Shown here: in pieces, positions 1 through 64,000 of the stretch
Numbering within the stretch: the stretch's first letter is position 1
Layout: the number at the start of each line of letters is the position of its first letter
From: Candidatus Altimarinota bacterium
GTDB lineage: Bacteria; Patescibacteriota; Gracilibacteria; UBA1369; UM-FILTER-53-11
Length of the DNA stretch: 64,000 nt
Direction: 5' to 3'
Assembly (NCBI GenBank): GCA_018061065.1
Contig: JAGOUV010000001.1
Span: 114,217-178,216, forward strand
Made by a program: the position numbers and the translations under genes
The notes under the pieces: generated by a model
What the model saw: the letters and a program-made list of their open reading frames with translations, nothing else
What the model was told of the DNA's origin: nothing
The model's database searches: none

Positions 1-747
1 AAGTAGGCTTAATCGTTGCAGCATGTTGATCCAGAAAATAGGATTGCGTGGAATAAACGTATACACCACGATACTTACGATAAGCACCGCCATAATAAAA
101 CTTGTTCCACAACGTGGATGGCGCGGTGAGTATTTCTCAATGTGATGAGGGTTGAGAGGATCTTTATGTTCATACGCATGAATCGACATATGTTCTGCGC
201 CGTGATATTGAAAAATGCGTTTAAATGTCTTGGTAAAACTGAGAACGCCAATATATGCAAAAAATACTAAGATGCGCAGGGTACCTTCGATAATATTAAA
301 AAGAAGATAGTTATCAGCGATAACCGGGACACGTGCACGCAAAAATTCCGTAGAATACAGAGGAATAAACTTAAACATAAAGATCGCCAGTGCGATCGAT
401 AGTACAAATGAAAGCGCCATTGTAATTGCCTCTAACCAGCCTTTTTGCTGGGGGTCAGTTTTTTTGCTTTTATCATCGGGCTCTTCCATGTCCGCTGCAA
501 AATGATCGGCAGAAAAATTTAAAGCCTTCACTCCAATGCGCATCATATCTACTAAATTTACTACTCCGCGTACGAGGGGAATTTTCTTGATTTTCCCCAC
601 ATTCAGAAATCCATCAAAGCGCTCAGCCATAGTAATGATTTCCCCATTTTGTTTACGCACCGCTACGGTGTAGAAGTGCGGCGAGCGCATCATAACGCCC
701 TCAATGACCGCCTGTCCGCCAATTGCAAAATCAATTTTTTTATCCAC
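1..747 (-). CDS. DUF1385 (YqhQ-like) membrane protein, partial (C-terminus beyond window)
   Basis: Read directly from the reverse strand: 249 codons open to the window edge, beginning with GTG at 747-745. The N-terminus carries GGQAVIEGVMMRSP and the distal part carries HGAEHMSIHAYE and HPRCGTSF, which are the signatures of the DUF1385/YqhQ family. Hydrophobic segments lie around residues 115-135 and 155-175, so it is a multi-pass membrane protein. The biochemical role of the family is not settled. In Firmicutes it often sits beside rpmE, prmC and prfA; those genes are in this window but far away. The promoter is a TATGAT box at 764-759 that overlaps the -10 of the divergent MBL gene, predicting a leader of about 5 bases. 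No Shine-Dalgarno is visible. Confidence 0.85.
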   Translation of the reverse strand, partial: MDKKIDFAIGGQAVIEGVMMRSPHFYTVAVRKQNGEIITMAERFDGFLNVGKIKKIPLVRGVVNLVDMMRIGVKALNFSADHFAADMEEPDDKSKKTDPQQKGWLEAITMALSFVLSIALAIFMFKFIPLYSTEFLRARVPVIADNYLLFNIIEGTLRILVFFAYIGVLSFTKTFKRIFQYHGAEHMSIHAYEHKDPLNPHHIEKYSPRHPRCGTSFIMAVLIVSIVVYTFIPRNPIFWINMLQRLSLL

Positions 748-757
748 CTGTCGATTG

Positions 758-769
758 TATCATAGTGGC
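758..769 (+). promoter_or_regulatory. Leaderless -10 box of the MBL hydrolase, overlapping the -10 of the divergent DUF1385 gene
   Basis: TATCAT (758-763) is followed by exactly 6 bases and then ATG at 770, so transcription should start at the start codon. On the other strand the same bases read TATGAT (764-759), 11 bases before the GTG of the DUF1385 gene. The two start codons are only 22 bp apart. Confidence 0.6.
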
Positions 770-1393
770 ATGATCAACTTCTTATTTGAGGGCGTGCACA
801 CGAATCACTATCATGATGGTTATTATGATATCGACCCGCTGTGCAGTAGTGTCACCCTCATTCAACACGCAGGAATGAATATGTTAGTCGATACGGGTGC
901 GCGTTATTTTTATCCGCAGCTTATGGCGTGGCTTGCCGAGCAACATGTTAAGCCGGAAGACATTCATCACATCTTCAATACTCATTTTCATATGGATCAC
1001 TGTGCAAATGATGCATTTTTTCCCAATGCAACGGTATGGGTAGGACGATCACTTTTGGATTACAAAACGGGAAGAGCGCGTATTTTTGGCAAACTGGAAA
1101 AGATGGAATATCCCTCTGGCATAACGATGTTTCTTACGCCGGGTCACACCAATGATCACGCCTCATATATCTATGAAGAGCAGGGGGTGAAGTATGTTTT
1201 TGGTGGTGATGCAGTGCGGGAAGATATAATTCGCAGTCAGAAAATGCCGTATCCGCATGTGCCTTCGGAGTTTGTTCCCAGCATGAAGAAGATTTTTAAT
1301 TCGGGTGATATCGTTGTTCCGGGTCATGGAAGGCGATTTGAAGGCGCTTTAAAAGATGAGTTATATGAGCTAGTATGCGGGACATGGAAGTAA
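770..1393 (+). CDS. MBL-fold metallo-hydrolase
   Basis: A 207-residue metallo-beta-lactamase-fold protein. The metal-binding signature HFHMDH is at residues 72-77 (THFHMDHC), followed by a PGHT histidine near 141, a GGD motif and a C-terminal PGHG motif, so the two-metal site looks complete. The subfamily resembles lactonase or glyoxalase-like hydrolases, but the substrate cannot be told from sequence. An upstream in-frame ATG at 704 was rejected because it lies inside the divergent gene, and because ATG 770 sits exactly 6 bases after a TATCAT box. The 3' end overlaps dut by about 10 bases, so the two are probably cotranscribed. Confidence 0.85.
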   Translation: MINFLFEGVHTNHYHDGYYDIDPLCSSVTLIQHAGMNMLVDTGARYFYPQLMAWLAEQHVKPEDIHHIFNTHFHMDHCANDAFFPNATVWVGRSLLDYKTGRARIFGKLEKMEYPSGITMFLTPGHTNDHASYIYEEQGVKYVFGGDAVREDIIRSQKMPYPHVPSEFVPSMKKIFNSGDIVVPGHGRRFEGALKDELYELVCGTWK

Positions 1394-1812
1394 CTATTAA
1401 GCAGATTGATAAGAAGTTGCCGCTCCCCAAGTATGAGACTGCCGGTGCGGTAGGCTTTGATTTTGTAGTACGTACCTCAACTGAAATTGCGCCTCGCAGT
1501 GTGGGGCTCATTCCCGCCAATGTTATTATACAGACGCCGCCGGGCTATATGTTGCTCGTGACGCTGCGATCTTCTGCCCCACGAAAAAAAGGCTTAATTA
1601 TGCCCCATGGAGTGGGAATTATTGACCAAGACTACTGCGGCACCGAAGATGAAATTAAAATTCAGGTTTATAATATGACTGATCACGATGTGTTGGTGGA
1701 GCGCGGTGAGCGTATCGCGCAGGGGATTTTTGTGCGCGTGGATCAGGTGCAATGGAATGAAGTTGATGAAGTTTCTCAGAAGACGCGCGGCGGCTTTGGC
1801 GCAACCGGCTGA
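1384..1812 (+). CDS. dut: dUTP diphosphatase
   Basis: Trimeric dUTPase (142 aa), hydrolysing dUTP to dUMP and PPi to keep uracil out of DNA. The five family motifs are present in order: AGAVGFDF near the N-terminus, RSSAPRKKGL, GVGIIDQDYCG with the catalytic Asp, RIAQGIF, and the C-terminal RGGFGATG tail that closes the active site. Motif 2 is RSSA where many homologues have RSGLA. The start is ambiguous: ATG 1375 is in frame, but ATG 1384 gives the usual N-terminus and overlaps the end of the upstream gene; a TAGTAT box lies 7 bases before it. The next gene is a thymidylate-kinase homologue, so the pair feeds dTTP synthesis. Confidence 0.93.
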   Translation: MEVTIKQIDKKLPLPKYETAGAVGFDFVVRTSTEIAPRSVGLIPANVIIQTPPGYMLLVTLRSSAPRKKGLIMPHGVGIIDQDYCGTEDEIKIQVYNMTDHDVLVERGERIAQGIFVRVDQVQWNEVDEVSQKTRGGFGATG

Positions 1813-1829
1813 TTAACCCTATTCTACCC

Positions 1830-2408
1830 GTGCTTATCACCCTTTACGGCATCAACAATATTGGAAAGACGACTCATGCACAGCGCTTGGTTAAGCGTTT
1901 AAAGAAGAATGGTGTCGACGCGGTCTATATTAAATATCCTGTCTACGACATTAAACCGACGGGTCCCTTAATTAATAAAATTTTGCGCAGCTCAAAAAAA
2001 CAGCAGCTCAGCGAATACGAGCTTCAGTTATTATTTGTTTTGAATCGCTATCAATTTCAACCGACCCTCGAAAAACTTTTGAAGAAGGGGACGGTGGTTA
2101 TTGCAGAAGACTATTGTGGAACGGGGATTGCCTGGGGTCATGCCAAGGGTGCAAAGTTAAAGGAACTTCAGCTTATGAATACATTTTTAGTTCAAGAAGA
2201 TCTTGCCATACTGATGCAGGGAAAACGACATACATCAGCCAAGGAGACGAAACACCTTCATGAGCAAAACGACCAGCTCGTTGCAAAAGTTGGCGCTACT
2301 CTTAAAAAGCTCGCACGATTATATAAGTGGAAGACCGTTGAGGTCGCAGATGATCCAGAAGTTACACACGAACGCTTATACAACGTGATTAAAATGGCTA
2401 TAAAATAA
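1830..2408 (+). CDS. tmk: Thymidylate kinase-like P-loop kinase
   Basis: A 192-residue nucleoside monophosphate kinase of the thymidylate kinase family. The P-loop is GINNIGKTT (residues 7-15), slightly off the usual GxDGxGKST. A Tyr-rich segment EDYCGTGIAWG takes the place of the family's DRY substrate motif, and a basic lid region (GKRHTS) follows. The expected reaction is dTMP to dTDP with ATP. It lies 17 bases after dut and starts with GTG at 1830. The unusual P-loop and the missing DRY motif mean that a related deoxynucleotide kinase cannot be excluded. Confidence 0.75.
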   Translation: MLITLYGINNIGKTTHAQRLVKRLKKNGVDAVYIKYPVYDIKPTGPLINKILRSSKKQQLSEYELQLLFVLNRYQFQPTLEKLLKKGTVVIAEDYCGTGIAWGHAKGAKLKELQLMNTFLVQEDLAILMQGKRHTSAKETKHLHEQNDQLVAKVGATLKKLARLYKWKTVEVADDPEVTHERLYNVIKMAIK

Positions 2409-2449
2409 TTTCATTGTAAGGATTGTATTGATAGTTCGTTGTAATGGTT

Positions 2450-3388
2450 ATGAAAAAATCACCCTCAACTATAAGTACCATCGCAGCAGTTGCTTTATCT
2501 GCCTGTGCTTCCCGCACCGCTGTTCAACCGCCCGAATCTCAGGCGACTCAGGCAGCTTCATCTACGGTTCAGGCTAAGGTGTTGACCGCCATGGAGCGAT
2601 TTTCAGATATTCCAACATGGAAACCGCCGTATTCCTCTATGAGCTATGGTTCGCAGCCTCATCCGGCAATCGAAGGATTGCAGGGACGACTCAGGGATCA
2701 CACTGCAGCAAAAATTAGTAGAGCCACAACGCGTCGGGATCCTGCCCAGGCAGATGATGATGATAACTTTTGGGCTCAGCAGCAGGATGCGGATAATAAG
2801 GAAGACGCGCATCGTCTTGAGGCAGCACTTGCATCTCCAGTAAAACCTCTTTTTCCACCTATTGATCTCTCGACTCCGCGTGGATGGGGAGCGGTTAATA
2901 TAGCATGCGAACAAGGTGTCTATGATACGACACAAGAAGTATATCGGGCATGGTTTGCCATTAATGAGGCTATTGAAGCTCAGCTTCCGCCCAACCTTCC
3001 CGGTGGATACAGTCCCGTGCGAATTAATGTCATGATGGAACAGGATTTAGATAATCCTTCACCGCTTGATTTGGTCGAGGGTCTTACTAAGTATGCAGCC
3101 AGAATAAATGAGACTACTGGATTCAAGCAGATTATGTATCCGTATGAGCCTCTACGGGGTGGATTGCCAGCACTCCTCCGCAATGCGGGAGTGAAAGTTG
3201 ACTTGGAACCCGTGATTGAACAAAAAATTGGTACAACCGAAGAGGATGCTAAAAGATGTGCAGAAAAATTACCAAAAGTAGGTGCCTTGCTTGGATTAAT
3301 GGAGCAGCTGAGGCATCGTGTTGATGAGGGTGTTGGTGCAGCCCATAAGGAACAAGAAGAAATCCTAGATAAGATGCAGGGGAAATAA
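2450..3388 (+). CDS. Putative lipoprotein of unknown function
   Basis: I do not recognise the family. The N-terminus MKKSP is followed by a short hydrophobic stretch and a lipobox ending LSAC, so lipidation of a Cys near residue 19 and export are expected. About 100 residues of Ser/Thr/Ala/Gln-rich and then Asp-rich (DDDDN) linker follow. The C-terminal two-thirds is globular, with Gly-Trp-Gly and Pro-rich motifs, and it ends in a charged helix. ATG 2450 is preferred over ATG 2444 because it gives the classic MKK lipoprotein start; both are possible. It lies 41 bases after the tmk-like gene and before folD, which has its own promoter. Confidence 0.7.
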   Translation: MKKSPSTISTIAAVALSACASRTAVQPPESQATQAASSTVQAKVLTAMERFSDIPTWKPPYSSMSYGSQPHPAIEGLQGRLRDHTAAKISRATTRRDPAQADDDDNFWAQQQDADNKEDAHRLEAALASPVKPLFPPIDLSTPRGWGAVNIACEQGVYDTTQEVYRAWFAINEAIEAQLPPNLPGGYSPVRINVMMEQDLDNPSPLDLVEGLTKYAARINETTGFKQIMYPYEPLRGGLPALLRNAGVKVDLEPVIEQKIGTTEEDAKRCAEKLPKVGALLGLMEQLRHRVDEGVGAAHKEQEEILDKMQGK

Positions 3389-3418
3389 TAAAGGCTCTAT
3401 TTTTCAGATAAAGCGCGC

Positions 3419-3454
3419 TTGCCTGATGGCAAGCGCGTACGGTATACTCCACCC
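3419..3454 (+). promoter_or_regulatory. folD promoter (TTGCCT-18-TATACT), leaderless
   Basis: TTGCCT at 3419-3424, an 18-base spacer, TATACT at 3443-3448 and a 6-base discriminator end exactly at GTG 3455. The -35 therefore coincides with an upstream in-frame TTG that would otherwise look like a start codon. Confidence 0.65.
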
Positions 3455-4318
3455 GTGGAAGCCCAGATATTAGATGGACGGCTCGTTTCCCAATCGGTAC
3501 TTTCTCAGGTCGAGAAAGACGTCGTGGGGCTGCGCTCAAACGGAGTTGTTCCTAAATTGATAATTATTTTGGTAGGCGATAATGCCGGGAGTATTTCCTA
3601 TATTCGCCAAAAAATTAAAGCAGCCAAGCAGGTGGGAATCGAGTCAGAGGAACATGTATTGCCAGAGAAGACGACGACTGAGCAGGTGATTTCACTTATT
3701 AATCAATTAAATAAAGACGTTACGGTACACGGAATATTAGTTCAACTTCCTTTGCCACGTCATATAGAAGTCGCACTGGTAATACGCGCTATTGATCCGC
3801 AAAAAGATGTGGACGGATTTCATGCCTATAATATTGGGAAAATTTTAATTTCAAAAGACTACGAGCATCTTTTGCCCTGCACGCCGCAAGGAATTATAGC
3901 GATGCTCGAATTTTATAAGATTTCACTGGCGGGTAAACATGTAGTTGTCGTAGGACGCAGTAATATTGTGGGAAAACCGCTCTCGATTTTGTTACTTAAT
4001 CGTGATGCGACCGTAACTATCTGTCACTCAAAAACTCCTGATGTAGGTCATTTTACGCGACAGGCGGATATCATCGTGGCTGCAGTAGGTAAGCCACATA
4101 CCATTACGGCTGACATGGTAAAAGACGGTGCCATTGTGGTGGATGTCGGCACAAATCGTGTTGATGGAAAAATGGTAGGTGATGTCGATTTTGATGAGAT
4201 TTCAAAAAAAGCAGCGTGGATATCTCCTGTGCCAGGGGGTGTGGGGCCGATGACTGTGGCTTGTTTAATGAAAAATGTGGTCGCAGCTGCAACTAAACTT
4301 TCTTCTGTCGCTTCTTAA
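3455..4318 (+). CDS. folD: Bifunctional methylenetetrahydrofolate dehydrogenase / methenyl-THF cyclohydrolase
   Basis: FolD (287 aa) interconverts 5,10-methylene-THF and 10-formyl-THF with NADP. Family blocks are all present: the YIRQKIKAAKQVGI substrate helix with the catalytic Lys, VHGILVQLPLP, PQKDVDGFHAYNIGK, PCTPQGII, the Rossmann segment VVVVGRSNIVGKPLS, and the C-terminal SPVPGGVGPMTVACLM. The GTG start at 3455 was chosen because it follows a TATACT box by exactly 6 bases, while the longer in-frame TTG start at 3419 lies in the -35 element. It forms a one-carbon/purine cluster with purF, purD, the formyl-THF cyclo-ligase and glyA: FolD makes formyl-THF, and GlyA supplies methylene-THF. 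Confidence 0.95.
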   Translation: MEAQILDGRLVSQSVLSQVEKDVVGLRSNGVVPKLIIILVGDNAGSISYIRQKIKAAKQVGIESEEHVLPEKTTTEQVISLINQLNKDVTVHGILVQLPLPRHIEVALVIRAIDPQKDVDGFHAYNIGKILISKDYEHLLPCTPQGIIAMLEFYKISLAGKHVVVVGRSNIVGKPLSILLLNRDATVTICHSKTPDVGHFTRQADIIVAAVGKPHTITADMVKDGAIVVDVGTNRVDGKMVGDVDFDEISKKAAWISPVPGGVGPMTVACLMKNVVAAATKLSSVAS

Positions 4319-4329
4319 CCCTCTACTCT

Positions 4330-5844
4330 ATGTGCGGCATCATTGGCATCGTCGGTACCTCATCGGTTGTACAGCAGATATATGATGGGCTCATTGTGCT
4401 TCAACATCGTGGTCAGGATTCGGCAGGAATTGTTACCTATGACGGCCATTTTTTCTTAAAGAAAGGAAACGGTCTCGTACGCGACGTCTTTAATGCGAAG
4501 CACATGCTGACGCTTAAAGGAACTATGGGTTTGGGACATGTGCGTTACACCACTGCAGGATCGTTCGATGCATCGGGTGAGGCTCAGCCATTTTATGTGA
4601 ACTCACCGTATGGAATTACGCTCATTCACAATGGAAATTTAACTAACTATGTAGAACTCAAAAATCAGATTACAAAAGGAAATTCACGCTATTTAAATAC
4701 GGGCTCTGATACCGAGGCACTTATTAATGTGGTTGCAGATGAAATTGGAAAAGAGAAAAAGGAAAAGCTTGAGCCACACGAGATGTTCAGCGCACTCAAG
4801 CGTGTCTATGGGCGCGTGAAAGGAAGTTATTCGGTGATTGCTATCGTGGCAGGTCACGGCCTTATTGCCTTCCGTGATCCGTATGGAATTCGTCCACTTG
4901 TTTTAGGAAAACGTGAGACGTCGCAGGGGACTGAGTATGTCGTTGCCTCTGAGTCTGTCGCGCTTGATACGTTAGGGTTTGAGGTTGTGCGCGATATTGC
5001 TCCTGGCGAGGCGATTTATATTACTGCTGAACATGAGCTTCATAGCGCGCGCATGTCTGATATTAAATGGGCACCATGTATTTTTGAGCATGTATATATT
5101 GCGCGTCCGGATTCTGTCTTGGATAAAGTAAGTGTCTATAAGTCACGCCTTCGCATGGGGAAATTCCTAGGTGAACAAATTAAAAAAGAGATGGCGAAAG
5201 GAATGCAGATTGATGTTGTTATTCCGGTTCCCGATACTGCACGTAATAGCGCGGTGGAAATTGCTTCAACTATTGGAGTGCCTTACCGTGAAGGGTTGAT
5301 TAAGAATCGCTATATTGGAAGAACCTTTATTATGCCTGGCCAGCAGATGCGCCAGAAGTCGATAAAATATAAATTGAATCCCATTCCGCTTGAGATTGAG
5401 GGTAAAAATGTATTGCTCGTCGATGACTCGATCGTCCGTGGAAACACGTCACGTAAAATTGTTGAGATGGTTCGTGGGGCCGGCGCTAAAAAAGTATTCT
5501 TTGCCTCATGTTGTCCACCGTTAAAGGATCCGTGCGTGTACGGTGTGGATATGCCTTCGCGTAAAGAATTTATCGCAAATAATTTATCGATCGATGAAAT
5601 TGGAAAAGCCCTCAATGTTGATGGCATGTTCTACCAAAAATTAGAGGATTTGAAAGAAGCAGTGCAAACGGGAAATCCTGAAATTAAGAATTTCTGTATG
5701 GCATGTTTAGATGGAAAGTATCCCACTCCTGAGGTTACCGAGGAGATGCTTACTGAGGTAGAACGAGCCCGCAAAATGGCGATTGAAAAGGCGACGGATA
5801 GCACACGGGACGAAGATCCTGAAGATCAATTAGCATTACTATAA
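4330..5844 (+). CDS. purF: Amidophosphoribosyltransferase
   Basis: PurF (504 aa) catalyses the first committed purine step, PRPP plus glutamine to phosphoribosylamine. MCGIIGIVG places the N-terminal nucleophile Cys at residue 2 after Met removal. The glutaminase domain (about 1-235) contains the RGQDSAG and HNGNLTN blocks, and the phosphoribosyltransferase domain has the PRPP loop VLLVDDSIVRGNTS. Four Cys (APCIFEH, DPCVYG, and the C-terminal CMAC) match the [4Fe-4S]-ligand pattern of the Bacillus-type enzyme, whereas the E. coli type lacks the cluster. It starts 12 bases after folD and is followed by purD after one base, so it is part of the same operon. Confidence 0.96.
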   Translation: MCGIIGIVGTSSVVQQIYDGLIVLQHRGQDSAGIVTYDGHFFLKKGNGLVRDVFNAKHMLTLKGTMGLGHVRYTTAGSFDASGEAQPFYVNSPYGITLIHNGNLTNYVELKNQITKGNSRYLNTGSDTEALINVVADEIGKEKKEKLEPHEMFSALKRVYGRVKGSYSVIAIVAGHGLIAFRDPYGIRPLVLGKRETSQGTEYVVASESVALDTLGFEVVRDIAPGEAIYITAEHELHSARMSDIKWAPCIFEHVYIARPDSVLDKVSVYKSRLRMGKFLGEQIKKEMAKGMQIDVVIPVPDTARNSAVEIASTIGVPYREGLIKNRYIGRTFIMPGQQMRQKSIKYKLNPIPLEIEGKNVLLVDDSIVRGNTSRKIVEMVRGAGAKKVFFASCCPPLKDPCVYGVDMPSRKEFIANNLSIDEIGKALNVDGMFYQKLEDLKEAVQTGNPEIKNFCMACLDGKYPTPEVTEEMLTEVERARKMAIEKATDSTRDEDPEDQLALL

Positions 5845-5845
5845 A

Positions 5846-7162
5846 ATGATAAAAATTCTTCTCGTAGGAAATGGTGCACGGGAGCATTGTATTGCTGAAG
5901 CATTAACTAAGAATGGTCGTGCAGAGTTGATCGTGTATGCAAAGGCGCGCAACCCTGGCCTCATGAAATTAGCGAACGTGTATGAGCTGGGAGGCCTTTC
6001 AGATGCGGTTAAATTAAAGGAAATAGCACAAAAATATAAACCCGATTTTGCCGTAATCGGTCCCGATGACCCGATTGCCGATGGTATGGCAGATGCACTG
6101 AAAGAAATTGGTATTCCTTCGGTGGCGCCTCTCAAGACACTCGCACGCTTGGAATCTTCCAAGTCATTTACTCGCGATGTAGTTAAGAAATACAACATTC
6201 CCGGCAATCCACAGTTTCGCGTCTTTACCTCCGAGGAAGGTATGAAAGCTTTTATTGCTGAGCTTGGCGGAAATTATGTGGTAAAGGCAGATGGATTAAT
6301 GGGAGGAAAAGGTGTGCAGGTTTCTGGTGAGCATTTAGCAACGGCCGAGGACGGAATTTCTTTTGCGCAAAAATGTATTGAGAAGTTTGGACGTGTAGTT
6401 ATTGAAGAAAAATTTGTAGGGCAAGAATTTAGTCTGATGAGTTTTGTGGATGGGAAGACGGTTGTCGATATGCCCGCTGTGCAAGATCATAAGCGCGCGT
6501 ACGAAGGAGACACCGGTCCCAACACGGGAGGCATGGGAACGTACTCATGCGAGAATCATATTTTGCCTTTCTTGAAGCCAGAAGATGTTGCCGCGGCGCA
6601 TGACATTACCGTTCAAGTTATGCACGCGCTCACCAAGGAAACGGGCGAAGTATATAAGGGCATTATGTACGGTGGTTTTATGGCGGTAAAAGACGGGGTG
6701 CGTTTGATTGAATATAATGCGCGCTTTGGTGATCCCGAAGTCATGAATGTGCTCCCCATTTTGAAAAACGATTTTGTTGAAGTATGTCAGGCGATTATTG
6801 AGGGCAGATTAAGCGAGCTAACATTGGAGTTTGAAAAAAAAGCGACGGTTTGTAAGTATGTGGTGCCGGAAGGATATCCTGAAAATCCCAAAGCAGGGGA
6901 GAAGATCTCGATAGATATGTCACAGGTGGGCGACGGAGCGCGTATGTACTATGCCTCTGTAGATGAAAAAGAAGGAGAGATTTATCTAAGCACTTCGCGT
7001 GGCATTGCGTTTGTCGGTATTGCAGAGACCCTGGAAAAAGCAGAGCAGTTAGCGCAAAAATCGTGTACTGCAGTTAAAGGCCCCGTGTTTTTCCGCAGTG
7101 ATGTAGGCACACACGCATTGGTACAAAAACGCATTGATATGATGAATGAGTTAAGAGGATAG
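5846..7162 (+). CDS. purD: Phosphoribosylamine-glycine ligase
   Basis: PurD (438 aa) is an ATP-grasp enzyme that condenses phosphoribosylamine with glycine. Visible features are the N-terminal VGNGAREHCIAEAL loop, the ATP-grasp segments VVKADGLMGGKGV and VVIEEKFVGQEFS, the DHKRAYEGDTGPNTGGMGTYS block and the NARFGDPE metal-binding motif. It is about the usual length. It begins one base after the purF stop, so translation is probably coupled, and it completes a folD-purF-purD transcript. The remaining purine genes are not in this window. Glycine for this step could come from GlyA, encoded 6 kb away. Confidence 0.96.
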   Translation: MIKILLVGNGAREHCIAEALTKNGRAELIVYAKARNPGLMKLANVYELGGLSDAVKLKEIAQKYKPDFAVIGPDDPIADGMADALKEIGIPSVAPLKTLARLESSKSFTRDVVKKYNIPGNPQFRVFTSEEGMKAFIAELGGNYVVKADGLMGGKGVQVSGEHLATAEDGISFAQKCIEKFGRVVIEEKFVGQEFSLMSFVDGKTVVDMPAVQDHKRAYEGDTGPNTGGMGTYSCENHILPFLKPEDVAAAHDITVQVMHALTKETGEVYKGIMYGGFMAVKDGVRLIEYNARFGDPEVMNVLPILKNDFVEVCQAIIEGRLSELTLEFEKKATVCKYVVPEGYPENPKAGEKISIDMSQVGDGARMYYASVDEKEGEIYLSTSRGIAFVGIAETLEKAEQLAQKSCTAVKGPVFFRSDVGTHALVQKRIDMMNELRG

Positions 7163-7164
7163 CG

Positions 7165-7176
7165 TATACTGACATC
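7165..7176 (+). promoter_or_regulatory. Leaderless -10 box of the solute-binding protein gene
   Basis: TATACT (7165-7170) plus 6 bases leads exactly to GTG 7177. It overlaps nothing coding: purD stops at 7162. Confidence 0.6.
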
Positions 7177-8697
7177 GTGAATCGATGGCTCAATATCGGC
7201 AGTGTTGCTCTCTATATTTTATTGCTTGTGATAGTCACGAGCGCGCTCTTTTTTGAGCGCGATTTCTCCGAGTTCTGGCAGCGTATTTTGGGAGGAACAA
7301 CAAGTATCGATCGAACACTTACGATTGGATATAGCGAGTCGCTCGTACGTCTTCACCCTCTCGCAAATGACACCGCCTCTCGCGCACGACTTTTGCAAGT
7401 CTATGAGCCATTAGTTCGTGTAACGCCGGATTTATCTATTGAACCTGCGCTCGCAATTTCATATGGAGCCCTCAATGATCATACCTGGGAATTTCGCTTG
7501 CGGCCGCGCGTCGTAATGCATGATGGTAGTACACTTACGATTGATGATGTACTTCTTTCATTTCAAGAAGCTCGTTTTAACACAACATCACAGCTGCGCG
7601 ATCTGACTTCTTCAATTGAAAAAATAGAAAAAATTAGTGATGAATTATTACATATTACAACGGTAAAAACTGATCCGCTCCTTCCACAGAAAATTGCCTC
7701 GATTCTCATTTATAAAACTGCGGCAAATGCGCAGAATGCAACGGGAACGGGCCCTTATATTATTTCCAATTCAACGGAAAAAGAGCTCGTACTGACGCGG
7801 TTTGAAAATTATTGGGACATCTTGCCTACGTATAAAAATGTTCGGCTCGTTACGCTTACCACGCGCGATGAAAAAATCGCCGCACTTAAAGAGGCAACGG
7901 TTGACCTATTAGCATACATACCTGCTGATATTGGTTTTGATTTTGATTATGCAGACTATCGACTTAAGGAGCTGCCCAGTTTGGAAGTAAATTTTTTGCT
8001 TTTCAATTTCAAATCAGTTTTTTCTGATAAAAATCTACGCAGTGCAGTTCTCTATGCGATCGACCCCGCCATCATGGGAAGATTAGGTCATGGGTTTACG
8101 ACGGTTGCAGATCAGTTCGTTGCCAACGGTATTTTTGGTTTTAATCCCTTACTTTCATTTAAGCGACCCGATCTAGAGAAGGCGAAAAGTTTTGCGGATA
8201 AAGCGGGCGTACCGGTAACGAATTATAAGCCGATTACGCTCGATATACCTCAAGGACTTGAATTAGTAGGAAAAACGATCACTAAACAGCTTAGCGATAT
8301 AGGTCTGCAGGTAAGCGTAAACTCAATATCAAGTGCAAAGTTGAGCACAAAAATTGTTCAACAGCCGGCAGATATGTTTTTCTTTGGATGGCGATCAGAT
8401 GTAGGCGATGCCAGCGACTTTTTGGCTGCAGTTGCACACTCTCGCAGCGGTCAATTTGGCCAATATAATGGCATAGGCTACACAAATTCACTGGTTGATC
8501 TGCTTATAGAAGAAAGCGCGTCTACGTTGCAGTCAAACCTCCGTTTGCAGAAGTTGCGTGAGGCGCTCAAGATCATTACTTCAGATGATGTTATAGGCGT
8601 TCCGCTCTTTTCCCCAGATGTGTTATATGCCGTATCTCAAAACATTCGTTGGCAGCCACGAGTGGATGGTTATGTTTTAGCCCAGGAAGTGAGATAA
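7177..8697 (+). CDS. Family 5 extracellular solute-binding protein (peptide/nickel ABC type)
   Basis: A 506-residue SBP_bac_5 homologue. Residues 8-27 form a single hydrophobic N-terminal anchor without a lipobox Cys, so the protein should be membrane-tethered. The binding-protein fold shows PLANDTASRARLLQVYEPLVRVTPDLSIEPALA, the WEFRLRPRVVMHDGSTLTIDDVLLSF block, GTGPYII, and later FFFGWRSDVGDASDF. Family members deliver peptides, nickel or other solutes to an ABC permease, but no permease or ATPase gene is next to it. The ligand cannot be predicted. The GTG start follows a TATACT box by 6 bases. Confidence 0.88.
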   Translation: MNRWLNIGSVALYILLLVIVTSALFFERDFSEFWQRILGGTTSIDRTLTIGYSESLVRLHPLANDTASRARLLQVYEPLVRVTPDLSIEPALAISYGALNDHTWEFRLRPRVVMHDGSTLTIDDVLLSFQEARFNTTSQLRDLTSSIEKIEKISDELLHITTVKTDPLLPQKIASILIYKTAANAQNATGTGPYIISNSTEKELVLTRFENYWDILPTYKNVRLVTLTTRDEKIAALKEATVDLLAYIPADIGFDFDYADYRLKELPSLEVNFLLFNFKSVFSDKNLRSAVLYAIDPAIMGRLGHGFTTVADQFVANGIFGFNPLLSFKRPDLEKAKSFADKAGVPVTNYKPITLDIPQGLELVGKTITKQLSDIGLQVSVNSISSAKLSTKIVQQPADMFFFGWRSDVGDASDFLAAVAHSRSGQFGQYNGIGYTNSLVDLLIEESASTLQSNLRLQKLREALKIITSDDVIGVPLFSPDVLYAVSQNIRWQPRVDGYVLAQEVR

Positions 8698-8738
8698 TCC
8701 ACTCTATATGGGGCTGGTAAGAGAGGGGTATTTTAAGG

Positions 8739-8750
8739 TATAATGATGTG
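8739..8750 (+). promoter_or_regulatory. Leaderless -10 box of the PP2C gene
   Basis: TATAAT (8739-8744) plus 6 bases leads exactly to ATG 8751. The in-frame GTG at 8748 would lie inside the discriminator region and is therefore unlikely to be the start. Confidence 0.65.
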
Positions 8751-10334
8751 ATGGGTCGCCTCTCAATTAAAACAAAATTAAGCATCGGAATCATCGTACT
8801 TTTGTTCGTACTTTTTACGGTGACGGCGGTGCTGCTCGTTTTTGAGAAACGCAATGAGTTAGCGCGCGATATTTATACGAATGCGCGTAGTTATAGTGAG
8901 CTTACTTCGACAAAGATTATTGATCTCTATAAAAACTTACTCGCAGAGAAAAGTTTTTTTGTTTTTAATCGTGAGATACGGGATGTATTTAAGAAAAACA
9001 GTGACATCACGGCGATCGATGTTTATTCCTACGGTGGCGAAATTTTGTATGATTCCGAACAAGAAAAAGAACGTGTGTATGAAGGCGAACCACGGTTTCT
9101 GGACGATGAGCAGTTAGCTGCACGTATTAAAGCACAGTTGCCGAGCTATCTATTGAGTTCTGGCCGTGTTGTTTATTTGAAAAAAACCAGTGATAGCGAG
9201 TATCTCTATGTTGATCGTGATGAGGGACGTGTAGAGCCGATTGCAGATACTGATCGCATCGTGGATATCGTTATGCCGCTCGCCGGAACCAATGCAGTTC
9301 GCTACGGCGTCTCGTATGAAAACTTGCAATCTCGTGTTATTCACATGACGCAGCGAATCGTGCTTTTGCTTGTTTTTGGTGTGTTGGTAGGACTGGGATT
9401 TGCGGTGTATTTTAGCAGACGAATTACAAAGCCGATTGAAAAACTTACCGCAGGCGCATTGGTCTTGGGCAAAGGAGATTTTAGTGCTCGTGTAGAGGTA
9501 ATTTCACAAGATGAAGTGGGTGTTTTGTCTGAGACGTTTAATAAAATGGCGGGAGATCTGCAGATTTCTACCAAGGCGATGATTGAGCGTGAGAGATTGG
9601 GGAAGGAGCTCGAGTTGGCGATGAAAATTCAAAAGCAAATTTTACCTAAAAAACTTCCCGATATTCCTGATTTGGAGATTGCTACATTCTTATTGCCTGC
9701 CGCTGAAATTGGAGGTGATTGTTATGATTTTATCCAGGTTGAAAGCAAAGATAATACGGGTGCACATTTCTTCTATATCGGTGATGTGACGGGGCATGGT
9801 GTGCCCTCGGGTTTGGTCGTATCAATTGCAAATGCGCTCATTTATAGTTACGTAGATCGCGCTGATACGAAGGAGATTCTTACGAATACCAACCGCGTGC
9901 TCAAGATGAAGACGAGTCAAAATATGTTTATGACGCTCTTGATGTTGAAGTATGAGAATGAAAAATTATCATATGTGAGTGCGGGACATCCCGAGATGCT
10001 GCATTACTATGCCAAGGACGAGACGGTAATTACGGAAAAAGGTGGTGGAATTGCATTGGGAATGGTGCCTGATCTTGGAAAGTTAATTAATGAAGTAGAG
10101 ATTCCATTTAGCTCTGGCGACTGTGTGGTGCTCTATAGTGATGGTATTCCCGAAGCAGTCTCAGAAAAGGGTGAGATGTATGGTATTCCTCGCTTCAAGC
10201 GCGCGCTGCAAGATGTGGCGGAAATTGCGAATGTGGAAGCTATCAAAAATGCGTTAGTTGCTGACGTGAAGCTCTTCATGGGCAAGGCGGAACAGATGGA
10301 TGATATAACACTGGTGGTGATACGTAAGAAATAG
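8751..10334 (+). CDS. Membrane sensor phosphatase: extracytoplasmic domain, HAMP, SpoIIE/RsbU-type PP2C
   Basis: A 527-residue predicted sensor. TM1 spans about 7-29, an extracytoplasmic sensor region runs to about 200, and TM2 spans 203-223 and is followed by a HAMP domain (SRRITKPIEKLTAG). After a short coiled linker (ELELAMKIQKQILPKKLP) comes a SpoIIE-type PP2C domain with the metal-binding motifs GGDCYDF, GDVTGHG, SAGHPE and YSDGIPEA and a terminal DDITLVV. Such phosphatases usually dephosphorylate anti-anti-sigma factors in partner-switching pathways. No STAS or RsbW-like partner is encoded here, so the target is unknown. Transcription appears leaderless. Confidence 0.93.
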   Translation: MGRLSIKTKLSIGIIVLLFVLFTVTAVLLVFEKRNELARDIYTNARSYSELTSTKIIDLYKNLLAEKSFFVFNREIRDVFKKNSDITAIDVYSYGGEILYDSEQEKERVYEGEPRFLDDEQLAARIKAQLPSYLLSSGRVVYLKKTSDSEYLYVDRDEGRVEPIADTDRIVDIVMPLAGTNAVRYGVSYENLQSRVIHMTQRIVLLLVFGVLVGLGFAVYFSRRITKPIEKLTAGALVLGKGDFSARVEVISQDEVGVLSETFNKMAGDLQISTKAMIERERLGKELELAMKIQKQILPKKLPDIPDLEIATFLLPAAEIGGDCYDFIQVESKDNTGAHFFYIGDVTGHGVPSGLVVSIANALIYSYVDRADTKEILTNTNRVLKMKTSQNMFMTLLMLKYENEKLSYVSAGHPEMLHYYAKDETVITEKGGGIALGMVPDLGKLINEVEIPFSSGDCVVLYSDGIPEAVSEKGEMYGIPRFKRALQDVAEIANVEAIKNALVADVKLFMGKAEQMDDITLVVIRKK

Positions 10335-10374
10335 GGAAACTTAGAAGCGTAATTTAGTAGTGTCTTGGCGATGC

Positions 10375-10490
10375 TTTTATTTTTTGACTTTGCTCGACGG
10401 CGTGCATGCTGCAGGATCATGTATCCTGCAGCCTCACGAGGCCGTACATGTTAGGCCGAGCGAGTCGCACGCCTAGGTCAAAAAATAAAA
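10375..10490. repeat. 116-bp palindromic multi-hairpin intergenic element
   Basis: This fills the gap between two convergent genes. Perfect 14-bp outer arms, TTTTATTTTTTGAC (10375-10388) and its complement (10477-10490), enclose inner arms GGCGTGC (10399-10405) and GCACGCC (10467-10473). Inside them lie a 10-bp hairpin GCTGCAGGAT/ATCCTGCAGC (10408-10417/10423-10432), a small CCT/AGG hairpin at 10432-10441, and a GGCC/GGCC pairing (10440-10443/10454-10457). The fold resembles a multi-arm junction. It could be a bidirectional transcription end, a structured RNA or a small mobile palindrome. I saw no second copy in the window. Confidence 0.6.
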
Positions 10491-10502
10491 TATTGCTAAG
10501 AC

Positions 10503-11771
10503 TTACTCTTTCCGTTCATCAAGTTTCACAGAAACCTCGAACGTCTTCCCATCGCGCCAGACCTTGAGCTTAATTGTGTCTCCGGGCTGATGTTTTTGGA
10601 CCATCGACTGCAATGTATTGTTGCTCGTGATTTTCTCGCCGTCGAGCTCCAGAATAATGTCGTCAAGCTTTAGGCCTGCTTTTTCCGCAGGGCTTCCCGG
10701 CACTACGCCAAACTCTTTCTTCGTCCGATCTCCTACAACTAATGCACCATAATCAACATCTTTTATATTCAAATCTTTCGCATTTTCTTTGGTGATAACA
10801 GTATGATTTACACCCAACACCGGTCGCACGATATATCCAAACTTTGCCACGCTTTCTAGTGCCGGTTTAATTTGAGTCATCGGAATAGCAAATCCCACCC
10901 CATTCGCACTTGTATCCACGGCAGTATTAATTCCAATCACCTCACCGCCTTCATTGATAAGCGGTCCACCTGAATTGCCAAAATTGATCGCTGCATCGGT
11001 TTGGATTAAGCCTGTCAGCGTCTCTCTCTGCCCGCCGCCATTATCAGAAGCCTGAATATCACGGCCGATTGCACTTATAATTCCCGCTGTCACGCTATTG
11101 TTGTATTCGCCGCGGGCATTACCTATGGCTAAAACGCGCTGTCCCACTTTTAATAAGCCGGAATCACCCAGTTCTGCGGGGGTCATTCCACTTGGCTTAG
11201 GGCCAAATTCTTTTTTTTCGCCTGTTTTACGATTACTGGTGTCTTCATCTGTATTTTGTTCGTGTAACTGAATTACCGCCACATCATTTACCGGATCGCG
11301 ACTAATGATTTCAACGTCATATTTTTTGCCGTCTTTGGTCAACGCCGTGTAGTCTGCACCATCGACAGAAACGACATGTTTATTTGTCAGTGCTAATCCG
11401 GTCTCATCTACGATAAATCCTGTTCCACCTGCCACTTCTTGACGTTTTGTCTGTGGTTGGTCGGGCTTTTGCTCATTTGGCTGAACATTGGGAAGCATGA
11501 ACTGTCTAAAAAACGGATCATTCATAAAGGGATTGAGCGGCTGTTGCTGAAAAATCTGCAGATCTTTAGTCGCTACAATACTAATAACTGAAGGCACCAC
11601 TTTTTCGATCGCGTTAATACTGTCAGATGATTCTACGAAGTTTCGTTCTTCGATAACTTTTGTAGTTTCTACCCGCGTAAAAATCGCACCCCCAATGCCA
11701 CCACTTAAAAAAGAAATAGCGGCGATTGTTGCAATAAGTCTCACGGGCAACTGCATTTTTTCATTCGTCAT
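10503..11771 (-). CDS. HtrA/DegP-family serine protease with PDZ domain
   Basis: A 422-residue S1C protease. An N-terminal membrane anchor or signal occupies about residues 10-30. The trypsin-like domain carries the triad His132 (TNKHVV), Asp163 (DPVNDVAVIQL) and Ser267 (NFGNSGGPL), and one PDZ domain covers about 320-415. It should act outside the membrane in protein quality control. A TATACT box on this strand (11777-11772) ends directly at ATG 11771. If that box is used, Met1 is not transcribed and Met6 (codon at 11756-11754) would be the true start, still leaving an intact signal anchor. The gene is divergent from the formyl-THF cyclo-ligase with only 14 bp between start codons. Confidence 0.93.
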   Translation of the reverse strand: MTNEKMQLPVRLIATIAAISFLSGGIGGAIFTRVETTKVIEERNFVESSDSINAIEKVVPSVISIVATKDLQIFQQQPLNPFMNDPFFRQFMLPNVQPNEQKPDQPQTKRQEVAGGTGFIVDETGLALTNKHVVSVDGADYTALTKDGKKYDVEIISRDPVNDVAVIQLHEQNTDEDTSNRKTGEKKEFGPKPSGMTPAELGDSGLLKVGQRVLAIGNARGEYNNSVTAGIISAIGRDIQASDNGGGQRETLTGLIQTDAAINFGNSGGPLINEGGEVIGINTAVDTSANGVGFAIPMTQIKPALESVAKFGYIVRPVLGVNHTVITKENAKDLNIKDVDYGALVVGDRTKKEFGVVPGSPAEKAGLKLDDIILELDGEKITSNNTLQSMVQKHQPGDTIKLKVWRDGKTFEVSVKLDERKE

Positions 11772-11773
11772 AG

Positions 11774-11785
11774 TATAGTGAGGTT
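11774..11785 (+). promoter_or_regulatory. Leaderless -10 box of the formyl-THF cyclo-ligase gene, overlapping a divergent -10
   Basis: TATAGT (11774-11779) plus 6 bases leads to ATG 11786. The opposite strand reads TATACT at 11777-11772, next to the start of the DegP-like gene. The intergenic gap is 14 bp, too short for a conventional leader on either side. Confidence 0.6.
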
Positions 11786-12376
11786 ATGGATAAAATAGGC
11801 AAAGATATTATACGAAGCCAACTCAAAAATAGCCGCAAAAATCTTTCTATTAACGAGAAAAAAACACTTGACAGCTTAATCTTCCAACGGCTCATCACCT
11901 TTGCTCCTTTTGCTCAGGCAGACAGCATTTTTTCCTATATGCCACATGACAATGAAGTTGATACGCGCGCAGTAATTGAAGCTCACCTGCTTAAGAAAAC
12001 ATTTATCCTCCCCTCGGTTCGCGGCGAAGAGTTGCATCTCTATAAACTAAACTCACTGGATGAGTTGAAAAAAGGGGAATTTGGCATTCATGAACCTGCC
12101 GAACAGGGGAATCAGCATGATCATCATTTGTTGGAGGTCGCCCTTGTTCCTGGTATCGCCTTTGATGAGAGTGGTCACCGTATCGGCTATGGTGGTGGTT
12201 TTTTTGATCGTTTTTTAAAGAAAATGGAGAACATCAACTGCACCACAATTGGCTTGGCCTATGAATTTCAAATTATTGATAAAGTACCTATCGAGCCGTA
12301 TGATGTGCCCGTTCACTATATTATAACTGAACAACGCACCATCATATGTCCACCTTACAAACGCAGGATTCAGTAG
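11786..12376 (+). CDS. 5-formyltetrahydrofolate cyclo-ligase
   Basis: A 196-residue member of the 5-FCL (YgfA/MTHFS) family, which converts 5-formyl-THF to 5,10-methenyl-THF with ATP. Diagnostic features are the N-terminal basic helix with RSQLKNSRKNLS, the FSYMPHDNEVDTR block, and the C-terminal ATP/substrate loop LVPGIAFDESGHRIGYGGGFFDRFL. The C-terminal 31 bases overlap the start of glyA. That pairing makes sense, because 5-formyl-THF is a side product of serine hydroxymethyltransferase and inhibits it. Transcription is predicted to be leaderless. Confidence 0.93.
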   Translation: MDKIGKDIIRSQLKNSRKNLSINEKKTLDSLIFQRLITFAPFAQADSIFSYMPHDNEVDTRAVIEAHLLKKTFILPSVRGEELHLYKLNSLDELKKGEFGIHEPAEQGNQHDHHLLEVALVPGIAFDESGHRIGYGGGFFDRFLKKMENINCTTIGLAYEFQIIDKVPIEPYDVPVHYIITEQRTIICPPYKRRIQ

Positions 12377-13593
12377 CGTATGAGATTCTTCTCCGTGAGC
12401 AGAAACGTCAGGCAGAGGGGATTGAGTTAATTCCTTCAGAGAACTATGTGAGCAAGGCAGTTCTCGAGGCAAACGGCTCAATTTTCACAAATAAATATTC
12501 AGAGGGTTATCCGGGAAAACGCTATTACGGCGGACAGGAATTTGTTGATCAGATAGAGAATCTTGCCATTGATCGTGCAAAAAAGTTGTTCAAGGCGGAA
12601 TATGTAAATGTGCAGCCTTACTCTGGTAGTCCGGCAAACGCAGAAATTTACATGGCACTTTTGCAATATAAGGATACGGTCATGGGGTTGAAGCTCGATC
12701 ACGGCGGACATATTACCCATGGATTGCCCATTAGTTTTTCGGGCAAGTTTTATAATTTCGTTTCGTATCATGTAAATCCTGAGTCGCAGGTTTTGGATTT
12801 CGATGAGATTCGTAAAGTTGCGCTTGAGTCCAAGCCAAAGATGATTGTGGCAGGATACAGTGCTTATCCTCGTAAAATTGATTGGGCTGCATTTAGAAAA
12901 ATTGCCGATGAAGTCGGGGCAATGTGTTTTGCTGATATTTCTCATACGGCCGGGTTGATTGCCGGTCAGCAGATGGAAAATCCTTTCGACTATGGATTTG
13001 ATGTGGTTATGACAACGACGCACAAGACATTGCGCGGACCACGCGGCGCTATGATTATGGCAAAACAAGCATATGCAAAAGCCATTGATAAGGCTGTTTT
13101 TCCTGGTTTGCAGGGCGGTCCACACGAACACACCATTATGGCAAAGGCAGTTGCCTTTGGTGAGGCACTTCAGCCAGAGTTTAAGGACTATGCAGCACAA
13201 ATTATCAGTAACTCTAAGACACTTGCCGGTGAACTTATGAAACGTGGATGGAAGTTGACTACAGGCGGCACTGATAATCATTTGGCTGTTGCAGATCTAA
13301 GTGAGATGGGAGTAGCGGGCACGCAAGCACAGTTGGCGATGGATGAGGCAGGAATTACATTAAATAAGAATACAGTTCCTTATGATAAACGCGGCCCTAT
13401 GGATCCAAGTGGCATTCGTTTTGGAACTCCTGCAATTACTACTCGTGGGATGAAAGAAAAGGAGATGCTCATGATTGCTGAATATATGGACACAGTTATC
13501 CGCAATATCGATAAACCAGAGGTATTGAAGGATGTTAAGGAGAAAGTCCGTCAGCTCTGCGCAGGCTTTCCTGTACCGGGTATTACTCAATAG
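12346..13593 (+). CDS. glyA: Serine hydroxymethyltransferase
   Basis: GlyA (415 aa), a PLP enzyme that converts serine plus THF to glycine plus methylene-THF. The PLP lysine is Lys227 in TTTHKTLRGPRG. Other family blocks are LIPSENYVS, NKYSEGYPGKRYYGG, NVQPYSGSPAN, ADISHTAGLIAG, GGPHEHTIMAKAVA and RFGTPAITTRGM. The reading frame overlaps the upstream cyclo-ligase by 31 bases, and the first Met gives the standard N-terminus. It supplies glycine for PurD and C1 units for FolD. A large antisense frame on the opposite strand is a codon-bias shadow. Confidence 0.97.
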   Translation: MSTLQTQDSVAYEILLREQKRQAEGIELIPSENYVSKAVLEANGSIFTNKYSEGYPGKRYYGGQEFVDQIENLAIDRAKKLFKAEYVNVQPYSGSPANAEIYMALLQYKDTVMGLKLDHGGHITHGLPISFSGKFYNFVSYHVNPESQVLDFDEIRKVALESKPKMIVAGYSAYPRKIDWAAFRKIADEVGAMCFADISHTAGLIAGQQMENPFDYGFDVVMTTTHKTLRGPRGAMIMAKQAYAKAIDKAVFPGLQGGPHEHTIMAKAVAFGEALQPEFKDYAAQIISNSKTLAGELMKRGWKLTTGGTDNHLAVADLSEMGVAGTQAQLAMDEAGITLNKNTVPYDKRGPMDPSGIRFGTPAITTRGMKEKEMLMIAEYMDTVIRNIDKPEVLKDVKEKVRQLCAGFPVPGITQ

Positions 13594-13602
13594 GTCAGTA
13601 GG

Positions 13603-13631
13603 TTGCAGTCGGCAAAGCTTTACCCTATACT
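13603..13631 (+). promoter_or_regulatory. Promoter of tRNA-Leu(GAG)
   Basis: TTGCAG (13603-13608), a 17-base spacer and TATACT (13626-13631) predict a start near 13638, about 11 bases before the mature tRNA. Confidence 0.6.
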
Positions 13632-13648
13632 TTGCGGGCAATTGGTGT

Positions 13649-13733
13649 GGGCAGGTGGCGGAATTGGTATACGCGCACGCTTGAGGTGCGTGTGCCGAAA
13701 GGCGTAAGGGTTCAAGTCCCTTCCTGCCCACCA
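13649..13733 (+). tRNA. tRNA-Leu (anticodon GAG)
   Basis: A class II tRNA. The acceptor stem GGGCAGG pairs with CCTGCCC, followed by discriminator A and an encoded CCA (13731-13733). The anticodon stem CACGC/GCGTG encloses loop TTGAGGT with anticodon GAG at 13683-13685. The long variable arm (GCCGAAAGGC) is typical of leucine, and the T arm is AAGGG-TTCAAGT-CCCTT. Confidence 0.93.
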
Positions 13734-13737
13734 AATT

Positions 13738-13791
13738 GGGGTAAACCTACGGTTTCCCCCTGTAATGCCACCTTCGGATGGCATCCCCCTT
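13738..13791 (+). terminator. Two hairpins after tRNA-Leu(GAG), possible 3' processing or termination signals
   Basis: Hairpin one pairs GGGG and AAACC with GGTTT and CCCC (about 13737-13759). Hairpin two pairs ATGCCA with TGGCAT (about 13765-13784). Pyrimidine-rich sequence follows, but there is no clean T-run, so the terminator call is tentative. The rest of the gap to 13876 shows only a small GTTC/GAAC hairpin and the next promoter. Confidence 0.4.
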
Positions 13792-13876
13792 CCCTTTGTT
13801 TACGCTACGGTCGTTCTAATTACGAACTCCCTTCGTTTTGCAGATCTCACTTTGTATCACCAAAGCATTTTTTCTG

Positions 13877-13888
13877 TATAATTCAGGT
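13877..13888 (+). promoter_or_regulatory. Leaderless -10 box of the lipoprotein pair
   Basis: TATAAT (13877-13882) plus 6 bases leads to ATG 13889. This settles the start; an upstream in-frame extension from 13838 would run through the promoter and break the signal peptide. Confidence 0.65.
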
Positions 13889-14479
13889 ATGAAACATATT
13901 TTCCTTCCCGTTGTTGCACTCATGCTGTTAACCGCATGTACGTCAACGACACAACCAACTGTTCCCGATGAGTCAGCCACTACACCTGTTGACGCTATTT
14001 CTTGGCAAACTGGTGTGAATACTACTGACAGTGTCGCATTTCCGCTTCGCATCTCGCATCCCTCAAACTATACGTTTGATTGCTGTGGAGACAACAGTAA
14101 AGGTTTTGGTGGCAGAATAGAAAATAAGGCTGGCGCCGAAAAGGGAGAGATCTCGTTTTTTAACACTTACCTAAAGGTGTGTTCCAAAAAAGATAATGAT
14201 TGTGGTGTAGATGATGAGCTCACTACCGTTACGGCCGATGAGTTCTTTGCCTCAATGAAAGAAAAAACACTTGCTGCGGTAAACAAAGATGAAACGATTC
14301 TGCAAACTGTTCCTCAGCTCGCTCATTTCAAAGACGCATTTGGTGCTCGCTCAGCCACCGGTGAGGAATATTATTATATAAACACTGGTACTGAATTTGT
14401 TGGAATTTTCGTGAATAAACCTGATACAATTGGTAGAGCCGTCGTTGATCAATTTTTAACATCCCTTAACCGTTTTTAA
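13889..14479 (+). CDS. Putative lipoprotein, paralogue 1
   Basis: A 196-residue protein with a clear lipoprotein signal: MKHIFLPVVALMLLTAC, lipobox LTAC with Cys17. A Thr-rich linker follows, then a globular domain with four Cys (DCCGD, VCSKKDNDCGVDD) and the phrase YYINTGTEF. It shares layout with the next gene: lipobox, a Cys-x(n)-CG(V/I)D(D/E) block in mid-protein, and an INTGT motif near the C-terminus. They are therefore probable tandem paralogues. No known domain is recognised and the function is unknown. It lies one base before the next gene's start. Confidence 0.8.
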   Translation: MKHIFLPVVALMLLTACTSTTQPTVPDESATTPVDAISWQTGVNTTDSVAFPLRISHPSNYTFDCCGDNSKGFGGRIENKAGAEKGEISFFNTYLKVCSKKDNDCGVDDELTTVTADEFFASMKEKTLAAVNKDETILQTVPQLAHFKDAFGARSATGEEYYYINTGTEFVGIFVNKPDTIGRAVVDQFLTSLNRF

Positions 14480-14480
14480 T

Positions 14481-15083
14481 ATGAAAAAGCTTTCGTTAGT
14501 TTCTCTCGCCGTTGTTTCGATTCTTGTTCTCAGTGCATGTGGTACGCCTCCACAGGATTATGTAACTCCTCCTCCAGGATCGATTACTGAGTTTGTACCT
14601 GCTCAGTTTCCAACTGACTACAATCATTCATTCAACATTAAGTACCCTTCACAGGATACTTTTGAGACGGGTGGAGATACAGATTCCTACAGCGCATCAT
14701 GGATAAAGGATAAAAATGGCAAGGTAATTGTTACCATTTTAGATAACACATTGATTGGTTGCCCTGCATCAAAGCCAGGATGTGGAATTGATGAGGCAGT
14801 CGTTATGACTCCAGCTCAGATCTACGAACAGGGTAGAAAAAACTATGATAATGATAAAGGTTTTGTTGCAACTGAACCGGTGACGGCACTTGCAAAGGAA
14901 CTCGTCAACGTAAATGTTTATACTGGCGTAAGTGAAGACACAAAAGAAGAGGTGCTCATTTATTTAATCAATACGGGAACAGGAGTAGTACAAGTTACAT
15001 TTGCTGAGCCCAAAAAGCTCGGTGAGGCATTCATCGCTGATATCGTACGCAGCATTACTCCTAACGCGAAATCAACTAAATAA
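14481..15083 (+). CDS. Putative lipoprotein, paralogue 2
   Basis: A 200-residue protein with signal MKKLSLVSLAVVSILVLSAC (Cys20), then a globular domain with GCPASKPGCGIDEAV and YLINTGTGVVQV, matching the Cys block and INTGT motif of the preceding gene. It begins two bases after that gene's stop, so the two are cotranscribed. The last 12 bases overlap the 3' end of nfo on the other strand. Function unknown; a surface role is inferred only from the signal peptide. Confidence 0.8.
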   Translation: MKKLSLVSLAVVSILVLSACGTPPQDYVTPPPGSITEFVPAQFPTDYNHSFNIKYPSQDTFETGGDTDSYSASWIKDKNGKVIVTILDNTLIGCPASKPGCGIDEAVVMTPAQIYEQGRKNYDNDKGFVATEPVTALAKELVNVNVYTGVSEDTKEEVLIYLINTGTGVVQVTFAEPKKLGEAFIADIVRSITPNAKSTK

Positions 15084-15944
15084 TCCACGAAGTATTTCCA
15101 TATTTCGCTCATCAGGGCCTTCGTCACTAAAGCCGGGAACTTCCAAGATCCAGGACACGTGATGAAGGCTCTTTTTTGTTCCTTCTTTTGCTAAATGTTT
15201 AAAGCCATCGAGTCCAATAAATCCCTCTCCTAAATTCTCATGACGATCATGTTGTGTGTTCGTTTTTGTCTTAGAATCATTCACGTGAAATAACGATATA
15301 TTGCTTAAGCCAAGCACTTTCTCCCACTTACTGAGTAAATTTTGTATTCGTTCAGGCGTATATTCTTCAATAACTCCTGAAGCAAACGCATGTTGCGTAT
15401 CGAGACATACTTTTATACGGTCTGAATTCACTCCTTGTTTAATAAAGGCGAGTTCATCCACATCGCTGCACAGTTTCCCCCCACCTCCACTAGAATTCTC
15501 CATTATGAGCTCTACCGTTCCCGGCACATTTTCTAAAATAATTTTCATTCCCTCGATTGTTTTCTGCAATCCTTCTTGTCGATTATTTCCCCCCACCGAT
15601 CCCATATGAAAGATCAATCCTTGGGCATCTACCATGTGTGCTATTTTTAAATGCGAACTCAGTGATTCAATCGATTTTTGACGCAGCTCATGATTGCTGC
15701 TGGCAAGATTAGCTAAATACGCTCCATGCAAAAAAACTTTTTGTACGTTGCTCGTCGCGCGTGTTTTTTTGTATATCTCAATATCCTCTGCTTTTGGGAG
15801 GGGAGCGTACCACTGCCGCGGTGATGCACCAAAAAATTGAATGGTCGTGGCACCCAATCGCGTTGCATTTTCAATAGTCCGATATAATCCACCGGCCCCT
15901 GAAACGTGCGCTCCTAGTAATGGTTTTGTACCTTCATTAGTCAT
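15072..15944 (-). CDS. nfo: Endonuclease IV (AP endonuclease)
   Basis: A 290-residue member of the Nfo family, a TIM-barrel with a three-metal site that incises 5' to abasic sites in base-excision repair. Visible family blocks are LLGAHVSGAGGLYRTIENA, the FLHGAYLANLAS segment, IMENSSGGGG with a metal-ligand Glu, CLDTQHAFASG with Asp and His ligands, and FHVNDSK. The start ATG 15944 (MTNEGTK) was chosen over the longer frame because it gives the normal N-terminus and an 8-base ATGACTAA overlap with the upstream dehydrogenase stop. Confidence 0.92.
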   Translation of the reverse strand: MTNEGTKPLLGAHVSGAGGLYRTIENATRLGATTIQFFGASPRQWYAPLPKAEDIEIYKKTRATSNVQKVFLHGAYLANLASSNHELRQKSIESLSSHLKIAHMVDAQGLIFHMGSVGGNNRQEGLQKTIEGMKIILENVPGTVELIMENSSGGGGKLCSDVDELAFIKQGVNSDRIKVCLDTQHAFASGVIEEYTPERIQNLLSKWEKVLGLSNISLFHVNDSKTKTNTQHDRHENLGEGFIGLDGFKHLAKEGTKKSLHHVSWILEVPGFSDEGPDERNMEILRGLFS

Positions 15945-17202
15945 TCCTGCTGAACAGTGTAGTCGCTTTCCACCATTTTTGAAATGCATACCACTTAGGT
16001 AAGACGCTCATGGCGTACTTCAAATCAATTAAGCGACGCAATAACCACATGCTCATGCCGATCAGAATCGTTTTATTATGTTTAAAGAGGGCATATTTAT
16101 GCCCCAATGGAATGACAATTCCCTTTATGTGGAATTTGTAGTGCTTCATGGGTTTTTCCGTAATGAGCGCTGCAATATTTTCTCCAATAAGATGACCTTG
16201 TCCCACTGCGAGCTGAGCGAGCCAAGGCACGGGCTTCGCACTTTTTTCATCTACGATATGCGCATTATCTCCCCCTGCAAAAATTTCAGGATAGTTTGTC
16301 ATTTGCAAAAATTCATTTACCATCACGCCGCCACGCGGACTCAATTGACCTGAAAAACTTTCTTGTATGAGAGGATGAGGCTTAACACCACCCGTCCATA
16401 TGAAAAAATCACAAGGTGAAGTGGATTCAATACCTTGTGAATCTTTGAGATACACTTTTTTCTCGTCTAATTTGGTAATGAATGTTTCTCGTAAACAAAT
16501 AATATTTAGCTTCTTGAAACGCTGTAAAATGGCTTTCGTCATATCAATATCTCCCCCCACAAGTGCAGGTGAACCCTCGATCAGTTTTATAGTTACTCGT
16601 TCACGTCGATACGCATATTTTTCACATAATTTATCCATATAGCCAACCAGTTCACACGCTAGTTCAACTCCCGTTGCTCCACCGCCACCAATAATCAACG
16701 AAATATCTTTTGCTTTTTTTGTACTCCAAAATTGATAGAACAAATGATCTAAATCACAGCTTATCTTAATCGCATCGGTAACTGTCTTCAGTGTGTGTGC
16801 GCGTTCTTCGAGTCCCGAAATATTGAAGTAATTAATAACACTGCCGAGTGTGACAACTAAATAATCAAAATGTAGATCGCCTCCATTTTCCAGTACAACT
16901 TTCTTTTTCTTTTCATGAATGGCAATCACCGTATCTTGGATCAAACGTACATTGCGGCTGTGAACGATTTTTTTTAATGGAATTGCAACACTTTCCTTAA
17001 GCTCGATTTTGCACTCGTCAGTAATATCCTTGTTATAGGCAGTCGCGATTTCATATAAATCAGGACGATAAATATGCTCAAGTCGTTTATTTATAATAAC
17101 AATTTCAGCCGTTTTTTTGTCGAGCAGCTTTTCTAGGGTGATTGCCGTTTGTATACCGGCAAAGCCCGCTCCCAATATCACGACACGCTTTTTATATTTC
17201 AT
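15937..17202 (-). CDS. NAD(P)/FAD-dependent oxidoreductase, type II NADH dehydrogenase-like
   Basis: A 421-residue two-dinucleotide-fold flavoprotein. The FAD-binding motif VVILGAGFAGIQTA is at the N-terminus, the NADH-binding motif LIIGGGGATGVELACEL lies near 165-180, and the FAD ribityl motif FAGGDNAH is near 305. Hydrophobic C-terminal helices (about 375-405) fit membrane association as in NDH-2, which passes electrons from NADH to quinone without pumping protons. Respiratory complexes are often missing in Patescibacteria, so it may serve only NADH recycling. Start ATG 17202 (MKYKKRVVILGAG) was chosen; the longer frame passes through a TACAAT box. Confidence 0.85.
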   Translation of the reverse strand: MKYKKRVVILGAGFAGIQTAITLEKLLDKKTAEIVIINKRLEHIYRPDLYEIATAYNKDITDECKIELKESVAIPLKKIVHSRNVRLIQDTVIAIHEKKKKVVLENGGDLHFDYLVVTLGSVINYFNISGLEERAHTLKTVTDAIKISCDLDHLFYQFWSTKKAKDISLIIGGGGATGVELACELVGYMDKLCEKYAYRRERVTIKLIEGSPALVGGDIDMTKAILQRFKKLNIICLRETFITKLDEKKVYLKDSQGIESTSPCDFFIWTGGVKPHPLIQESFSGQLSPRGGVMVNEFLQMTNYPEIFAGGDNAHIVDEKSAKPVPWLAQLAVGQGHLIGENIAALITEKPMKHYKFHIKGIVIPLGHKYALFKHNKTILIGMSMWLLRRLIDLKYAMSVLPKWYAFQKWWKATTLFSRND

Positions 17203-17225
17203 TATACATATATTGTAAAACAATT

Positions 17226-17254
17226 TTGTAAAAAAGCCTAATTTAAGCTATAAT
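17226..17254 (+). promoter_or_regulatory. Promoter of the HAD-phosphoketolase operon
   Basis: TTGTAA (17226-17231), a 17-base spacer and TATAAT (17249-17254) predict a leader of about 17 bases. The 16 bases 17247-17262 (GCTATAATTAACAGAT) recur exactly at 41752-41767 in another promoter. Confidence 0.6.
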
Positions 17255-17277
17255 TAACAGATAAGAATAAAACAAAT

Positions 17278-17949
17278 ATGCTCAAAGGAATTATTTTCGA
17301 CATGGACGGCACGATTACGCTCACTGAGCAGCTGCATCATCGTGCGTTTTCTCAGATATTTAAGGCGTACGGAATAGATTTTTCCTATGAAGAACAGCTC
17401 AAGCGATTTGCCGGAAGTGGCTCAAATGCTATTTTCCCCCGTGTATTTGCAGAACATGGAGTAAGTGTTTCGGCAGAAGAAATAGAAAAATGTATAACTC
17501 AGAAACGGGAGTTGTATACAAAAATTGTTCAAGAAGCAGAGGTTCCTTTTGTAGAAGGAGTTCATGAATTTGTAAAAATGACCGAAGAAAAAGGACTTAA
17601 GCGAATTATCGCGACAGGTAACGGTAGTTTGGAAGCGGTTCATTATTTGCTCGCAAAAATTAATTTAGATCAGTATTTCCCCGAGATTATTTCAGTTAAG
17701 GATGTTCCCCGCGGTAAGCCCTTTCCGGATGTTTTTTTGGAAGCAGCACGTCATATGGGGTGTGCTCCAGAAGAATGTGTCGTGCTTGAGGACTCGATAA
17801 ATGGAGTTCAGGCCGCAACACAGGGACTTATTCGTTGTATAGCATTTGAGACCACCACTTCCGCCGCTGAATTATACAAAGCAGGTGCAGTGGCTGTGCT
17901 TAAAAATTACACATTTATTACTGACGATCTTCTCTATGGCAACTCCTAA
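17278..17949 (+). CDS. HAD-superfamily phosphatase (beta-phosphoglucomutase/sugar-phosphatase-like)
   Basis: A 223-residue HAD hydrolase of subfamily I. Motif 1 is IFDMDGTIT with Asp9 as nucleophile and Asp11 as acid/base; motif 2 is the Thr in IATGNG; motif 3 is the Lys in RGKPFPDVF; motif 4 is VLEDSINGVQAA. A helical cap lies between about residues 15 and 85. The substrate is not certain; sugar phosphates fit the family. It overlaps the phosphoketolase gene by 14 bases, so the two products probably work on the same sugar-phosphate pool. Confidence 0.9.
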   Translation: MLKGIIFDMDGTITLTEQLHHRAFSQIFKAYGIDFSYEEQLKRFAGSGSNAIFPRVFAEHGVSVSAEEIEKCITQKRELYTKIVQEAEVPFVEGVHEFVKMTEEKGLKRIIATGNGSLEAVHYLLAKINLDQYFPEIISVKDVPRGKPFPDVFLEAARHMGCAPEECVVLEDSINGVQAATQGLIRCIAFETTTSAAELYKAGAVAVLKNYTFITDDLLYGNS

Positions 17950-20284
17950 AAATATTCTCAGTTGGTTCGATAAGTTCTTGCGTTATGCGGACTATATCGG
18001 TGCGGCGCAGCTGTACTTGAAAGATAATGTTTTTTTGAAACGTCCTCTTCAGAAATCTGATATTAAAGAGCGTGTGCTCGGGCACTGGGGAACGGTTCCG
18101 GGGCTGACGTTTATGTATGCACATTGTAACTATCTCATAAGTAAGCATGGTTGTGAGATGATGTTTATCGTGGGGCCGGGCCACGGCGCACCGGGAGTCC
18201 AGGCAACATTATTTGCTGAGGGAACGATTACTGATCTCTATCCGCAATATCCACAGGATGAAAAGGGTACTCAGGCCTTTGTTAAAAGTTTTAGCTGGCC
18301 GGGAGGGTTCCCAAGCCACTTAACTCCCATGAGTCCGGGAAGTATTTTGGAGGGAGGAGAGCTTGGCTACAGTCTTTCAACTGCCTATGGAGCAGTGATG
18401 GACAATCCCGACTTGATCGCAACGTGTGTCGTGGGCGATGGGGAGGCTGAGTCAGGTCCCTTGGCTGCTAGCTGGCACAGTAATAAATATTTGAATCCCG
18501 CAGAGTCAGGTGCCGTTTTGCCGATTTTGCACGTGAATGGTTATAAAATTTCTGGGCCAACAATTTTTGGGGCAATGAGTGATCAGGAACTTACGGATTT
18601 ATTTAGTGGATATGGGTATCAGCCACGCATTGTGGAAGGAGATCACTTACATGAGCAGATGATCGAGGCAATGGAATGGGCGTATCATGAGATTCGTCGT
18701 ATTCAAAAAGACGCTCGCACAAAAGGAAAAGTAATGATGCCGCGCTGGCCGATGATCGTTTTGAGATCGGCAAAGGGCTGGTCAGGAGTAAAAGAATTGA
18801 ATGGTAAAAAAGTTGAGGGAAATTTCCGCTCTCACGGTATTCCGCTTGGACATGTATTAGAAAAACCAGAGGAGTTTGCTGCACTTAAGTCGTGGCTTGA
18901 GAGTTATAAGATTCAGGAATTGGTTGATACAAAGGGCAGACCTAAGCCAGAGGTGCTCACCTATGTACCCAAGAAAAACATGCGCATGGGAAAAAATAAA
19001 CACACCTACGGAGGTACGATTCGTAAAGAGCTGAATTTACCAAAAGTCGACGACTATGCAGTTAAAGTAACGATGCCCGGAAGAGCCGAGGCAAGTAATA
19101 CAGAGATCGGTGCTCAGTACATCCGCGATATTTTTATAAGAAATAAAAAGCAGAAAAATTTCCGCTTCATGTGTCCCGATGAAACTGATTCAAATAAAAT
19201 GGGACCGCTTTTTGAGGCAACGTCTCGTCCTTTTTTATGGCCGCTACAGTCATTTGATGAACGCATGTCAGTCGATGGTCGTGTGATGGAGATGCTCAGT
19301 GAACACACGCTTCAAGGTTGGCTCCAGGGATTTTTACTCACGGGTCGTCATGGTATGTTTGCCACGTATGAAGCCTTTGCAGGAATTGTGAGTACGATGG
19401 TGGATCAGTATGCCAAATTTCTCAAGCAAGCAATGAAGCTCAAGTGGAGAAAACCTCTTTCTGCACTCAACTATGTTCTTACTAGTTTAGGCTGGAGACA
19501 GGAGCACAATGGATACTCTCATCAGAATCCCGGTTTTATCAGCGGTATATTAGAGAAGCACGGTGGTTTCTGCAGTGTGTATCTCCCTCCTGATGCAAAT
19601 AGCTTCTTGGTGACGCTTGAAGACTGTTTTAAGCGTACGAATGCGGTGAATATAATGGTTGTTGGTAAGCAAAATATGCCCCAGTGGCTTACCATGAAAG
19701 AGGCAAAAGAGCAGCTCAAGACAGGTGTCGCAATTTGGAAATGGGCACATAATGGATGGAAAAATCCCGATGTTGTCATTGCGTCTGCTGGTGATCACAT
19801 GACTATTGAGGCGATGGCTGCGGTGAATATACTTAAAGATATGGCACCTGAAATTGCTATTCGTTTTGTAAATGTATCCGAACTTACGAGTTTAGGAATC
19901 GGAGATGAGCGCCATCCACTCGGTCTTAAACCAGAAGAGTTTGATGCAATTTTTACCGAGAATAAACCAATCGTCTTTAATTTTCACGGCTATCCTGATG
20001 TTATTAAGAAACTCGTTTGGAATCACCATCCTGCAACGCGTGTTTCAATTCATGGGTATATGGAAGAGGGAACTACAACGACACCTTTTGATATGCATGT
20101 CCGAAATAAAACGAGTCGTTATCATTTGATCATGGATGCCGTACAGCAGGCCGCAAGCATGAATAACAAATTTGTTCAAACTTCTAAAAAGCTTCTAGCG
20201 TGGTGTGAAAAACAACTCACTAAACATCAGCACTATATAATGAAGTACGGCAAAGATATGGATGAGGTCGATTCATGGATGTAA
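17936..20284 (+). CDS. Xylulose-5-phosphate/fructose-6-phosphate phosphoketolase
   Basis: A 782-residue TPP enzyme that splits xylulose-5-P or fructose-6-P with phosphate into acetyl-phosphate plus glyceraldehyde-3-P or erythrose-4-P. Family blocks include GPGHGAPG, SPGSILEGGELGYSLSTAYGA, the TPP/Mg motif VVGDGEAESGPLAASWHSN, HVNGYKISGPT, CPDETDSNK and GWRQEHNGYSHQNPGF. The start is ATG 17936 (MATPKNILSWF); the 30 codons further upstream lie in the HAD gene and are not homologous. Together with pgi this suggests a phosphoketolase-based route to acetyl-phosphate and ATP, though acetate kinase is not in the window. Erythrose-4-P from this enzyme could feed AroF. Confidence 0.95.
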   Translation: MATPKNILSWFDKFLRYADYIGAAQLYLKDNVFLKRPLQKSDIKERVLGHWGTVPGLTFMYAHCNYLISKHGCEMMFIVGPGHGAPGVQATLFAEGTITDLYPQYPQDEKGTQAFVKSFSWPGGFPSHLTPMSPGSILEGGELGYSLSTAYGAVMDNPDLIATCVVGDGEAESGPLAASWHSNKYLNPAESGAVLPILHVNGYKISGPTIFGAMSDQELTDLFSGYGYQPRIVEGDHLHEQMIEAMEWAYHEIRRIQKDARTKGKVMMPRWPMIVLRSAKGWSGVKELNGKKVEGNFRSHGIPLGHVLEKPEEFAALKSWLESYKIQELVDTKGRPKPEVLTYVPKKNMRMGKNKHTYGGTIRKELNLPKVDDYAVKVTMPGRAEASNTEIGAQYIRDIFIRNKKQKNFRFMCPDETDSNKMGPLFEATSRPFLWPLQSFDERMSVDGRVMEMLSEHTLQGWLQGFLLTGRHGMFATYEAFAGIVSTMVDQYAKFLKQAMKLKWRKPLSALNYVLTSLGWRQEHNGYSHQNPGFISGILEKHGGFCSVYLPPDANSFLVTLEDCFKRTNAVNIMVVGKQNMPQWLTMKEAKEQLKTGVAIWKWAHNGWKNPDVVIASAGDHMTIEAMAAVNILKDMAPEIAIRFVNVSELTSLGIGDERHPLGLKPEEFDAIFTENKPIVFNFHGYPDVIKKLVWNHHPATRVSIHGYMEEGTTTTPFDMHVRNKTSRYHLIMDAVQQAASMNNKFVQTSKKLLAWCEKQLTKHQHYIMKYGKDMDEVDSWM

Positions 20285-20315
20285 CGGCGTCGGATGCGTG
20301 GGGTAGTAATAGGTG

Positions 20316-20672
20316 ATGCCGATCGAATACGACACACCTATTGAATATGATGAGCCGGTAGCACCGCAGCAACCTATTTTTGAAGATCAAAAAGAACGGA
20401 TGCGTGTTTTTTTGCGTGAGAGAAAAGAATATCTCAGTGGCCATCCGATTGAACGTATTATTGATAAGACTGTTGGCAGAATGGTGCGTGCATTGCTTGA
20501 TATGTTTAATAGAAAACCAACCCGAATTCGAAATGCAGTGAGGAAGTTGATCATTGCGACAGTTATAGAGCCAGCCATTGCCGATACTTTGCTGAAAGCG
20601 CAGGGACAAAAAGAAGAGGTGCCTCCAATTGAGACGAACCTGCAAAGTCGCTATACTGACCAGGCAAATTAG
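20316..20672 (+). CDS. Hypothetical protein, 118 aa
   Basis: No family recognised. The N-terminus is acidic and repetitive (IEYDTPIEYDEP), followed by a basic amphipathic region (about 30-85) rich in Arg and Lys and a polar tail. There is no signal peptide. ATG 20316 is preferred over GTG 20313. The stop codon shares its last base with the first base of tRNA-Leu(CAG), and the promoter of that tRNA lies inside the last codons. It may be a nucleic-acid-associated protein, judged only by charge. Confidence 0.55.
   Translation: MPIEYDTPIEYDEPVAPQQPIFEDQKERMRVFLRERKEYLSGHPIERIIDKTVGRMVRALLDMFNRKPTRIRNAVRKLIIATVIEPAIADTLLKAQGQKEEVPPIETNLQSRYTDQAN
20652..20657 (+). promoter_or_regulatory. -10 box of tRNA-Leu(CAG) inside the upstream gene
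   Basis: TATACT at 20652-20657 predicts a transcript start near 20664, 8 bases before the mature tRNA. No strong -35 is seen. Confidence 0.45.
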
Positions 20673-20757
20673 CCCAGGTGGTGGAACGGCAGACACGCTA
20701 CGTTCAGGTCGTAGTGAGCGCAAGCTCGTAAGGGTTCAAATCCCTTCTTGGGCACCA
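20672..20757 (+). tRNA. tRNA-Leu (anticodon CAG)
   Basis: A class II tRNA. Acceptor GCCCAGG pairs with CTTGGGC through one G-T pair; discriminator A and an encoded CCA (20755-20757) follow. The anticodon stem CTACG/CGTAG encloses TTCAGGT with anticodon CAG at 20705-20707. A long variable arm (GAGCGCAAGCTC) and T arm AAGGG-TTCAAAT-CCCTT are present. Confidence 0.93.
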
Positions 20758-20787
20758 AAATTACTATATTTTTAAATACTTGACATT

Positions 20788-20807
20788 ATTTTGTAAAATG
20801 ACAAAAT
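20788..20807. promoter_or_regulatory. Inverted repeat ATTTTGT-N6-ACAAAAT, possible operator
   Basis: Perfect 7-bp arms (20788-20794 and 20801-20807) lie between a consensus TTGACA (20780-20785) and the start of the next gene at 20816. This is a position where a regulator could cover the promoter. The TAAAAT at 20794-20799 is too close to the TTGACA to be its -10 partner. Confidence 0.35.
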
Positions 20808-20815
20808 TTTGACTT

Positions 20816-21406
20816 ATGAAAATGTTAGAAAAAAGTGGTAGGCGCAGCTATGATCAGGCGAAAATAATGCCCGACGATCCTGCACAAGAACTGTACGCTG
20901 GTCCACAATCTCTCCGACGCACTCCGGTAAATGGTCTAACTGTGGCGTCAACGAGAGATGAAAATCGAATAGAAGTAATAGCGGATACACTTACTGCCGC
21001 ATTATTAGAGCAACTCAATCACGGTGTTCCCGTAAATCCTGGTGAGCTTATAACGTGTTGTGTAAATGCGGCACAAATTCCAGGAATAGGCATTCAAGAT
21101 GTTGATTTCGTTAGATCTCCGCAAGTGATGGAAGATATGTCGGGGAGGGGGTTGCTTGCCAATACTTTTTTACCTCACAGAAATATAACTGCACCTCCCG
21201 CTAAAGTCATGCAGGGATATATTGGCGATTACAACAGAATCCGCACCGGTTATCACTTGCGTGCTGGTGTATTGACTGACACGCTTACCTTCGTAGTACC
21301 TAGGCGGCTTTCAGATAACCTTCCCAATGGGAACAACGTAAAATCATGTCGAATTATTGAGACGACACCAGACGCACTTCACATTGCAGTACAAATGGCT
21401 CGTTAA
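20816..21406 (+). CDS. Hypothetical protein, 196 aa
   Basis: No family recognised. A soluble-looking protein without a signal peptide or membrane segment. The first 40 residues are charged and the middle (about 55-85) is helical with two Cys (LITCCVNAAQ). The C-terminal half has a TGYHLRAG segment and beta-rich stretches (TDTLTFVVPRR). It stands alone between tRNA-Leu(CAG) and a convergent redoxin gene, with an upstream inverted repeat. ATG 20816 is followed by a second in-frame ATG at 20822; either could start. Confidence 0.6.
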   Translation: MKMLEKSGRRSYDQAKIMPDDPAQELYAGPQSLRRTPVNGLTVASTRDENRIEVIADTLTAALLEQLNHGVPVNPGELITCCVNAAQIPGIGIQDVDFVRSPQVMEDMSGRGLLANTFLPHRNITAPPAKVMQGYIGDYNRIRTGYHLRAGVLTDTLTFVVPRRLSDNLPNGNNVKSCRIIETTPDALHIAVQMAR

Positions 21407-21410
21407 TTAC

Positions 21411-21965
21411 CTAAATTGGTTTCCACTTAATTGAGCAGCCCATAGAAGGATTTTGATCACGCGGAGGTAGGTCACCCTTTAGGAGTGCGGTGATCGCTTC
21501 TGCTAATTCTCGCTTGGTGACTTTACCTTGGTCTTTCCAATTATCATCAATTCGACCGTGATACTGTAGGTGACGCTGTTGATCGTAGACAAAAATATCT
21601 GGAGTGCAAACTGCGCCGTAAGCTTTTGCCGTAAGCTGAGTCGCGTCTTGTAAGTAGGGGAAATTCTGGCCGTACTTTTGCGCATACTCCTTCATTTTCT
21701 CAAGTGAGTCTTCAGGGTAGGTTGCTGAATCATTGCTGTTAATACCAACTAACTGCACTCCTTGAGCGCCGAATTCATTTTGTAGGTCTACCAGCCGTTG
21801 CCAGCAGGCCTGCACATACGGACAGTGGTTACACATAAAGATCACGACAAGGATTTTCGCAGAAGCAAAGCTCGCAAGGGTATGGGTTTTATCATCAACA
21901 CCCGGCAGATCAAAATCCGGCGCCGGCGCGCCAAAAGGTATAGTTTGAGAGTAGGTAAGTGCCAT
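21411..21965 (-). CDS. Thioredoxin-like/AhpC-TSA-type redoxin
   Basis: A 184-residue thioredoxin-fold protein. The N-terminus APAPDFDLPGVDDKTHTLASF is typical of AhpC/TSA and Bcp-like redoxins. The active site MCNHCPYVQACW has a CxxC pair (Cys45/Cys48), and VCTPDIFVYDQ contains the conserved cis-Pro. This matches a group of cytosolic thioredoxin-like proteins whose partners are not well defined; peroxide or disulfide reduction is inferred. The glutathione genes 8 kb away could be part of the same redox system, but there is no direct link. It is convergent with the upstream hypothetical gene, 4 bases apart. Confidence 0.88.
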   Translation of the reverse strand: MALTYSQTIPFGAPAPDFDLPGVDDKTHTLASFASAKILVVIFMCNHCPYVQACWQRLVDLQNEFGAQGVQLVGINSNDSATYPEDSLEKMKEYAQKYGQNFPYLQDATQLTAKAYGAVCTPDIFVYDQQRHLQYHGRIDDNWKDQGKVTKRELAEAITALLKGDLPPRDQNPSMGCSIKWKPI

Positions 21966-22007
21966 ATATTGTTATTTTCTACTAGCTGTGATAAAAAGTC
22001 CAAGCGG

Positions 22008-22084
22008 GGGTGATTAGCTCAGTTGGTTAGAGCGTCTCGTTTACACCGAGAAGGCCGGGGGTTCGAATCCCTCATCACCCACCA
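22008..22084 (+). tRNA. tRNA-Val (anticodon TAC)
   Basis: Acceptor GGGTGAT pairs with ATCACCC, followed by discriminator A and an encoded CCA (22082-22084). The D arm begins TAGCTCAGTTGGTTAGAGC, the anticodon stem is TCTCG/CGAGA with loop TTTACAC and anticodon TAC at 22042-22044, and the T loop is GTTCGAAT. Confidence 0.95.
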
Positions 22085-22104
22085 TTTAGTACTATTTTGA
22101 AACT

Positions 22105-22141
22105 AAAAAGAGCCCCTGGATTGAAGTCCTGAGGCTCTTTT
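22105..22141. terminator. Bidirectional intrinsic terminator
   Basis: AAAAGAGCC (22106-22114) pairs with GGCTCTTTT (22133-22141), with A-runs before and T-runs after on both strands. It separates tRNA-Val from the convergent sigma4-HARE gene and can serve both. Confidence 0.75.
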
Positions 22142-22160
22142 GAATTCTGTGCTTATGAGG

Positions 22161-23228
22161 TTACGCAGCCTTCAAAGCGTAGGCATTTCTACCAACACGT
22201 TCGAAAAGTGGCTTGTTCTTTAGGTTCAAAATGATCGTGATGCGTTTGACCTGACGGCGTTTGAGCACCTCGCCAATGATATTCTCACGGTCGAGCGGGC
22301 CCTTCTCCTTCAATATATCGCTAATCACATCAGCAACCGTACCATCGTTGTAACCCCAGTGACGCTGTGCGTAGATACCACGTCCAATCAATACAAATGA
22401 CTCATCGCGGATCAGCTCATTGTGAACTGCCTGAACGTTGATCATCTTGCGGTCAAAATGGAGCTCAGCAATGCGGTTTGAGATCTCAACATAGTGAAGA
22501 GGCTTCTGAATCTCATTGAGTACGTACATAATCTTATCGCGAAGGGTACGTGGATTGATATTTCTCCAATTAGCCAAACCAATGCCTTTCTTAACAATTT
22601 TAATACGGCGATCAGTTTCCAAGCTTGAAAGCATAAACTGCTTCGTCACTTTCTTTTCCAGTGTTGCCTCAATATGTTTTGCCAAAACTTCTGAATTTTC
22701 TACCTCACCCTTCTGCGCCAGATACTTAAGAGCTGCTGCGCAAATGTCTGTAATAAGTCCCTGCTCAATCGTCTTGAGTTTAAAGTAGGGGTGATAGTTA
22801 ATCGTGTTTGGTTCTCGCTCCAAATTCATGTCAAGTTCCAACGACAAACGAATTGCCGAGGTACTTACCATCTTTGGATCTTGCACAAGTGCCAAAACTT
22901 CACTCATAAGTTTATCTTCCATGACGACGCCTTCGTATTTCTGAATAATTGCGTTGCCAAGCTGGTTAAAAGTATGGAGTTTAGTATTTACTACGTTACG
23001 AGCGAGCTTCTTAAGTGCGTTTTTCTCAATCTGACGAATACGTTCACGAGTTACTCCAAATTCCTTTCCAATTTGTTCAAGAGTCGCATGAGCTTTTTCA
23101 TTGAGACTGTAGCGGTTTTCGATAATGTGTTTTTCTTTTGGTGACAACAAAATGAGTAGATTATTCACAAGGTCTTTGACCTCGAGAATTGTGGAGACTG
23201 CCTGGGTGCTATCAAATGTTGTTGCCAT
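22161..23228 (-). CDS. Sigma-70 region 4 HTH plus HARE-HTH transcriptional regulator
   Basis: A 355-residue protein. Residues 27-78 form a sigma-70 region 4 helix-turn-helix (LSPKEKHIIENRYS, TLEQIGKEFGVTRERIRQIEKNALKKL), the part that normally reads the -35 element. No region 2 is present, so it cannot melt DNA like a full sigma factor. Residues 226-292 (PRTLRDKIMYVLNEIQKPLHYVEISNRI to IGRGIYAQRHWG) fit a HARE-HTH domain, as in the RNA polymerase delta subunit, and the C-terminus adds a further winged-helix-like segment. It should be DNA- or polymerase-associated. Its own promoter is strong: TTGACT-16-TATGAT at 23293-23266. Confidence 0.85.
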   Translation of the reverse strand: MATTFDSTQAVSTILEVKDLVNNLLILLSPKEKHIIENRYSLNEKAHATLEQIGKEFGVTRERIRQIEKNALKKLARNVVNTKLHTFNQLGNAIIQKYEGVVMEDKLMSEVLALVQDPKMVSTSAIRLSLELDMNLEREPNTINYHPYFKLKTIEQGLITDICAAALKYLAQKGEVENSEVLAKHIEATLEKKVTKQFMLSSLETDRRIKIVKKGIGLANWRNINPRTLRDKIMYVLNEIQKPLHYVEISNRIAELHFDRKMINVQAVHNELIRDESFVLIGRGIYAQRHWGYNDGTVADVISDILKEKGPLDRENIIGEVLKRRQVKRITIILNLKNKPLFERVGRNAYALKAA

Positions 23229-23265
23229 ACGAGTGTGATTTATTTTTTAATCAACCTATAAAGGA

Positions 23266-23293
23266 ATCATACCAGTAGTTGTGTCATAGTCAA
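23266..23293 (-). promoter_or_regulatory. Promoter of the sigma4-HARE gene
   Basis: On the minus strand, TTGACT (23293-23288), a 16-base spacer and TATGAT (23271-23266) predict a leader of about 30 bases. That is one of the longer leaders in the window. Confidence 0.7.
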
Positions 23294-23383
23294 ATTACTG
23301 GGCGCATATGCTTAGTGTTGGTTTTGTGGCTTGCTATATAGGTAAAATGTGCCTGTCGTTTTTTACTAACAACACGAATATTT

Positions 23384-24520
23384 TTAACGCAACATTTTCT
23401 TTGTAACATTTTTGCTTAATTCCACTGCTGGCTGGTTTTGGAAATCGATACCATAGAGAATTCCCAAACATGCAACACTCAACTCAACTGTCAGGATGAG
23501 CTCGCCGAGTTCTTTTGCATTCATCGTCGTGAGAGCAATTTCAACACAGGGGCGCTTACGTTTTTTGAATGCACTCACTACTCCTTCGTATTCATATTGA
23601 AAAAGTTCATTGAGACTATAGTTTTTTGTCGGTACGGGAATAGATGGTTCATCTGGAATTGGCTTAATGAAAATCGTAAATTTATCGTCAGGTCCATCCA
23701 GGAATAGTTGTAGTTGTGCATGTTGGTCTTTTACCCCCATCGCTTTTAGCGGAGTAAAGCCGATTTCGGTTGTCTTACCAATGCTTTCTGCAAGTAGCTG
23801 AATGTACCAATCAACAAATGAAGAGAGCCGCTGTGCATAGGTGAAAACGGGAATAATGCGTCGGCCAGAAATCGCGTGAGTATATTGGTGTGCGGCAATG
23901 CGTGCGGCAATGTCATACGATGCATTTTGTGCGCCTTCTAGTAATTCAATAACATTAATTTTTTTTAAGAGAGCGGGAATTATCCCCACGGAACTTAAAA
24001 TAGAAAAACGACCGGGCACATCGTGAGGTGAGGTGAATACCGGGAGCGCGTATTGTGCGGCCAACTTGCCTAAGGTGCTTCCTGGCTCATCAGTGATGAT
24101 CATAAACTGAGATGAGCTGCCGAATTGTTTCCATAAAATATGAAAAAGGCTCGTGACTTCGATAGTCTCGCCAGATTTGCTAATACAGAGAAAAAGCGTT
24201 TCTTTAGACCTTTTCTTTAGCTGTGCTAATTGCTGTCTAACAAAAAAAGGATCTACATTATCTAGGAAGGTCACTTCTTGAGTATCAAGCGCTTGAAAGA
24301 GCATTTTAGTTCCCAAGCTCGAACCACCCAGTCCTACAATGCAGAGATGCGGTATATTTTTATAAGCAGATAATTGTTTCTTTAACTCAGTGTGAGACCC
24401 ATGGGGGAGCTGTGCAAACGCGTATTTTAAAATTTCAGTTTTTTTCTTCTTTAATAACTCAAGCGTTTTTTTCGTTGGAGTGCTGGTAACGGGATCAACG
24501 TGGAGAGAGGAGAGCCGCAT
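23384..24520 (-). CDS. pgi: Glucose-6-phosphate isomerase
   Basis: A 378-residue phosphoglucose isomerase, short compared with the roughly 445-550 residues of common forms. It shows GLGGSSLGTKM, the phosphate-binding SIS segment CISKSGETIEV, DVPGRFSILSSVGIIPA, the KAMGVKDQHAQLQLFLDGPDD block with the active-site His region, and the C-terminal DFQNQPAVELSKN. It interconverts glucose-6-P and fructose-6-P, a substrate for phosphoketolase. It starts 15 bases after ruvA and probably shares its leaderless transcript. Confidence 0.93.
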   Translation of the reverse strand: MRLSSLHVDPVTSTPTKKTLELLKKKKTEILKYAFAQLPHGSHTELKKQLSAYKNIPHLCIVGLGGSSLGTKMLFQALDTQEVTFLDNVDPFFVRQQLAQLKKRSKETLFLCISKSGETIEVTSLFHILWKQFGSSSQFMIITDEPGSTLGKLAAQYALPVFTSPHDVPGRFSILSSVGIIPALLKKINVIELLEGAQNASYDIAARIAAHQYTHAISGRRIIPVFTYAQRLSSFVDWYIQLLAESIGKTTEIGFTPLKAMGVKDQHAQLQLFLDGPDDKFTIFIKPIPDEPSIPVPTKNYSLNELFQYEYEGVVSAFKKRKRPCVEIALTTMNAKELGELILTVELSVACLGILYGIDFQNQPAVELSKNVTKKMLR

Positions 24521-24535
24521 TAGAGGAGGTAAATC

Positions 24536-25108
24536 TTAATGGTTTTGAAGGAAATATTTGATGATGGCTTCTTCTTCAGTCAGTTCCGAAGGCAATTTTC
24601 GTAGGCCATTCATGACGTGTTGGCGGGTATATCCAAGTGCAACGAGTGCATTTATAATATCTTCTTGAGGTACATTTTCAGGTTCTTTTGATTCTACATA
24701 CTGAACCTCCGCAGGAGTCACTTTATTTTGAAGATCTACAATTATGCGTTCTGCAGTTTTTTTGCCAATGCCGGGAATGCGCTTAAGGAAATCGGGATCT
24801 TTGTGAGCAATAGCATTACGAACTTTTTCAATCTGTGCATTCATGATTTCAAGTGCAACTTTTGGACCCACGCCCGAAACGGTGAGTAATAACTTAAACA
24901 AATCCCACTCACTTTCTTGTTTAAAACCGTAGAGAGATAACTCGTCTTCACGAACTTGCGTGTAAATAAACACCGAACACGGATCTCCTTTTTTAAGCGT
25001 CTCGATAAACTGTCTGGCGGCGCTCACTAAATACCCAACGCCATTAACGTCCAGAATTATCTGGCGTTCGCGCTTATGTACGATCGTTCCTGATAGATAA
25101 CCAATCAC
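24536..25108 (-). CDS. ruvA: Holliday junction branch migration subunit RuvA
   Basis: RuvA (190 aa) binds four-way junctions as a tetramer and loads RuvB. Domain I has GYLSGTIVHKRERQIILDVNGVGYLV, domain II has the helix-hairpin-helix motifs LLTVSGVGPKVALEIM and LKRIPGIGKKTAERII, and domain III at the C-terminus (NALVALGYTRQHVMNGLRKL) is the RuvB-binding part. The start is GTG 25108, set by a TATACT box exactly 6 bases upstream. RuvB and RuvC are not in the window. Confidence 0.95.
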   Translation of the reverse strand: MIGYLSGTIVHKRERQIILDVNGVGYLVSAARQFIETLKKGDPCSVFIYTQVREDELSLYGFKQESEWDLFKLLLTVSGVGPKVALEIMNAQIEKVRNAIAHKDPDFLKRIPGIGKKTAERIIVDLQNKVTPAEVQYVESKEPENVPQEDIINALVALGYTRQHVMNGLRKLPSELTEEEAIIKYFLQNH

Positions 25109-25120
25109 GGGGTTAGTATA
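25109..25120 (-). promoter_or_regulatory. Leaderless -10 box of ruvA-pgi
   Basis: On the minus strand TATACT (25120-25115) plus 6 bases leads exactly to GTG 25108. No Shine-Dalgarno is possible in that space. Confidence 0.65.
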
Positions 25121-25144
25121 ACAGATCGTAGATAGTAGAGTAAT

Positions 25145-27792
<2,648 letters not shown>

Positions 27793-27793
<1 letters not shown>

Positions 27794-28575
27794 TAATTAG
27801 CTGAGGTGTAACGTCGTAATCCTACGCGCCACATCACTGCACTTAAAATATAAAAGATCGCTGTTAACACAACAAGTAACATGACAATTGAACCTATGCT
27901 TCGCCCGAGTATTGCCTCAGCAGGGACAGACGCAAGGAGCGCCAGGGGAAGGCCGTAGGTCAAAACAGTTCCGACGACCCCGGTAAATATTTGTCGTGGA
28001 TAGCGGGAGACTTGTGAAACATTAAAAATTAAAACACTAAACGTATCATTTTTCTCAACCCAAAATACGACGGTGCTCATGAGCGAGAGTATGCTGAAAT
28101 ATAAAATGAGAGAAAATCCCATGAGCCCTACACCCGCGAGCGCATTTAGAAAAGTAATCGGTTCTTCAACTTGATTGAGTCCATAGATAAGCATTGCCGT
28201 TGTTGCAACTAAACTTGCGAGATGATCAAAACGCATGCCTCTGAAAAATGCCAGTAGACGCGAGGAAGTTGGTTTCGTCAGCAAGTGATCGAGCTCTCCA
28301 CGCCGCACTATATCGCCAAAATCTTCAATCACATCTTTAAAGAAAATATCGCTGATATTTTGAATATAATAATAACAGCTCATAATAATCATGACTTGTC
28401 CCTTGTTCCATCCCGCCAATGTAGGCGTGTGATAAAAAATAACTTCAATGAGGGTAAAGTACGCAGCTACCCACATGGCCATTAGTACAAATGATATCCA
28501 AAAACTTGTTCGATAGACGAGCATTTTTTTGAGATTCAGATCGCAGAGTTTGAAAAATATACTAAGTGCGTGCAT
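27793..28575 (-). CDS. ABC-2 permease subunit (COG3694-like)
   Basis: A 260-residue integral membrane protein with about six hydrophobic helices. The family segment FGDIVRRGELDHLLTKPTSSRL, close to the N-terminal third, is the coupling region of this permease type. It overlaps the ATPase gene by one base and lies 8 bases after the partner permease, so the three form a typical heteromeric exporter. Substrate unknown. Confidence 0.87.
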
Positions 28576-28583
28576 AAAAATAA

Positions 28584-29375
28584 TTATCGTCCAACACCTT
28601 CAAAACGCCGTGTTCCCGAGCGTAGAAGGCTATAGCACATAAGCCCAAGTACAAGCGCATAGATCCACTGAATGCCGAGTGAATTGTACAGAAGCATGGA
28701 AGGTGCGTCGCTGAGTAGAACACGAGCGGGAAAAAAGAAAATATATGGGAAGGGTAAATACTGCATGATGTTTTGTATCGAAGTAGGGAAGAGGTCGACA
28801 GGAATAATCATGCCAGAGAAAATCGTCAGCATACCGAAATATATAAAAATAATACGGTTTGCACTCACGACCCAAAACGAGAGCATGCCGATACTCATGA
28901 CAATAAATGAGTTGATAAGGTAAGAGCCTACGGCTGCAATAAGCAAGAATCCGAGCTTCCACAGAGACAATGAGATACCACCATACAGAAAGAAAAGAAG
29001 CGTTCCAAAAATCAAGAGCGCGCAGAATGTCCTGAAGACATTTTTGCTCAATTCGTATGTTAGTCGGAAACCAAGATAATTAAGGGGACGCAGGAGGTAG
29101 TTTGCAAAATCCCCTCGATATACGTCATTTACAATTTCAAAACCTACACGAGTAAAGACAAATCCCGATAAAATTTGAATGATGAAGAAATACTGCATGA
29201 TACGTAGAAACGTATATCCACCTACGGTTCCACCACTTGCATCAGCAACAGCTTTCCACAGGAAGAGGGCTATAAATAAACGCAGCCCCCAGCCAAATGC
29301 ACTGATGAAAAATTCAGCGCGGTAAGCAACTGCGTCCATTAATCCTAACCTAATAAATGCGAGATATTTTTTCAT
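28584..29375 (-). CDS. ABC-2 permease subunit (COG4587-like)
   Basis: A 263-residue membrane protein with about six transmembrane segments. It has the motif YRGDFANYLLRPLNYLGFRL, the counterpart of the RGELDHLLTKP segment in its partner, and a long hydrophobic middle part including FWVVSANRIIFIYFGMLTIF. Its ATG overlaps the gshB stop by four bases (ATGA), coupling it to glutathione synthesis genes upstream and to the second permease and ATPase downstream. Confidence 0.87.
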   Translation of the reverse strand: MKKYLAFIRLGLMDAVAYRAEFFISAFGWGLRLFIALFLWKAVADASGGTVGGYTFLRIMQYFFIIQILSGFVFTRVGFEIVNDVYRGDFANYLLRPLNYLGFRLTYELSKNVFRTFCALLIFGTLLFFLYGGISLSLWKLGFLLIAAVGSYLINSFIVMSIGMLSFWVVSANRIIFIYFGMLTIFSGMIIPVDLFPTSIQNIMQYLPFPYIFFFPARVLLSDAPSMLLYNSLGIQWIYALVLGLMCYSLLRSGTRRFEGVGR

Positions 29376-30286
29376 GCAGATAGTTCTTCCAAGTAGGTTA
29401 TTACATCTTCTTCGTAGTGAGCATGGTCATGCTCGTTCATTTTTACCAAGCCCGTGGGGCTCGTAATATTAATTTCAGTAACATATCCCCCAATCACATC
29501 AATTCCTGCAAAGGTAATTCCCATTTTCTTAAGCTCAGCCGCAATTCCTGAACACATTTCTTGTTCAAGCTTAGTGAGCTCGCCTTGTGAGGAGTTTCCA
29601 CCTGAAGAGATGTTTGATCGATGTTCGCCGCTTACTGCAAGCCTTTTCTGTGCTCCTAAGATCTTGCCATTGAGCACCAACACGCGCGTATCTCCCTCAC
29701 TTACTTCAGGGATATATTTTTGGATTATGACCGATTTTTTCCCGTGCAACGTCATCATTTCTATAAGCGGGGTGATATTTGAGTCGCCTTCCTTAAGAAT
29801 AAAGACTCCACGTCCACCGAACTCATTTATCGGTTTAATAACTGCAGTTTTATGTGTCTTAATAAAATTTCTGAGTTCATCGGCATTCGCACTTACGGTT
29901 GTGGGTACAATGTACTGTGGGAAACGGAAAATAATGAGTTTTTCATTGTATTCTCGCAGCGCAGTGGGGTCATTTATTACTCGTGTTTTTGTCTTATCAA
30001 CAAGTGAAAGCAGGTGAGTGGCAGTTATATAATCCTGATCTACCGGAGGATCTTTGCGCATAAATATAACGTTCATCTCATCGAGGCGAATAGCTTTAGA
30101 AGGATCATTTTTACCGTAAATACGTGCCTGTGCCATTGGCATTCCCTCGTTGATCATCAATTCATTTATATGACAGTACCAGACGTTGTGCCCACGTTTT
30201 TGTGCACCGCGCATAATACAGAGCGTGGTATCGGTCTCTACGTGCAGCGTCTCAATCGGATCGATTATGAAAAGAAAATTAGACAT
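29372..30286 (-). CDS. gshB: Glutathione synthetase (ATP-grasp)
   Basis: A 304-residue GshB homologue that joins gamma-glutamylcysteine and glycine. The N-terminus MSNFLFIIDPIETLHVETDTTL, the FMRKDPPVDQDYI block, AVIKPINEFGGRGVF in the ATP-grasp fold, YIPEVSEGDTRVLVLNG, and the C-terminal IDVIGGYVTEINITSPTG are all typical. The start was moved to ATG 30286, giving an 8-base overlap (ATGTCTAA) with gshA; the longer frame starts inside gshA and lacks homology. Found directly after gshA, it completes a two-step glutathione pathway, which is unusual for this kind of genome. Confidence 0.93.
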   Translation of the reverse strand: MSNFLFIIDPIETLHVETDTTLCIMRGAQKRGHNVWYCHINELMINEGMPMAQARIYGKNDPSKAIRLDEMNVIFMRKDPPVDQDYITATHLLSLVDKTKTRVINDPTALREYNEKLIIFRFPQYIVPTTVSANADELRNFIKTHKTAVIKPINEFGGRGVFILKEGDSNITPLIEMMTLHGKKSVIIQKYIPEVSEGDTRVLVLNGKILGAQKRLAVSGEHRSNISSGGNSSQGELTKLEQEMCSGIAAELKKMGITFAGIDVIGGYVTEINITSPTGLVKMNEHDHAHYEEDVITYLEELSA

Positions 30287-31517
30287 GTTTAATTTCGCAG
30301 CCCGCAGCCAGTGAGGCGATGCGTGCAATATGGACTAAAATCATTTGAAGACACTCAAGGTCGCATTGCCCCTTATACTCATTAGAATAACCCGTCAGCT
30401 CGTGAAAACAGAGTTTAGTAAACTGCACTCCCGGTTGATTTAAATTTCCCCGGTCATCGACGGTCTCGTGAAGTCTAAAAAATCCTCCACATACCTGATG
30501 ATTGATGAGGTAGATAACAGGTTCAGCAACACGTTCTTTAAAGCGATCAATCGTTCGCACGCCCTCCTGAATAATAACATCCGTTACGGCTCGTCCTGAC
30601 TTTCCTGTCTTCATCTTATTGCGCTGTTTTTTATTCAAACTCAAAAATTCATCGCCTGAACTTGCCGTCATCACCGCCATTCCATAGGTACCCGCATCAT
30701 TTTTTACAAAGACATACGGAGTTTCATTTATATTGTGCTGCTTATATTTTTCACCTACGCGCTTGAGAACCACATCTACTTTTGTAGCCAGTGTTTGCAT
30801 GCTTGTATCATCGGAAAAATCTGGCTGTTCCATCATGTCAAAATAACTTGAGATGAGCCATGGATCGATATCAATTGCTTTAGAAAAATCGGTTGCGAGT
30901 TGTTCGTAATGAGTAAAGTGATCTGACTTTTTCCTTGAGTGCCAGCCAATAAATGGAGTGGGAAGCAGTGGTTGTATAATTTTTTTGATCAACTCAGGTA
31001 CGCCACTAGAAAAATCATTATTTACAATAATAATATCAGGCACAAAGGCGGCAATCTTTAGTTGATCGCCGACTAACTCAGGTCTATACATCTCTAGTTT
31101 TCCACCAGAAGCGGCCGTGAATTCCGTCATTTCCTGTACGAGCTCGGTCGAAAAATTTGCAATTTCACAATTAACTCCTGCATTGCGTACTACATCGCGG
31201 AGGACAATGAGATTATCGAAATAAAACAGATTGCGCGTATGGTCTTCAGCCAGGATCAAGATATTCTTGGCCTTGGGATAAAACTTGTGAAAATACATCT
31301 TAAATAACTCCGTTGCCGCACGTCTAAAGCTGGGACAGAGATTATTAAATCCCCCCGGGAAAAGATTGGTATCTACCGGGGCCAATTTATAACCAGCATT
31401 ACGAATATCAACTGAGGCGTAGAGCGGGTCTGCTCCGATCTCATTTTGCTTATGTATGAGCCAATCACGAATCGTATCGGCCTCACGTTTAAATCGGTCT
31501 ACGAGAAAAGATAACAC
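30279..31517 (-). CDS. gshA: Glutamate-cysteine ligase, PF08886-type
   Basis: A 412-residue protein matching the proteobacterial GshA family that is unrelated in sequence to E. coli GshA. The diagnostic motif VDTNLFPGGFNNL is near residue 55. Further conserved parts are ILILAEDHTRNLFY, YVFVKNDAGTYGMAVMT and an ATP-grasp-like C-terminal region. It makes gamma-glutamylcysteine, the substrate of the overlapping gshB. GTG 31517 is the start, exactly 6 bases after a TATAAT box. The family is known mainly from Proteobacteria and Cyanobacteria relatives, so horizontal acquisition is possible; codon use looks like the neighbours. Confidence 0.85.
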   Translation of the reverse strand: MLSFLVDRFKREADTIRDWLIHKQNEIGADPLYASVDIRNAGYKLAPVDTNLFPGGFNNLCPSFRRAATELFKMYFHKFYPKAKNILILAEDHTRNLFYFDNLIVLRDVVRNAGVNCEIANFSTELVQEMTEFTAASGGKLEMYRPELVGDQLKIAAFVPDIIIVNNDFSSGVPELIKKIIQPLLPTPFIGWHSRKKSDHFTHYEQLATDFSKAIDIDPWLISSYFDMMEQPDFSDDTSMQTLATKVDVVLKRVGEKYKQHNINETPYVFVKNDAGTYGMAVMTASSGDEFLSLNKKQRNKMKTGKSGRAVTDVIIQEGVRTIDRFKERVAEPVIYLINHQVCGGFFRLHETVDDRGNLNQPGVQFTKLCFHELTGYSNEYKGQCDLECLQMILVHIARIASLAAGCEIKHV

Positions 31518-31529
31518 GCTCGCATTATA
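31518..31529 (-). promoter_or_regulatory. Leaderless -10 box of the gshA operon
   Basis: On the minus strand TATAAT (31529-31524) plus 6 bases leads exactly to GTG 31517. Every following gene down to 25145 overlaps or lies within 8 bases of the previous one, so this box probably drives seven genes. Confidence 0.7.
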
Positions 31530-31532
31530 CCA

Positions 31533-32111
31533 TTAAGCATGACCATGTCCTCCATGACCAGCATCATGTCCCGCATCGTGACCACCATGGGCATCGCCGT
31601 GACCTGCATCATGGCTCGCATGACTATCGTGACCTCCGTGGCCGTGGTCACCACCATTTCCTCCGCCAATTCCTAAGAGCTCATTAATACCTGTCTGAAC
31701 TGTATGTCCTGAATCTTTAAGCGCTGTGCCTGTTGCTTTAAAAGGCAATGCAAGTCCCTTGCCAGTAAGATCAAGTGCGCCACCAGCTATATTCGTAATG
31801 GTTTCGATAGGACCATTTGCCATAGGTAAACCTAATTCTTTGCCAACTTCTTTTGTGACATTCCATGGGAAGAATGCAATTCCCGCTGCAACCATGGCTG
31901 CAGCATGTGTTTTTCTTCGCAAAAAACCAACGCTGCCCATAGCACCTTCTTTGACTTTATTTAATCCCCAGCCAATACCACGGAAAGGGGCTTCCAATAC
32001 TTTTTTAGTGCCATGAAGAATCTTGCCGCCAATGCTTGATCCTGTAGCACCATGTGCTGGTGCCGCATGTGCGTCGTGTCCGTGTCCCGCTGCTGGTGGA
32101 TGTTCTGACAT
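31533..32111 (-). CDS. His/Gly/Asp-rich protein of unknown function
   Basis: A 192-residue protein. The first 20 residues contain five His (AGHGHDAHAAPAHG); the middle (about 25-150) is Gly/Ala-rich with amphipathic helices and one hydrophobic stretch (AAAMVAAGIAFFPW); the last 40 residues are a repeat of GH, DH and AH units with more than ten His. Such tails bind Ni, Zn or Cu in metallochaperones, so metal binding is a fair inference, but no domain is recognised. A TATAAT box lies 11 bases before the ATG. It follows aroC and precedes gshA. Confidence 0.75.
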   Translation of the reverse strand: MSEHPPAAGHGHDAHAAPAHGATGSSIGGKILHGTKKVLEAPFRGIGWGLNKVKEGAMGSVGFLRRKTHAAAMVAAGIAFFPWNVTKEVGKELGLPMANGPIETITNIAGGALDLTGKGLALPFKATGTALKDSGHTVQTGINELLGIGGGNGGDHGHGGHDSHASHDAGHGDAHGGHDAGHDAGHGGHGHA

Positions 32112-32165
32112 ATGTTCATTCTATTATACCACGTTGGCCGTATTTGGCAATAGCCCGTAAATGGG

Positions 32166-33230
32166 TTATGGCTTAATCGCGCGGTATCTCAAGAAATGAT
32201 CTGCAATCACGAGAGCCACCATGCTCTCAGCCACAGGTATAAAACGGGGGATTATGCATGGATCGTGACGTCCTTTTACCTCCAACTCTACCGATTCCTT
32301 ATCTTTAGAAACGGTCTGTTGTTTTTTGCTGATGCTGGAAGGTGGTTTCACCGCAACACGAATAACAATATCTTCTCCATTTGATATACCACCACTTATG
32401 CCTCCAGCGTCATTTTTTTCTACGCTTATATTACCGCCGCGGACGGTAAAGGGATCATTATTTTCAGAACCTTTTTTTGTGGCCACGCCAAAGCCCGCTC
32501 CAAACTCAACACCTTTTACGGTTGGAATTGAGACAAGTGCCTTTGCCAGATCTGCATTTAATTTATCAAAAACAGGCTCACCCAAGCCTACGGGCGTGCC
32601 CTTGATCCAGATCTCCACAATCCCTCCCACAGAGTCACCCTCTTCTTTTGCCTTTGCAATATAGGCCTCCATCTCAGGAGCTTTATGTGGATCCGCAGTG
32701 CGCACCGTATTTTTTTCAATAAAATCTGGTTCGATTGTTTGGGCGATAATCGGTCCAACTTGTTTGGCAAAAGCAATGATAGAAACACCTTCACGGGCAA
32801 TCAATTTTTTAGCAACAGCACCCGCCATCACACGGCTAATGGTCTCGCGGCCTGATGAGCGACCACCTCCACGGTAATCTCTAAATCCAAACTTCATCTC
32901 CCATGTATAGTCTGCATGCCCCGGACGGAAGACATTTTTAAGAGAGTCGTAGTCAGATGACCGCTGGCTTGTATTCTCAACAATCATGCCAATAGGAGCT
33001 CCCGTTGTCTTTCCCTCAAAAACACCCGATACAATACGTACCTTATCTGGTTCATTGCGAGGTGTAGTGATCGCTGACTGTCCAGGTCTGCGGCGATCTA
33101 AATCCTTCTGAATATCCTCTTCAGATAACGCTAAAGATGCCGGGCATCCATCGATGATACAGCCAAGCGCGCCTCCGTGCGATTCACCAAAGGTCGTTAC
33201 TCGAAAGAGTTTTCCAAAGGTATTGCCCAT
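32166..33230 (-). CDS. aroC: Chorismate synthase
   Basis: AroC (354 aa) converts EPSP to chorismate with reduced FMN, the last shikimate-pathway step. Signatures include TFGESHGGALGCIIDGCPA, RRPGQSAITTPRNEPD, GGGRSSGRETISRVMAGA, GGISGGISNGEDIVIRVAVKPPSSI and RHDPCIIPRFIPVAESM. It lies 23 bases downstream of rpmE in the gyrA transcript, so it is not under the aromatic attenuator that controls aroF-aroB-aroAK. Confidence 0.97.
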   Translation of the reverse strand: MGNTFGKLFRVTTFGESHGGALGCIIDGCPASLALSEEDIQKDLDRRRPGQSAITTPRNEPDKVRIVSGVFEGKTTGAPIGMIVENTSQRSSDYDSLKNVFRPGHADYTWEMKFGFRDYRGGGRSSGRETISRVMAGAVAKKLIAREGVSIIAFAKQVGPIIAQTIEPDFIEKNTVRTADPHKAPEMEAYIAKAKEEGDSVGGIVEIWIKGTPVGLGEPVFDKLNADLAKALVSIPTVKGVEFGAGFGVATKKGSENNDPFTVRGGNISVEKNDAGGISGGISNGEDIVIRVAVKPPSSISKKQQTVSKDKESVELEVKGRHDPCIIPRFIPVAESMVALVIADHFLRYRAIKP

Positions 33231-33253
33231 AAGGACGGTCGGGACGTTAAGAA

Positions 33254-33616
33254 TTACTCAGCTTTCTGTGCAAGAGGCTCATCCCACTTAGTGGTTGTAT
33301 CGCCTGACTTCATTGCACGCTCGATAACTTCCTGAGGAATCTCTTTTTCCTTATATCCTTCTGGCTTCTTTTTCTTGTCTGCAATGCGCTTTTCTGTCTT
33401 TTCCTTCAACTGTACTGCCTTTTCGCGCGCTGCCTTAAACTTATCAACACGTCCTGCAGTATCAAGTAATTTCTGCTTACCCGTATAGAAAGGGTGGCAT
33501 TTTGAGCACAATTCAGTGCGTAATTCTTTTCGTGTAGATCCCGTTACCATTACGTTGCCGCATGAGCAGGTAATAGTGGCATCTTGGTGATAGCTAGGGT
33601 GAGTTCCTGTTTTCAT
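33254..33616 (-). CDS. rpmE: Ribosomal protein bL31 with C-terminal extension
   Basis: The first 70 residues are a zinc-type bL31: [16 protein letters not shown], the [24 protein letters not shown] motif and four Cys as zinc ligands. A normal bL31 ends near residue 70-80; this one continues to 120 with a highly charged, Lys/Glu-rich helix and a tail. Its ATG overlaps the stop of the upstream surface protein (ATGA), and aroC follows. The extension may contact the ribosome surface; this is inference. Confidence 0.93.
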
Positions 33617-35028
33617 AAAAGTGCGTTTTTAGTTCTTTTCTTGGCGCGGGGTCTACTATAGGTAAATACGTAAAAAATTGCAAGTAGTGCAATAGTTAGG
33701 GCTAAAATACCTATTATCCATGAGGTTTTACCCGTAACAACATAGAGTTTGCTTATAGCCTGTTGGATTGAGCCGTCTTCATTAGTGACTTTAACCTGTA
33801 GTGTATGGGTTCCCGTTCCTCCAAAACGTAGTTTTATCGAAGCGGGTTTCGTGGCCAATCGAGCACTACTTTCCAGTACATCTTTTGTAATGGTTTCCCC
33901 CTCTGATTTTGTGCCTAAACTCTCAACGGTACCGTTTTCTCCATTATTTCCAAAAGCGATGCGTTCCACCACGTTTCCATCCAATGACCACTCGACTTCT
34001 TTTATCGTTGTGTTTGTCTCTGTTGTACCCGTAGAGGGCGTAGTAAATTCAACCGTCTGTCCCGGATAAATGTAATGTGAAGTAGATGTGGGGTCGGTCG
34101 CAACGTTTACCTCTACCGTTTCAGGCGCAGGTGGAGTAGTGGATTCTTGAGATCCGGTTGGAGCCCCTTCTAGTAAGGTAGATCGTGTAGGATCAAGCGG
34201 ATAGGGATCGTTTTTATCAGTTACCTTGTCTCCATCGGAATCCGTGTTCCGTGGGTTGGTACCTATTTCATTTTCTTCTTTATCATTGAGGCCATCGGTA
34301 TCAGTGTCTGCTTTAAGCGGGTCAGTTACATTTTGTAATTCCTGTACGTCCGCCATGCCATCGTTGTCATCGTCGGTATCGCTATTATTACCAATCGCGT
34401 CTTTATCATTGTCGTGAGATTCGGTCGCGTCTAAAGGGAACTCGTCTTCCGCATCGGGAATGCCATCGTTGTCATCGTCGATATCGGCATTATCACCAAT
34501 TGCATCGCCATCGGCATCTGACCACTCTTTTTTGTCTAAAGGAAATGAGTCCGTTGTATCTGCATAGGTATCATTATCATCGTCGGGGTCAGTTGCGTTG
34601 GGCACGCCGTCTCGATCGGCATCTGCCAAAACATGGAGCGTTTGAACATAGGTATTATTTCCGTTATTTCCATCATCGGCTTTATCGAGCGGCACTACGA
34701 CTACTTTTAACGTGCGTTCACCCGGGAGAGGAGCCCAGTCTACAAATACAGCATCCTCACGACCCGATACTACCGAGACTGGCTGATCGCCGGTAATTTG
34801 TCTATCACCATCAAAAAAACGAACGACACCGCGAATGTCATCCTGGCCTTGATTGTGTACGGTTGCATAGATGCGAACGGTGCGTCCTTCTAATAAACTC
34901 TGGGTGGAGAGCCGTACGTCATTTGCTCCTAAAACTAAATCTCCGTTGGCATGCGCAAGCGGAGCTGCCAGAGTAAGTGAGGCAACTACGCTCAACGCAA
35001 TAATATGATGTATGTTTAACTTCTTCAT
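33613..35028 (-). CDS. Surface protein with CARDB-like domain, thrombospondin type-3 repeats and C-terminal anchor
   Basis: A 471-residue exported protein. The signal peptide runs to about residue 27 (LAHA). Residues 30-130 form a CARDB-like Ig fold ([24 protein letters not shown]). Residues 134-285 hold calcium-binding TSP3-type repeats built on DxDxDGxxD and DDDNDG ([18 protein letters not shown] and others). A PKD/Ig-like domain spans about 315-425, and a single transmembrane helix (436-458) with a basic tail anchors it. It is probably a calcium-stabilised cell-surface stalk or adhesin. It is encoded between gyrA and rpmE with 4-base overlaps on both sides. Confidence 0.87.
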
Positions 35029-37640
35029 AACAGGGCTTTTTGGCCTGCCTTCTTTGCCTCCACTTCTTTTTCTGCAGCAATATCTGACTCCTCAAAATTG
35101 AAGATAACAGACACTGAGGCAACGCGATCACTGCTATCCAGGCGCATGAGGTAGACACCTTGTGTTGCACGTCCTTGTGAAGGAATATCTTTAATATTGA
35201 GACGTATTACCTGACCTCCTCTTGATACCATAATCAAGTCGGCATCTTGTTTTTCCATGAGTACCTTTGCACCGATGATTTTTCCTGTTTTTGGCGTAAT
35301 CTTAGCTGTTTTTACTCCAGAGCCGCCACGTCCTTGGAGGCGGTAGTTGCTAATTTTGGTTGATTTACCAAGTCCATTTTCCATAATAATTAATGCCTCT
35401 GATTCACCAAGTTCGCGGACTACATCCATTTCAACACAGTAGTCTTTATTCTGAAGACGAATACCGCGCACACCCATGCTTGCGCGACCCATTGGACGTG
35501 CTTCTTCTTGGTCGAAACGGATGCTCTTGCCGAGCGATGTCGCCATGAAAATTTGATCGCCTTTATTAGTTTCCTTTACCCATTCAAGCGAGTCGCCGTC
35601 TCGTAACTTAATGGCAATCAAACCGCTCTTGCGTACATTTGAAAAATCTTCAACGGGTGTTTTCTTTACTGTACCGTTGCGGGTCGCCATAAAGAGGAAC
35701 TGGCCCGTGAATTTCTCTGGAATATTTAACATCGAGCTAACAAACTCATTTTCTTGAAGCTGAAGTAAATTCACCACTGCCTGGCCTTTTGCCGTACGTG
35801 ATGCCTGTACAATTTCGTACACAGGCTGGCGGAAAACACGTCCTTTATTCGTGAAGAAAAGAATATCTTCATGGTTGCGTGTGTGACAGATAATCTTAAT
35901 TTCATCCTCGTCTTTGGTCGTCATGCCCATCACTCCTTTTCCACCACGATGTTGTGTGCGGAAGGTGGAAGGTGGCATACGCTTAATATAATTTTCACGC
36001 GTAAGCACTACAACCATCGGTTCATTTGGAATGGTATCTTTGCTGGAAATTTCACCCACAGCGTGACGGATGATCTTAGTACGACGTTCGTCACCAAAGC
36101 GAGCCTTAACATCAGTTAACTCTTCCTTAATAATCTTCAAAATCTTCTTTGCATCGTTCAAAATTCCTTCTAATTTATCGATCAAATCAAGTTTTTCCTT
36201 TAATTCATCGGCAATTTTCTTCTGCTCCAAACCAGCAAGCGTCTGCAGTCTCATTTCCAAAATCGCACTCGCTTGAAGATCTGAAAGTTTGAATTTCTTC
36301 ATCAAAGCATCATGAGCTTCTTCCTTTGTCTTCGATTCTTTGATTGTTTTGATAACTGCATCAATATGGTCGAGCGCGATCTTCAATCCTTCCAAAATAT
36401 GAGCACGTGCCTTTGCAATCTTGAGCTCATACTGAGTTCGGCGAGTAACGGTAATTTTGCGATGTTCTAGGAAATATTCCAATACCTGCTTGAGGTTCAA
36501 TAAGCGTGGCTGCAAGCCCTCAACTAGAGCAATCATGTTCATGTTAAACGTCGTCTGTAAATCCGTAAGCTGATAGAGCTGATTCAAAATCTTCTTAGGA
36601 TACGCGTCTTTTTTAAGTTCGATTACTACCTCAATTCCCTTTGAGCTCGATTGGTCACGGATATCACTAATACCCACGACTTTTTTGTCGCGAACGAGGT
36701 CAGCCATCTTTGTAATCATGACTGACTTATTTACCTGGTAGGGGATTTCGGTAATCACGATGTCGAAGCGTCCACTCTTGCGTTCGATAATATCTGCCTT
36801 TCCACGAATCACCACACCGCCGCGTCCATTCAAATACATTGCTTTGATCGCATTGATGTCATAAATGATTCCGGAAGTAGGAAAGTCAGGACCTTTTATA
36901 AATTCCATAAGCTCTTCAATGGTGCATTCTGGATTATCTGCCAAATGCATAACACCATCTACTACTTCATTAAGATTGTGTGGTGGAATTGAAGTTGCCA
37001 TACCCACCGCGATACCGTTTACGCCGTTCAAGAGAAGCTGCGGAACTTTTGCAGGAAGCACTTCTGGTTCCAAACGTGTTGCATCGTAGTTCTCGCGCCA
37101 GCTCACCGTCTCTTTATCAATATCGAGAAGCATTTCATCGGCAATAGATTCCATCTTGGCCTCGGTATAACGCATAGCAGCTGCAGCATCTCCATCGATC
37201 GAGCCGAAGTTACCTTGGCCTCGCACCATGGGATAACGCATTGCAAAGTCTTGAGCCATACGCACCATTGAGTCGTATACAGCAATGTCACCGTGTGGAT
37301 GGTACTTACCAAGTACGTCACCAACTACGGCTGCGGATTTTCTAAATTTCGCACCTGCAGATAAGCCTAATTCATGCATTGCGTAGAGAATACGGCGATG
37401 AACGGGCTTAAGACCGTCACGGACATCGGGAAGAGCACGTGCCACGATAACGCTCATGGCGTAAGACAAATAACTCTCTTCCATTTCTTTTGTTAGATCA
37501 CGAGGGATGTAGGCTGCAGGAAGACCAGCTGACTTTGGAGCATCTGTCGGTGGCTCTTTTCCGGCCGAGGCCTTTTCATTCTTTTCGTTTGGTTCCTTAG
37601 AATCCGGCTGTTTATCTGAAATCTTAGTTTTTCTTGGCAT
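35025..37640 (-). CDS. gyrA: DNA gyrase subunit A
   Basis: GyrA (871 aa). After a 40-residue charged N-terminal extension comes the standard breakage-reunion domain with catalytic Tyr158 in AAMRYTE. The C-terminal beta-pinwheel contains QGRGGSG in the position of the GyrA box (QxRGGKG), supporting gyrase rather than topo IV. The quinolone-binding helix reads [11 protein letters not shown]: Ile119 replaces the Ser83 of E. coli while Asp123 (Asp87) is kept. The stop overlaps the next gene by four bases (ATGA). The promoter is not clear; a TATAAA lies about 40 bases upstream. Confidence 0.96.
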
Positions 37641-37892
37641 AAAATTGGGGGAAAAATGAACATGAAAACTTTATAGTTTTTTGGCCAGAAACGCCAGTAG
37701 AAAACAGAGGTGTTGTTTGACAAAAACTCTAAAAATAGCGCAACTACTTCATTTCGCAATTTACTTTACTGTAAGCCATTGGTTATTTCTCATGAATAAT
37801 AAATGTGTTCAATATATGCTCGTTCAACCGTAAGCACAGTTTATAACGCTTCCTAAAAAGGCAATTTTCTGCTATACTTATCTGATTTAATT
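37641..37892. other. Divergent intergenic region between gyrA and virB4
   Basis: 252 bases without a gene. On the plus strand TTCCTA-17-TATACT (37850-37878) predicts a leader of about 8 bases for virB4. The gyrA side shows only weak boxes (TATAAA near 37670 on the minus strand). AT-rich, with no convincing hairpin or repeat. Confidence 0.5.
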
Positions 37893-39950
37893 ATGGCTGA
37901 AACAACTACACCAACGACACCTGCTGCAGTAGTTCCCAGTGTGAGTGTGAACGCGAGTGGAATTCCCACGGGACTTCCCCTGACACCTCCACCTGCTTCA
38001 GCGACTGCTACAGCTGCTGCTGCAACTGCCAAAAAGAAAGGATTTTTGGATTCTTTGAAAGATCAGTGGGAGGCGCATGTGGAAAAGAATAAGATTAAGG
38101 CACAATCACAAAAAGCCGGCGAACAAGCTGGCCAGGCTATTACACAAACGGTGACTCAGGCGGAAAATACGGGTGATAAGCTCACTGCCCAAGAGCGACA
38201 GGAGATCATGCAGGCTGAAAAAATATTTCAAGAAGGGCTGGCGAGTATTCGTGATTTAATCGCGCCGTCTTCTATGGAGATTGGCTATGAGTCGATAAAG
38301 ATTTCGGGCATGTATGCAAAGACGATGCTCGTGTTTGCCTATCCTCGTTATCTCGATACAAACTGGATGAGTCCGTTGGTAAATTTTGACGTCACTATGG
38401 ATGTGGCACAGTTTATTTATCCAATCGATTCTGCGGCGATTATGCGTGTATTGCGCAGAAAAGTAGCACAGATGCAGTCGGCAATTCGTATCGATCAGGA
38501 AAAGGGAAATGTGCGTGATCCAGCGATTGAAACAGCATTGCAGGATGCAGAAGAATTGCGTACGCAGCTGCAGCGTGGTCAGGAAAAATTTTTCCAGTTT
38601 GCAATGTATATGACGGTCTATGCCAAGACTGAAAAAGGCCTACGGAAATTTACAAAACAAATTGAAAGTTTGCTCGGTGGAAAATTAATTTTAACCCGTG
38701 GAACTGAACTTCAAACTGAACAAGGATTCACTTCAACGTTGCCATTGTGTTTGGATGAGATCTACACGATACGCAACATGAATACCTCTCCGCTTTCGAC
38801 AACATTCCCTTTCACCTCTTCTTCACTCACGAGCAATGACGGTATTCTTTATGGATTAAATCGTCATAATGACAGTTTGATTATCTTTGATCGTTTTTCT
38901 TTGGAAAATGCGAATTCAGTGGTGTTTGCTAAGTCCGGTGCGGGTAAATCGTATGCAGTTAAATTGGAAGTTTTGAGAAGCTTAATGATGGGCACTGACG
39001 TTATTATTATTGATCCTGAAAATGAATATGAAGCGCTCTCACAGACTGTGGGAGGAACGTATTTACGTGTTTCGTTAACTTCAGATCGACGTATAAACCC
39101 TTTTGATTTACCGCCGCCTTTAAAGGATGAGGATGTTCAGCCGGGTGACTTGCTGCGCAGTAATATTATTACGCTGCAGGGGTTGTTAAAACTTATGATC
39201 GGGGAGATGACCGCGACGGAAGAATCGATTTTGGATAAAGCACTTAATGATGTTTACGCGGTGCGTGGAATTACGATGAGCGTTCCCGATCCTGCCTCAA
39301 TGACCCCTCCGACAATGGAAGATTTAGAGTCGATTTTGGGTTCTATGGAAGGTGGCCAAAACTTGGCTCAACGTCTGCAGAAATTTACCACAGGAACCTA
39401 TGGAGGCATCTTTAATAAGCCGACTAATGTGAACATGAGCTCGGGACTTATGGTGTTCTCGATTCGTGATTTGGAGGACTCACTGCGTCCCATTGCGATG
39501 TATATTATTTTGAATTATATCTGGACGCGTGTCCGTGCTGAGATGAAGAAACGCCTTCTTATTATTGATGAGGCGTGGTCACTTATGAAGCACGATGATT
39601 CTGCTCAATTCTTATTTGGATTGGTAAAGCGTGCTCGTAAGTATTTCCTTGGTGTGACTACTATTACTCAAGACGTTGAGGACTTTGTAAACAATCAATA
39701 CGGTAAACCGATTATTACTAACTCGTCATTGCAACTCCTGCTCAAGCAGGCGCCTTCCGCCATTGAGCCACTTACGAAAGTATTTAATCTCACGGAGGGG
39801 GAGAAGTATATGTTATTGAACTCTGGGGTGGGGCAAGGATTATTTTTTGCCGGCCTCAAACACGTCGCGATTCAAATCATCGCGTCGTATTCTGAGGACA
39901 AACTTGTTACTACGAATCCCGAGCAGCTCCTTAAGCAAGGAGGTAAATAA
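37893..39950 (+). CDS. VirB4/TraC-family type IV secretion ATPase
   Basis: A 685-residue protein. A Thr/Pro/Ala-rich N-terminus and coiled region (1-120) precede a VirB4-like domain; Walker A SGAGKS is at 348-353, DPENEYEALSQ follows, and Walker B is LLIIDEAW near 555. C-terminal motifs (TTITQDVEDF, IITNSSLQLLLKQ) are typical of the family. It powers conjugation-like or competence-like secretion systems. No other secretion gene lies in the window, so the partner complex is encoded elsewhere. It ends directly against the convergent S41 protease gene with no gap. Confidence 0.9.
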   Translation: MAETTTPTTPAAVVPSVSVNASGIPTGLPLTPPPASATATAAAATAKKKGFLDSLKDQWEAHVEKNKIKAQSQKAGEQAGQAITQTVTQAENTGDKLTAQERQEIMQAEKIFQEGLASIRDLIAPSSMEIGYESIKISGMYAKTMLVFAYPRYLDTNWMSPLVNFDVTMDVAQFIYPIDSAAIMRVLRRKVAQMQSAIRIDQEKGNVRDPAIETALQDAEELRTQLQRGQEKFFQFAMYMTVYAKTEKGLRKFTKQIESLLGGKLILTRGTELQTEQGFTSTLPLCLDEIYTIRNMNTSPLSTTFPFTSSSLTSNDGILYGLNRHNDSLIIFDRFSLENANSVVFAKSGAGKSYAVKLEVLRSLMMGTDVIIIDPENEYEALSQTVGGTYLRVSLTSDRRINPFDLPPPLKDEDVQPGDLLRSNIITLQGLLKLMIGEMTATEESILDKALNDVYAVRGITMSVPDPASMTPPTMEDLESILGSMEGGQNLAQRLQKFTTGTYGGIFNKPTNVNMSSGLMVFSIRDLEDSLRPIAMYIILNYIWTRVRAEMKKRLLIIDEAWSLMKHDDSAQFLFGLVKRARKYFLGVTTITQDVEDFVNNQYGKPIITNSSLQLLLKQAPSAIEPLTKVFNLTEGEKYMLLNSGVGQGLFFAGLKHVAIQIIASYSEDKLVTTNPEQLLKQGGK

Positions 39951-41663
39951 TTAGCGGCCGTTGATAATATTTACCGCTGCATCTAACTGAGGATCGCGGT
40001 TATTTTTCCGATCATCATCGGTCATTTTTACCGTTAATTCTGGGGTGATGCCGTCTTTATTAATATGTCGTTTTAGGGGAGTGAGCCATTCAGCAACGGT
40101 TAATTTGAGTGATGAGCCATCAACAAAATCAATTATCTCTTGAACGGTGCCTTTGCCGTATGACTTTTCGCCCACGATTGTTGCCAAGCGATAATCTTGA
40201 AGAGCTCCTGCAAAAATTTCTGACGCAGATGCGCTTCCGTTGTTTATTAACACGACGGTTTTAAACGAGCGCAAAGATGGGTCGGAGTGTGACGTCTCAA
40301 TATCTTCATGGTCTGGATATTTCACAAAGGTAATGGTCTCGCCCTTATTTACATAATATCCCGCGAGCTGTAGTGCGACACTTAGGTATCCGCCTGGATT
40401 ATTGCGTAGATCAATAATGATACCGCGTGGAGGTGAGAGCTGTAATTGTTTTGCGATAGTGGCGAATTCTACTACTGTATTTGCACCAAAATTACTGAGG
40501 GTGATAACGGCGATATTATCTACGGTACGCGTAACTGAAGTTGAAACTACGCGTACAACATCGCGCGTGATCAAAAACTCCTTTGCCATTTTATTTCGAA
40601 GAACACGAAGTTTTACCTGAGTTCCTTTTTTACCCTTAATCTTTGCAATAGCTTCAGTGAGCGTCATTCCTTTTACTGAAACGCCATCAACCGCATCGAT
40701 AATATCATCTGCAAGGATGCCGGCTTTTTCTGCAGGAGATCCGACGAGGGGAGTCACAATAACAAAATCTCCATCGTGATCCTGGATAACTGCACCGATT
40801 CCCTCTACTTGTCCACTTAAGCTATCTACTGTTTTTACGTCACCAGGGGGCGTGAACGTTGAATATTTATCGTCGAGCTCTTTTACCATTCCCTGTACAG
40901 CACCGTAAATGAGTTTGTCTTTATTAACTTTATCGCGGCCGATATATGTTTCGAAAATACGATCCCAGACTCCTGCCATAACAGGATATTTTGAGGTCAT
41001 ATCAATATTCGGCGTATCATTGGGAATTACGGAAATAGTTAAGATACTTGGTGCATTGCGTACGATATGAATAAAATGTGCGGCACGTCCGCGGGCAACG
41101 TGAGCCATTGGATGTACTGCCCCTTTTTCAATCACTCCTAACTGAATTGCTTTATTAATAACGGGAGCTTGTGAACTTTCTACGGAAACATCCGTTGCTC
41201 CATAACTTGCTTCATTAATTACTTTAGGAACGGTGATTCCTTCTACTTGGAATAACCATAGAAGCGCGTCATACGTAGTAATGTTCTTATTAGAATTGAA
41301 TTTTCCTGCTACTCCTACTGGCTCTTTCAGAATGCCTAAGTCCACCATGCGATAGACGTATTTGGCGATTTCATTATCGACGCTAAGGTCGGCAAAACGT
41401 TTTTTTGTCTTAGGAGTGTATTGAGCTGGGTCAAAACCGGCATGTCTCATGATCCACTCGGCATACTCTCCTCTCGTAATCAGTCGATTTGGTTTAAAAA
41501 AAGGCCCCTCAAATATGCCGGAGTTCTCTATGTATTGTATGTCTGTAAAGTATTTATCCCTTTCACCAACATCGGGAAATGCTGCGACTGCAGGGCTTAT
41601 AGATCCAATTAATAAGGCTCCCGTAACAAGGGAAATTACCAGTAATTTGAGAGAATTTTTCAT
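39951..41663 (-). CDS. SLH-domain S41 C-terminal processing protease
   Basis: A 570-residue exported protease. Signal peptide 1-28 (AVAA). Residues 29-200 form about three S-layer homology modules (FPDVGERDKYFTDIQYIENSGIFEG, RGEYAEWIMR and similar) that normally hold a protein to the cell wall. A PDZ domain covers 285-355. The S41 domain has NNGSASASEIFAGALQD (nucleophile Ser477 or Ser479) and the general-base Lys504 in SYGKGTVQ. CtpA-like enzymes trim exported proteins. A TATAGT box 7 bases before the ATG (41676-41671) implies a nearly leaderless mRNA. Confidence 0.92.
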   Translation of the reverse strand: MKNSLKLLVISLVTGALLIGSISPAVAAFPDVGERDKYFTDIQYIENSGIFEGPFFKPNRLITRGEYAEWIMRHAGFDPAQYTPKTKKRFADLSVDNEIAKYVYRMVDLGILKEPVGVAGKFNSNKNITTYDALLWLFQVEGITVPKVINEASYGATDVSVESSQAPVINKAIQLGVIEKGAVHPMAHVARGRAAHFIHIVRNAPSILTISVIPNDTPNIDMTSKYPVMAGVWDRIFETYIGRDKVNKDKLIYGAVQGMVKELDDKYSTFTPPGDVKTVDSLSGQVEGIGAVIQDHDGDFVIVTPLVGSPAEKAGILADDIIDAVDGVSVKGMTLTEAIAKIKGKKGTQVKLRVLRNKMAKEFLITRDVVRVVSTSVTRTVDNIAVITLSNFGANTVVEFATIAKQLQLSPPRGIIIDLRNNPGGYLSVALQLAGYYVNKGETITFVKYPDHEDIETSHSDPSLRSFKTVVLINNGSASASEIFAGALQDYRLATIVGEKSYGKGTVQEIIDFVDGSSLKLTVAEWLTPLKRHINKDGITPELTVKMTDDDRKNNRDPQLDAAVNIINGR

Positions 41664-41730
41664 AGAAATTACTATACCCTTGCCGGGCTTTAGAATATAC
41701 GGTTTTTTCCTTGACTAAAGTGGCCCCGGA

Positions 41731-41767
41731 TTGACTGGTAAGCCTAAAAAGGCTATAATTAACAGAT
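41731..41767 (+). promoter_or_regulatory. Promoter of the FecR-like gene, with dyad and shared 16-mer
   Basis: TTGACT (41731-41736), a 17-base spacer and TATAAT (41754-41759) are near consensus. AGCCT-AAAA-AGGCT (41741-41754) forms an inverted repeat touching the -10. GCTATAATTAACAGAT (41752-41767) is identical to 17247-17262 before the HAD gene. The leader is about 21 bases. Confidence 0.65.
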
Positions 41768-41786
41768 TACATTTAGTGCTCGATCT

Positions 41787-46123
<4,337 letters not shown>

Positions 46124-46153
46124 TTATTACCTATGTAAAGTAGCCTGGCACTT

Positions 46154-46360
46154 ATGATTACGCTCAAGAAAAACAACGCAAAGGAGTCTAACGAGAAGCT
46201 TATCTCTCGCTTTCAAAAGAAAGTACAGGGAAGCCGCATCATCCTCATGGCAAAGTCACGCAAGTACTTTACTAAGCCAATGAAGAAGCCGATGATCCGT
46301 GCTCGCGCTATGAAGCGTGAAGAGTTCCGTTCAGATCGCGAAAAGAAGAAGTATTTATAG
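46154..46360 (+). CDS. rpsU: Ribosomal protein bS21
   Basis: A 68-residue basic protein of the bS21 family, part of the 30S platform near the 3' end of 16S rRNA. The N-terminal MITLKKNNAKESNEKLISRFQKKVQ corresponds to the conserved bS21 helix; the C-terminal part is Arg/Lys-rich (KREEFRSDREKKKYL). It follows gyrB by 30 bases and is closed by an intrinsic terminator. Confidence 0.85.
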   Translation: MITLKKNNAKESNEKLISRFQKKVQGSRIILMAKSRKYFTKPMKKPMIRARAMKREEFRSDREKKKYL

Positions 46361-46369
46361 AGACTTTTA

Positions 46370-46406
46370 AAAGAGCAGCCTCCTATTTGGATGGTGCTCT
46401 TTTTTC
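46370..46406 (+). terminator. Intrinsic terminator after rpsU
   Basis: AAAAGAGCA (46369-46377) pairs with TGCTCTTTT (46395-46403), followed by further T residues, with a partly paired CC/GG in the loop. It separates rpsU from prmC, which starts only 16 bases later, so some read-through or a promoter inside the hairpin region is needed for prmC. Confidence 0.75.
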
Positions 46407-46421
46407 GTAGCTCGTCTGACT

Positions 46422-47249
46422 ATGATTATCCAAGAGGCATTGAATCAAGCGGTATCTTTTGGAATTTCACGTATCGAGGCAAAAATTGTCTTGGCTTGGC
46501 TGCTTAAGTGCGATGCAGCGTTTTTGATTGCATACCCAGAGTCGCCCCTTTCTGAGGAAATTGCCCTTAAACTTGAGGCGCATGCTCAGGATATAGCCAG
46601 TGGCGTGCCGATCGAACACATCACGGGAATAAAGTGGTTTTATGGTCGGCCTTTTTTTGTTAATAAAAATGTTTTGATTCCCCGCCCAGAAACGGAACAC
46701 ATTATAGAAGAGGTGATTGCCCATATAGGGGCTGAAGAAGAGGTGAGTATTTTGGATGTGGGGACGGGCTCCGGCTGTATCGCTATCACTTTGAGTTTGG
46801 AACTACCGAATGCTCAATGTACTGCAGTGGATATTTCAGAGGCGGCACTGGTGGTAGCGCATGTAAATGCGGAAAAGTTTAATAGTGGTCAGCGGGTGGA
46901 ATTTTTGAAAAGCGATCTTTTGGATGAAGTCACTAAAAGAAAATTTGATGTTATTGTGGCGAATTTGCCGTATATAGGCAGGGTAGAGGAGCCCGAGCTG
47001 GAGGTGAAAGTTCGCGATCACGAGCCAGTGCAAGCCCTTTACGGAGGTCATCATGGCTATGAGCTGTATGAGCGGTTTCTTGATGAATGTAGTGGATTAT
47101 TCCATCAACCGCGTGTAATCATGTGTGAAGTCGGTGCCGGTCAGCGTAAGGTAATTACCGAACTGATTGAAAAATACTACAAAGCAGCTAGAATCGAATG
47201 GACTTCTGATTTGGCGGGTTTAGATCGTGTTGTAAAAATCTATGTTTGA
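46422..47249 (+). CDS. prmC: Peptide chain release factor N5-glutamine methyltransferase
   Basis: PrmC/HemK (275 aa) methylates the Gln of the GGQ motif in release factors. The SAM-binding fold shows [20 protein letters not shown] and AVDISEAAL. The substrate-Gln motif, usually NPPY, is NLPY here (residues 181-184). An N-terminal helical domain (1-80) binds the release factor and contains [13 protein letters not shown] and the IPRPETE segment. It overlaps prfA, its substrate, by 8 bases, a conserved pairing in bacteria. Confidence 0.94.
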
Positions 47250-48309
47250 TAAGTTAGAAAAATTAGATAAAGAGTATGAGGAACTTTTAGTGAAGCAAAG
47301 TGATCCGGCGGTTTTGAGTAATAGAAATGAGGCGCGCACATTGGGAAAACGTAAAAATGAAATTGAAGAGGCAGTGCTTTTGTACCGTCAGTTACGCGAT
47401 CTAAAAAAACAGTTAGACGAGGCGCAAGAACTTGCAGAGAGTAGTGATGCGGAAATGCGTGCTATGGCTCAAGAAGAGGTTCAGGAATGTAAGCCAAAAG
47501 TGGTTGAGTTGGAAGAAAAGCTGCGTGTGGCACTTTTGCCAAAAGATCCCGATGACGATAAAGATTGTATCGTGGAAATTCGTGCGGGTGCCGGTGGTGA
47601 AGAAGCCGCACTTTTTGGTGCAGAGTTGAGTCGTATGTACATGCGTTATTCTGAGAGCAATCGTTGGAAGCTGGAGCTCATGAGTCAGAGCGAGGCCTCT
47701 GCCGGTGGAATTAAAGAAATTATTTTTGCCGTGCGTGGGAAAGGTGCTTTTGGAAAACTAAAGTATGAAAGCGGTGTGCATCGTGTTCAGCGCATCCCTT
47801 CTACTGAATCAAAAGGACGTGTTCATACTTCTACCGTGACGGTAGCGGTGTTGCCGGAGGTGGAGGACATTGATGTCGAAATTAAACAGGAAGATCTTCG
47901 AATTGATACGTATCGCTCTGGTGGTGCTGGCGGGCAGAATGTGAATAAAACTGAATCGGCAATTCGTATTACACATATGCCGACGGGAATTGTGGTGGCT
48001 TGTCAGGATGAGCGTTCGCAGCTACAAAACCGTGAGAAAGCCTATGAAATTTTAAGATCACGTATGTATATGCACCAGAAAGAAATGCAGGATAAAGAGC
48101 GTCGCAGCGCACGTCTCGCGCAGATCGGAAGTGGCGATCGTAGCGAAAAAATCCGTACGTATAATTTCCCGCAGGATCGTGTTACCGATCATCGTATTCA
48201 CGAAAATTTCAGCAATATTCCCGCTATCATGGAGGGGAAATTAGAGCCGATGTTGGAAAAGCTAATCGTCGAAGACCAAGCTAGGATGCTTGCGGATGCT
48301 CAGGAATAA
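47242..48309 (+). CDS. prfA: Peptide chain release factor 1
   Basis: RF1 (355 aa) terminates at UAA and UAG. The codon-reading motif is PST (186-188, RF1-type PxT in place of the SPF of RF2), and the catalytic GGQ is at 230-232 in [15 protein letters not shown]. The N-terminal coiled region and the central [15 protein letters not shown] block match the family. It overlaps prmC by 8 bases. The 3' end overlaps msrB on the opposite strand by 29 bases. TGA is also used as a stop in this window, so an RF2 should exist elsewhere. Confidence 0.97.
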
Positions 48310-48655
48310 ATTTGATCGAGAGTGAGTTCACACAGTGACGTGTGTTTTTTGGTGTAAACTGCTCACCCTCAAAAACGTGACCTAAATGTCCTCCACACTG
48401 AGCACAGGTAATTTCCGTACGCAGACCGTCTGCATCAACCGTTCGTTTTACTGAATCAGGAAAAGAGTCATCAAAAGCGGGCCATCCACATCCCGCATCA
48501 AATTTTGCTTTGGCTGAGTAGAGGGGATTGTTGCAACGTCGACAGACAAACGTTCCGGGCGTAAAGGTATTCACATACTCGCCACTGAACGGCATCTCAG
48601 TTCCTTTGCCTACAATTACGCGCTCTTCTTCTGGGGTGAGTGGGTTGTATTGCAT
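48281..48655 (-). CDS. msrB: Peptide-methionine (R)-S-oxide reductase
   Basis: MsrB (124 aa) reduces methionine-R-sulfoxide in proteins. The catalytic Cys is in [11 protein letters not shown] near the C-terminus. Two CxxC pairs (CRRCNN and CAQCGG) form the structural zinc site, and the family blocks [21 protein letters not shown] and DAGCGWPAF are present. The stop lies inside the last codons of the convergent prfA. A thioredoxin-type or glutathione-type reductant is needed. Confidence 0.95.
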
Positions 48656-48658
48656 ACT

Positions 48659-49987
48659 CTATTTAACGTTTATAGGTGAATCTTCTCTGTCGTATTTAGT
48701 AACTGTAAAGACGCCCTCGGCATAGGTAAAGGACTTATTAAGTTGGCCTAAGGCTCCTGGTGCGCCTTGTTTAAACCTACAATTTTCTTTGTAATAATCA
48801 TTCAGGGGACAGATACTCATATAATTCATATCACCTGGGCCAAAATCCTCGTTCTCTTTGAGAAATAATTCCCGTAGCTGTGGTTCAGTTTTGGAGTCCT
48901 TTATCTTAGCTTTAATTAATGTGCCATTTTCCCATTTCAAAATGTACGAATCGACATAGCCACCGCTTCCATCTTGATAGGTACTTATCTCTACTTCTTT
49001 TGTTCCATCTTTGTCCAAATCAATTTCCCGATAAAATCTAGGATCTTTCATAATACTAGTTACTCCATAATTCTTTCCCACCGTGCCTTCGTCTTGAAAA
49101 ATTATTTTCCATCCTGGATTAATACCTTCCTCCCATTTGTAAATTTCATAAGCACCATTTTCAGTGTATTCAAATATCGGAGTTTTTTTAGTGAGCGGTT
49201 TTTCAAAGTAAACAACAAACTCATCCTGTCCATCTTCATCAAAATCAAAGGGATGTACTACGGCATTTTCTTTGCTCGTGATTTCCTCTGTTCTAAGCCG
49301 ATATTCGTAGCTGTAGCTGCGGTCATATTTTTCGCTTTCAGTTGCGATTTTATGGGGGAGTGAGATGGTCAGCTCATCATTATTCCAGTTCATTTTTTTC
49401 TTATCAATAGTACACAGTCCCATGCCCTCCGTATCACACGTAAGTACGCTCGTCTTTTTTTCTAAGGTCGCCACTTTTTTCTCCTCATCACTCGTAAAAT
49501 CAAACATCCATATTGTCTCGGGAGTCAAAATATTTTCTTCACGTACAAATGCTGCCTTGGTTCCGTCAGGTGAGAGTAGTGTATTGGAATCAATCACGCC
49601 CTTTTTATGAAAGAGATACGACTCACCCGTATATTGAAATGCAGCAACGAGTATTTTTCCCGTTTCATTATTTACGATCAGTGCATATTTTGAAAGCAAT
49701 ATACATCCCTCACATCCAGCGAGCTCAGTAAAGTAGATGCGTGTTTCTTTTTGTTCTGTGATCGTGGTAAATACTCTGTGCTCTTCTGCCATTGCTCGAC
49801 TACCAAGTAGAGTGCCCACGGTTTCCTCGCTTATTTTTTGGTCATTAAGCCAGAGATAATCATTTTCTATATAATAACCAGCTGGTTGTATAGGTGTCGC
49901 AACGGGTATAACTGGGCTTCCACATGCTTGAAACAATAGAAGCAGACTCAACAGAGGCAGTAACAGGGGGGATTTATAAATTTTCAT
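48659..49987 (-). CDS. Putative lipoprotein with EF-hand/FG-GAP-like repeats
   Basis: A 442-residue protein with signal MKIYKSPLLLPLLSLLLLF and lipobox FQAC (Cys22). Two stretches, FDFDEDGQDEFVVYFE and DLDKDGTKEVEIS, look like calcium-binding FG-GAP/VCBS-type repeats that occur in beta-propeller proteins. Several Cys pairs (GCEGC, CDTEGMGLC) may form disulfides outside the cell. No enzymatic motif. It starts 3 bases before msrB on the same strand, so the two may be cotranscribed. The TATTAT box at 50002-49997 overlaps the -10 of the divergent gene. Confidence 0.72.
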   Translation of the reverse strand: MKIYKSPLLLPLLSLLLLFQACGSPVIPVATPIQPAGYYIENDYLWLNDQKISEETVGTLLGSRAMAEEHRVFTTITEQKETRIYFTELAGCEGCILLSKYALIVNNETGKILVAAFQYTGESYLFHKKGVIDSNTLLSPDGTKAAFVREENILTPETIWMFDFTSDEEKKVATLEKKTSVLTCDTEGMGLCTIDKKKMNWNNDELTISLPHKIATESEKYDRSYSYEYRLRTEEITSKENAVVHPFDFDEDGQDEFVVYFEKPLTKKTPIFEYTENGAYEIYKWEEGINPGWKIIFQDEGTVGKNYGVTSIMKDPRFYREIDLDKDGTKEVEISTYQDGSGGYVDSYILKWENGTLIKAKIKDSKTEPQLRELFLKENEDFGPGDMNYMSICPLNDYYKENCRFKQGAPGALGQLNKSFTYAEGVFTVTKYDREDSPINVK

Positions 49988-49995
49988 ATTTATGG

Positions 49996-50002
49996 TATAA
50001 TA
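49996..50002. promoter_or_regulatory. Shared divergent -10 element
   Basis: TATAAT (49996-50001, plus) and TATTAT (50002-49997, minus) overlap by five bases. The plus leader would be about 17 bases (ATG 50025), the minus leader about 3 bases (ATG 49987). Confidence 0.55.
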
Positions 50003-50024
50003 CAGAGAAACATAAATTAAATAT

Positions 50025-51542
50025 ATGGCAGGACCAGGACCACGTTATAATGATGCAGCCGATGAACTGGGTGAGCAAATGGATGCCCCGGTAGATATTT
50101 CTAAAGCTTTATTGGAGAAAGAATTGGGAATAACGATTGATGGATCAACTGAGGTGTATATATGTGGAGACTTTGATGTTACTGATCCCAAAGACAAAAC
50201 ACAGGTAGCGGACTCTTGGAAAAAAGGACACAAAATGGACTTCGATCCGGGAACGGGCAATTTGGGCGTGGATATTCCAAAGCTCGATGTTAACCGTAAG
50301 TACGCTTTTAAATATAAGGTAGTGATTAATCCTAGTACCCCTGCAGAAGAGACTTACTGGTGGCCAAAAGGTGATGCTAAGACAAACAGAGTGCTCGATG
50401 TCGCAAAAATTAAAAGACAGTTGGATAAAAAGCGTGAGCCGGATTTGAAGTTAGTAAAAGAGAATCAGGAAGCAGTGGGAAGTAAGTTATTAGCCGTATT
50501 AAGATCAGGAAAATCAGCCGACCGTGTGAAGGGAATTGGCGCGGTTATGGAGAGCTTTGATCGACAGTTATCGAAGTTTGATCAAGGTGAACGTGAGAAG
50601 ATTGCGATGGGAATGTTGAAGAAATTTTTTGCAGGAGCTAAGGATGTTCCCGTGCAGATTCGTGACCAGGTCACCTTGGATGATCCACAGACATTTGATG
50701 AATTAAAGACATCGTTGGAAAAGGGAGATAAAGAATTTCAGCGAGAGGTTATGTTGACCCTGCGTGCAGATCCTGCCGCTCGTGAGGCACTTGGTATGGA
50801 AGATGGCGAGGAAGATATTTCTGATCATGCAGGCAAAGCAGCGTTTGAGCGCATTGTCAGTGGATATACGATGCGCAATACAATTGGATTCGCGGGACTT
50901 GCGATTGAACGTAGTAAAAATCGTCAGGTAAAGCCGACCGATGCGCCCGAGCCCGCTGGGCTTGCGGCTGATTTGGATAGGCAGCGCGATACGCTCCTTG
51001 AAGAGGTAGAAAAGCGTTTCGGAGGAAGCGGCAAGAAAAAAGGACTCTTGGGAAAAATGCCTGCTGATAAGAAAAAGGCGGCGATTGATCGTTTGCTTGA
51101 TGTTGCATTGGTGGGTGGTGCTCTTGCCGGAGGAATCGTGCCTGCTGGTGCGGTCTGGCTCGGAAAAGGAATATTCGAGGGTGCTACCGGCACACGTTTA
51201 AGTGAGATTATTGCCGCTAAGACGTCTGATCATAAAGATGAGGAAATGAAAGCCGTGTGGAAAAAAGCAGGTAAAAATAACATCGCGACAAAATGGTGGG
51301 GAACAAAGGAGACTTTGGGAGATCTTACAATGAAAGGAGTCAAAAGGTCAGTGCCCCTTCTTGGAAAAAAACTTGCAGAGGGTAAAAAAGGACACGGAGC
51401 AAAGGCTGCAAACGATGATGTCGAGCATGGAAGTCATGCTGATCATGAGGCAAAGGCTCAGCGCGCCATCGATGCTGCATGTAAGAAAGTTGTTCTGGAG
51501 GGTAACCGCAACACGACCAAAGAATTTAAATTTTCTGCTTAA
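50025..51542 (+). CDS. Protein with N-terminal CBM48/AMPK-beta-like domain, unknown function
   Basis: A 505-residue protein. Residues about 40-125 (TEVYICGDFDVTDP, DSWKKGHKMDFDPGTGNLGVDIPKL, YAFKYKVVI, YWWPKGDAKTNRVLDV) resemble the Ig-like glycogen- or starch-binding modules of the CBM48/AMPK-beta type. The middle (130-330) is charged and helical. A Gly/Ala-rich hydrophobic segment (ALVGGALAGGIVPAGAVWLG, about 360-380) could enter a membrane. A Lys/His-rich tail (KKGHGAKAAN, EHGSHADHEAKA) follows. The CBM assignment is by pattern only and the role is unknown. It is followed closely by a 77-residue gene. Confidence 0.7.
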   Translation: MAGPGPRYNDAADELGEQMDAPVDISKALLEKELGITIDGSTEVYICGDFDVTDPKDKTQVADSWKKGHKMDFDPGTGNLGVDIPKLDVNRKYAFKYKVVINPSTPAEETYWWPKGDAKTNRVLDVAKIKRQLDKKREPDLKLVKENQEAVGSKLLAVLRSGKSADRVKGIGAVMESFDRQLSKFDQGEREKIAMGMLKKFFAGAKDVPVQIRDQVTLDDPQTFDELKTSLEKGDKEFQREVMLTLRADPAAREALGMEDGEEDISDHAGKAAFERIVSGYTMRNTIGFAGLAIERSKNRQVKPTDAPEPAGLAADLDRQRDTLLEEVEKRFGGSGKKKGLLGKMPADKKKAAIDRLLDVALVGGALAGGIVPAGAVWLGKGIFEGATGTRLSEIIAAKTSDHKDEEMKAVWKKAGKNNIATKWWGTKETLGDLTMKGVKRSVPLLGKKLAEGKKGHGAKAANDDVEHGSHADHEAKAQRAIDAACKKVVLEGNRNTTKEFKFSA

Positions 51543-51553
51543 TTATTTGTTTT

Positions 51554-51787
51554 ATGGACGAGCTTCTCAACAATCAACTCAATCAAGATATTATTTTGAT
51601 GCTTGCGCTCTCTCAGTTTATGGCACAGGCAGAAAAGCGTGCGTGGGTCGAGTTACTTGAAGATATGACGGACGAAGAAAAGAATATCCTTAAAAATAAT
51701 TTACAGCAGGCACTTGATAATGAATTGGTTTTTGAGAAAGGTGTCGCGGAGAATTTTGTTGAAGAACTTGCTAGTCTGCCAGTATAA
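51554..51787 (+). CDS. Small acidic helical protein, 77 aa
   Basis: Unrecognised. Entirely helical by pattern (MDELLNNQLNQDIILMLALSQFMAQAEKRAWVE), acidic, without a signal peptide. It starts 11 bases after the upstream 505-residue gene, so the two probably form one transcript and may interact. The last 17 bases overlap the end of nadB on the other strand. Confidence 0.65.
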   Translation: MDELLNNQLNQDIILMLALSQFMAQAEKRAWVELLEDMTDEEKNILKNNLQQALDNELVFEKGVAENFVEELASLPV

Positions 51788-53264
51788 AGTGACAACCAAG
51801 ACTCGTTTTACGTTGTAAGGCTGCTTTTGTGATGGTTTGTGCTGTCATGAGAAGATTAAGTAATTCTCGCACCGTCGGATTGAATTGTGGCAATGTACTG
51901 ACGCTTTTCTGCAGTGTTTCAATTTTCTGTAGTGCATTTTTTAATTCATGTGGACGACGAACAATACCGACCTCTTGCCACATTGTTTTCTTTAGCTGGG
52001 TTCTGATACGCGTGCATTGTGATACCTGTTTTTTTGAGAGGGGAGTGAAGCGCGGAATGGTGATACCCAGAAGTTTCTTTTTTGTCGCGTGCGAACGTGT
52101 GGTGATTTTTTCTACAATGCGATTTGAAAATACGAGTGCTTCCAATAGTGAGTTACTCGCCAGACGATTAGCACCTTGTACGCCGGTGTAGGCAACTTCT
52201 CCATAAGCAAAAAGGTTTTTTACTTTTGTCTGACCATATAAATCAACTTTTACTCCGCCACACATATAGTGCGCTGCGGGTGTAATGGGAATCAGATCTT
52301 TTCCGAAATGATATCCATAGTGAAGAAGTTTTGATGAAATCTGAGGAAAGCGTGTCGCCAATTCTTTTTCTCCGTGATGGCGCATGTCCAAATACATAGG
52401 TCCCTTTTTAAGTTCATTGAAAATCGACTGACTCACAATGTCTCGTGGTGCGAGCTCTAGTCGCTTATCATAGCGGTGCATAAAACGCTCTCCTTTTGCA
52501 TCACAGAGATATGCACCCTCCCCACGAACAGCTTCTGAAATTAAAAAACGTGGTTTGCCTTTAAAATAAAATGCAGTCGGGTGAAACTGTACGAATTCCA
52601 TGTCATATAACTGTGCACCTGCGCGCTGTGCCATAGCATACCCGTCGCCTGTAGAAATAACTGGGTTTGTCGTGTGAGAATAGGTCTGCCCAGCACCGCC
52701 AGTTGCTAAAATAACCGCCTCGGCCTGCATGACATGGTAGCGTCCTTCTGCAAAAATAATAACTCCCTTACATACATTTTTTTCGACGAGTAACTCGTGG
52801 GCAAAGGTGTGTTCAAACAAGCTTATATTTTTATGGTTTCTGACCTGGTGCACCAGTACGCTTTCAATTGCCTTGCCCGTATAGTCTGAGACAAAAGCAA
52901 TTCTGCGCGCGCGATGCCCCCCTTCACGCGTCAGTAATAATGCACCATCATGTGTCGCAAACGGCACGCCTAACTCAGCGAGTCGTTCTACTGCTTCTTT
53001 ACTGTGGGCAACCATATAGTGCACTGCACTTTTTTTATTGTGATAACTTCCTGCAATTAACGTATCTTCTACGTGTGCTTCCACCGTGTCGCTTTCTGCT
53101 AAAACTGCCGCAATTCCTCCCTGTGCATAGTTAGTTGCCGTAGTCGCCAGTTTTTTCTTTGTGATAATTGCCACATGCGCTCCTCTATCTGCCAGGCGCA
53201 AGGCGCTATTGAGTCCTGCTATTCCTGATCCTATAACCACCGCATCGTAATGGTTTTTGTACAT
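51771..53264 (-). CDS. nadB: L-aspartate oxidase
   Basis: NadB (497 aa), an FAD enzyme producing iminoaspartate for quinolinate and NAD synthesis. It has the FAD motif VVIGSGIAGLNSALRLADRG, the TNYAQGGIAAVL block, VEDTLIAGSYHNK, HPTAF, the RGEGAYL segment and CGGVKVDLYGQTKVKNLFAYGEVAYTGVQGANRLASNSLLE. The length and these blocks separate it from fumarate reductase. NadA and NadC are not in the window. A TATACT box at 53277-53272 lies inside the end of the upstream aroA-aroK gene, 7 bases before its ATG, so it may have its own nearly leaderless transcript besides read-through. Confidence 0.93.
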   Translation of the reverse strand: MYKNHYDAVVIGSGIAGLNSALRLADRGAHVAIITKKKLATTATNYAQGGIAAVLAESDTVEAHVEDTLIAGSYHNKKSAVHYMVAHSKEAVERLAELGVPFATHDGALLLTREGGHRARRIAFVSDYTGKAIESVLVHQVRNHKNISLFEHTFAHELLVEKNVCKGVIIFAEGRYHVMQAEAVILATGGAGQTYSHTTNPVISTGDGYAMAQRAGAQLYDMEFVQFHPTAFYFKGKPRFLISEAVRGEGAYLCDAKGERFMHRYDKRLELAPRDIVSQSIFNELKKGPMYLDMRHHGEKELATRFPQISSKLLHYGYHFGKDLIPITPAAHYMCGGVKVDLYGQTKVKNLFAYGEVAYTGVQGANRLASNSLLEALVFSNRIVEKITTRSHATKKKLLGITIPRFTPLSKKQVSQCTRIRTQLKKTMWQEVGIVRRPHELKNALQKIETLQKSVSTLPQFNPTVRELLNLLMTAQTITKAALQRKTSLGCHFILAD

Positions 53265-53267
53265 GGG

Positions 53268-54992
53268 TTACAGTATACCCCAGTTTTGTGTAATCGCTAT
53301 TAAACTACGCATTTTTCTGCCCATTTGCTTGTCTGAAACCGGTAAACGCGCATCAGCTGTCTGTTCATAATAAGGGAGACGTTGCTTGAAAATAGCGGGC
53401 AACTCGTTGATTACATTTTGATGTTGAGTAAGTGAAGGTCGCTCGGTGTCTTTTTGTAGACGTTTTTTTAGAATATCGATTGTGCAATGAAGGAAGATAA
53501 TCCGTCCATTTTTCTTTAACTCGCTCACATTGCGTTCATCCATTATGACGCCGCCGCCTGTTGAGATCACAGCATTTTTTTTGTAACTTAGTTTTCTCAC
53601 CACACTTCGTTCAATTGCTCGGAATGCAGGCCACCCTTTTTCACGCACAAAGTCCGCAATCGGTTGTTTAATTTTTTTGCAAATTTCTTCGTCGGTATCA
53701 ATAAAAGTCCGTTTCAGTTTTTTGGCGAGTCGTTTTCCTAGAAAAGATTTTCCGCTTCCACGCATTCCCGTAAGAACAATATTTTGCTCTGCAATTTTAC
53801 AACGTACTTTTCCTAAATCTTTCCAGAACTGCGGGTACGTTTTAGAAACACATTCCGGATTCATAATAGTTATATGGGGAAGGATTGTTTGAATCATGCC
53901 AAAACACATAGCAATACGGTGATCGTTGTACGTCTGTATTTTTGCCTTTTTAAAGCCACTTTTTTGGCCTATCACGGTAATGCCATCCGGGTGTTCTTTA
54001 ATTTTCACTCCGATTTTTGTTAGCTCTGTTGCAAGAGCATGAAGACGATCGGATTCTTTTACGCGCAAATTATGCAGACCAATAAATTTCCATTCGCCTG
54101 GAATCAGCGCACTCAAAACAATAAGTGTCATTGCTCCATCGGGAAAATCACGCGCATCAATTGTCAGTTTCTTTTCTTTAGAAGAACATATTTTTTGCGC
54201 CCATATTTTTACTGCACTATCCGGCTGAAGCGTATTGTTTGAAACATTGGTAATCTCGAGTGAGTATCCTGTCAGTGCACTGAGTCCCCAGAAGTAGGTA
54301 GCCGCTGAAGCATCGCCCTCAATATATATATCGTTAGTATGGTAGCCATTTGTGGTTACGGCAAATGAGGTATAACCCGTGCGTTTTACTTGCGCGCCAC
54401 ACTGCTTCATGAGTTCAATAGTCATGTCGATATATGGCTTAGAAACAAGTTTACCGCGCACCTTAATGGTGATTGTTTTTTTGCTCGCACCTGCAGACAT
54501 AAGTAACGCCGAGAGATACTGACTGCTCGTTTCACCGCGCACACTCGAATTCGTTTTAGTGAATGGCCCATGGACACGCAGTGGCACGTATCCTTCTTTT
54601 TTTTGATAAGTAATAGTCGCGCCGAGATTACGCAGTGCATCTACCAAATCACCTATTGGACGCTCTCTCATGCGCGCATCACCATCAATGACATATTCAT
54701 TTTTTTGGCTCGCCAGAAGTGCAGTTAAAAATCTCACCGTAGTTCCCGAGTTTCCACAAAAGAGTGCGTTTTTAGTTTGATTGTACTGCTGTGGCGATAC
54801 GACCGTGAGTGTGTTCTTTTTTTTAATTATCTTTACACCTAATTCTTTTAGGGCTTTCTGCATTACCTTCGTGTCGTCGCTTTCGAGCCCGTTATGAATA
54901 ATTGTTTTTCCTGGAGTTGCAGCAGCAATGAGAAGCGCTCGATTTGTCATGCTTTTTGAGCCCGGTACGGTAAAGGTATTAAGCAATGACAT
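53268..54992 (-). CDS. aroA-aroK: Fused EPSP synthase-shikimate kinase
   Basis: A 574-residue fusion. Residues 1-395 are 3-phosphoshikimate 1-carboxyvinyltransferase: VPGSKSMTNRALL, CGNSGTTVRFL, RMRERPIGDLVDAL, the DFPDGAM catalytic Asp region, LRVKESDRL and NDHRIAMCF. Residues 402-574 are shikimate kinase: Walker A GMRGSGKS (409-416), IDTDEEI, STGGGVI and lid ERPSL. SK makes shikimate-3-phosphate and EPSPS uses it, so the fusion joins consecutive steps. The gene overlaps aroB by 14 bases. The order aroB-aroA-aroK is the same as in the fungal AROM protein. Under the aro attenuator. Confidence 0.95.
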   Translation of the reverse strand: MSLLNTFTVPGSKSMTNRALLIAAATPGKTIIHNGLESDDTKVMQKALKELGVKIIKKKNTLTVVSPQQYNQTKNALFCGNSGTTVRFLTALLASQKNEYVIDGDARMRERPIGDLVDALRNLGATITYQKKEGYVPLRVHGPFTKTNSSVRGETSSQYLSALLMSAGASKKTITIKVRGKLVSKPYIDMTIELMKQCGAQVKRTGYTSFAVTTNGYHTNDIYIEGDASAATYFWGLSALTGYSLEITNVSNNTLQPDSAVKIWAQKICSSKEKKLTIDARDFPDGAMTLIVLSALIPGEWKFIGLHNLRVKESDRLHALATELTKIGVKIKEHPDGITVIGQKSGFKKAKIQTYNDHRIAMCFGMIQTILPHITIMNPECVSKTYPQFWKDLGKVRCKIAEQNIVLTGMRGSGKSFLGKRLAKKLKRTFIDTDEEICKKIKQPIADFVREKGWPAFRAIERSVVRKLSYKKNAVISTGGGVIMDERNVSELKKNGRIIFLHCTIDILKKRLQKDTERPSLTQHQNVINELPAIFKQRLPYYEQTADARLPVSDKQMGRKMRSLIAITQNWGIL

Positions 54993-56028
54993 AGGGAACT
55001 ATTTTTGCTGCGCCGATTCTCGTAGCGAGCGCAAAATAAACTTTATTGCCCACACGTTTTTTATCTTTCATCATTGCGGATTTGAGACGTTGATTGCTTA
55101 TGGTAGATGGAAAGGCGGTGGGAAGATTATATCGTTTAAGAAGTTCTTTTATCCGTTGAGCATCTTTTTCTTTTAGCAGCTTCTTGCCTATTGCTAAACG
55201 ATTTTCCGCTACCATGCCAATCGCAACAGCTTCTCCGTGCGGAATTGAAAAATCACTGAGCAACTCAACTGCATGTCCTACGGTGTGTCCATAATTCACC
55301 AGCATACGAGAAGTTCCTTTTTTTGTAACTTTCGAAAGTGACTCAAGTGGATCTTTTCCCACTATTTTCATTTTAATCTGTGCGCTTTTTTTCAAAACTT
55401 TTACTAGTATTTCTCTGCGTCGCGCCAAAATTACACTCGCATTTTTTTCTAAGAACGTAAAAAATACCTTATCCGCAATAATCGCGTGTTTAATAATTTC
55501 AGCGAATCCCATACGATACTGTCGGTCAGAGAGACCACTCAAAACACGGGGATCCATCACCACATGAGATGCAGTATAGAAACTGCCCAAAAGGTTTTTT
55601 CCATCTTCCAAATCAACGCCAGTTTTGCCACCCAGACTTGAGTCGGCCATTGCTAAGACAGTCGTGGGAATGGCAATGTATCTAAGCCCGCGCATATAGA
55701 TTGAGGCGAGAAATCCTGCCATGTCACCCACGATGCCGCCACCGATACCAATGACGACACCGTCTCTTTGCAGTCCCGCTTTCACCAACTGCTTGGCCCA
55801 TTGTTCGATAGTGGCAAGACGTTTGATCGACTCACTCGCTTTGCACTCAATGACGGTGTACGGAATGTGCGCTTGTTTTAGTCCTTTAGTAATTTCTTGA
55901 GCATAGTTCGCCACGGAGCTGTCCGCAATAATCGCCACATGCGACGACTTTATTTTGCAGCGCGTCGCAAGTTTTGAGAGTATGTCCGTTTCAACAATGA
56001 TCGTCGATGGTGTGGGAGATTTAGGCAT
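54979..56028 (-). CDS. aroB: 3-dehydroquinate synthase
   Basis: AroB (349 aa) cyclises DAHP to 3-dehydroquinate with NAD and a divalent metal. The NAD-binding motif is VVIGIGGGIVGDMAGFLAS; other blocks are RGLRYIAIPTTVLAMADSSLGGKTGVD, the KHAIIADK segment, and metal ligands in NYGHTVGHAVE and HGEAVAIGMV. It starts 8 bases after aroF and overlaps aroA-aroK by 14. The next steps, AroD and AroE, are not in the window. Confidence 0.96.
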   Translation of the reverse strand: MPKSPTPSTIIVETDILSKLATRCKIKSSHVAIIADSSVANYAQEITKGLKQAHIPYTVIECKASESIKRLATIEQWAKQLVKAGLQRDGVVIGIGGGIVGDMAGFLASIYMRGLRYIAIPTTVLAMADSSLGGKTGVDLEDGKNLLGSFYTASHVVMDPRVLSGLSDRQYRMGFAEIIKHAIIADKVFFTFLEKNASVILARRREILVKVLKKSAQIKMKIVGKDPLESLSKVTKKGTSRMLVNYGHTVGHAVELLSDFSIPHGEAVAIGMVAENRLAIGKKLLKEKDAQRIKELLKRYNLPTAFPSTISNQRLKSAMMKDKKRVGNKVYFALATRIGAAKIVPYVIA

Positions 56029-56036
56029 GGTGCGTG

Positions 56037-57053
56037 TTACATTTTCTTTTTCATCGCAACAACGATAGGACGAATGTCATCCATCAGCGCCTCAAACTGT
56101 TCTAGATTCAGCGCTTGATCGGCATCAGACATTGCTACCGCAGGATTTGGATGAACCTCAATCATAATACCATCTGCGCCTGCCGCTATAGCTGCGCGAG
56201 ACATAGGGGGAATCAACTTTGGCTTGCCCGTGCCATGACTTGGATCGACGATAATCGGCAGGTGAGAAAGTTCATTGATAATCGGAACCGTCGCGATACA
56301 GAGCGTGTTGCGCGTCTCATCTTCGAACGTTCTAATGCCGCGTTCACACAGAACCACATTCTGATTTCCCTGTGCCAGGATGTACTCCGCAGCAAGCAAG
56401 AATTCTTTAATGGTCGCCGAGAGTCCACGTTTCAAAAGCACGGGTTTATTGGCCTTTCCCACTTCTTTAAGTAAGTCAAAATTCTGCATGTTGCGTGCAC
56501 CAATCTGCAACATATCAATATGCTGAGCCATGAAATCAACATCGCGCACATCCATGATTTCCGAGACGCTTACCATACCGTGAGCCTTTGCAGCTTTCTC
56601 AAGCATCAACACTGCGGGACGACCGTGTCCTTGAAATGCGTATGGAGCGGTGCGAGGTTTGAATGCACCTCCACGTAGAATCATCGAACCAGCTGCTTTT
56701 GCGCCGCGTGCAGCCATATCCATCTGCTCTTCATTTTCCACAGAACAAGGTCCTGCCATCACTGCAATCGTCTGACCGCCGATTTCAACATCGCGAATTT
56801 TAACAACGGTCTTTTCGAATTTTGTCTCACGGCTCGCCAGTTTATATGGACGCAACACGGGCATGACATTTGAAACGCCCGGCAAGCTCGCCATGTGGCG
56901 TTCATCAATCATTCGTTCGTCTCCGATCACCGCGATCACCGTGCGCTCAGTGCCAATCAGTGGCACGGGCTTGAGCCCTTCGTAGCGTGTGATCTCAGTA
57001 AGTACGCGGTCAATATGTTCCTGCGGCGCATGCCGCTGCATAACGATAATCAT
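56037..57053 (-). CDS. aroF: 3-deoxy-7-phosphoheptulonate (DAHP) synthase with N-terminal ferredoxin-like domain
   Basis: DAHP synthase (338 aa), condensing PEP and erythrose-4-P. Residues 1-75 form the ferredoxin-like domain seen in the Thermotoga-type enzyme, where it mediates tyrosine feedback, so protein-level feedback is likely in addition to the attenuator. The catalytic barrel has AGPCSVE, RGGAFKPRTAPYAFQG, IGARNMQNF, KPVLLKRG, ERGIRTFE and DPSHGTGK. ATG 57053 gives the normal N-terminus MIIVMQRHAP. Upstream there is a 294-base leader with an attenuator and no separate clear promoter, so expression depends on read-through. Confidence 0.97.
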   Translation of the reverse strand: MIIVMQRHAPQEHIDRVLTEITRYEGLKPVPLIGTERTVIAVIGDERMIDERHMASLPGVSNVMPVLRPYKLASRETKFEKTVVKIRDVEIGGQTIAVMAGPCSVENEEQMDMAARGAKAAGSMILRGGAFKPRTAPYAFQGHGRPAVLMLEKAAKAHGMVSVSEIMDVRDVDFMAQHIDMLQIGARNMQNFDLLKEVGKANKPVLLKRGLSATIKEFLLAAEYILAQGNQNVVLCERGIRTFEDETRNTLCIATVPIINELSHLPIIVDPSHGTGKPKLIPPMSRAAIAAGADGIMIEVHPNPAVAMSDADQALNLEQFEALMDDIRPIVVAMKKKM

Positions 57054-57096
57054 ATGGTTTGAAGATAATAAAGATAGAGGGGTTTGTGAAGTAGTT

Positions 57097-57204
57097 TTAG
57101 ATGCTATAAAAAGATTCCTCTGCTGAAAGCTGGCGTGGACGCCAAAGTAAGGATGCTTTGGACGCTAACTGTGCAAGGCTCGTAGATGGGGTAAGTTTCT
57201 TCAT
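57097..57204 (-). CDS. Possible 35-codon ORF in the aroF leader
   Basis: ATG at 57204-57202 opens 35 codons (starting MKKLTPSTSLAQLASKASLL) ending at TAA 57099-57097, between the attenuator terminator and aroF. It contains the GGCGT-CC-ACGCC hairpin. No Shine-Dalgarno, no known family. It could be a second leader peptide, a short gene or chance. Confidence 0.25.
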   Translation of the reverse strand: MKKLTPSTSLAQLASKASLLWRPRQLSAEESFYSI

Positions 57205-57224
57205 AAAACGGGAGTAAAAGAATT

Positions 57225-57259
57225 AAAAAAAAGTCCCTTGGGTATTTTACCTAAGGGAC
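57225..57259 (-). terminator. Attenuator terminator of the aroF operon
   Basis: On the minus strand the arm 57259-57248 (GTCCCTTAGGTA) pairs with 57244-57233 (TACCCAAGGGAC) with 11 of 12 positions matched, loop AAA, followed by eight T (57232-57225). It lies between the promoter and aroF, 28 bases beyond the leader stop codon, so it ends transcription before the operon unless antitermination occurs. Confidence 0.88.
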
Positions 57260-57294
57260 ATATAGTTACGTACGTGCGTATGTCGCCTCAGGTA
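57248..57294 (-). promoter_or_regulatory. Antiterminator of the aroF operon
   Basis: 57294-57279 (UACCUGAGG, bulged C, GACAUA) pairs with 57262-57248 (UAUGUC, CCUUAGGUA): 9 plus 6 pairs, including one G-U. It shares 57259-57248 with the terminator, so the two exclude each other. Its 5' arm contains the leader stop codon (57290-57288) and would be covered by a ribosome finishing the leader. A small alternative hairpin CCUC/GAGG (57302-57299/57289-57286) could hold that arm when no ribosome is present. Confidence 0.8.
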
Positions 57295-57347
57295 TTTAGA
57301 GGAAAGTAATAAAATGCCCAGAACTGAAATGACTTTGAAGCGAACAT
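57288..57347 (-). CDS. Aromatic-rich attenuator leader peptide (19 aa)
   Basis: ATG 57347-57345 to TGA 57290-57288 encodes MFASKSFQFWAFYYFPLNT. Five Phe, two Tyr and one Trp occupy 8 of 19 positions, clustered at residues 9-15 (FWAFYYF). The frame starts one base after the predicted transcription start, so no Shine-Dalgarno can exist. Ribosome slowing at residues 10-14 would leave the antiterminator arm (from 57294) free, while completion to the stop codon would cover it. By analogy with pheL and trpL this is a regulatory peptide, and its composition fits all three products of the shikimate pathway. Confidence 0.85.
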   Translation of the reverse strand: MFASKSFQFWAFYYFPLNT

Positions 57348-57354
57348 TACTGCG

Positions 57355-57382
57355 ATTATACTAACGCTACTTAAAAAGTCAA
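57355..57382 (-). promoter_or_regulatory. Promoter of the aroF operon leader, overlapping the tatD -10
   Basis: On the minus strand TTGACT (57382-57377), a 16-base spacer and TATAAT (57360-57355), with +1 near 57348. On the plus strand TATACT (57357-57362) overlaps it and can serve tatD (leader about 21 bases). Confidence 0.8.
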
Positions 57383-57389
57383 CATTACT

Positions 57390-58154
57390 ATGCTCATCGA
57401 CTGTCATTCACATCTTCATGTTCCCGAATTCGAGACCGATCAAGCCGCGGTTATAGAACGTGCACGCGCTGGAGGAATTACTCGTTTTATAAATGTTGGT
57501 TTTGATATTGAAGGCAATTTTAAGGCTTTGGCATTGGCAAAAAAGCACGATGACTTTTATTCTACTATGGGAGTTCATCCTCATTTGGCAAGTGATTGGA
57601 ATGAAGAAATTGGAGAGCGTATCGCTCGAGCAGTACAGTCAGAACCCAAGATAGTAGCGTTAGGTGAAATGGGGTTAGATTACTTTAAAAATTTCCAACC
57701 AAAGGAAGTTCAACAACATGCGTTCCGCGCACAACTCCAACTTGCGAGAAAATTTAATCTTCCCGTGATCATTCACTGCCGCGATGCGTTTGAAGATGTT
57801 TTTGAAATCCTAGAACAAGAAAAAAATGAGCGCGTCTTGCTGCACTGCTTCACCGGTACACGTGCTCAAGCACAGATTGCTTTTGATCGAGGTTACTATA
57901 TCGCTTTTACCGGAATTCTCACCTATCCCTCGGCACAGGAGCTCCAGGAAGTTGCGCGCATGGCACCCGCAGATAAAATTGTCATTGAGACCGACTGTCC
58001 CTACCTCGCGCCTCAGAGTAAGCGCGGTCAGCGTAACGAACCATCCTTTTTGCCCGAGGTTGCTGAAAAGCTTGCACAGTTGCGCGGCATGCCTCTTGCT
58101 CAATTAGAAGACCAACTCGTAATGAACACAAAGCAGCTTTTCCGCATTGAATAA
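57390..58154 (+). CDS. tatD: TatD-family metal-dependent hydrolase/DNase
   Basis: A 254-residue TatD-type amidohydrolase with a two-metal site: DCHSHLH (residues 3-9), LGEMGLDYF with the metal Glu, VIIHCRDAFED, LLHCFTG and ETDCPYLAP near the C-terminus. Family members are 3'-5' exonucleases or deacylases acting on damaged DNA or D-amino-acid substrates; the exact role is uncertain. It is divergent from the aro leader, sharing an overlapping -10. The following gene has its own promoter. Confidence 0.93.
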   Translation: MLIDCHSHLHVPEFETDQAAVIERARAGGITRFINVGFDIEGNFKALALAKKHDDFYSTMGVHPHLASDWNEEIGERIARAVQSEPKIVALGEMGLDYFKNFQPKEVQQHAFRAQLQLARKFNLPVIIHCRDAFEDVFEILEQEKNERVLLHCFTGTRAQAQIAFDRGYYIAFTGILTYPSAQELQEVARMAPADKIVIETDCPYLAPQSKRGQRNEPSFLPEVAEKLAQLRGMPLAQLEDQLVMNTKQLFRIE

Positions 58155-58168
58155 AGGAGTAATTATGC

Positions 58169-58180
58169 TATAATTTAGAC
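58169..58180 (+). promoter_or_regulatory. Leaderless extended -10 promoter of the 526-aa repeat protein
   Basis: TTGAAT (58147-58152), a 16-base spacer, and TGC-TATAAT (extended -10, 58169-58174) plus 6 bases lead exactly to GTG 58181. Confidence 0.65.
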
Positions 58181-59761
58181 GTGAAACAAGCTAGAGCAAC
58201 CTCATCAGATACGGCACGGGAACCGGAAGGCCAGCGAACAGGCACCGAAATGTTTCGCGATGGCCCCTTTACATCTTTTGAAAATACAATTTTGCATTCA
58301 TTTGCACATTTGCCTCATCAGACACCAGTTGCTGATGTTGTGGCTGACGGTGCGTCTCAGGCGTTTGAAGGTGGTGTTGGATTCCTTGAAATTCAAAAAC
58401 TATTGGCATCTGCCGAAGTTCGTGCGGCTTTTATGCCACGATTTACTGAAACGGTTAGAAGCGCACTCGCAGATGTTGAGCGTTCACTTACGACTGCAGC
58501 TCCAAGCCCGGATGAACCATTTGACGACCACATTATTCCTGAAATGTTTAATAAGGCGGCGTTTAATATAGAAGAGGGTGAGACCGTATATGATTTTATT
58601 ACATCATTTGCTGCGGTTCGTTCCGGTCCGAATAGAAGACTAACGCCGCAAGTTCCATTCGGAGATTTTCAAGCCTACCTATTAAGTGATAAAGGACTTA
58701 GTGTTTTATTTAACGCAGTTTTACAGGCTGCATCGAACACTGCTTTTGCAGTCTACCGACGTTCTTTAGACAAAAAAACTGGTGAATCTCTTTTTATACA
58801 CAAACTTTATCGCCGAATTATTTCATATGGTTCAGGTGACCCTGCCGAAATAACTAAGACGTTTGTGCATAATTTATTTGTTTTAAAAATGCCATTTGAA
58901 AAAATAATTTCAATGGGAGTCGCTGAAGGGTTAGATGAAAGACTTCTTCAGAGCGCTATAGTCCAATCAGGGCAAGAAGAGGTTGAAGGTGAGAAATCAC
59001 GATATCAGCGTTATTTATATGCAGGTTGCGTAGATGTGGCCGATGAAACGCCGATCACTGAGCTTGCAGAGCGGGTCAGCCAGATTGCAGCCAGAACAAG
59101 TTTCCTGACTTTTGAGGATGTTAATCATATGTTAGAAGGGCCTGCCCTTATAGATATATTAAAAGATCGCGTTAGGGCCTTGGTGGATGTTTATTACAGA
59201 CAAACTAAAACGAGACATCACCCTGAACCAAAAATGTCCGATGATAAAGAACAGCCATCGATGAAAACTTTTTTTAAGCCCGAATATAGAGCACGAAGCT
59301 ATGCAACGATAGCAGCAGGAAGGGGCACAGTTGCCATTGATATGAAATCTATTTATTACGAATGTGAGGATCATGGCTTCTCCAATGATCAAGTGAGCGA
59401 TTGGCTATTAGAAGACGAACAGGTTACTTCTTATGCAAAAGCGCTAGCAGAGGCAATGCAATTAAAATGTTTTGATGTTTTCCGTAGAGAACTGGGAATT
59501 ACACACGGCGTAATTAATCCTCGTGATATTCACCAGAGCAGAGCGGCTACTGTTTTGCGTTTAAGAACCCTAAGTCATCCACAGGGTCCTTACGTAGGAA
59601 TTATGGAACTCGCGCATGAACTGCGCTCTCAATTTCAATTAAAAGACGCTGAGATACAGCAGTATATGGATGCATTACTGGGCAATCATGTAGCGATCGC
59701 ACAAGAATCAATATTAACAAGTACGCTTGTTAATGCATGTCTTGTGTCTAAGACTTCATAA
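58181..59761 (+). CDS. Helical protein with five degenerate repeats, unknown function
   Basis: A 526-residue soluble-looking protein without signal or known domain. I see a recurring unit of about 37-40 residues with the pattern F-x-(D/E)-x-x-Q-x-(L/Y)-L, a short break, then an amphipathic helix ending in an aromatic/V-x-R-R-x-L: residues 67-103 (GFLEIQKLLAS), 159-196 (PFGDFQAYLLSD), 306-342 (SFLTFEDVNHML), 399-437 (GFSNDQVSDWLLED) and 484-520 (FQLKDAEIQQYMDALL). Linkers of 50-110 residues separate them. This suggests a scaffold of helical modules. The GTG start follows a TATAAT box by 6 bases; the end overlaps radA by 6 bases. Confidence 0.78.
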   Translation: MKQARATSSDTAREPEGQRTGTEMFRDGPFTSFENTILHSFAHLPHQTPVADVVADGASQAFEGGVGFLEIQKLLASAEVRAAFMPRFTETVRSALADVERSLTTAAPSPDEPFDDHIIPEMFNKAAFNIEEGETVYDFITSFAAVRSGPNRRLTPQVPFGDFQAYLLSDKGLSVLFNAVLQAASNTAFAVYRRSLDKKTGESLFIHKLYRRIISYGSGDPAEITKTFVHNLFVLKMPFEKIISMGVAEGLDERLLQSAIVQSGQEEVEGEKSRYQRYLYAGCVDVADETPITELAERVSQIAARTSFLTFEDVNHMLEGPALIDILKDRVRALVDVYYRQTKTRHHPEPKMSDDKEQPSMKTFFKPEYRARSYATIAAGRGTVAIDMKSIYYECEDHGFSNDQVSDWLLEDEQVTSYAKALAEAMQLKCFDVFRRELGITHGVINPRDIHQSRAATVLRLRTLSHPQGPYVGIMELAHELRSQFQLKDAEIQQYMDALLGNHVAIAQESILTSTLVNACLVSKTS

Positions 59762-61060
59762 AGTTGCTTCAGTGATATGTTTTGCAATGGGGGACAGACG
59801 TATCCCCGTCTTTTTCAGAAGTGATTCGAGCTGTTTTCTATTTTTTCCTTTGCCACGAATTTCTCCTGAAAGTCCCACCTCACCCACATAGACCACGTCA
59901 TCAGCGAGTGATTTTTTTTGAAACGATGAGATAAGCGCCGCACACACCGCGAGATCAGCTTGTGGATCATGGAGTTTATAACCGGAGACCACATTAACAA
60001 ACACATCGTGATTGGAAAGATTTACCTTGGTGTATTTTTGCAATACTGCGATGAGCATATGCAGGCGATTTACATCAAAGCCATTCGCTGTCCGACGAGG
60101 ATAGCCAAAAGACGTCTGACTCACGAGTGCTTGAACTTCAAGAAGCAGGGGACGATTTCCTTCCATTGTGACGGTAAGTGCTGAGCCGATACCGTGCGAC
60201 GGTCGCTCAGAGATAAAATAGCGTGTTGCATCACTCACTTCATTCAAGCCCGTTTCCGTCATTTGAAAAATACCGACTTCTTGTGCGCTGCCGTAGCGAT
60301 TTTTTGAGGCACGGAGCATGCGATGCTCGTGTGTACGATCACCTTCCAAATATAAAACAGTATCGACTAAATGCTCCAAGACGCGTGGCCCTGCCAAAGT
60401 TCCATCTTTTGTAACATGTCCAATAATGAGCACGGGCATCTGTCGTGGCTTGGCGTATTCCATGAGCACCTCTGTGCACAGTCGTACTTGTGACACCGAG
60501 CCCTGCTGCGCAGGGATAACTTCCGATGCCATCACTTGAATTGAATCGATAATCAAAAAATCACAGCCATGTTGTTCAGCACTGGCAATCACCGTTTCTA
60601 AATTTGTCTCACTCAAAAGCCGCAGGTTTTTCAACTCCAGTCCTAGGCGCTTACCGCGCAACGCAATCTGTTGCTGCGATTCCTCTCCAGAGACATACAA
60701 CACCTGTTTGCCCACACGCGACATACTTTGAGCTATCTGCAGAGTCAGCGTCGATTTTCCGATTCCCGGTTCACCCGTTAACAGCATGACCGATCCCGCC
60801 ACGACGCCGCCGCCCAATACCGTATCCAATTCGCTAATATGAGTCTTCGTGCGCATATCCAGCGCCACACTATTGAGCACCGCATCAAAACTCTCCGGCT
60901 CACGTGCATGAGACTTCAGTGTCGCCGCCGCTTTCTTAGTTTTTTTATTTACAACCTCTTCTTCAAAGGTATTCCACTCATCACATTGTGGGCAGAGCCC
61001 CACCCACTTGCTCGCTTGATACGCACAATTTCTGCAGGTAAATAATGTCGATGTCTTCAT
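59756..61060 (-). CDS. radA: DNA repair protein RadA
   Basis: RadA (434 aa), a RecA-like branch-migration helicase. The N-terminal zinc finger has Cys9, Cys12, Cys23 and Cys26 (CRNC, CPQC). Walker A is GEPGIGKST (97-104), Walker B is FLIIDSIQ, and the RadA-specific KNRYG motif is present (KNRYGSAQEVGIF). The C-terminal Lon-protease-like domain contains GYKLHDPQADLAVCAALISS. Its ATG overlaps the glycosyltransferase stop by 4 bases (ATGA), so the two form an operon. Confidence 0.96.
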   Translation of the reverse strand: MKTSTLFTCRNCAYQASKWVGLCPQCDEWNTFEEEVVNKKTKKAAATLKSHAREPESFDAVLNSVALDMRTKTHISELDTVLGGGVVAGSVMLLTGEPGIGKSTLTLQIAQSMSRVGKQVLYVSGEESQQQIALRGKRLGLELKNLRLLSETNLETVIASAEQHGCDFLIIDSIQVMASEVIPAQQGSVSQVRLCTEVLMEYAKPRQMPVLIIGHVTKDGTLAGPRVLEHLVDTVLYLEGDRTHEHRMLRASKNRYGSAQEVGIFQMTETGLNEVSDATRYFISERPSHGIGSALTVTMEGNRPLLLEVQALVSQTSFGYPRRTANGFDVNRLHMLIAVLQKYTKVNLSNHDVFVNVVSGYKLHDPQADLAVCAALISSFQKKSLADDVVYVGEVGLSGEIRGKGKNRKQLESLLKKTGIRLSPIAKHITEATL

Positions 61061-62157
61061 AATAAAGAATCATACACGGCCGCTGTTTTTTCGGCCATAA
61101 GTCGTGCATCAAATTCGCTTGTGACTTTATTAAATGCATGTTCTGCCATTTGTAGAGCTGTATCGTAGTGTTGTATCGTTCCTGCGAGTGTGTTTGCGAG
61201 TGCCTCTGCATTTTCCGGCTCCACCAGCGAGCCCGTCACCCCATCGGTAATAATTTCTCGAATTCCCCCCACATTACTTGCGATAATCGGCAGCTTGCTA
61301 CACGCAGCCTCAAGCAACACCAATCCAAAGGCCTCACGACGGCTCGGCAGTACAAAAATATCAGCCGCTTTCATAACGGGCGCCAGGTTTTTTATTCGTC
61401 CAAGAAATAGCACGCGATCCCGATACTCATACGACATTTTTTTATACGCGATTTCTTGGCCACCACTTCCCGCAAACGCCAATTTCATATGTGGAAATGA
61501 CGGAGCCAATTTTTTGAATGCTTCAATCAAATACTTTTGTCCTTTGCGTTCATGCAATTCACCTGCACACAAAATTACACAGGCATTTTCACCTGCATTA
61601 AATAACTCATTACGTAACGCATCACGATCTTCAACTTCACTTTCTTTAATCCATTCTTTCGTATCGATTCCGTTATAGATAAGTTTAATTTTTCCCTCCG
61701 CTTTTGGATGTTGTTTGAGCACTTCACTTTTTGATGCTTCAGAAGCGACAATAATCGCACCGACTTTTTTTGTACTTATATTTTTGAGCCAGCCTTTCAC
61801 TCCACTCAATACAAAAGGATCGTGCTCAGTTACCACGAGCGGCTTAGAGCCCACTGCACCGTACGCATAGCGACAACTTCCCGGATTCCACAAATGTAAA
61901 TGTACGAGATCAAACTGGGGAATTATTTTTTTCAAATAAAAGAAATGACGTGGGTCGTGCTTATGCGCCACGGGAATTCTTTGTACCTCTAAACCCTCAT
62001 TCATAAAACGCTGGCACCAACGATTAAGATTTTTAAAAGCAGAGCAGGCGAGAGTGACTTTGTATGTATCTTTGGGCAAGTAGCGAGCTAAGAGCATCAT
62101 GTGCTCTTCAGTACCTCCAATCAGAGGCGTATCCGTATAAAACAACACTTTCTTCAT
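61057..62157 (-). CDS. Family 4 glycosyltransferase
   Basis: A 366-residue GT-B glycosyltransferase. The N-terminal acceptor side begins MKKVLFYTDTPLIGGTEEHMMLLARYL, and the donor side has LIYNGIDTKEW, CAGELHERKGQKYLIEAF, FVLPSRREAFGLVLLEAAC with the EX7E motif, and a VGGIREIITDG loop. It uses an NDP-sugar; the acceptor is unknown, probably an envelope glycan or lipid. ATG 62157 is the start; the frame 7 codons longer runs into the TATCTT box at 62171-62166. Confidence 0.9.
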   Translation of the reverse strand: MKKVLFYTDTPLIGGTEEHMMLLARYLPKDTYKVTLACSAFKNLNRWCQRFMNEGLEVQRIPVAHKHDPRHFFYLKKIIPQFDLVHLHLWNPGSCRYAYGAVGSKPLVVTEHDPFVLSGVKGWLKNISTKKVGAIIVASEASKSEVLKQHPKAEGKIKLIYNGIDTKEWIKESEVEDRDALRNELFNAGENACVILCAGELHERKGQKYLIEAFKKLAPSFPHMKLAFAGSGGQEIAYKKMSYEYRDRVLFLGRIKNLAPVMKAADIFVLPSRREAFGLVLLEAACSKLPIIASNVGGIREIITDGVTGSLVEPENAEALANTLAGTIQHYDTALQMAEHAFNKVTSEFDARLMAEKTAAVYDSLL

Positions 62158-62203
62158 GCGCACGCAAGATACTCTCATTTTCGAAAATCGGTAAGTCTAA
62201 AGT

Positions 62204-62356
62204 CTAATGAGTGGTGACGAGCATTTCGCCTTTTGGAAGCAATACAATTTTAGGTGTCTGAGAAGTTGTCGGTTGTTGCTCAACGGGCGGCTGAGTCTGA
62301 GGTGTACAAGCGCTTAATAAAAGGACGATGGAGATGGTGAAGGTGATATACTTCAT
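62204..62356 (-). CDS. 50-residue putative lipoprotein
   Basis: A small gene read from the minus strand, ATG 62356-62354 to TAG 62206-62204. The signal MKYITFTISIVLLLSAC ends in a clear lipobox (LSAC, Cys17); the remaining 33 residues are Pro/Gln/Thr-rich and end PKGEMLVTTH. The start is supported by TATTAT exactly 6 bases upstream. Function unknown. It resembles small surface or entericidin-like lipoproteins only in size. Confidence 0.7.
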   Translation of the reverse strand: MKYITFTISIVLLLSACTPQTQPPVEQQPTTSQTPKIVLLPKGEMLVTTH

Positions 62357-62368
62357 GTACATATAATA
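62357..62368. promoter_or_regulatory. Shared divergent -10 element between the small lipoprotein and the GDPD-like gene
   Basis: TATAAT (62362-62367, plus, 8 bases before ATG 62376) and TATTAT (62368-62363, minus, 6 bases before ATG 62356) overlap by five bases. The start codons are 19 bases apart. Confidence 0.6.
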
Positions 62369-62375
62369 CAGAAAA

Positions 62376-63014
62376 ATGATGATAATGATTCACGCAGCTG
62401 GAAAAGGTCATGGACGAGAAAATTCTGTTGAGGCGCTCCTTCAAACACTTCCCTATAATCCTGACTTAATTGAGGTCGATGTGAGAAAAAGTCGTGATGG
62501 TATTTTATTTTGTTATCACGGATTTCCCTCGTTTCCTTTTTTCTTCCTCGCATATTTCTTGCGTTGGTTTTCTTTTTCAATAATTCAAAAAATCATTCGA
62601 GTGAACACACTTGAAGAGATTCTCGCATGTGTCCAGACATCGGCAACTTTTTTTCTCGATATGAAAATATCCCTCAATCCCAAATTACTGAATGACGTTT
62701 GTCAGAAATTTCCCCGTCACTCTTTTTTGATCGCGAGTCGTAGTCTTACCTGGCTTGAGAATTGTAAAAAATCTCTTCCCGAAAATCACTCAAACTATAA
62801 ATATATTCTCAATCGAGCATTCTTTTTTTTCAAAAGGGGAGTGCATCGTGCGCATGGAATTGGCCTTTATGCTTGTAAACTCCTACCCACTCAATGCACC
62901 GCTCAAAATATTTCTCTTATGAAAAAACAAGGTATTCAACACATGATTGAAAACAAAAAATTAGCTAAACAATTCGGTTCGCTGTGGGTCTGTGTCGATG
63001 TTATGCAAAACTGA
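62376..63014 (+). CDS. Glycerophosphodiester phosphodiesterase-like protein
   Basis: A 212-residue protein with the N-terminal GDPD pattern: IHAAGKGHGRENSVEALLQ in place of the usual HRG...NT, then LIEVDVRKSRDGILFCYHG (metal Glu/Asp and second His). A hydrophobic stretch FPFFFLAYFLRWFSFS (about 52-68) could be a membrane-associated insertion. It is shorter than the usual 240-300 residues, and the HRG motif is altered to HAAGKG, so activity is uncertain. It is close in sequence logic to phospholipid-recycling enzymes. Confidence 0.75.
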   Translation: MMIMIHAAGKGHGRENSVEALLQTLPYNPDLIEVDVRKSRDGILFCYHGFPSFPFFFLAYFLRWFSFSIIQKIIRVNTLEEILACVQTSATFFLDMKISLNPKLLNDVCQKFPRHSFLIASRSLTWLENCKKSLPENHSNYKYILNRAFFFFKRGVHRAHGIGLYACKLLPTQCTAQNISLMKKQGIQHMIENKKLAKQFGSLWVCVDVMQN

Positions 63015-63058
63015 AGATTACGGAAGATTTTCCGGAGATACCTATTGTAAATTTTTCT

Positions 63059-63134
63059 TGGTGGGCGAGGCGGGGATCGAACCCGCGACCTTATCCTTAA
63101 GAGGGATCTGCTCTACCAGCTGAGCTACTCGCCC
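63059..63134 (-). tRNA. tRNA-Lys (anticodon CTT)
   Basis: Minus strand: acceptor GGGCGAG pairs with CTCGCCC, followed by discriminator A and an encoded CCA (63061-63059). The D arm is TAGCTCAGCTGGTAGAGC, the anticodon stem GATCC/GGAT(A) has loop CTCTTAA (anticodon CTT), and the T arm is CGGGTTCGATCCCG. The outermost anticodon-stem pair is a G-A mismatch. Confidence 0.9.
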
Positions 63135-63324
63135 GTAGTCACTGCCGTACGCGTATCACTTTTTACCATATACGGTTAATTTTCACAACTAATAGATTAC
63201 CTCCTGAACAATAATATGATTAGTCATTTAGTCTATGTCCCCTGTGTCCTTCAGGTTAGCAACAGATTGACGATCATCAGGTTAAAATGGTAGAATCAAC
63301 CTGTAATATTCTTAACTAATCGTT
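63135..63324. other. Intergenic region with the promoter of the 67-aa gene
   Basis: 190 bases. TTGACG (63267-63272), an 18-base spacer and TAGAAT (63291-63296) on the plus strand predict a leader of about 22 bases for ATG 63325; a TAATAT at 63304-63309 is an alternative. I see no further gene or strong hairpin. Confidence 0.45.
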
Positions 63325-63528
63325 ATGGCATATTCGCACACTAACTCAAAGGGACAGGCATATATTCTCCACAGCAAGGAAGTAACACTCCGTGGTGGTA
63401 GAAAACAGAAGATCTTCTTCTTCGCTCGTGAAGAGAAAGAGGAGGGGGCACTTGATGCAGTTCCAGAGGGATACATGGTAGTTGAAAATAAGAAGACAGG
63501 TTTGCCTATGCTCAAGCGAGCAGAGTAA
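63325..63528 (+). CDS. Conserved small protein, 67 aa
   Basis: A small basic protein beginning MAYSHTNSKGQAYILHSKEV, with LRGGRKQKIFFFAREEKEE in the middle and DAVPEGYMVVENKKTGLPML at the end. I recall near-identical small proteins in many Patescibacteria genomes, without a known function. There is no signal peptide. Closed by an intrinsic terminator 30 bases downstream. Expression as a single-gene unit and high charge are compatible with a ribosome- or nucleic-acid-associated role, but that is a guess. Confidence 0.85.
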   Translation: MAYSHTNSKGQAYILHSKEVTLRGGRKQKIFFFAREEKEEGALDAVPEGYMVVENKKTGLPMLKRAE

Positions 63529-63557
63529 GCGAATTTTTCTTTTATTTAGAAATATTC

Positions 63558-63588
63558 AAACATCCCTATTAAAACCAGGGATGTTTTT
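63558..63588 (+). terminator. Intrinsic terminator after the 67-aa gene
   Basis: AAACATCCCT (63558-63567) pairs with AGGGATGTTT (63577-63586), loop of 9, followed by more T. A TATAGT box (63590-63595) directly behind it can start tRNA-Leu(TAA). Confidence 0.85.
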
Positions 63589-63606
63589 GTATAGTATGCG
63601 TGATGT

Positions 63607-63694
63607 GCCCGGATGGTGAAATTGGTATACACGCGAGACTTAAAATCTCGTGAGCCTAAAACTCGTGCCGGTTCGACTCCGGCTCCGGGCACCA
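63607..63694 (+). tRNA. tRNA-Leu (anticodon TAA)
   Basis: A class II tRNA. Acceptor GCCCGGA pairs with TCCGGGC, followed by discriminator A and an encoded CCA (63692-63694). The anticodon stem CGAGA/TCTCG has loop CTTAAAA with anticodon TAA; a long variable arm and T arm GCCGG-TTCGACT-CCGGC follow. Confidence 0.94.
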
Positions 63695-63709
63695 CTATCA
63701 AAAAAAGTT

Positions 63710-64000
63710 ATGAGAAAACCGCTCACGTACTTTGATCAATTTGATGGAAGTAAAAATTACGTTATTAGGGACGCAGCTGCGTTTGAAAAAATCCCTGCTC
63801 GTTACAGACCCATGTATTGCCTCTATGAGGTCACGCTTTTTTCTCATGTACCTATTTCTGAAAATGGGGATGTATTTGTCGTACTTTCAAAATTTTTGTC
63901 ACAGCATAATTCGCGGATTATGTTGGCTCCTGGTTCAACTCCTTATGGTAGTGCAAAAGGGGAGTTGTTGCTGCGTCGCAGTGCAGCACAGCGTTTGTTA
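63710..64000 (+). CDS. Hypothetical protein, partial (C-terminus beyond window)
   Basis: An open frame of 97 codons from ATG 63710 to the window edge, beginning MRKPLTYFDQFDGSKNYVIR. No recognised motif; the mid-part has a beta-rich stretch (GDVFVVLSKFL) and the end is basic (LLLRRSAAQRLL). No signal peptide. It starts 15 bases after tRNA-Leu(TAA), and no separate promoter is clear, so it may be cotranscribed with the tRNA. Confidence 0.55.
   Translation, partial: MRKPLTYFDQFDGSKNYVIRDAAAFEKIPARYRPMYCLYEVTLFSHVPISENGDVFVVLSKFLSQHNSRIMLAPGSTPYGSAKGELLLRRSAAQRLL

Follow-up and report, generated by a model that had tools for sequence, protein, structure and literature searches.

A palindromic element between convergent genes, with a conserved core hairpin and site-private arms, in uncultured Peregrinibacteria

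Several kinds of short bacterial repeat are known to which a palindrome between genes can be compared. ERIC and Correia sequences, NEMIS, the Rickettsia palindromic elements and MITEs are, like the family described here, 100–300 bp long, foldable, dispersed and without an inner gene, and their copies have terminal repeats in common. Integron attC sites, imperfect palindromes with core boxes GTTRRRY/RYYYAAC, are recognised in single-stranded form, folded and with a single polarity. REP, BIME and REPIN sequences, which occur with RAYT (TnpA-REP) transposases, are, like this family, dispersed intergenic palindromes; they are recognised as a hairpin on one strand and spread non-autonomously. A REP is defined as a palindrome of 20–40 nt with a GTAG or CGTC tag and a high copy number (PMC3733652). 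Inverted repeats attributed to template switching are described with matched arms, compensatory multi-base changes and spacer inversion, arm matching and inversion being the products of the switch, and the Peregrinibacteria family has the same traits; the known cases are RNA genes or unrelated coding sequences, whereas in this family a single conserved and dispersed element forms the spacer (PMC8604942; PMC8794818). No published description of such a family was found among open-licence papers, and in a report on five complete Peribacteria genomes the terms palindrom-, intergenic and noncoding were absent and the four passages on repeats concerned other matters (PMC4736985).

The element lies in a window of 64 kb, the whole stretch of DNA analysed, in a draft genome of 1.30 Mb (28 contigs, 98.5 % complete). 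As an RNA fold its stem runs from 10362 to 10502, a length of 141 nt, between two converging genes. The features of the locus are as follows.

8748–10334, plus strand: left neighbour, a HAMP and SpoIIE-type phosphatase
10362–10390, plus strand: 5′ arm of the outer stem, including the perfect TTTTATTTTTTGAC at 10375–10388; partner 10475–10502
10362–10373, plus strand: outer part of the 5′ arm, with three G-U pairs
10399–10405, plus strand: 5′ side of the inner 7-bp stem, GGCGTGC (RNA fold)
10408–10432, plus strand: hairpin A, with the loop CATGT on a 10-bp stem GCTGCAGGAT/ATCCTGCAGC
10433–10464, plus strand: hairpin B, the conserved core, with a 5-bp stem, a GA/GA internal loop and a 4-bp stem
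10467–10473, plus strand: 3′ side of the inner 7-bp stem, GCACGCC (RNA fold)
10475–10502, plus strand: 3′ arm of the outer stem, gap 0 to the htrA stop codon at 10503–10505
10503–11771, minus strand: right neighbour, convergent, an HtrA-type trypsin/PDZ protease

A preliminary description had reported a 116-bp palindrome with three internal hairpins and no coding content at this position. Its 14-nt perfect inverted repeat (10375–10388/10477–10490, 88 nt between) and second stem of 7 bp were recovered, as was the convergent setting, with the phosphatase on the plus strand and the protease on the minus strand. The extent was too small: in the RNA fold, pairing extends beyond the perfect repeat as far as 10362 on one side and 10502 on the other, with three G-U pairs among the outer 12, which gives the element a length of 141 nt. 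The minimum-energy fold has two hairpins on the inner stem rather than three. No gene fills the gap, but a mechanically called ORF of 95 aa (10133–10420, minus strand) enters it.

Folded as RNA, the plus strand of 10360–10505 reached −71.8 kcal/mol against −38.95 ± 3.36 for 200 shuffles (z −9.78); the minus strand reached −63.5 (z −7.66), and the DNA fold of the plus strand had a z of −7.62. Among 1825 segments of 140 nt taken every 35 nt over the 64 kb, that of the element was the most stable (−66.1; mean −29.0, sd 6.6), followed by those of the tRNA-Leu of 13649. Among the 13 inverted repeats of at least 14 nt within 300 nt that were listed for the window, the element alone has arms that are 100 % complementary. 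A second long-range inverted repeat at 25682–25844 (22 nt, 73 % complementary, 119 nt spacer) lies outside the element family, judged by its loop. Hairpin B has the loop GTACATGTTA at 10444–10453 and one A·C mismatch in its 5-bp stem, and scored 51.2 bits (E 1.4e-11) against R1, a covariance model of the core hairpin made from 19 sequences including the window copy itself.

The distribution of copies was determined by sequence, pattern and covariance searches. BLAST of the element in the host genome gave one match at E≤0.001 and four further matches at E≤1. In relatives a stretch of 25–60 nt recurs (E down to 2.5e-9), which lies within 10434–10493 and is chiefly GAGGCCGTACATGTTAGGCC. The pattern AGNNCGTACATGYTAGNNCGAG had 30 matches in 11 of the 89 genomes of the order, and 0 when read backwards as a control; the exact motif was found in 29 stretches across 84,980 species genomes, all 29 titled Ca. 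Peregrinibacteria or Peribacteria. R1 matched 25/89 genomes at E≤0.05 and 17/89 at E≤0.001, with 1–14 matches per genome (G002 14, G042 11, G044 and G049 9 each, G037 8, the host 1 and G003 8, of which three are another repeat); the weakest matches, for example those of G053, G080 and G083, may be chance. At class level, 17/288 genomes had an R1 match at E≤0.01, and each of the 17 belongs to that order, the 288 including an unstated number from outside it. R1 undercounts, as a DNA search with one g33 copy gave eight further copies, all of which were read. Rfam returned no match at gathering and, at E≤10, only XIST_A_REPEAT (E 6.8), far under the cut-off. An origin from a plasmid or virus was rejected, with no plasmid match and the exact motif in no viral contig.

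The element is the only clear host-genome copy of a family so far seen only in uncultured Peregrinibacteria. Of the options offered earlier, a structured RNA, a replication or packaging signal and a REP/MITE-like palindrome, the last has fared best, given the dispersed copies in relatives, the strongly covarying hairpin and the location of most copies near gene 3′ ends; no observation favours a replication or packaging signal. The dispersed, non-coding, multi-copy character of a MITE was found in the relatives, the host genome having one clear copy. The preliminary description would have been refuted by an absence of other copies and of conserved stems in orthologous gaps, and this outcome was not seen: other copies exist, and pairing is kept between orthologous sites of other genomes. 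For the gap of the window copy itself, no orthologous gap was found. In five genomes of the family, the 0.7–1.5 kb behind htrA had no PP2C match and no core loop, and by eye the family genomes had no trace of the element arms there.

The core hairpin is conserved in structure. In the alignment of 19 sequences, 95.3 % of cells were paired, against 28–40 % when the alignment was slid, and covariation was 0.507 against 0.127 when shuffled, with two-sided changes in 6/9 pairs, the three invariant pairs being partly fixed by the search pattern. For a continuous-stem type with the same loop, covariation was 0.819 against 0.197 and 10/11 pairs had two-sided changes. That set consists of the 21 of 24 candidates that were unique and had at least 9 of 11 pairs (a duplicate was dropped, as were two candidates that formed fewer than 9), so its percentage paired is flattered by the choice of candidates by pair count. 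The loop GTACATG[T/C]TA, itself part of the search patterns, is nearly constant, and the stems vary freely. At the position of hairpin A, many other copies have a hairpin tipped by CATG, sometimes by CACG or CAAG (by eye). By eye, the CATG tips of the two hairpins might form a kissing loop, but this idea was dropped, since the pairing fails in those copies where the tip opposite a CATG loop is CACG or CAAG.

The arms of the copies were tested by aligning each left flank with the reverse-complemented right flank, with a stricter stem scoring that replaced a laxer version which over-extended into genes. Of 89 copies collected, 86 were testable; these include three of another repeat (L193, L194 and L196), all above 12, and four copies are doubtful (L200, L217, L218 and L219). 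Unless stated otherwise, the arm, context and strand counts include these seven false or doubtful copies. The three belong to a separate dispersed palindromic repeat of G003, which matches the core model weakly; its copies share ends of the sequence GCTTTTGGCTGCCGYGGTTGCCT or similar, and GCCGAGCCG..CGACGAAGGCAATCCGGCAGCC lies inside. Own pairs had a median arm score of 20.5, compared with 7.5 in 258 mismatched pairs, and a score of at least 12 was reached by 74/86 own pairs against 5/258 mismatched pairs. Twelve of the 86 copies stayed below a score of 12, and G042 accounts for five of these.

Copies that resemble each other in the core but lie at different sites have unrelated arms of about 15–45 bp, as in L185, L186, L187 and L192 of G002 and in L167, L168, L170, L171 and L172 of G042. 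In G042 a nearly identical cassette of about 65 nt lies between unrelated arms at several sites, and G002 has several pairs of copies that lie at unrelated sites yet agree to 80–93 % over about 150 nt. The exception to private arms is a set of larger palindromic units in G002, of 283–294 nt (L090 1340–1622, reverse strand; L043 1783–2076; also L081, L086, L088 and L089), with common ends of the form GG[A/C]TCA[T/A][G/A]CG[A/T]TTTTT..TTTGA or of GGNTCATRCG type. The recent large units have arms common to several copies, and the shared ends indicate that whole-palindrome duplication also occurs. Four core matches of G002 lie at most 100 nt from a contig end, as recent identical repeats do.

The family can be compared with the systems named above. 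It differs from MITEs in arms that differ per copy, shared ends being limited to the large G002 units. Compared with REP/RAYT systems, it is much longer (about 100–200 nt) and multi-hairpin, is without a GTAG/CGTC tag and has a low copy number, with 1–14 R1 matches per genome; its arms are mostly private to each copy, and the Y1 transposase is missing from many carriers. With attC sites it has in common the imperfect palindrome and probably the folded single strand of one polarity. Assignment to attC was rejected, as the boxes are not conserved, GTTAGGC of the window copy being GTTAGCC in many other copies.

Comparison between species showed how the arms change. At two sites (L078/L079 and L073/L082), in comparisons of G049 (or G037) with G044, the spacer is inverted relative to its flanks. 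In seven pairs of orthologous stems, 287 stem pairs were aligned, of which 209 were unchanged, 28 had changed on both sides and 21 on one side with pairing kept, and 29 were broken; 14 of the broken pairs are in L073/L082, where the stem alignment enters coding sequence. For this test and the stop-codon test, six of the seven false or doubtful copies were excluded and L217 was below threshold. At the L078/L079 site and at L185, the stop codons of the converging genes occupy mirrored positions in the arms. Several g33 sites are common to different species, so some copies are old and vertical. The template-switch signature of arm homogenisation and spacer inversion was found in other copies, not in the window copy.

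We give about even credence to the reading that the window element is a lineage-specific REP/MITE-like repeat and that template switching in replication both makes the arms at each site and maintains their match. The spreading unit would be a cassette of roughly 60–150 nt, consisting of the core hairpin and usually a second, CATG-tipped hairpin, and would act as a folded single strand of fixed polarity, that of the window plus strand, either as ssDNA or as RNA. At most sites it is enclosed by a long stem with two arms private to the site. Judged by the products, template switching on the folded element may copy one flank in reverse beside the other, and the same process may keep the arms matched and occasionally flip the spacer. 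Near gene ends such hairpins would be tolerated or useful; the window copy would supply a hairpin directly after the htrA stop codon. A more specific version can be advanced tentatively, namely that of a mobile hairpin without terminal repeats of its own, which folds as a single strand, gains its private arms by fold-back synthesis from the new site and has its spacer flipped in place.

Candidate enzymes and empty sites were searched for with respect to mobility. The Y1 transposase domain PF01797 was found in 23/89 genomes, comprising 6/25 core-bearing genomes and 17/64 others, and mobilisation by RAYT/Y1 was rejected since the domain and the core were not associated in the 89 genomes. It was absent from the copy-bearing G000, G003, G014, G026, G044 and G049, drafts in which genes may be missed. 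Near the recent G002 copies, Pfam named no transposase among 10 ORFs, six of which had no match of any kind. One locus of G037 (L223, G037:C11:53326–53685) has a Y1 transposase reading frame interrupted by a single in-frame TGA and may be a decayed gene of the IS200/IS605 type.

No clean empty site was found at the four sites searched (L063, L074, L199 and L189). At the L063 site, which has a copy in G049, G078 and G044 have a hairpin lacking the core loop with the motif AGAAAAAGAAGGGGTGGGAATATGTATTTGAGC inside (L202, about 1380–1600, in G078; also L203 in G044), and in G037 the right flank alone matches, with no core loop, no arm and different DNA as the left flank. At the L074 site (L204/L206 against L074/L205), G044 and G037 carry the element, G037 with a different variant; G078 has about 570 nt with an ORF of 167 aa and G049 similar sequence to the contig end, and a search of these two for the L074 arm gave nothing beyond 8-nt matches. 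At the L199 site of G050, G006 (L235) has instead 5.1 kb with ORFs. Genes seem to have been lost or gained together with the element at the L074 and L199 sites. The flanks of the L189 site are on two contigs in G037 and G049, with other DNA behind the left flank. Inspection by eye, without an empty site, gave no clear direct repeat indicative of target-site duplication beside the L090 and L043 units.

The copies are not distributed evenly among gene contexts. By gap, the 89 copies are 30 convergent, 39 tandem, 5 divergent, 7 without a neighbour and 8 inside ORFs called by a simple caller, several of which look spurious. The background set (n=101), drawn from the window and L091–L119, contains some element gaps and some overlapping loci; it comprises 14 convergent, 57 tandem and 30 divergent gaps. 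Convergent gaps are enriched (30/74 copies against 14/101, p 8e-5) and divergent gaps depleted (5/74 against 30/101, p 1e-4), and of the copies with both neighbours, 69/74 are faced by one or more gene 3′ ends, against 71/101 background gaps. Arm ends track stop codons weakly: 71/89 sides that face a gene end lie at most 25 nt from a stop codon against 64.2 ± 2.3 when permuted (reached in 2/2000 permutations), and 41 lie at most 10 nt away against 40.4. A ParB-family gene (L103, 5798–6883) lies about 700 nt from one G002 copy.

A rather unlikely alternative, for which this context argues, is a cis-acting 3′-UTR RNA, the fold being selected at gene ends and the arms kept complementary by selection rather than by the replication machinery; its role might be protection of mRNA ends, termination without a U-tract or protein binding at the GUACAUGYUA loop. 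The facing gene 3′ ends, the convergent enrichment and divergent depletion, the nearly constant loop with variable stems, and the two-sided changes that keep pairing in the orthologous stems (28, beside 29 broken pairs) are all consistent with it. The spread of similar cassettes within genomes and the differing orientation in sister species at two sites are not, and the strand of the mismatches also counts against it. On the core strand, stem mismatches were G-U in 82 cases and A-C in 30 (79:30 without the three false copies), which was counted for the single-strand polarity of the main reading and leaves the structured RNA option of the preliminary description some probability; the p of 9e-7 is too small because copies are related, and counted by copy the bias was 35 against 15 with 24 ties (p 0.007). 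The ratio was 42:11 between convergent genes; with the core strand antisense to both neighbours it was 17:5, whereas with a sense core strand it was 7:6 and the bias absent, so that the bias cannot be put down to the neighbouring mRNA. It was not significant in the outermost 15 columns (29:19) and was absent in family f10 (5:6).

It is improbable that terminators or other palindromes already present instead receive the cassette in their loop, the arms being old host hairpins. Copies close behind stop codons and arms that differ by site would fit, and ISPpu9, an IS located in REP palindromes, was counted in favour (PMC8450116). No perfect stem of at least 15 bp with a spacer of 3–20 nt was found in the window or in 188 kb around the G042, g33 and G002 copies, which makes ready palindromes unlikely as targets, the 188 kb being sequence around copies and not a random sample. 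With spacers of 21–170 nt, 29 of 32 such stems in the 188 kb contain the core loop, and of the remaining three, two represent the degenerate L063-site copy of G044 and G078. Nor was a T-tract regularly present behind the arms in the copies read by eye.

That the copies are autonomous small RNA genes, transcribed from a promoter of their own, is quite improbable: the covarying multi-hairpin fold and the core-strand bias agree with it, the patchy, multi-copy distribution speaks against it, and the site-specific arms usually reach the neighbouring gene ends and so would leave hardly any space for a promoter common to the copies. The least credible reading is that of a simple bidirectional terminator, or of a palindrome that arose by chance in a compact genome. 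The convergent genes on both sides might suggest it, but as a full explanation it is already refuted by the copies in relatives, the core covariation and the conserved-loop family found with the exact pattern and not with its control, the T-rich arm lying 5′ and the A-rich arm 3′, wrong for a U-tract on either strand since the A-run forms the 3′ arm on both; a scan for terminator-like sites, allowing loops of 3–8 nt only and so blind to the outer stem, gave none here.

Where compensatory changes are seen, a selected RNA is usually regarded as proven. The family offers many parallel bacterial cases of long stems that arise, keep their match and flip round one conserved core, and selection and template switching can therefore be distinguished. 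It also points to a factor that recognises the GTACATGYTA loop, in bacteria without genetics.

Follow-up and report, generated by a model that had tools for sequence, protein, structure and literature searches.

The aromatic operon on the minus strand of the analysed stretch of DNA (64,000 nt, hereafter the window) is preceded by a short element that very probably (at about 0.93) acts as a ribosome-mediated transcription attenuator, matching operon expression to how fully tRNA-Phe, tRNA-Tyr and possibly tRNA-Trp are charged. The parts of the element, their geometry, the alternative folds and their conservation can be read from the DNA sequence itself. The leader region consists of the following features:

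57355-57382, minus strand: leader promoter TTGACT-16-TATAAT (-35 box TTGACT at 57382-57377, -10 box TATAAT at 57360-57355).
57288-57347, minus strand: frame of the leader peptide MFASKSFQFWAFYYFPLNT, 19 codons, ATG at 57347, TGA at 57290-57288, read from the sequence.
57336-57346, minus strand: segment 1, which could form the 5' arm of a 1:2 (anti-antiterminator) hairpin with its partner at 57290-57281, from the minimum-energy fold of the full leader.
57279-57294, minus strand: segment 2, antiterminator 5' arm across the leader stop codon, from the fold and from pairing in relatives.
57248-57262, minus strand: segment 3, 3' arm of the antiterminator, which shares bases with the 5' arm of the terminator, from the fold and from pairing in relatives.
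57225-57259, minus strand: intrinsic terminator, hairpin at 57259-57233 with 11/12 pairs (one mismatch), loop AAA and 8 T, from sequence and fold.

An earlier note on this DNA had described the promoter, a 19-codon frame rich in Phe, Tyr and Trp, an antiterminator of 9+6 pairs with its 5' arm over the leader stop codon, and a terminator sharing an arm with it; all four were recovered as described. The promoter ranks first among 16 promoter-like sites in the 12 kb scanned, matching at 11 of 12 positions. The frame, read base for base on the minus strand, contains eight aromatic codons among its 19 (5 F, 2 Y, 1 W). Judged from the promoter position, its ATG lies 7 nt past the -10 box, suggesting that the leader transcript is probably leaderless or near-leaderless, with its 5' end at or beside the ATG. 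Some members of the phylum use genetic code 25, in which TGA is read as Gly and the leader stop would be lost. This code was rejected because TGA terminates 9 of the 45 ORFs of at least 200 aa and is a genuine stop in the source genome. On the other strand, a divergent TatD-type nuclease gene starts at 57390 (plus strand), so that the -35 box of the leader is 8 nt from the TatD start codon; a promoter-like site for this gene, with 9/12 matches at 57335-57362, would overlap both the leader frame and its promoter.

The antiterminator (9+6 pairs with one bulged C) has a folding energy of -19.3 kcal/mol and a z-score of -4.7 against shuffles, and the terminator stretch has -17 kcal/mol and a z-score of -4.1. 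The two hairpins share one arm and are mutually exclusive. Both states were folded, as the earlier note had proposed. A stretch with segments 2, 3 and 4 all available adopts the antiterminator as its most stable fold (-20.4 kcal/mol, z -3.4), and removal of the segment 2 arm switches it to the terminator. The whole ribosome-free leader folds at minimum energy as the 1:2 hairpin plus the terminator, which would be the expected default off state. The 1:2 hairpin was nevertheless rejected as a general component, since only 10 of 51 loci in relatives show one, weakly, and the pairing test for the window gave p 0.16.

From these features we infer a scheme in which transcription would begin at or beside the ATG and the leader would be translated by a ribosome following the advancing polymerase, with Phe, Tyr and possibly Trp as the presumed effective amino acids. 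When aromatic tRNA is scarce, the ribosome would stall at codons 9-15 (FWAFYYF), with its front edge roughly where segment 2 begins; segments 2 and 3 would then pair, no terminator would form, and aroF-aroB-aroAK-nadB would be transcribed. When the supply is good, the ribosome would reach the TGA and cover segment 2, leaving segment 3 to pair with segment 4, and transcription in the cell would stop at the T run.

At E 1e-60, 58 of the 89 genomes of the order and 94 of the 353 of the class contain a relative of the DAHP synthase, as do 43 of 380 genomes of a phylum sample at E 0.001, where weak matches are counted; the genomes listed from that sample measure about 0.6-2.0 Mb. The upstream scan covered 88 aroF loci, the window among them. 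The leader frame, whose loss from related genomes had been named beforehand as a possible refutation, is kept: frames with at least six aromatic codons in ten occur upstream of aroF at 57 of the 88 loci, compared with one on the reverse strand and a mean of 1.4 (maximum 4) in dinucleotide shuffles. Other residue sets on the real strand gave up to 29 (ILV), which shows that frames with other biases occur, but far under the count for FYW. Examples from the nearest relatives are, nearest first, MRKHSFNFWAYFYPLA, MTAQKWGFEYFYFPSP and MATGVWNNFYFYFFPS, and from farther ones MNTHNPAQTYFGFYFYWNLTGK and MKINNFYYFGFYFEAR; aromatic leaders also occur at loci outside the class (families f22, f26, f29 and f66). 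The residue counts in 47 leaders are F 47, Y 46 and W 28. About one third of the aroF upstream regions have no detected leader, and some of these belong to second aroF copies or to an aroF behind another gene. Some relatives carry a second copy of the DAHP synthase gene (L100, L104, L106, L107, L110 and L111), about 4 kb away from trpE and probably inside the trp operon. In a midpoint-rooted FastTree phylogeny of aroF, the order of the window falls mostly into one clade, through which the attenuators are scattered, and attenuators are also present in several separate clades of the phylum. Among IMG/VR viral contigs, no relative of the window aroF was found.

At 51 loci, two of them near-identical, a terminator-like hairpin occurs no more than 110 nt downstream of an aromatic frame. 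The best pairing between the terminator 5' arm and the leader-stop region has p <0.05 against shuffled sequence at 33 of these 51; Fisher's combined p for the antiterminator pairing is about 1e-31, which is overstated because the relatives are not independent. The stems are CCUGAGG/CCUUAGG in the window, GAGGG/CCCUC in members of its family, GCGG/CCGC in family f10 and GCAUGAGG/CCUCAUGC in other families of the order. Compared clade by clade, with no per-pair covariation count, the stem sequence changes while the predicted pairing is kept, so differing stems retain the same mutually exclusive pairing logic. The geometry of stalling was calculated for 47 loci after four had been dropped (one duplicate, three poorly resolved), with the ribosome front edge assumed to be 12 nt beyond the A site. 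At 43 of the 47 loci, 9-20 nt separate the antiterminator arm from the closest aromatic codon upstream (median 14), which is near the spacing between A site and front edge, and a ribosome at the leader stop would overlie 4 nt or more of the arm at all 47 (median 15). In the window, aromatic codons stand 11, 14, 17, 20, 26, 29 and 35 nt from the arm. This codon spacing fits ribosome stalling, as judged from geometry alone, and together with the relatives and the exclusive folds it supports, at the level of sequence, the earlier proposal that stalling frees the antiterminator and that arrival at the stop blocks it. A promoter with at least 10/12 matches precedes the leader at 30 of the 47 loci; among these 30, the -10 box and the start codon are 5-11 nt apart in 19 (window included) and 20-30 nt apart in eight. 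Given the usual start-site spacing, transcripts of the 5-11 nt group would be leaderless or nearly so.

The same data bear on other explanations of the element. Aromatic-rich nascent chains can arrest ribosomes, and the motifs FWA and FYF recur in the leaders, as would be expected if the leader were a sequence-specific arrest peptide, acting like TnaC through nascent chain and ligand and not through hungry codons. However, the leaders vary widely in order, length and ending, what they have in common is composition and position and not a motif, and the aromatic codons are spread over 9-35 nt from the arm, as in hungry-codon control; we therefore regard arrest as improbable. Control of the terminator by a T-box, a riboswitch or a protein-binding leader, kinds of leader that also govern aromatic operons elsewhere, is less probable again. 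At the gathering threshold, Rfam returned no known leader, riboswitch or T-box in the leader region; at a permissive threshold there was no T-box match, and the Trp, Phe and other curated amino-acid leader families were unmatched, the best permissive matches lying far below their gathering scores. In addition, the structure is centred on the stop codon and is too short for a T-box. That the hairpin and the short frame have no connection with amino-acid sensing, the former serving as a constitutive terminator for a small RNA encoded upstream or the latter being a chance aromatic frame, is the least credible explanation, in view of the excess of leader frames over shuffles and the antiterminator at the stop codon in most loci. 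An attenuator responding to tRNA charging thus remains the preferred reading.

The genes behind the leader are the following:

56037-57053, minus strand: aroF, DAHP synthase of the PRK08673 / TIGR01361 type (NCBIfam NF006421, E 1.3e-142).
54979-56028, minus strand: aroB, 3-dehydroquinate synthase (TIGR01357, above cut-off).
53268-54992, minus strand: aroA-aroK fusion, EPSP synthase plus shikimate kinase (TIGR01356, above cut-off, residues 7-396).
51771-53264, minus strand: nadB, L-aspartate oxidase, final gene of the run (TIGR00551, above cut-off).

In the aroA-aroK fusion, the part that begins at residue 403 matches shikimate kinase models, with scores under the cut-offs of those models. Successive genes are separated by 8 nt (aroF/aroB), a 14-nt overlap (aroB/aroAK) and 3 nt (aroAK/nadB). 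The operon had been proposed as aroF-aroB-aroAK; these identities hold, and the run extends into nadB. The same genome encodes chorismate synthase (aroC), pheA followed by an apparent tyrA, and trpE-trpGD-trpC-trpB-trpA, with tyrA and the trp genes past trpE identified by eye. From this gene content, all three aromatic amino acids could plausibly be made by the source organism. Its trp operon opens with an ORF, called by eye, that resembles a TrpR-family repressor and lies directly 5' of trpE (L145, about 10651-10369, minus strand). No attenuator was seen at pheA or trpE of this genome, and no His-rich leader was found near hisG in the scanned locus. Ribosomal protein uL30 is absent in CPR bacteria, and it was missing from 60 of 60 genomes of the order and present in 13 of 14 control genomes; like the genome sizes in the phylum sample, this is compatible with membership of Patescibacteria/CPR but no proof of it.

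Comparable leaders stand at other operons and add to the case for attenuation. In five relatives from the order, a Trp-rich frame with a terminator lies directly before trpE (for example MNWWWEDHMIRRF and MIRTNTTWWNWNQKSRF), and at least some of these frames stand behind the apparent end of a TrpR-like gene. In the relative G429, two aromatic leaders in tandem precede a DAHP synthase of the short type. The positions are:

L157, 1328-1391, plus strand: Trp-rich leader before trpE.
L161, 1333-1387, plus strand: Trp-rich leader before trpE.
L171, 1305-1368, plus strand: Trp-rich leader before trpE.
L172, 1330-1384, plus strand: Trp-rich leader before trpE.
L173, 1282-1351 from the far end, minus strand: Trp-rich leader before trpE.
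L180, 373-430 and 511-622: tandem aromatic leaders of G429, each with a terminator, before the short-type DAHP synthase.

Aromatic short frames with terminators were also observed before DAHP synthase genes in Clostridia (L073, L075 and L076), Clostridium (L067 and L069), a cyanobacterium (L077) and Chloroflexi (L078), indicating that the device is not confined to Patescibacteria.

A second short frame lies between the terminator and aroF:

57097-57204, minus strand: ORF2 MKKLTPSTSLAQLASKASLLWRPRQLSAEESFYSI, 35 codons, with a similar frame in relatives.

Frames like ORF2 (14 codons or longer, with the first codon 12-45 nt past the start of the T run) were found at 24 of 30 loci compared with 3.1 in shuffles, a count limited to loci with a terminator-aroF gap of at least 90 nt and using a position criterion framed after inspection. 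They are seen at L002, L031, L033, L035, L037, L041, L050, L053, L089 and others, mostly 12-90 nt upstream of aroF, and are absent from loci with short terminator-aroF gaps. Recurring endings are SCLYRR, RYLYRR, DYSYQNN and RAYRN, often with the motif [LSA]-Y-[RQ]. The last 12 residues include an aromatic residue with R or Q after it at 15 of the 30 loci compared with 0.3 expected, an optimistic count, since the loci that had drawn attention to the motif were for the most part those used to test it. ORF2 also follows tyrA at two loci without an attenuator (L009 and L112); its occurrence there, behind tyrA and with no aromatic leader, led us to reject the view that ORF2 is everywhere a decayed second attenuator. 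The second frame of one relative is an aromatic leader too and has a terminator of its own. A dozen folds showed nothing consistent in the way of a folded aroF start region that ORF2 could open. We suggest, tentatively and with more doubt than confidence, that aroF may carry two successive leader frames, the first attenuating transcription and ORF2 adding a further control that acts on aroF translation or on Rho-dependent termination, perhaps linked to Tyr or Trp.

The small-genome bacteria considered here are commonly portrayed as relying on their hosts for amino acids. The conserved and apparently maintained attenuator, placed at the opening step of the aromatic pathway, and the Trp leaders at trp operons of some relatives would imply that part of the group makes aromatic amino acids and regulates their synthesis by its own tRNA charging. 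The attenuator would also imply tight coupling of transcription and translation in the group, and the leaders supply many probably leaderless peptides for study. The earlier note knew of no described case in Patescibacteria, and our literature search for leader-peptide attenuation in Patescibacteria/CPR, whose coverage left out most subscription journals and preprints, likewise found no report.

The closest known system is aroR-aroF of Corynebacterium glutamicum, whose attenuator responds to Phe and not to Tyr according to the account of Neshat et al. 2014 given in PMC11802643, and whose leader is also noted in PMC4046766. In both systems a DAHP synthase gene is preceded by a short leader that contains Phe and Tyr codons, and stalling in the leader allows read-through, as predicted for the window. 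In contrast to the Phe-Tyr-Phe of aroR, the window leader carries 5 F, 2 Y and 1 W and belongs to another phylum. With the trp, pheA and his attenuators of Proteobacteria (E. coli trpL and pheL), the window element shares control codons, a stop near the antiterminator arm and mutually exclusive antiterminator and terminator; unlike them, it would act at the start of the common pathway, with mixed aromatic codons, a probable leaderless start and no match to an Rfam leader. Leaderless attenuator peptides have been described for trpL of S. meliloti (PMC7298713) and ilvL of C. glutamicum (PMC11857589). As predicted for the window, the start codon there coincides with the 5' end or is 1 nt away from it; however, those 5' ends were measured, whereas that of the window is deduced from promoter position only. 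In view of these precedents, a leaderless attenuator peptide is not new in kind. The type of attenuator is thus known, and what appear to be new are a member from Patescibacteria and its spread, as traced in genome sequences, across the phylum.
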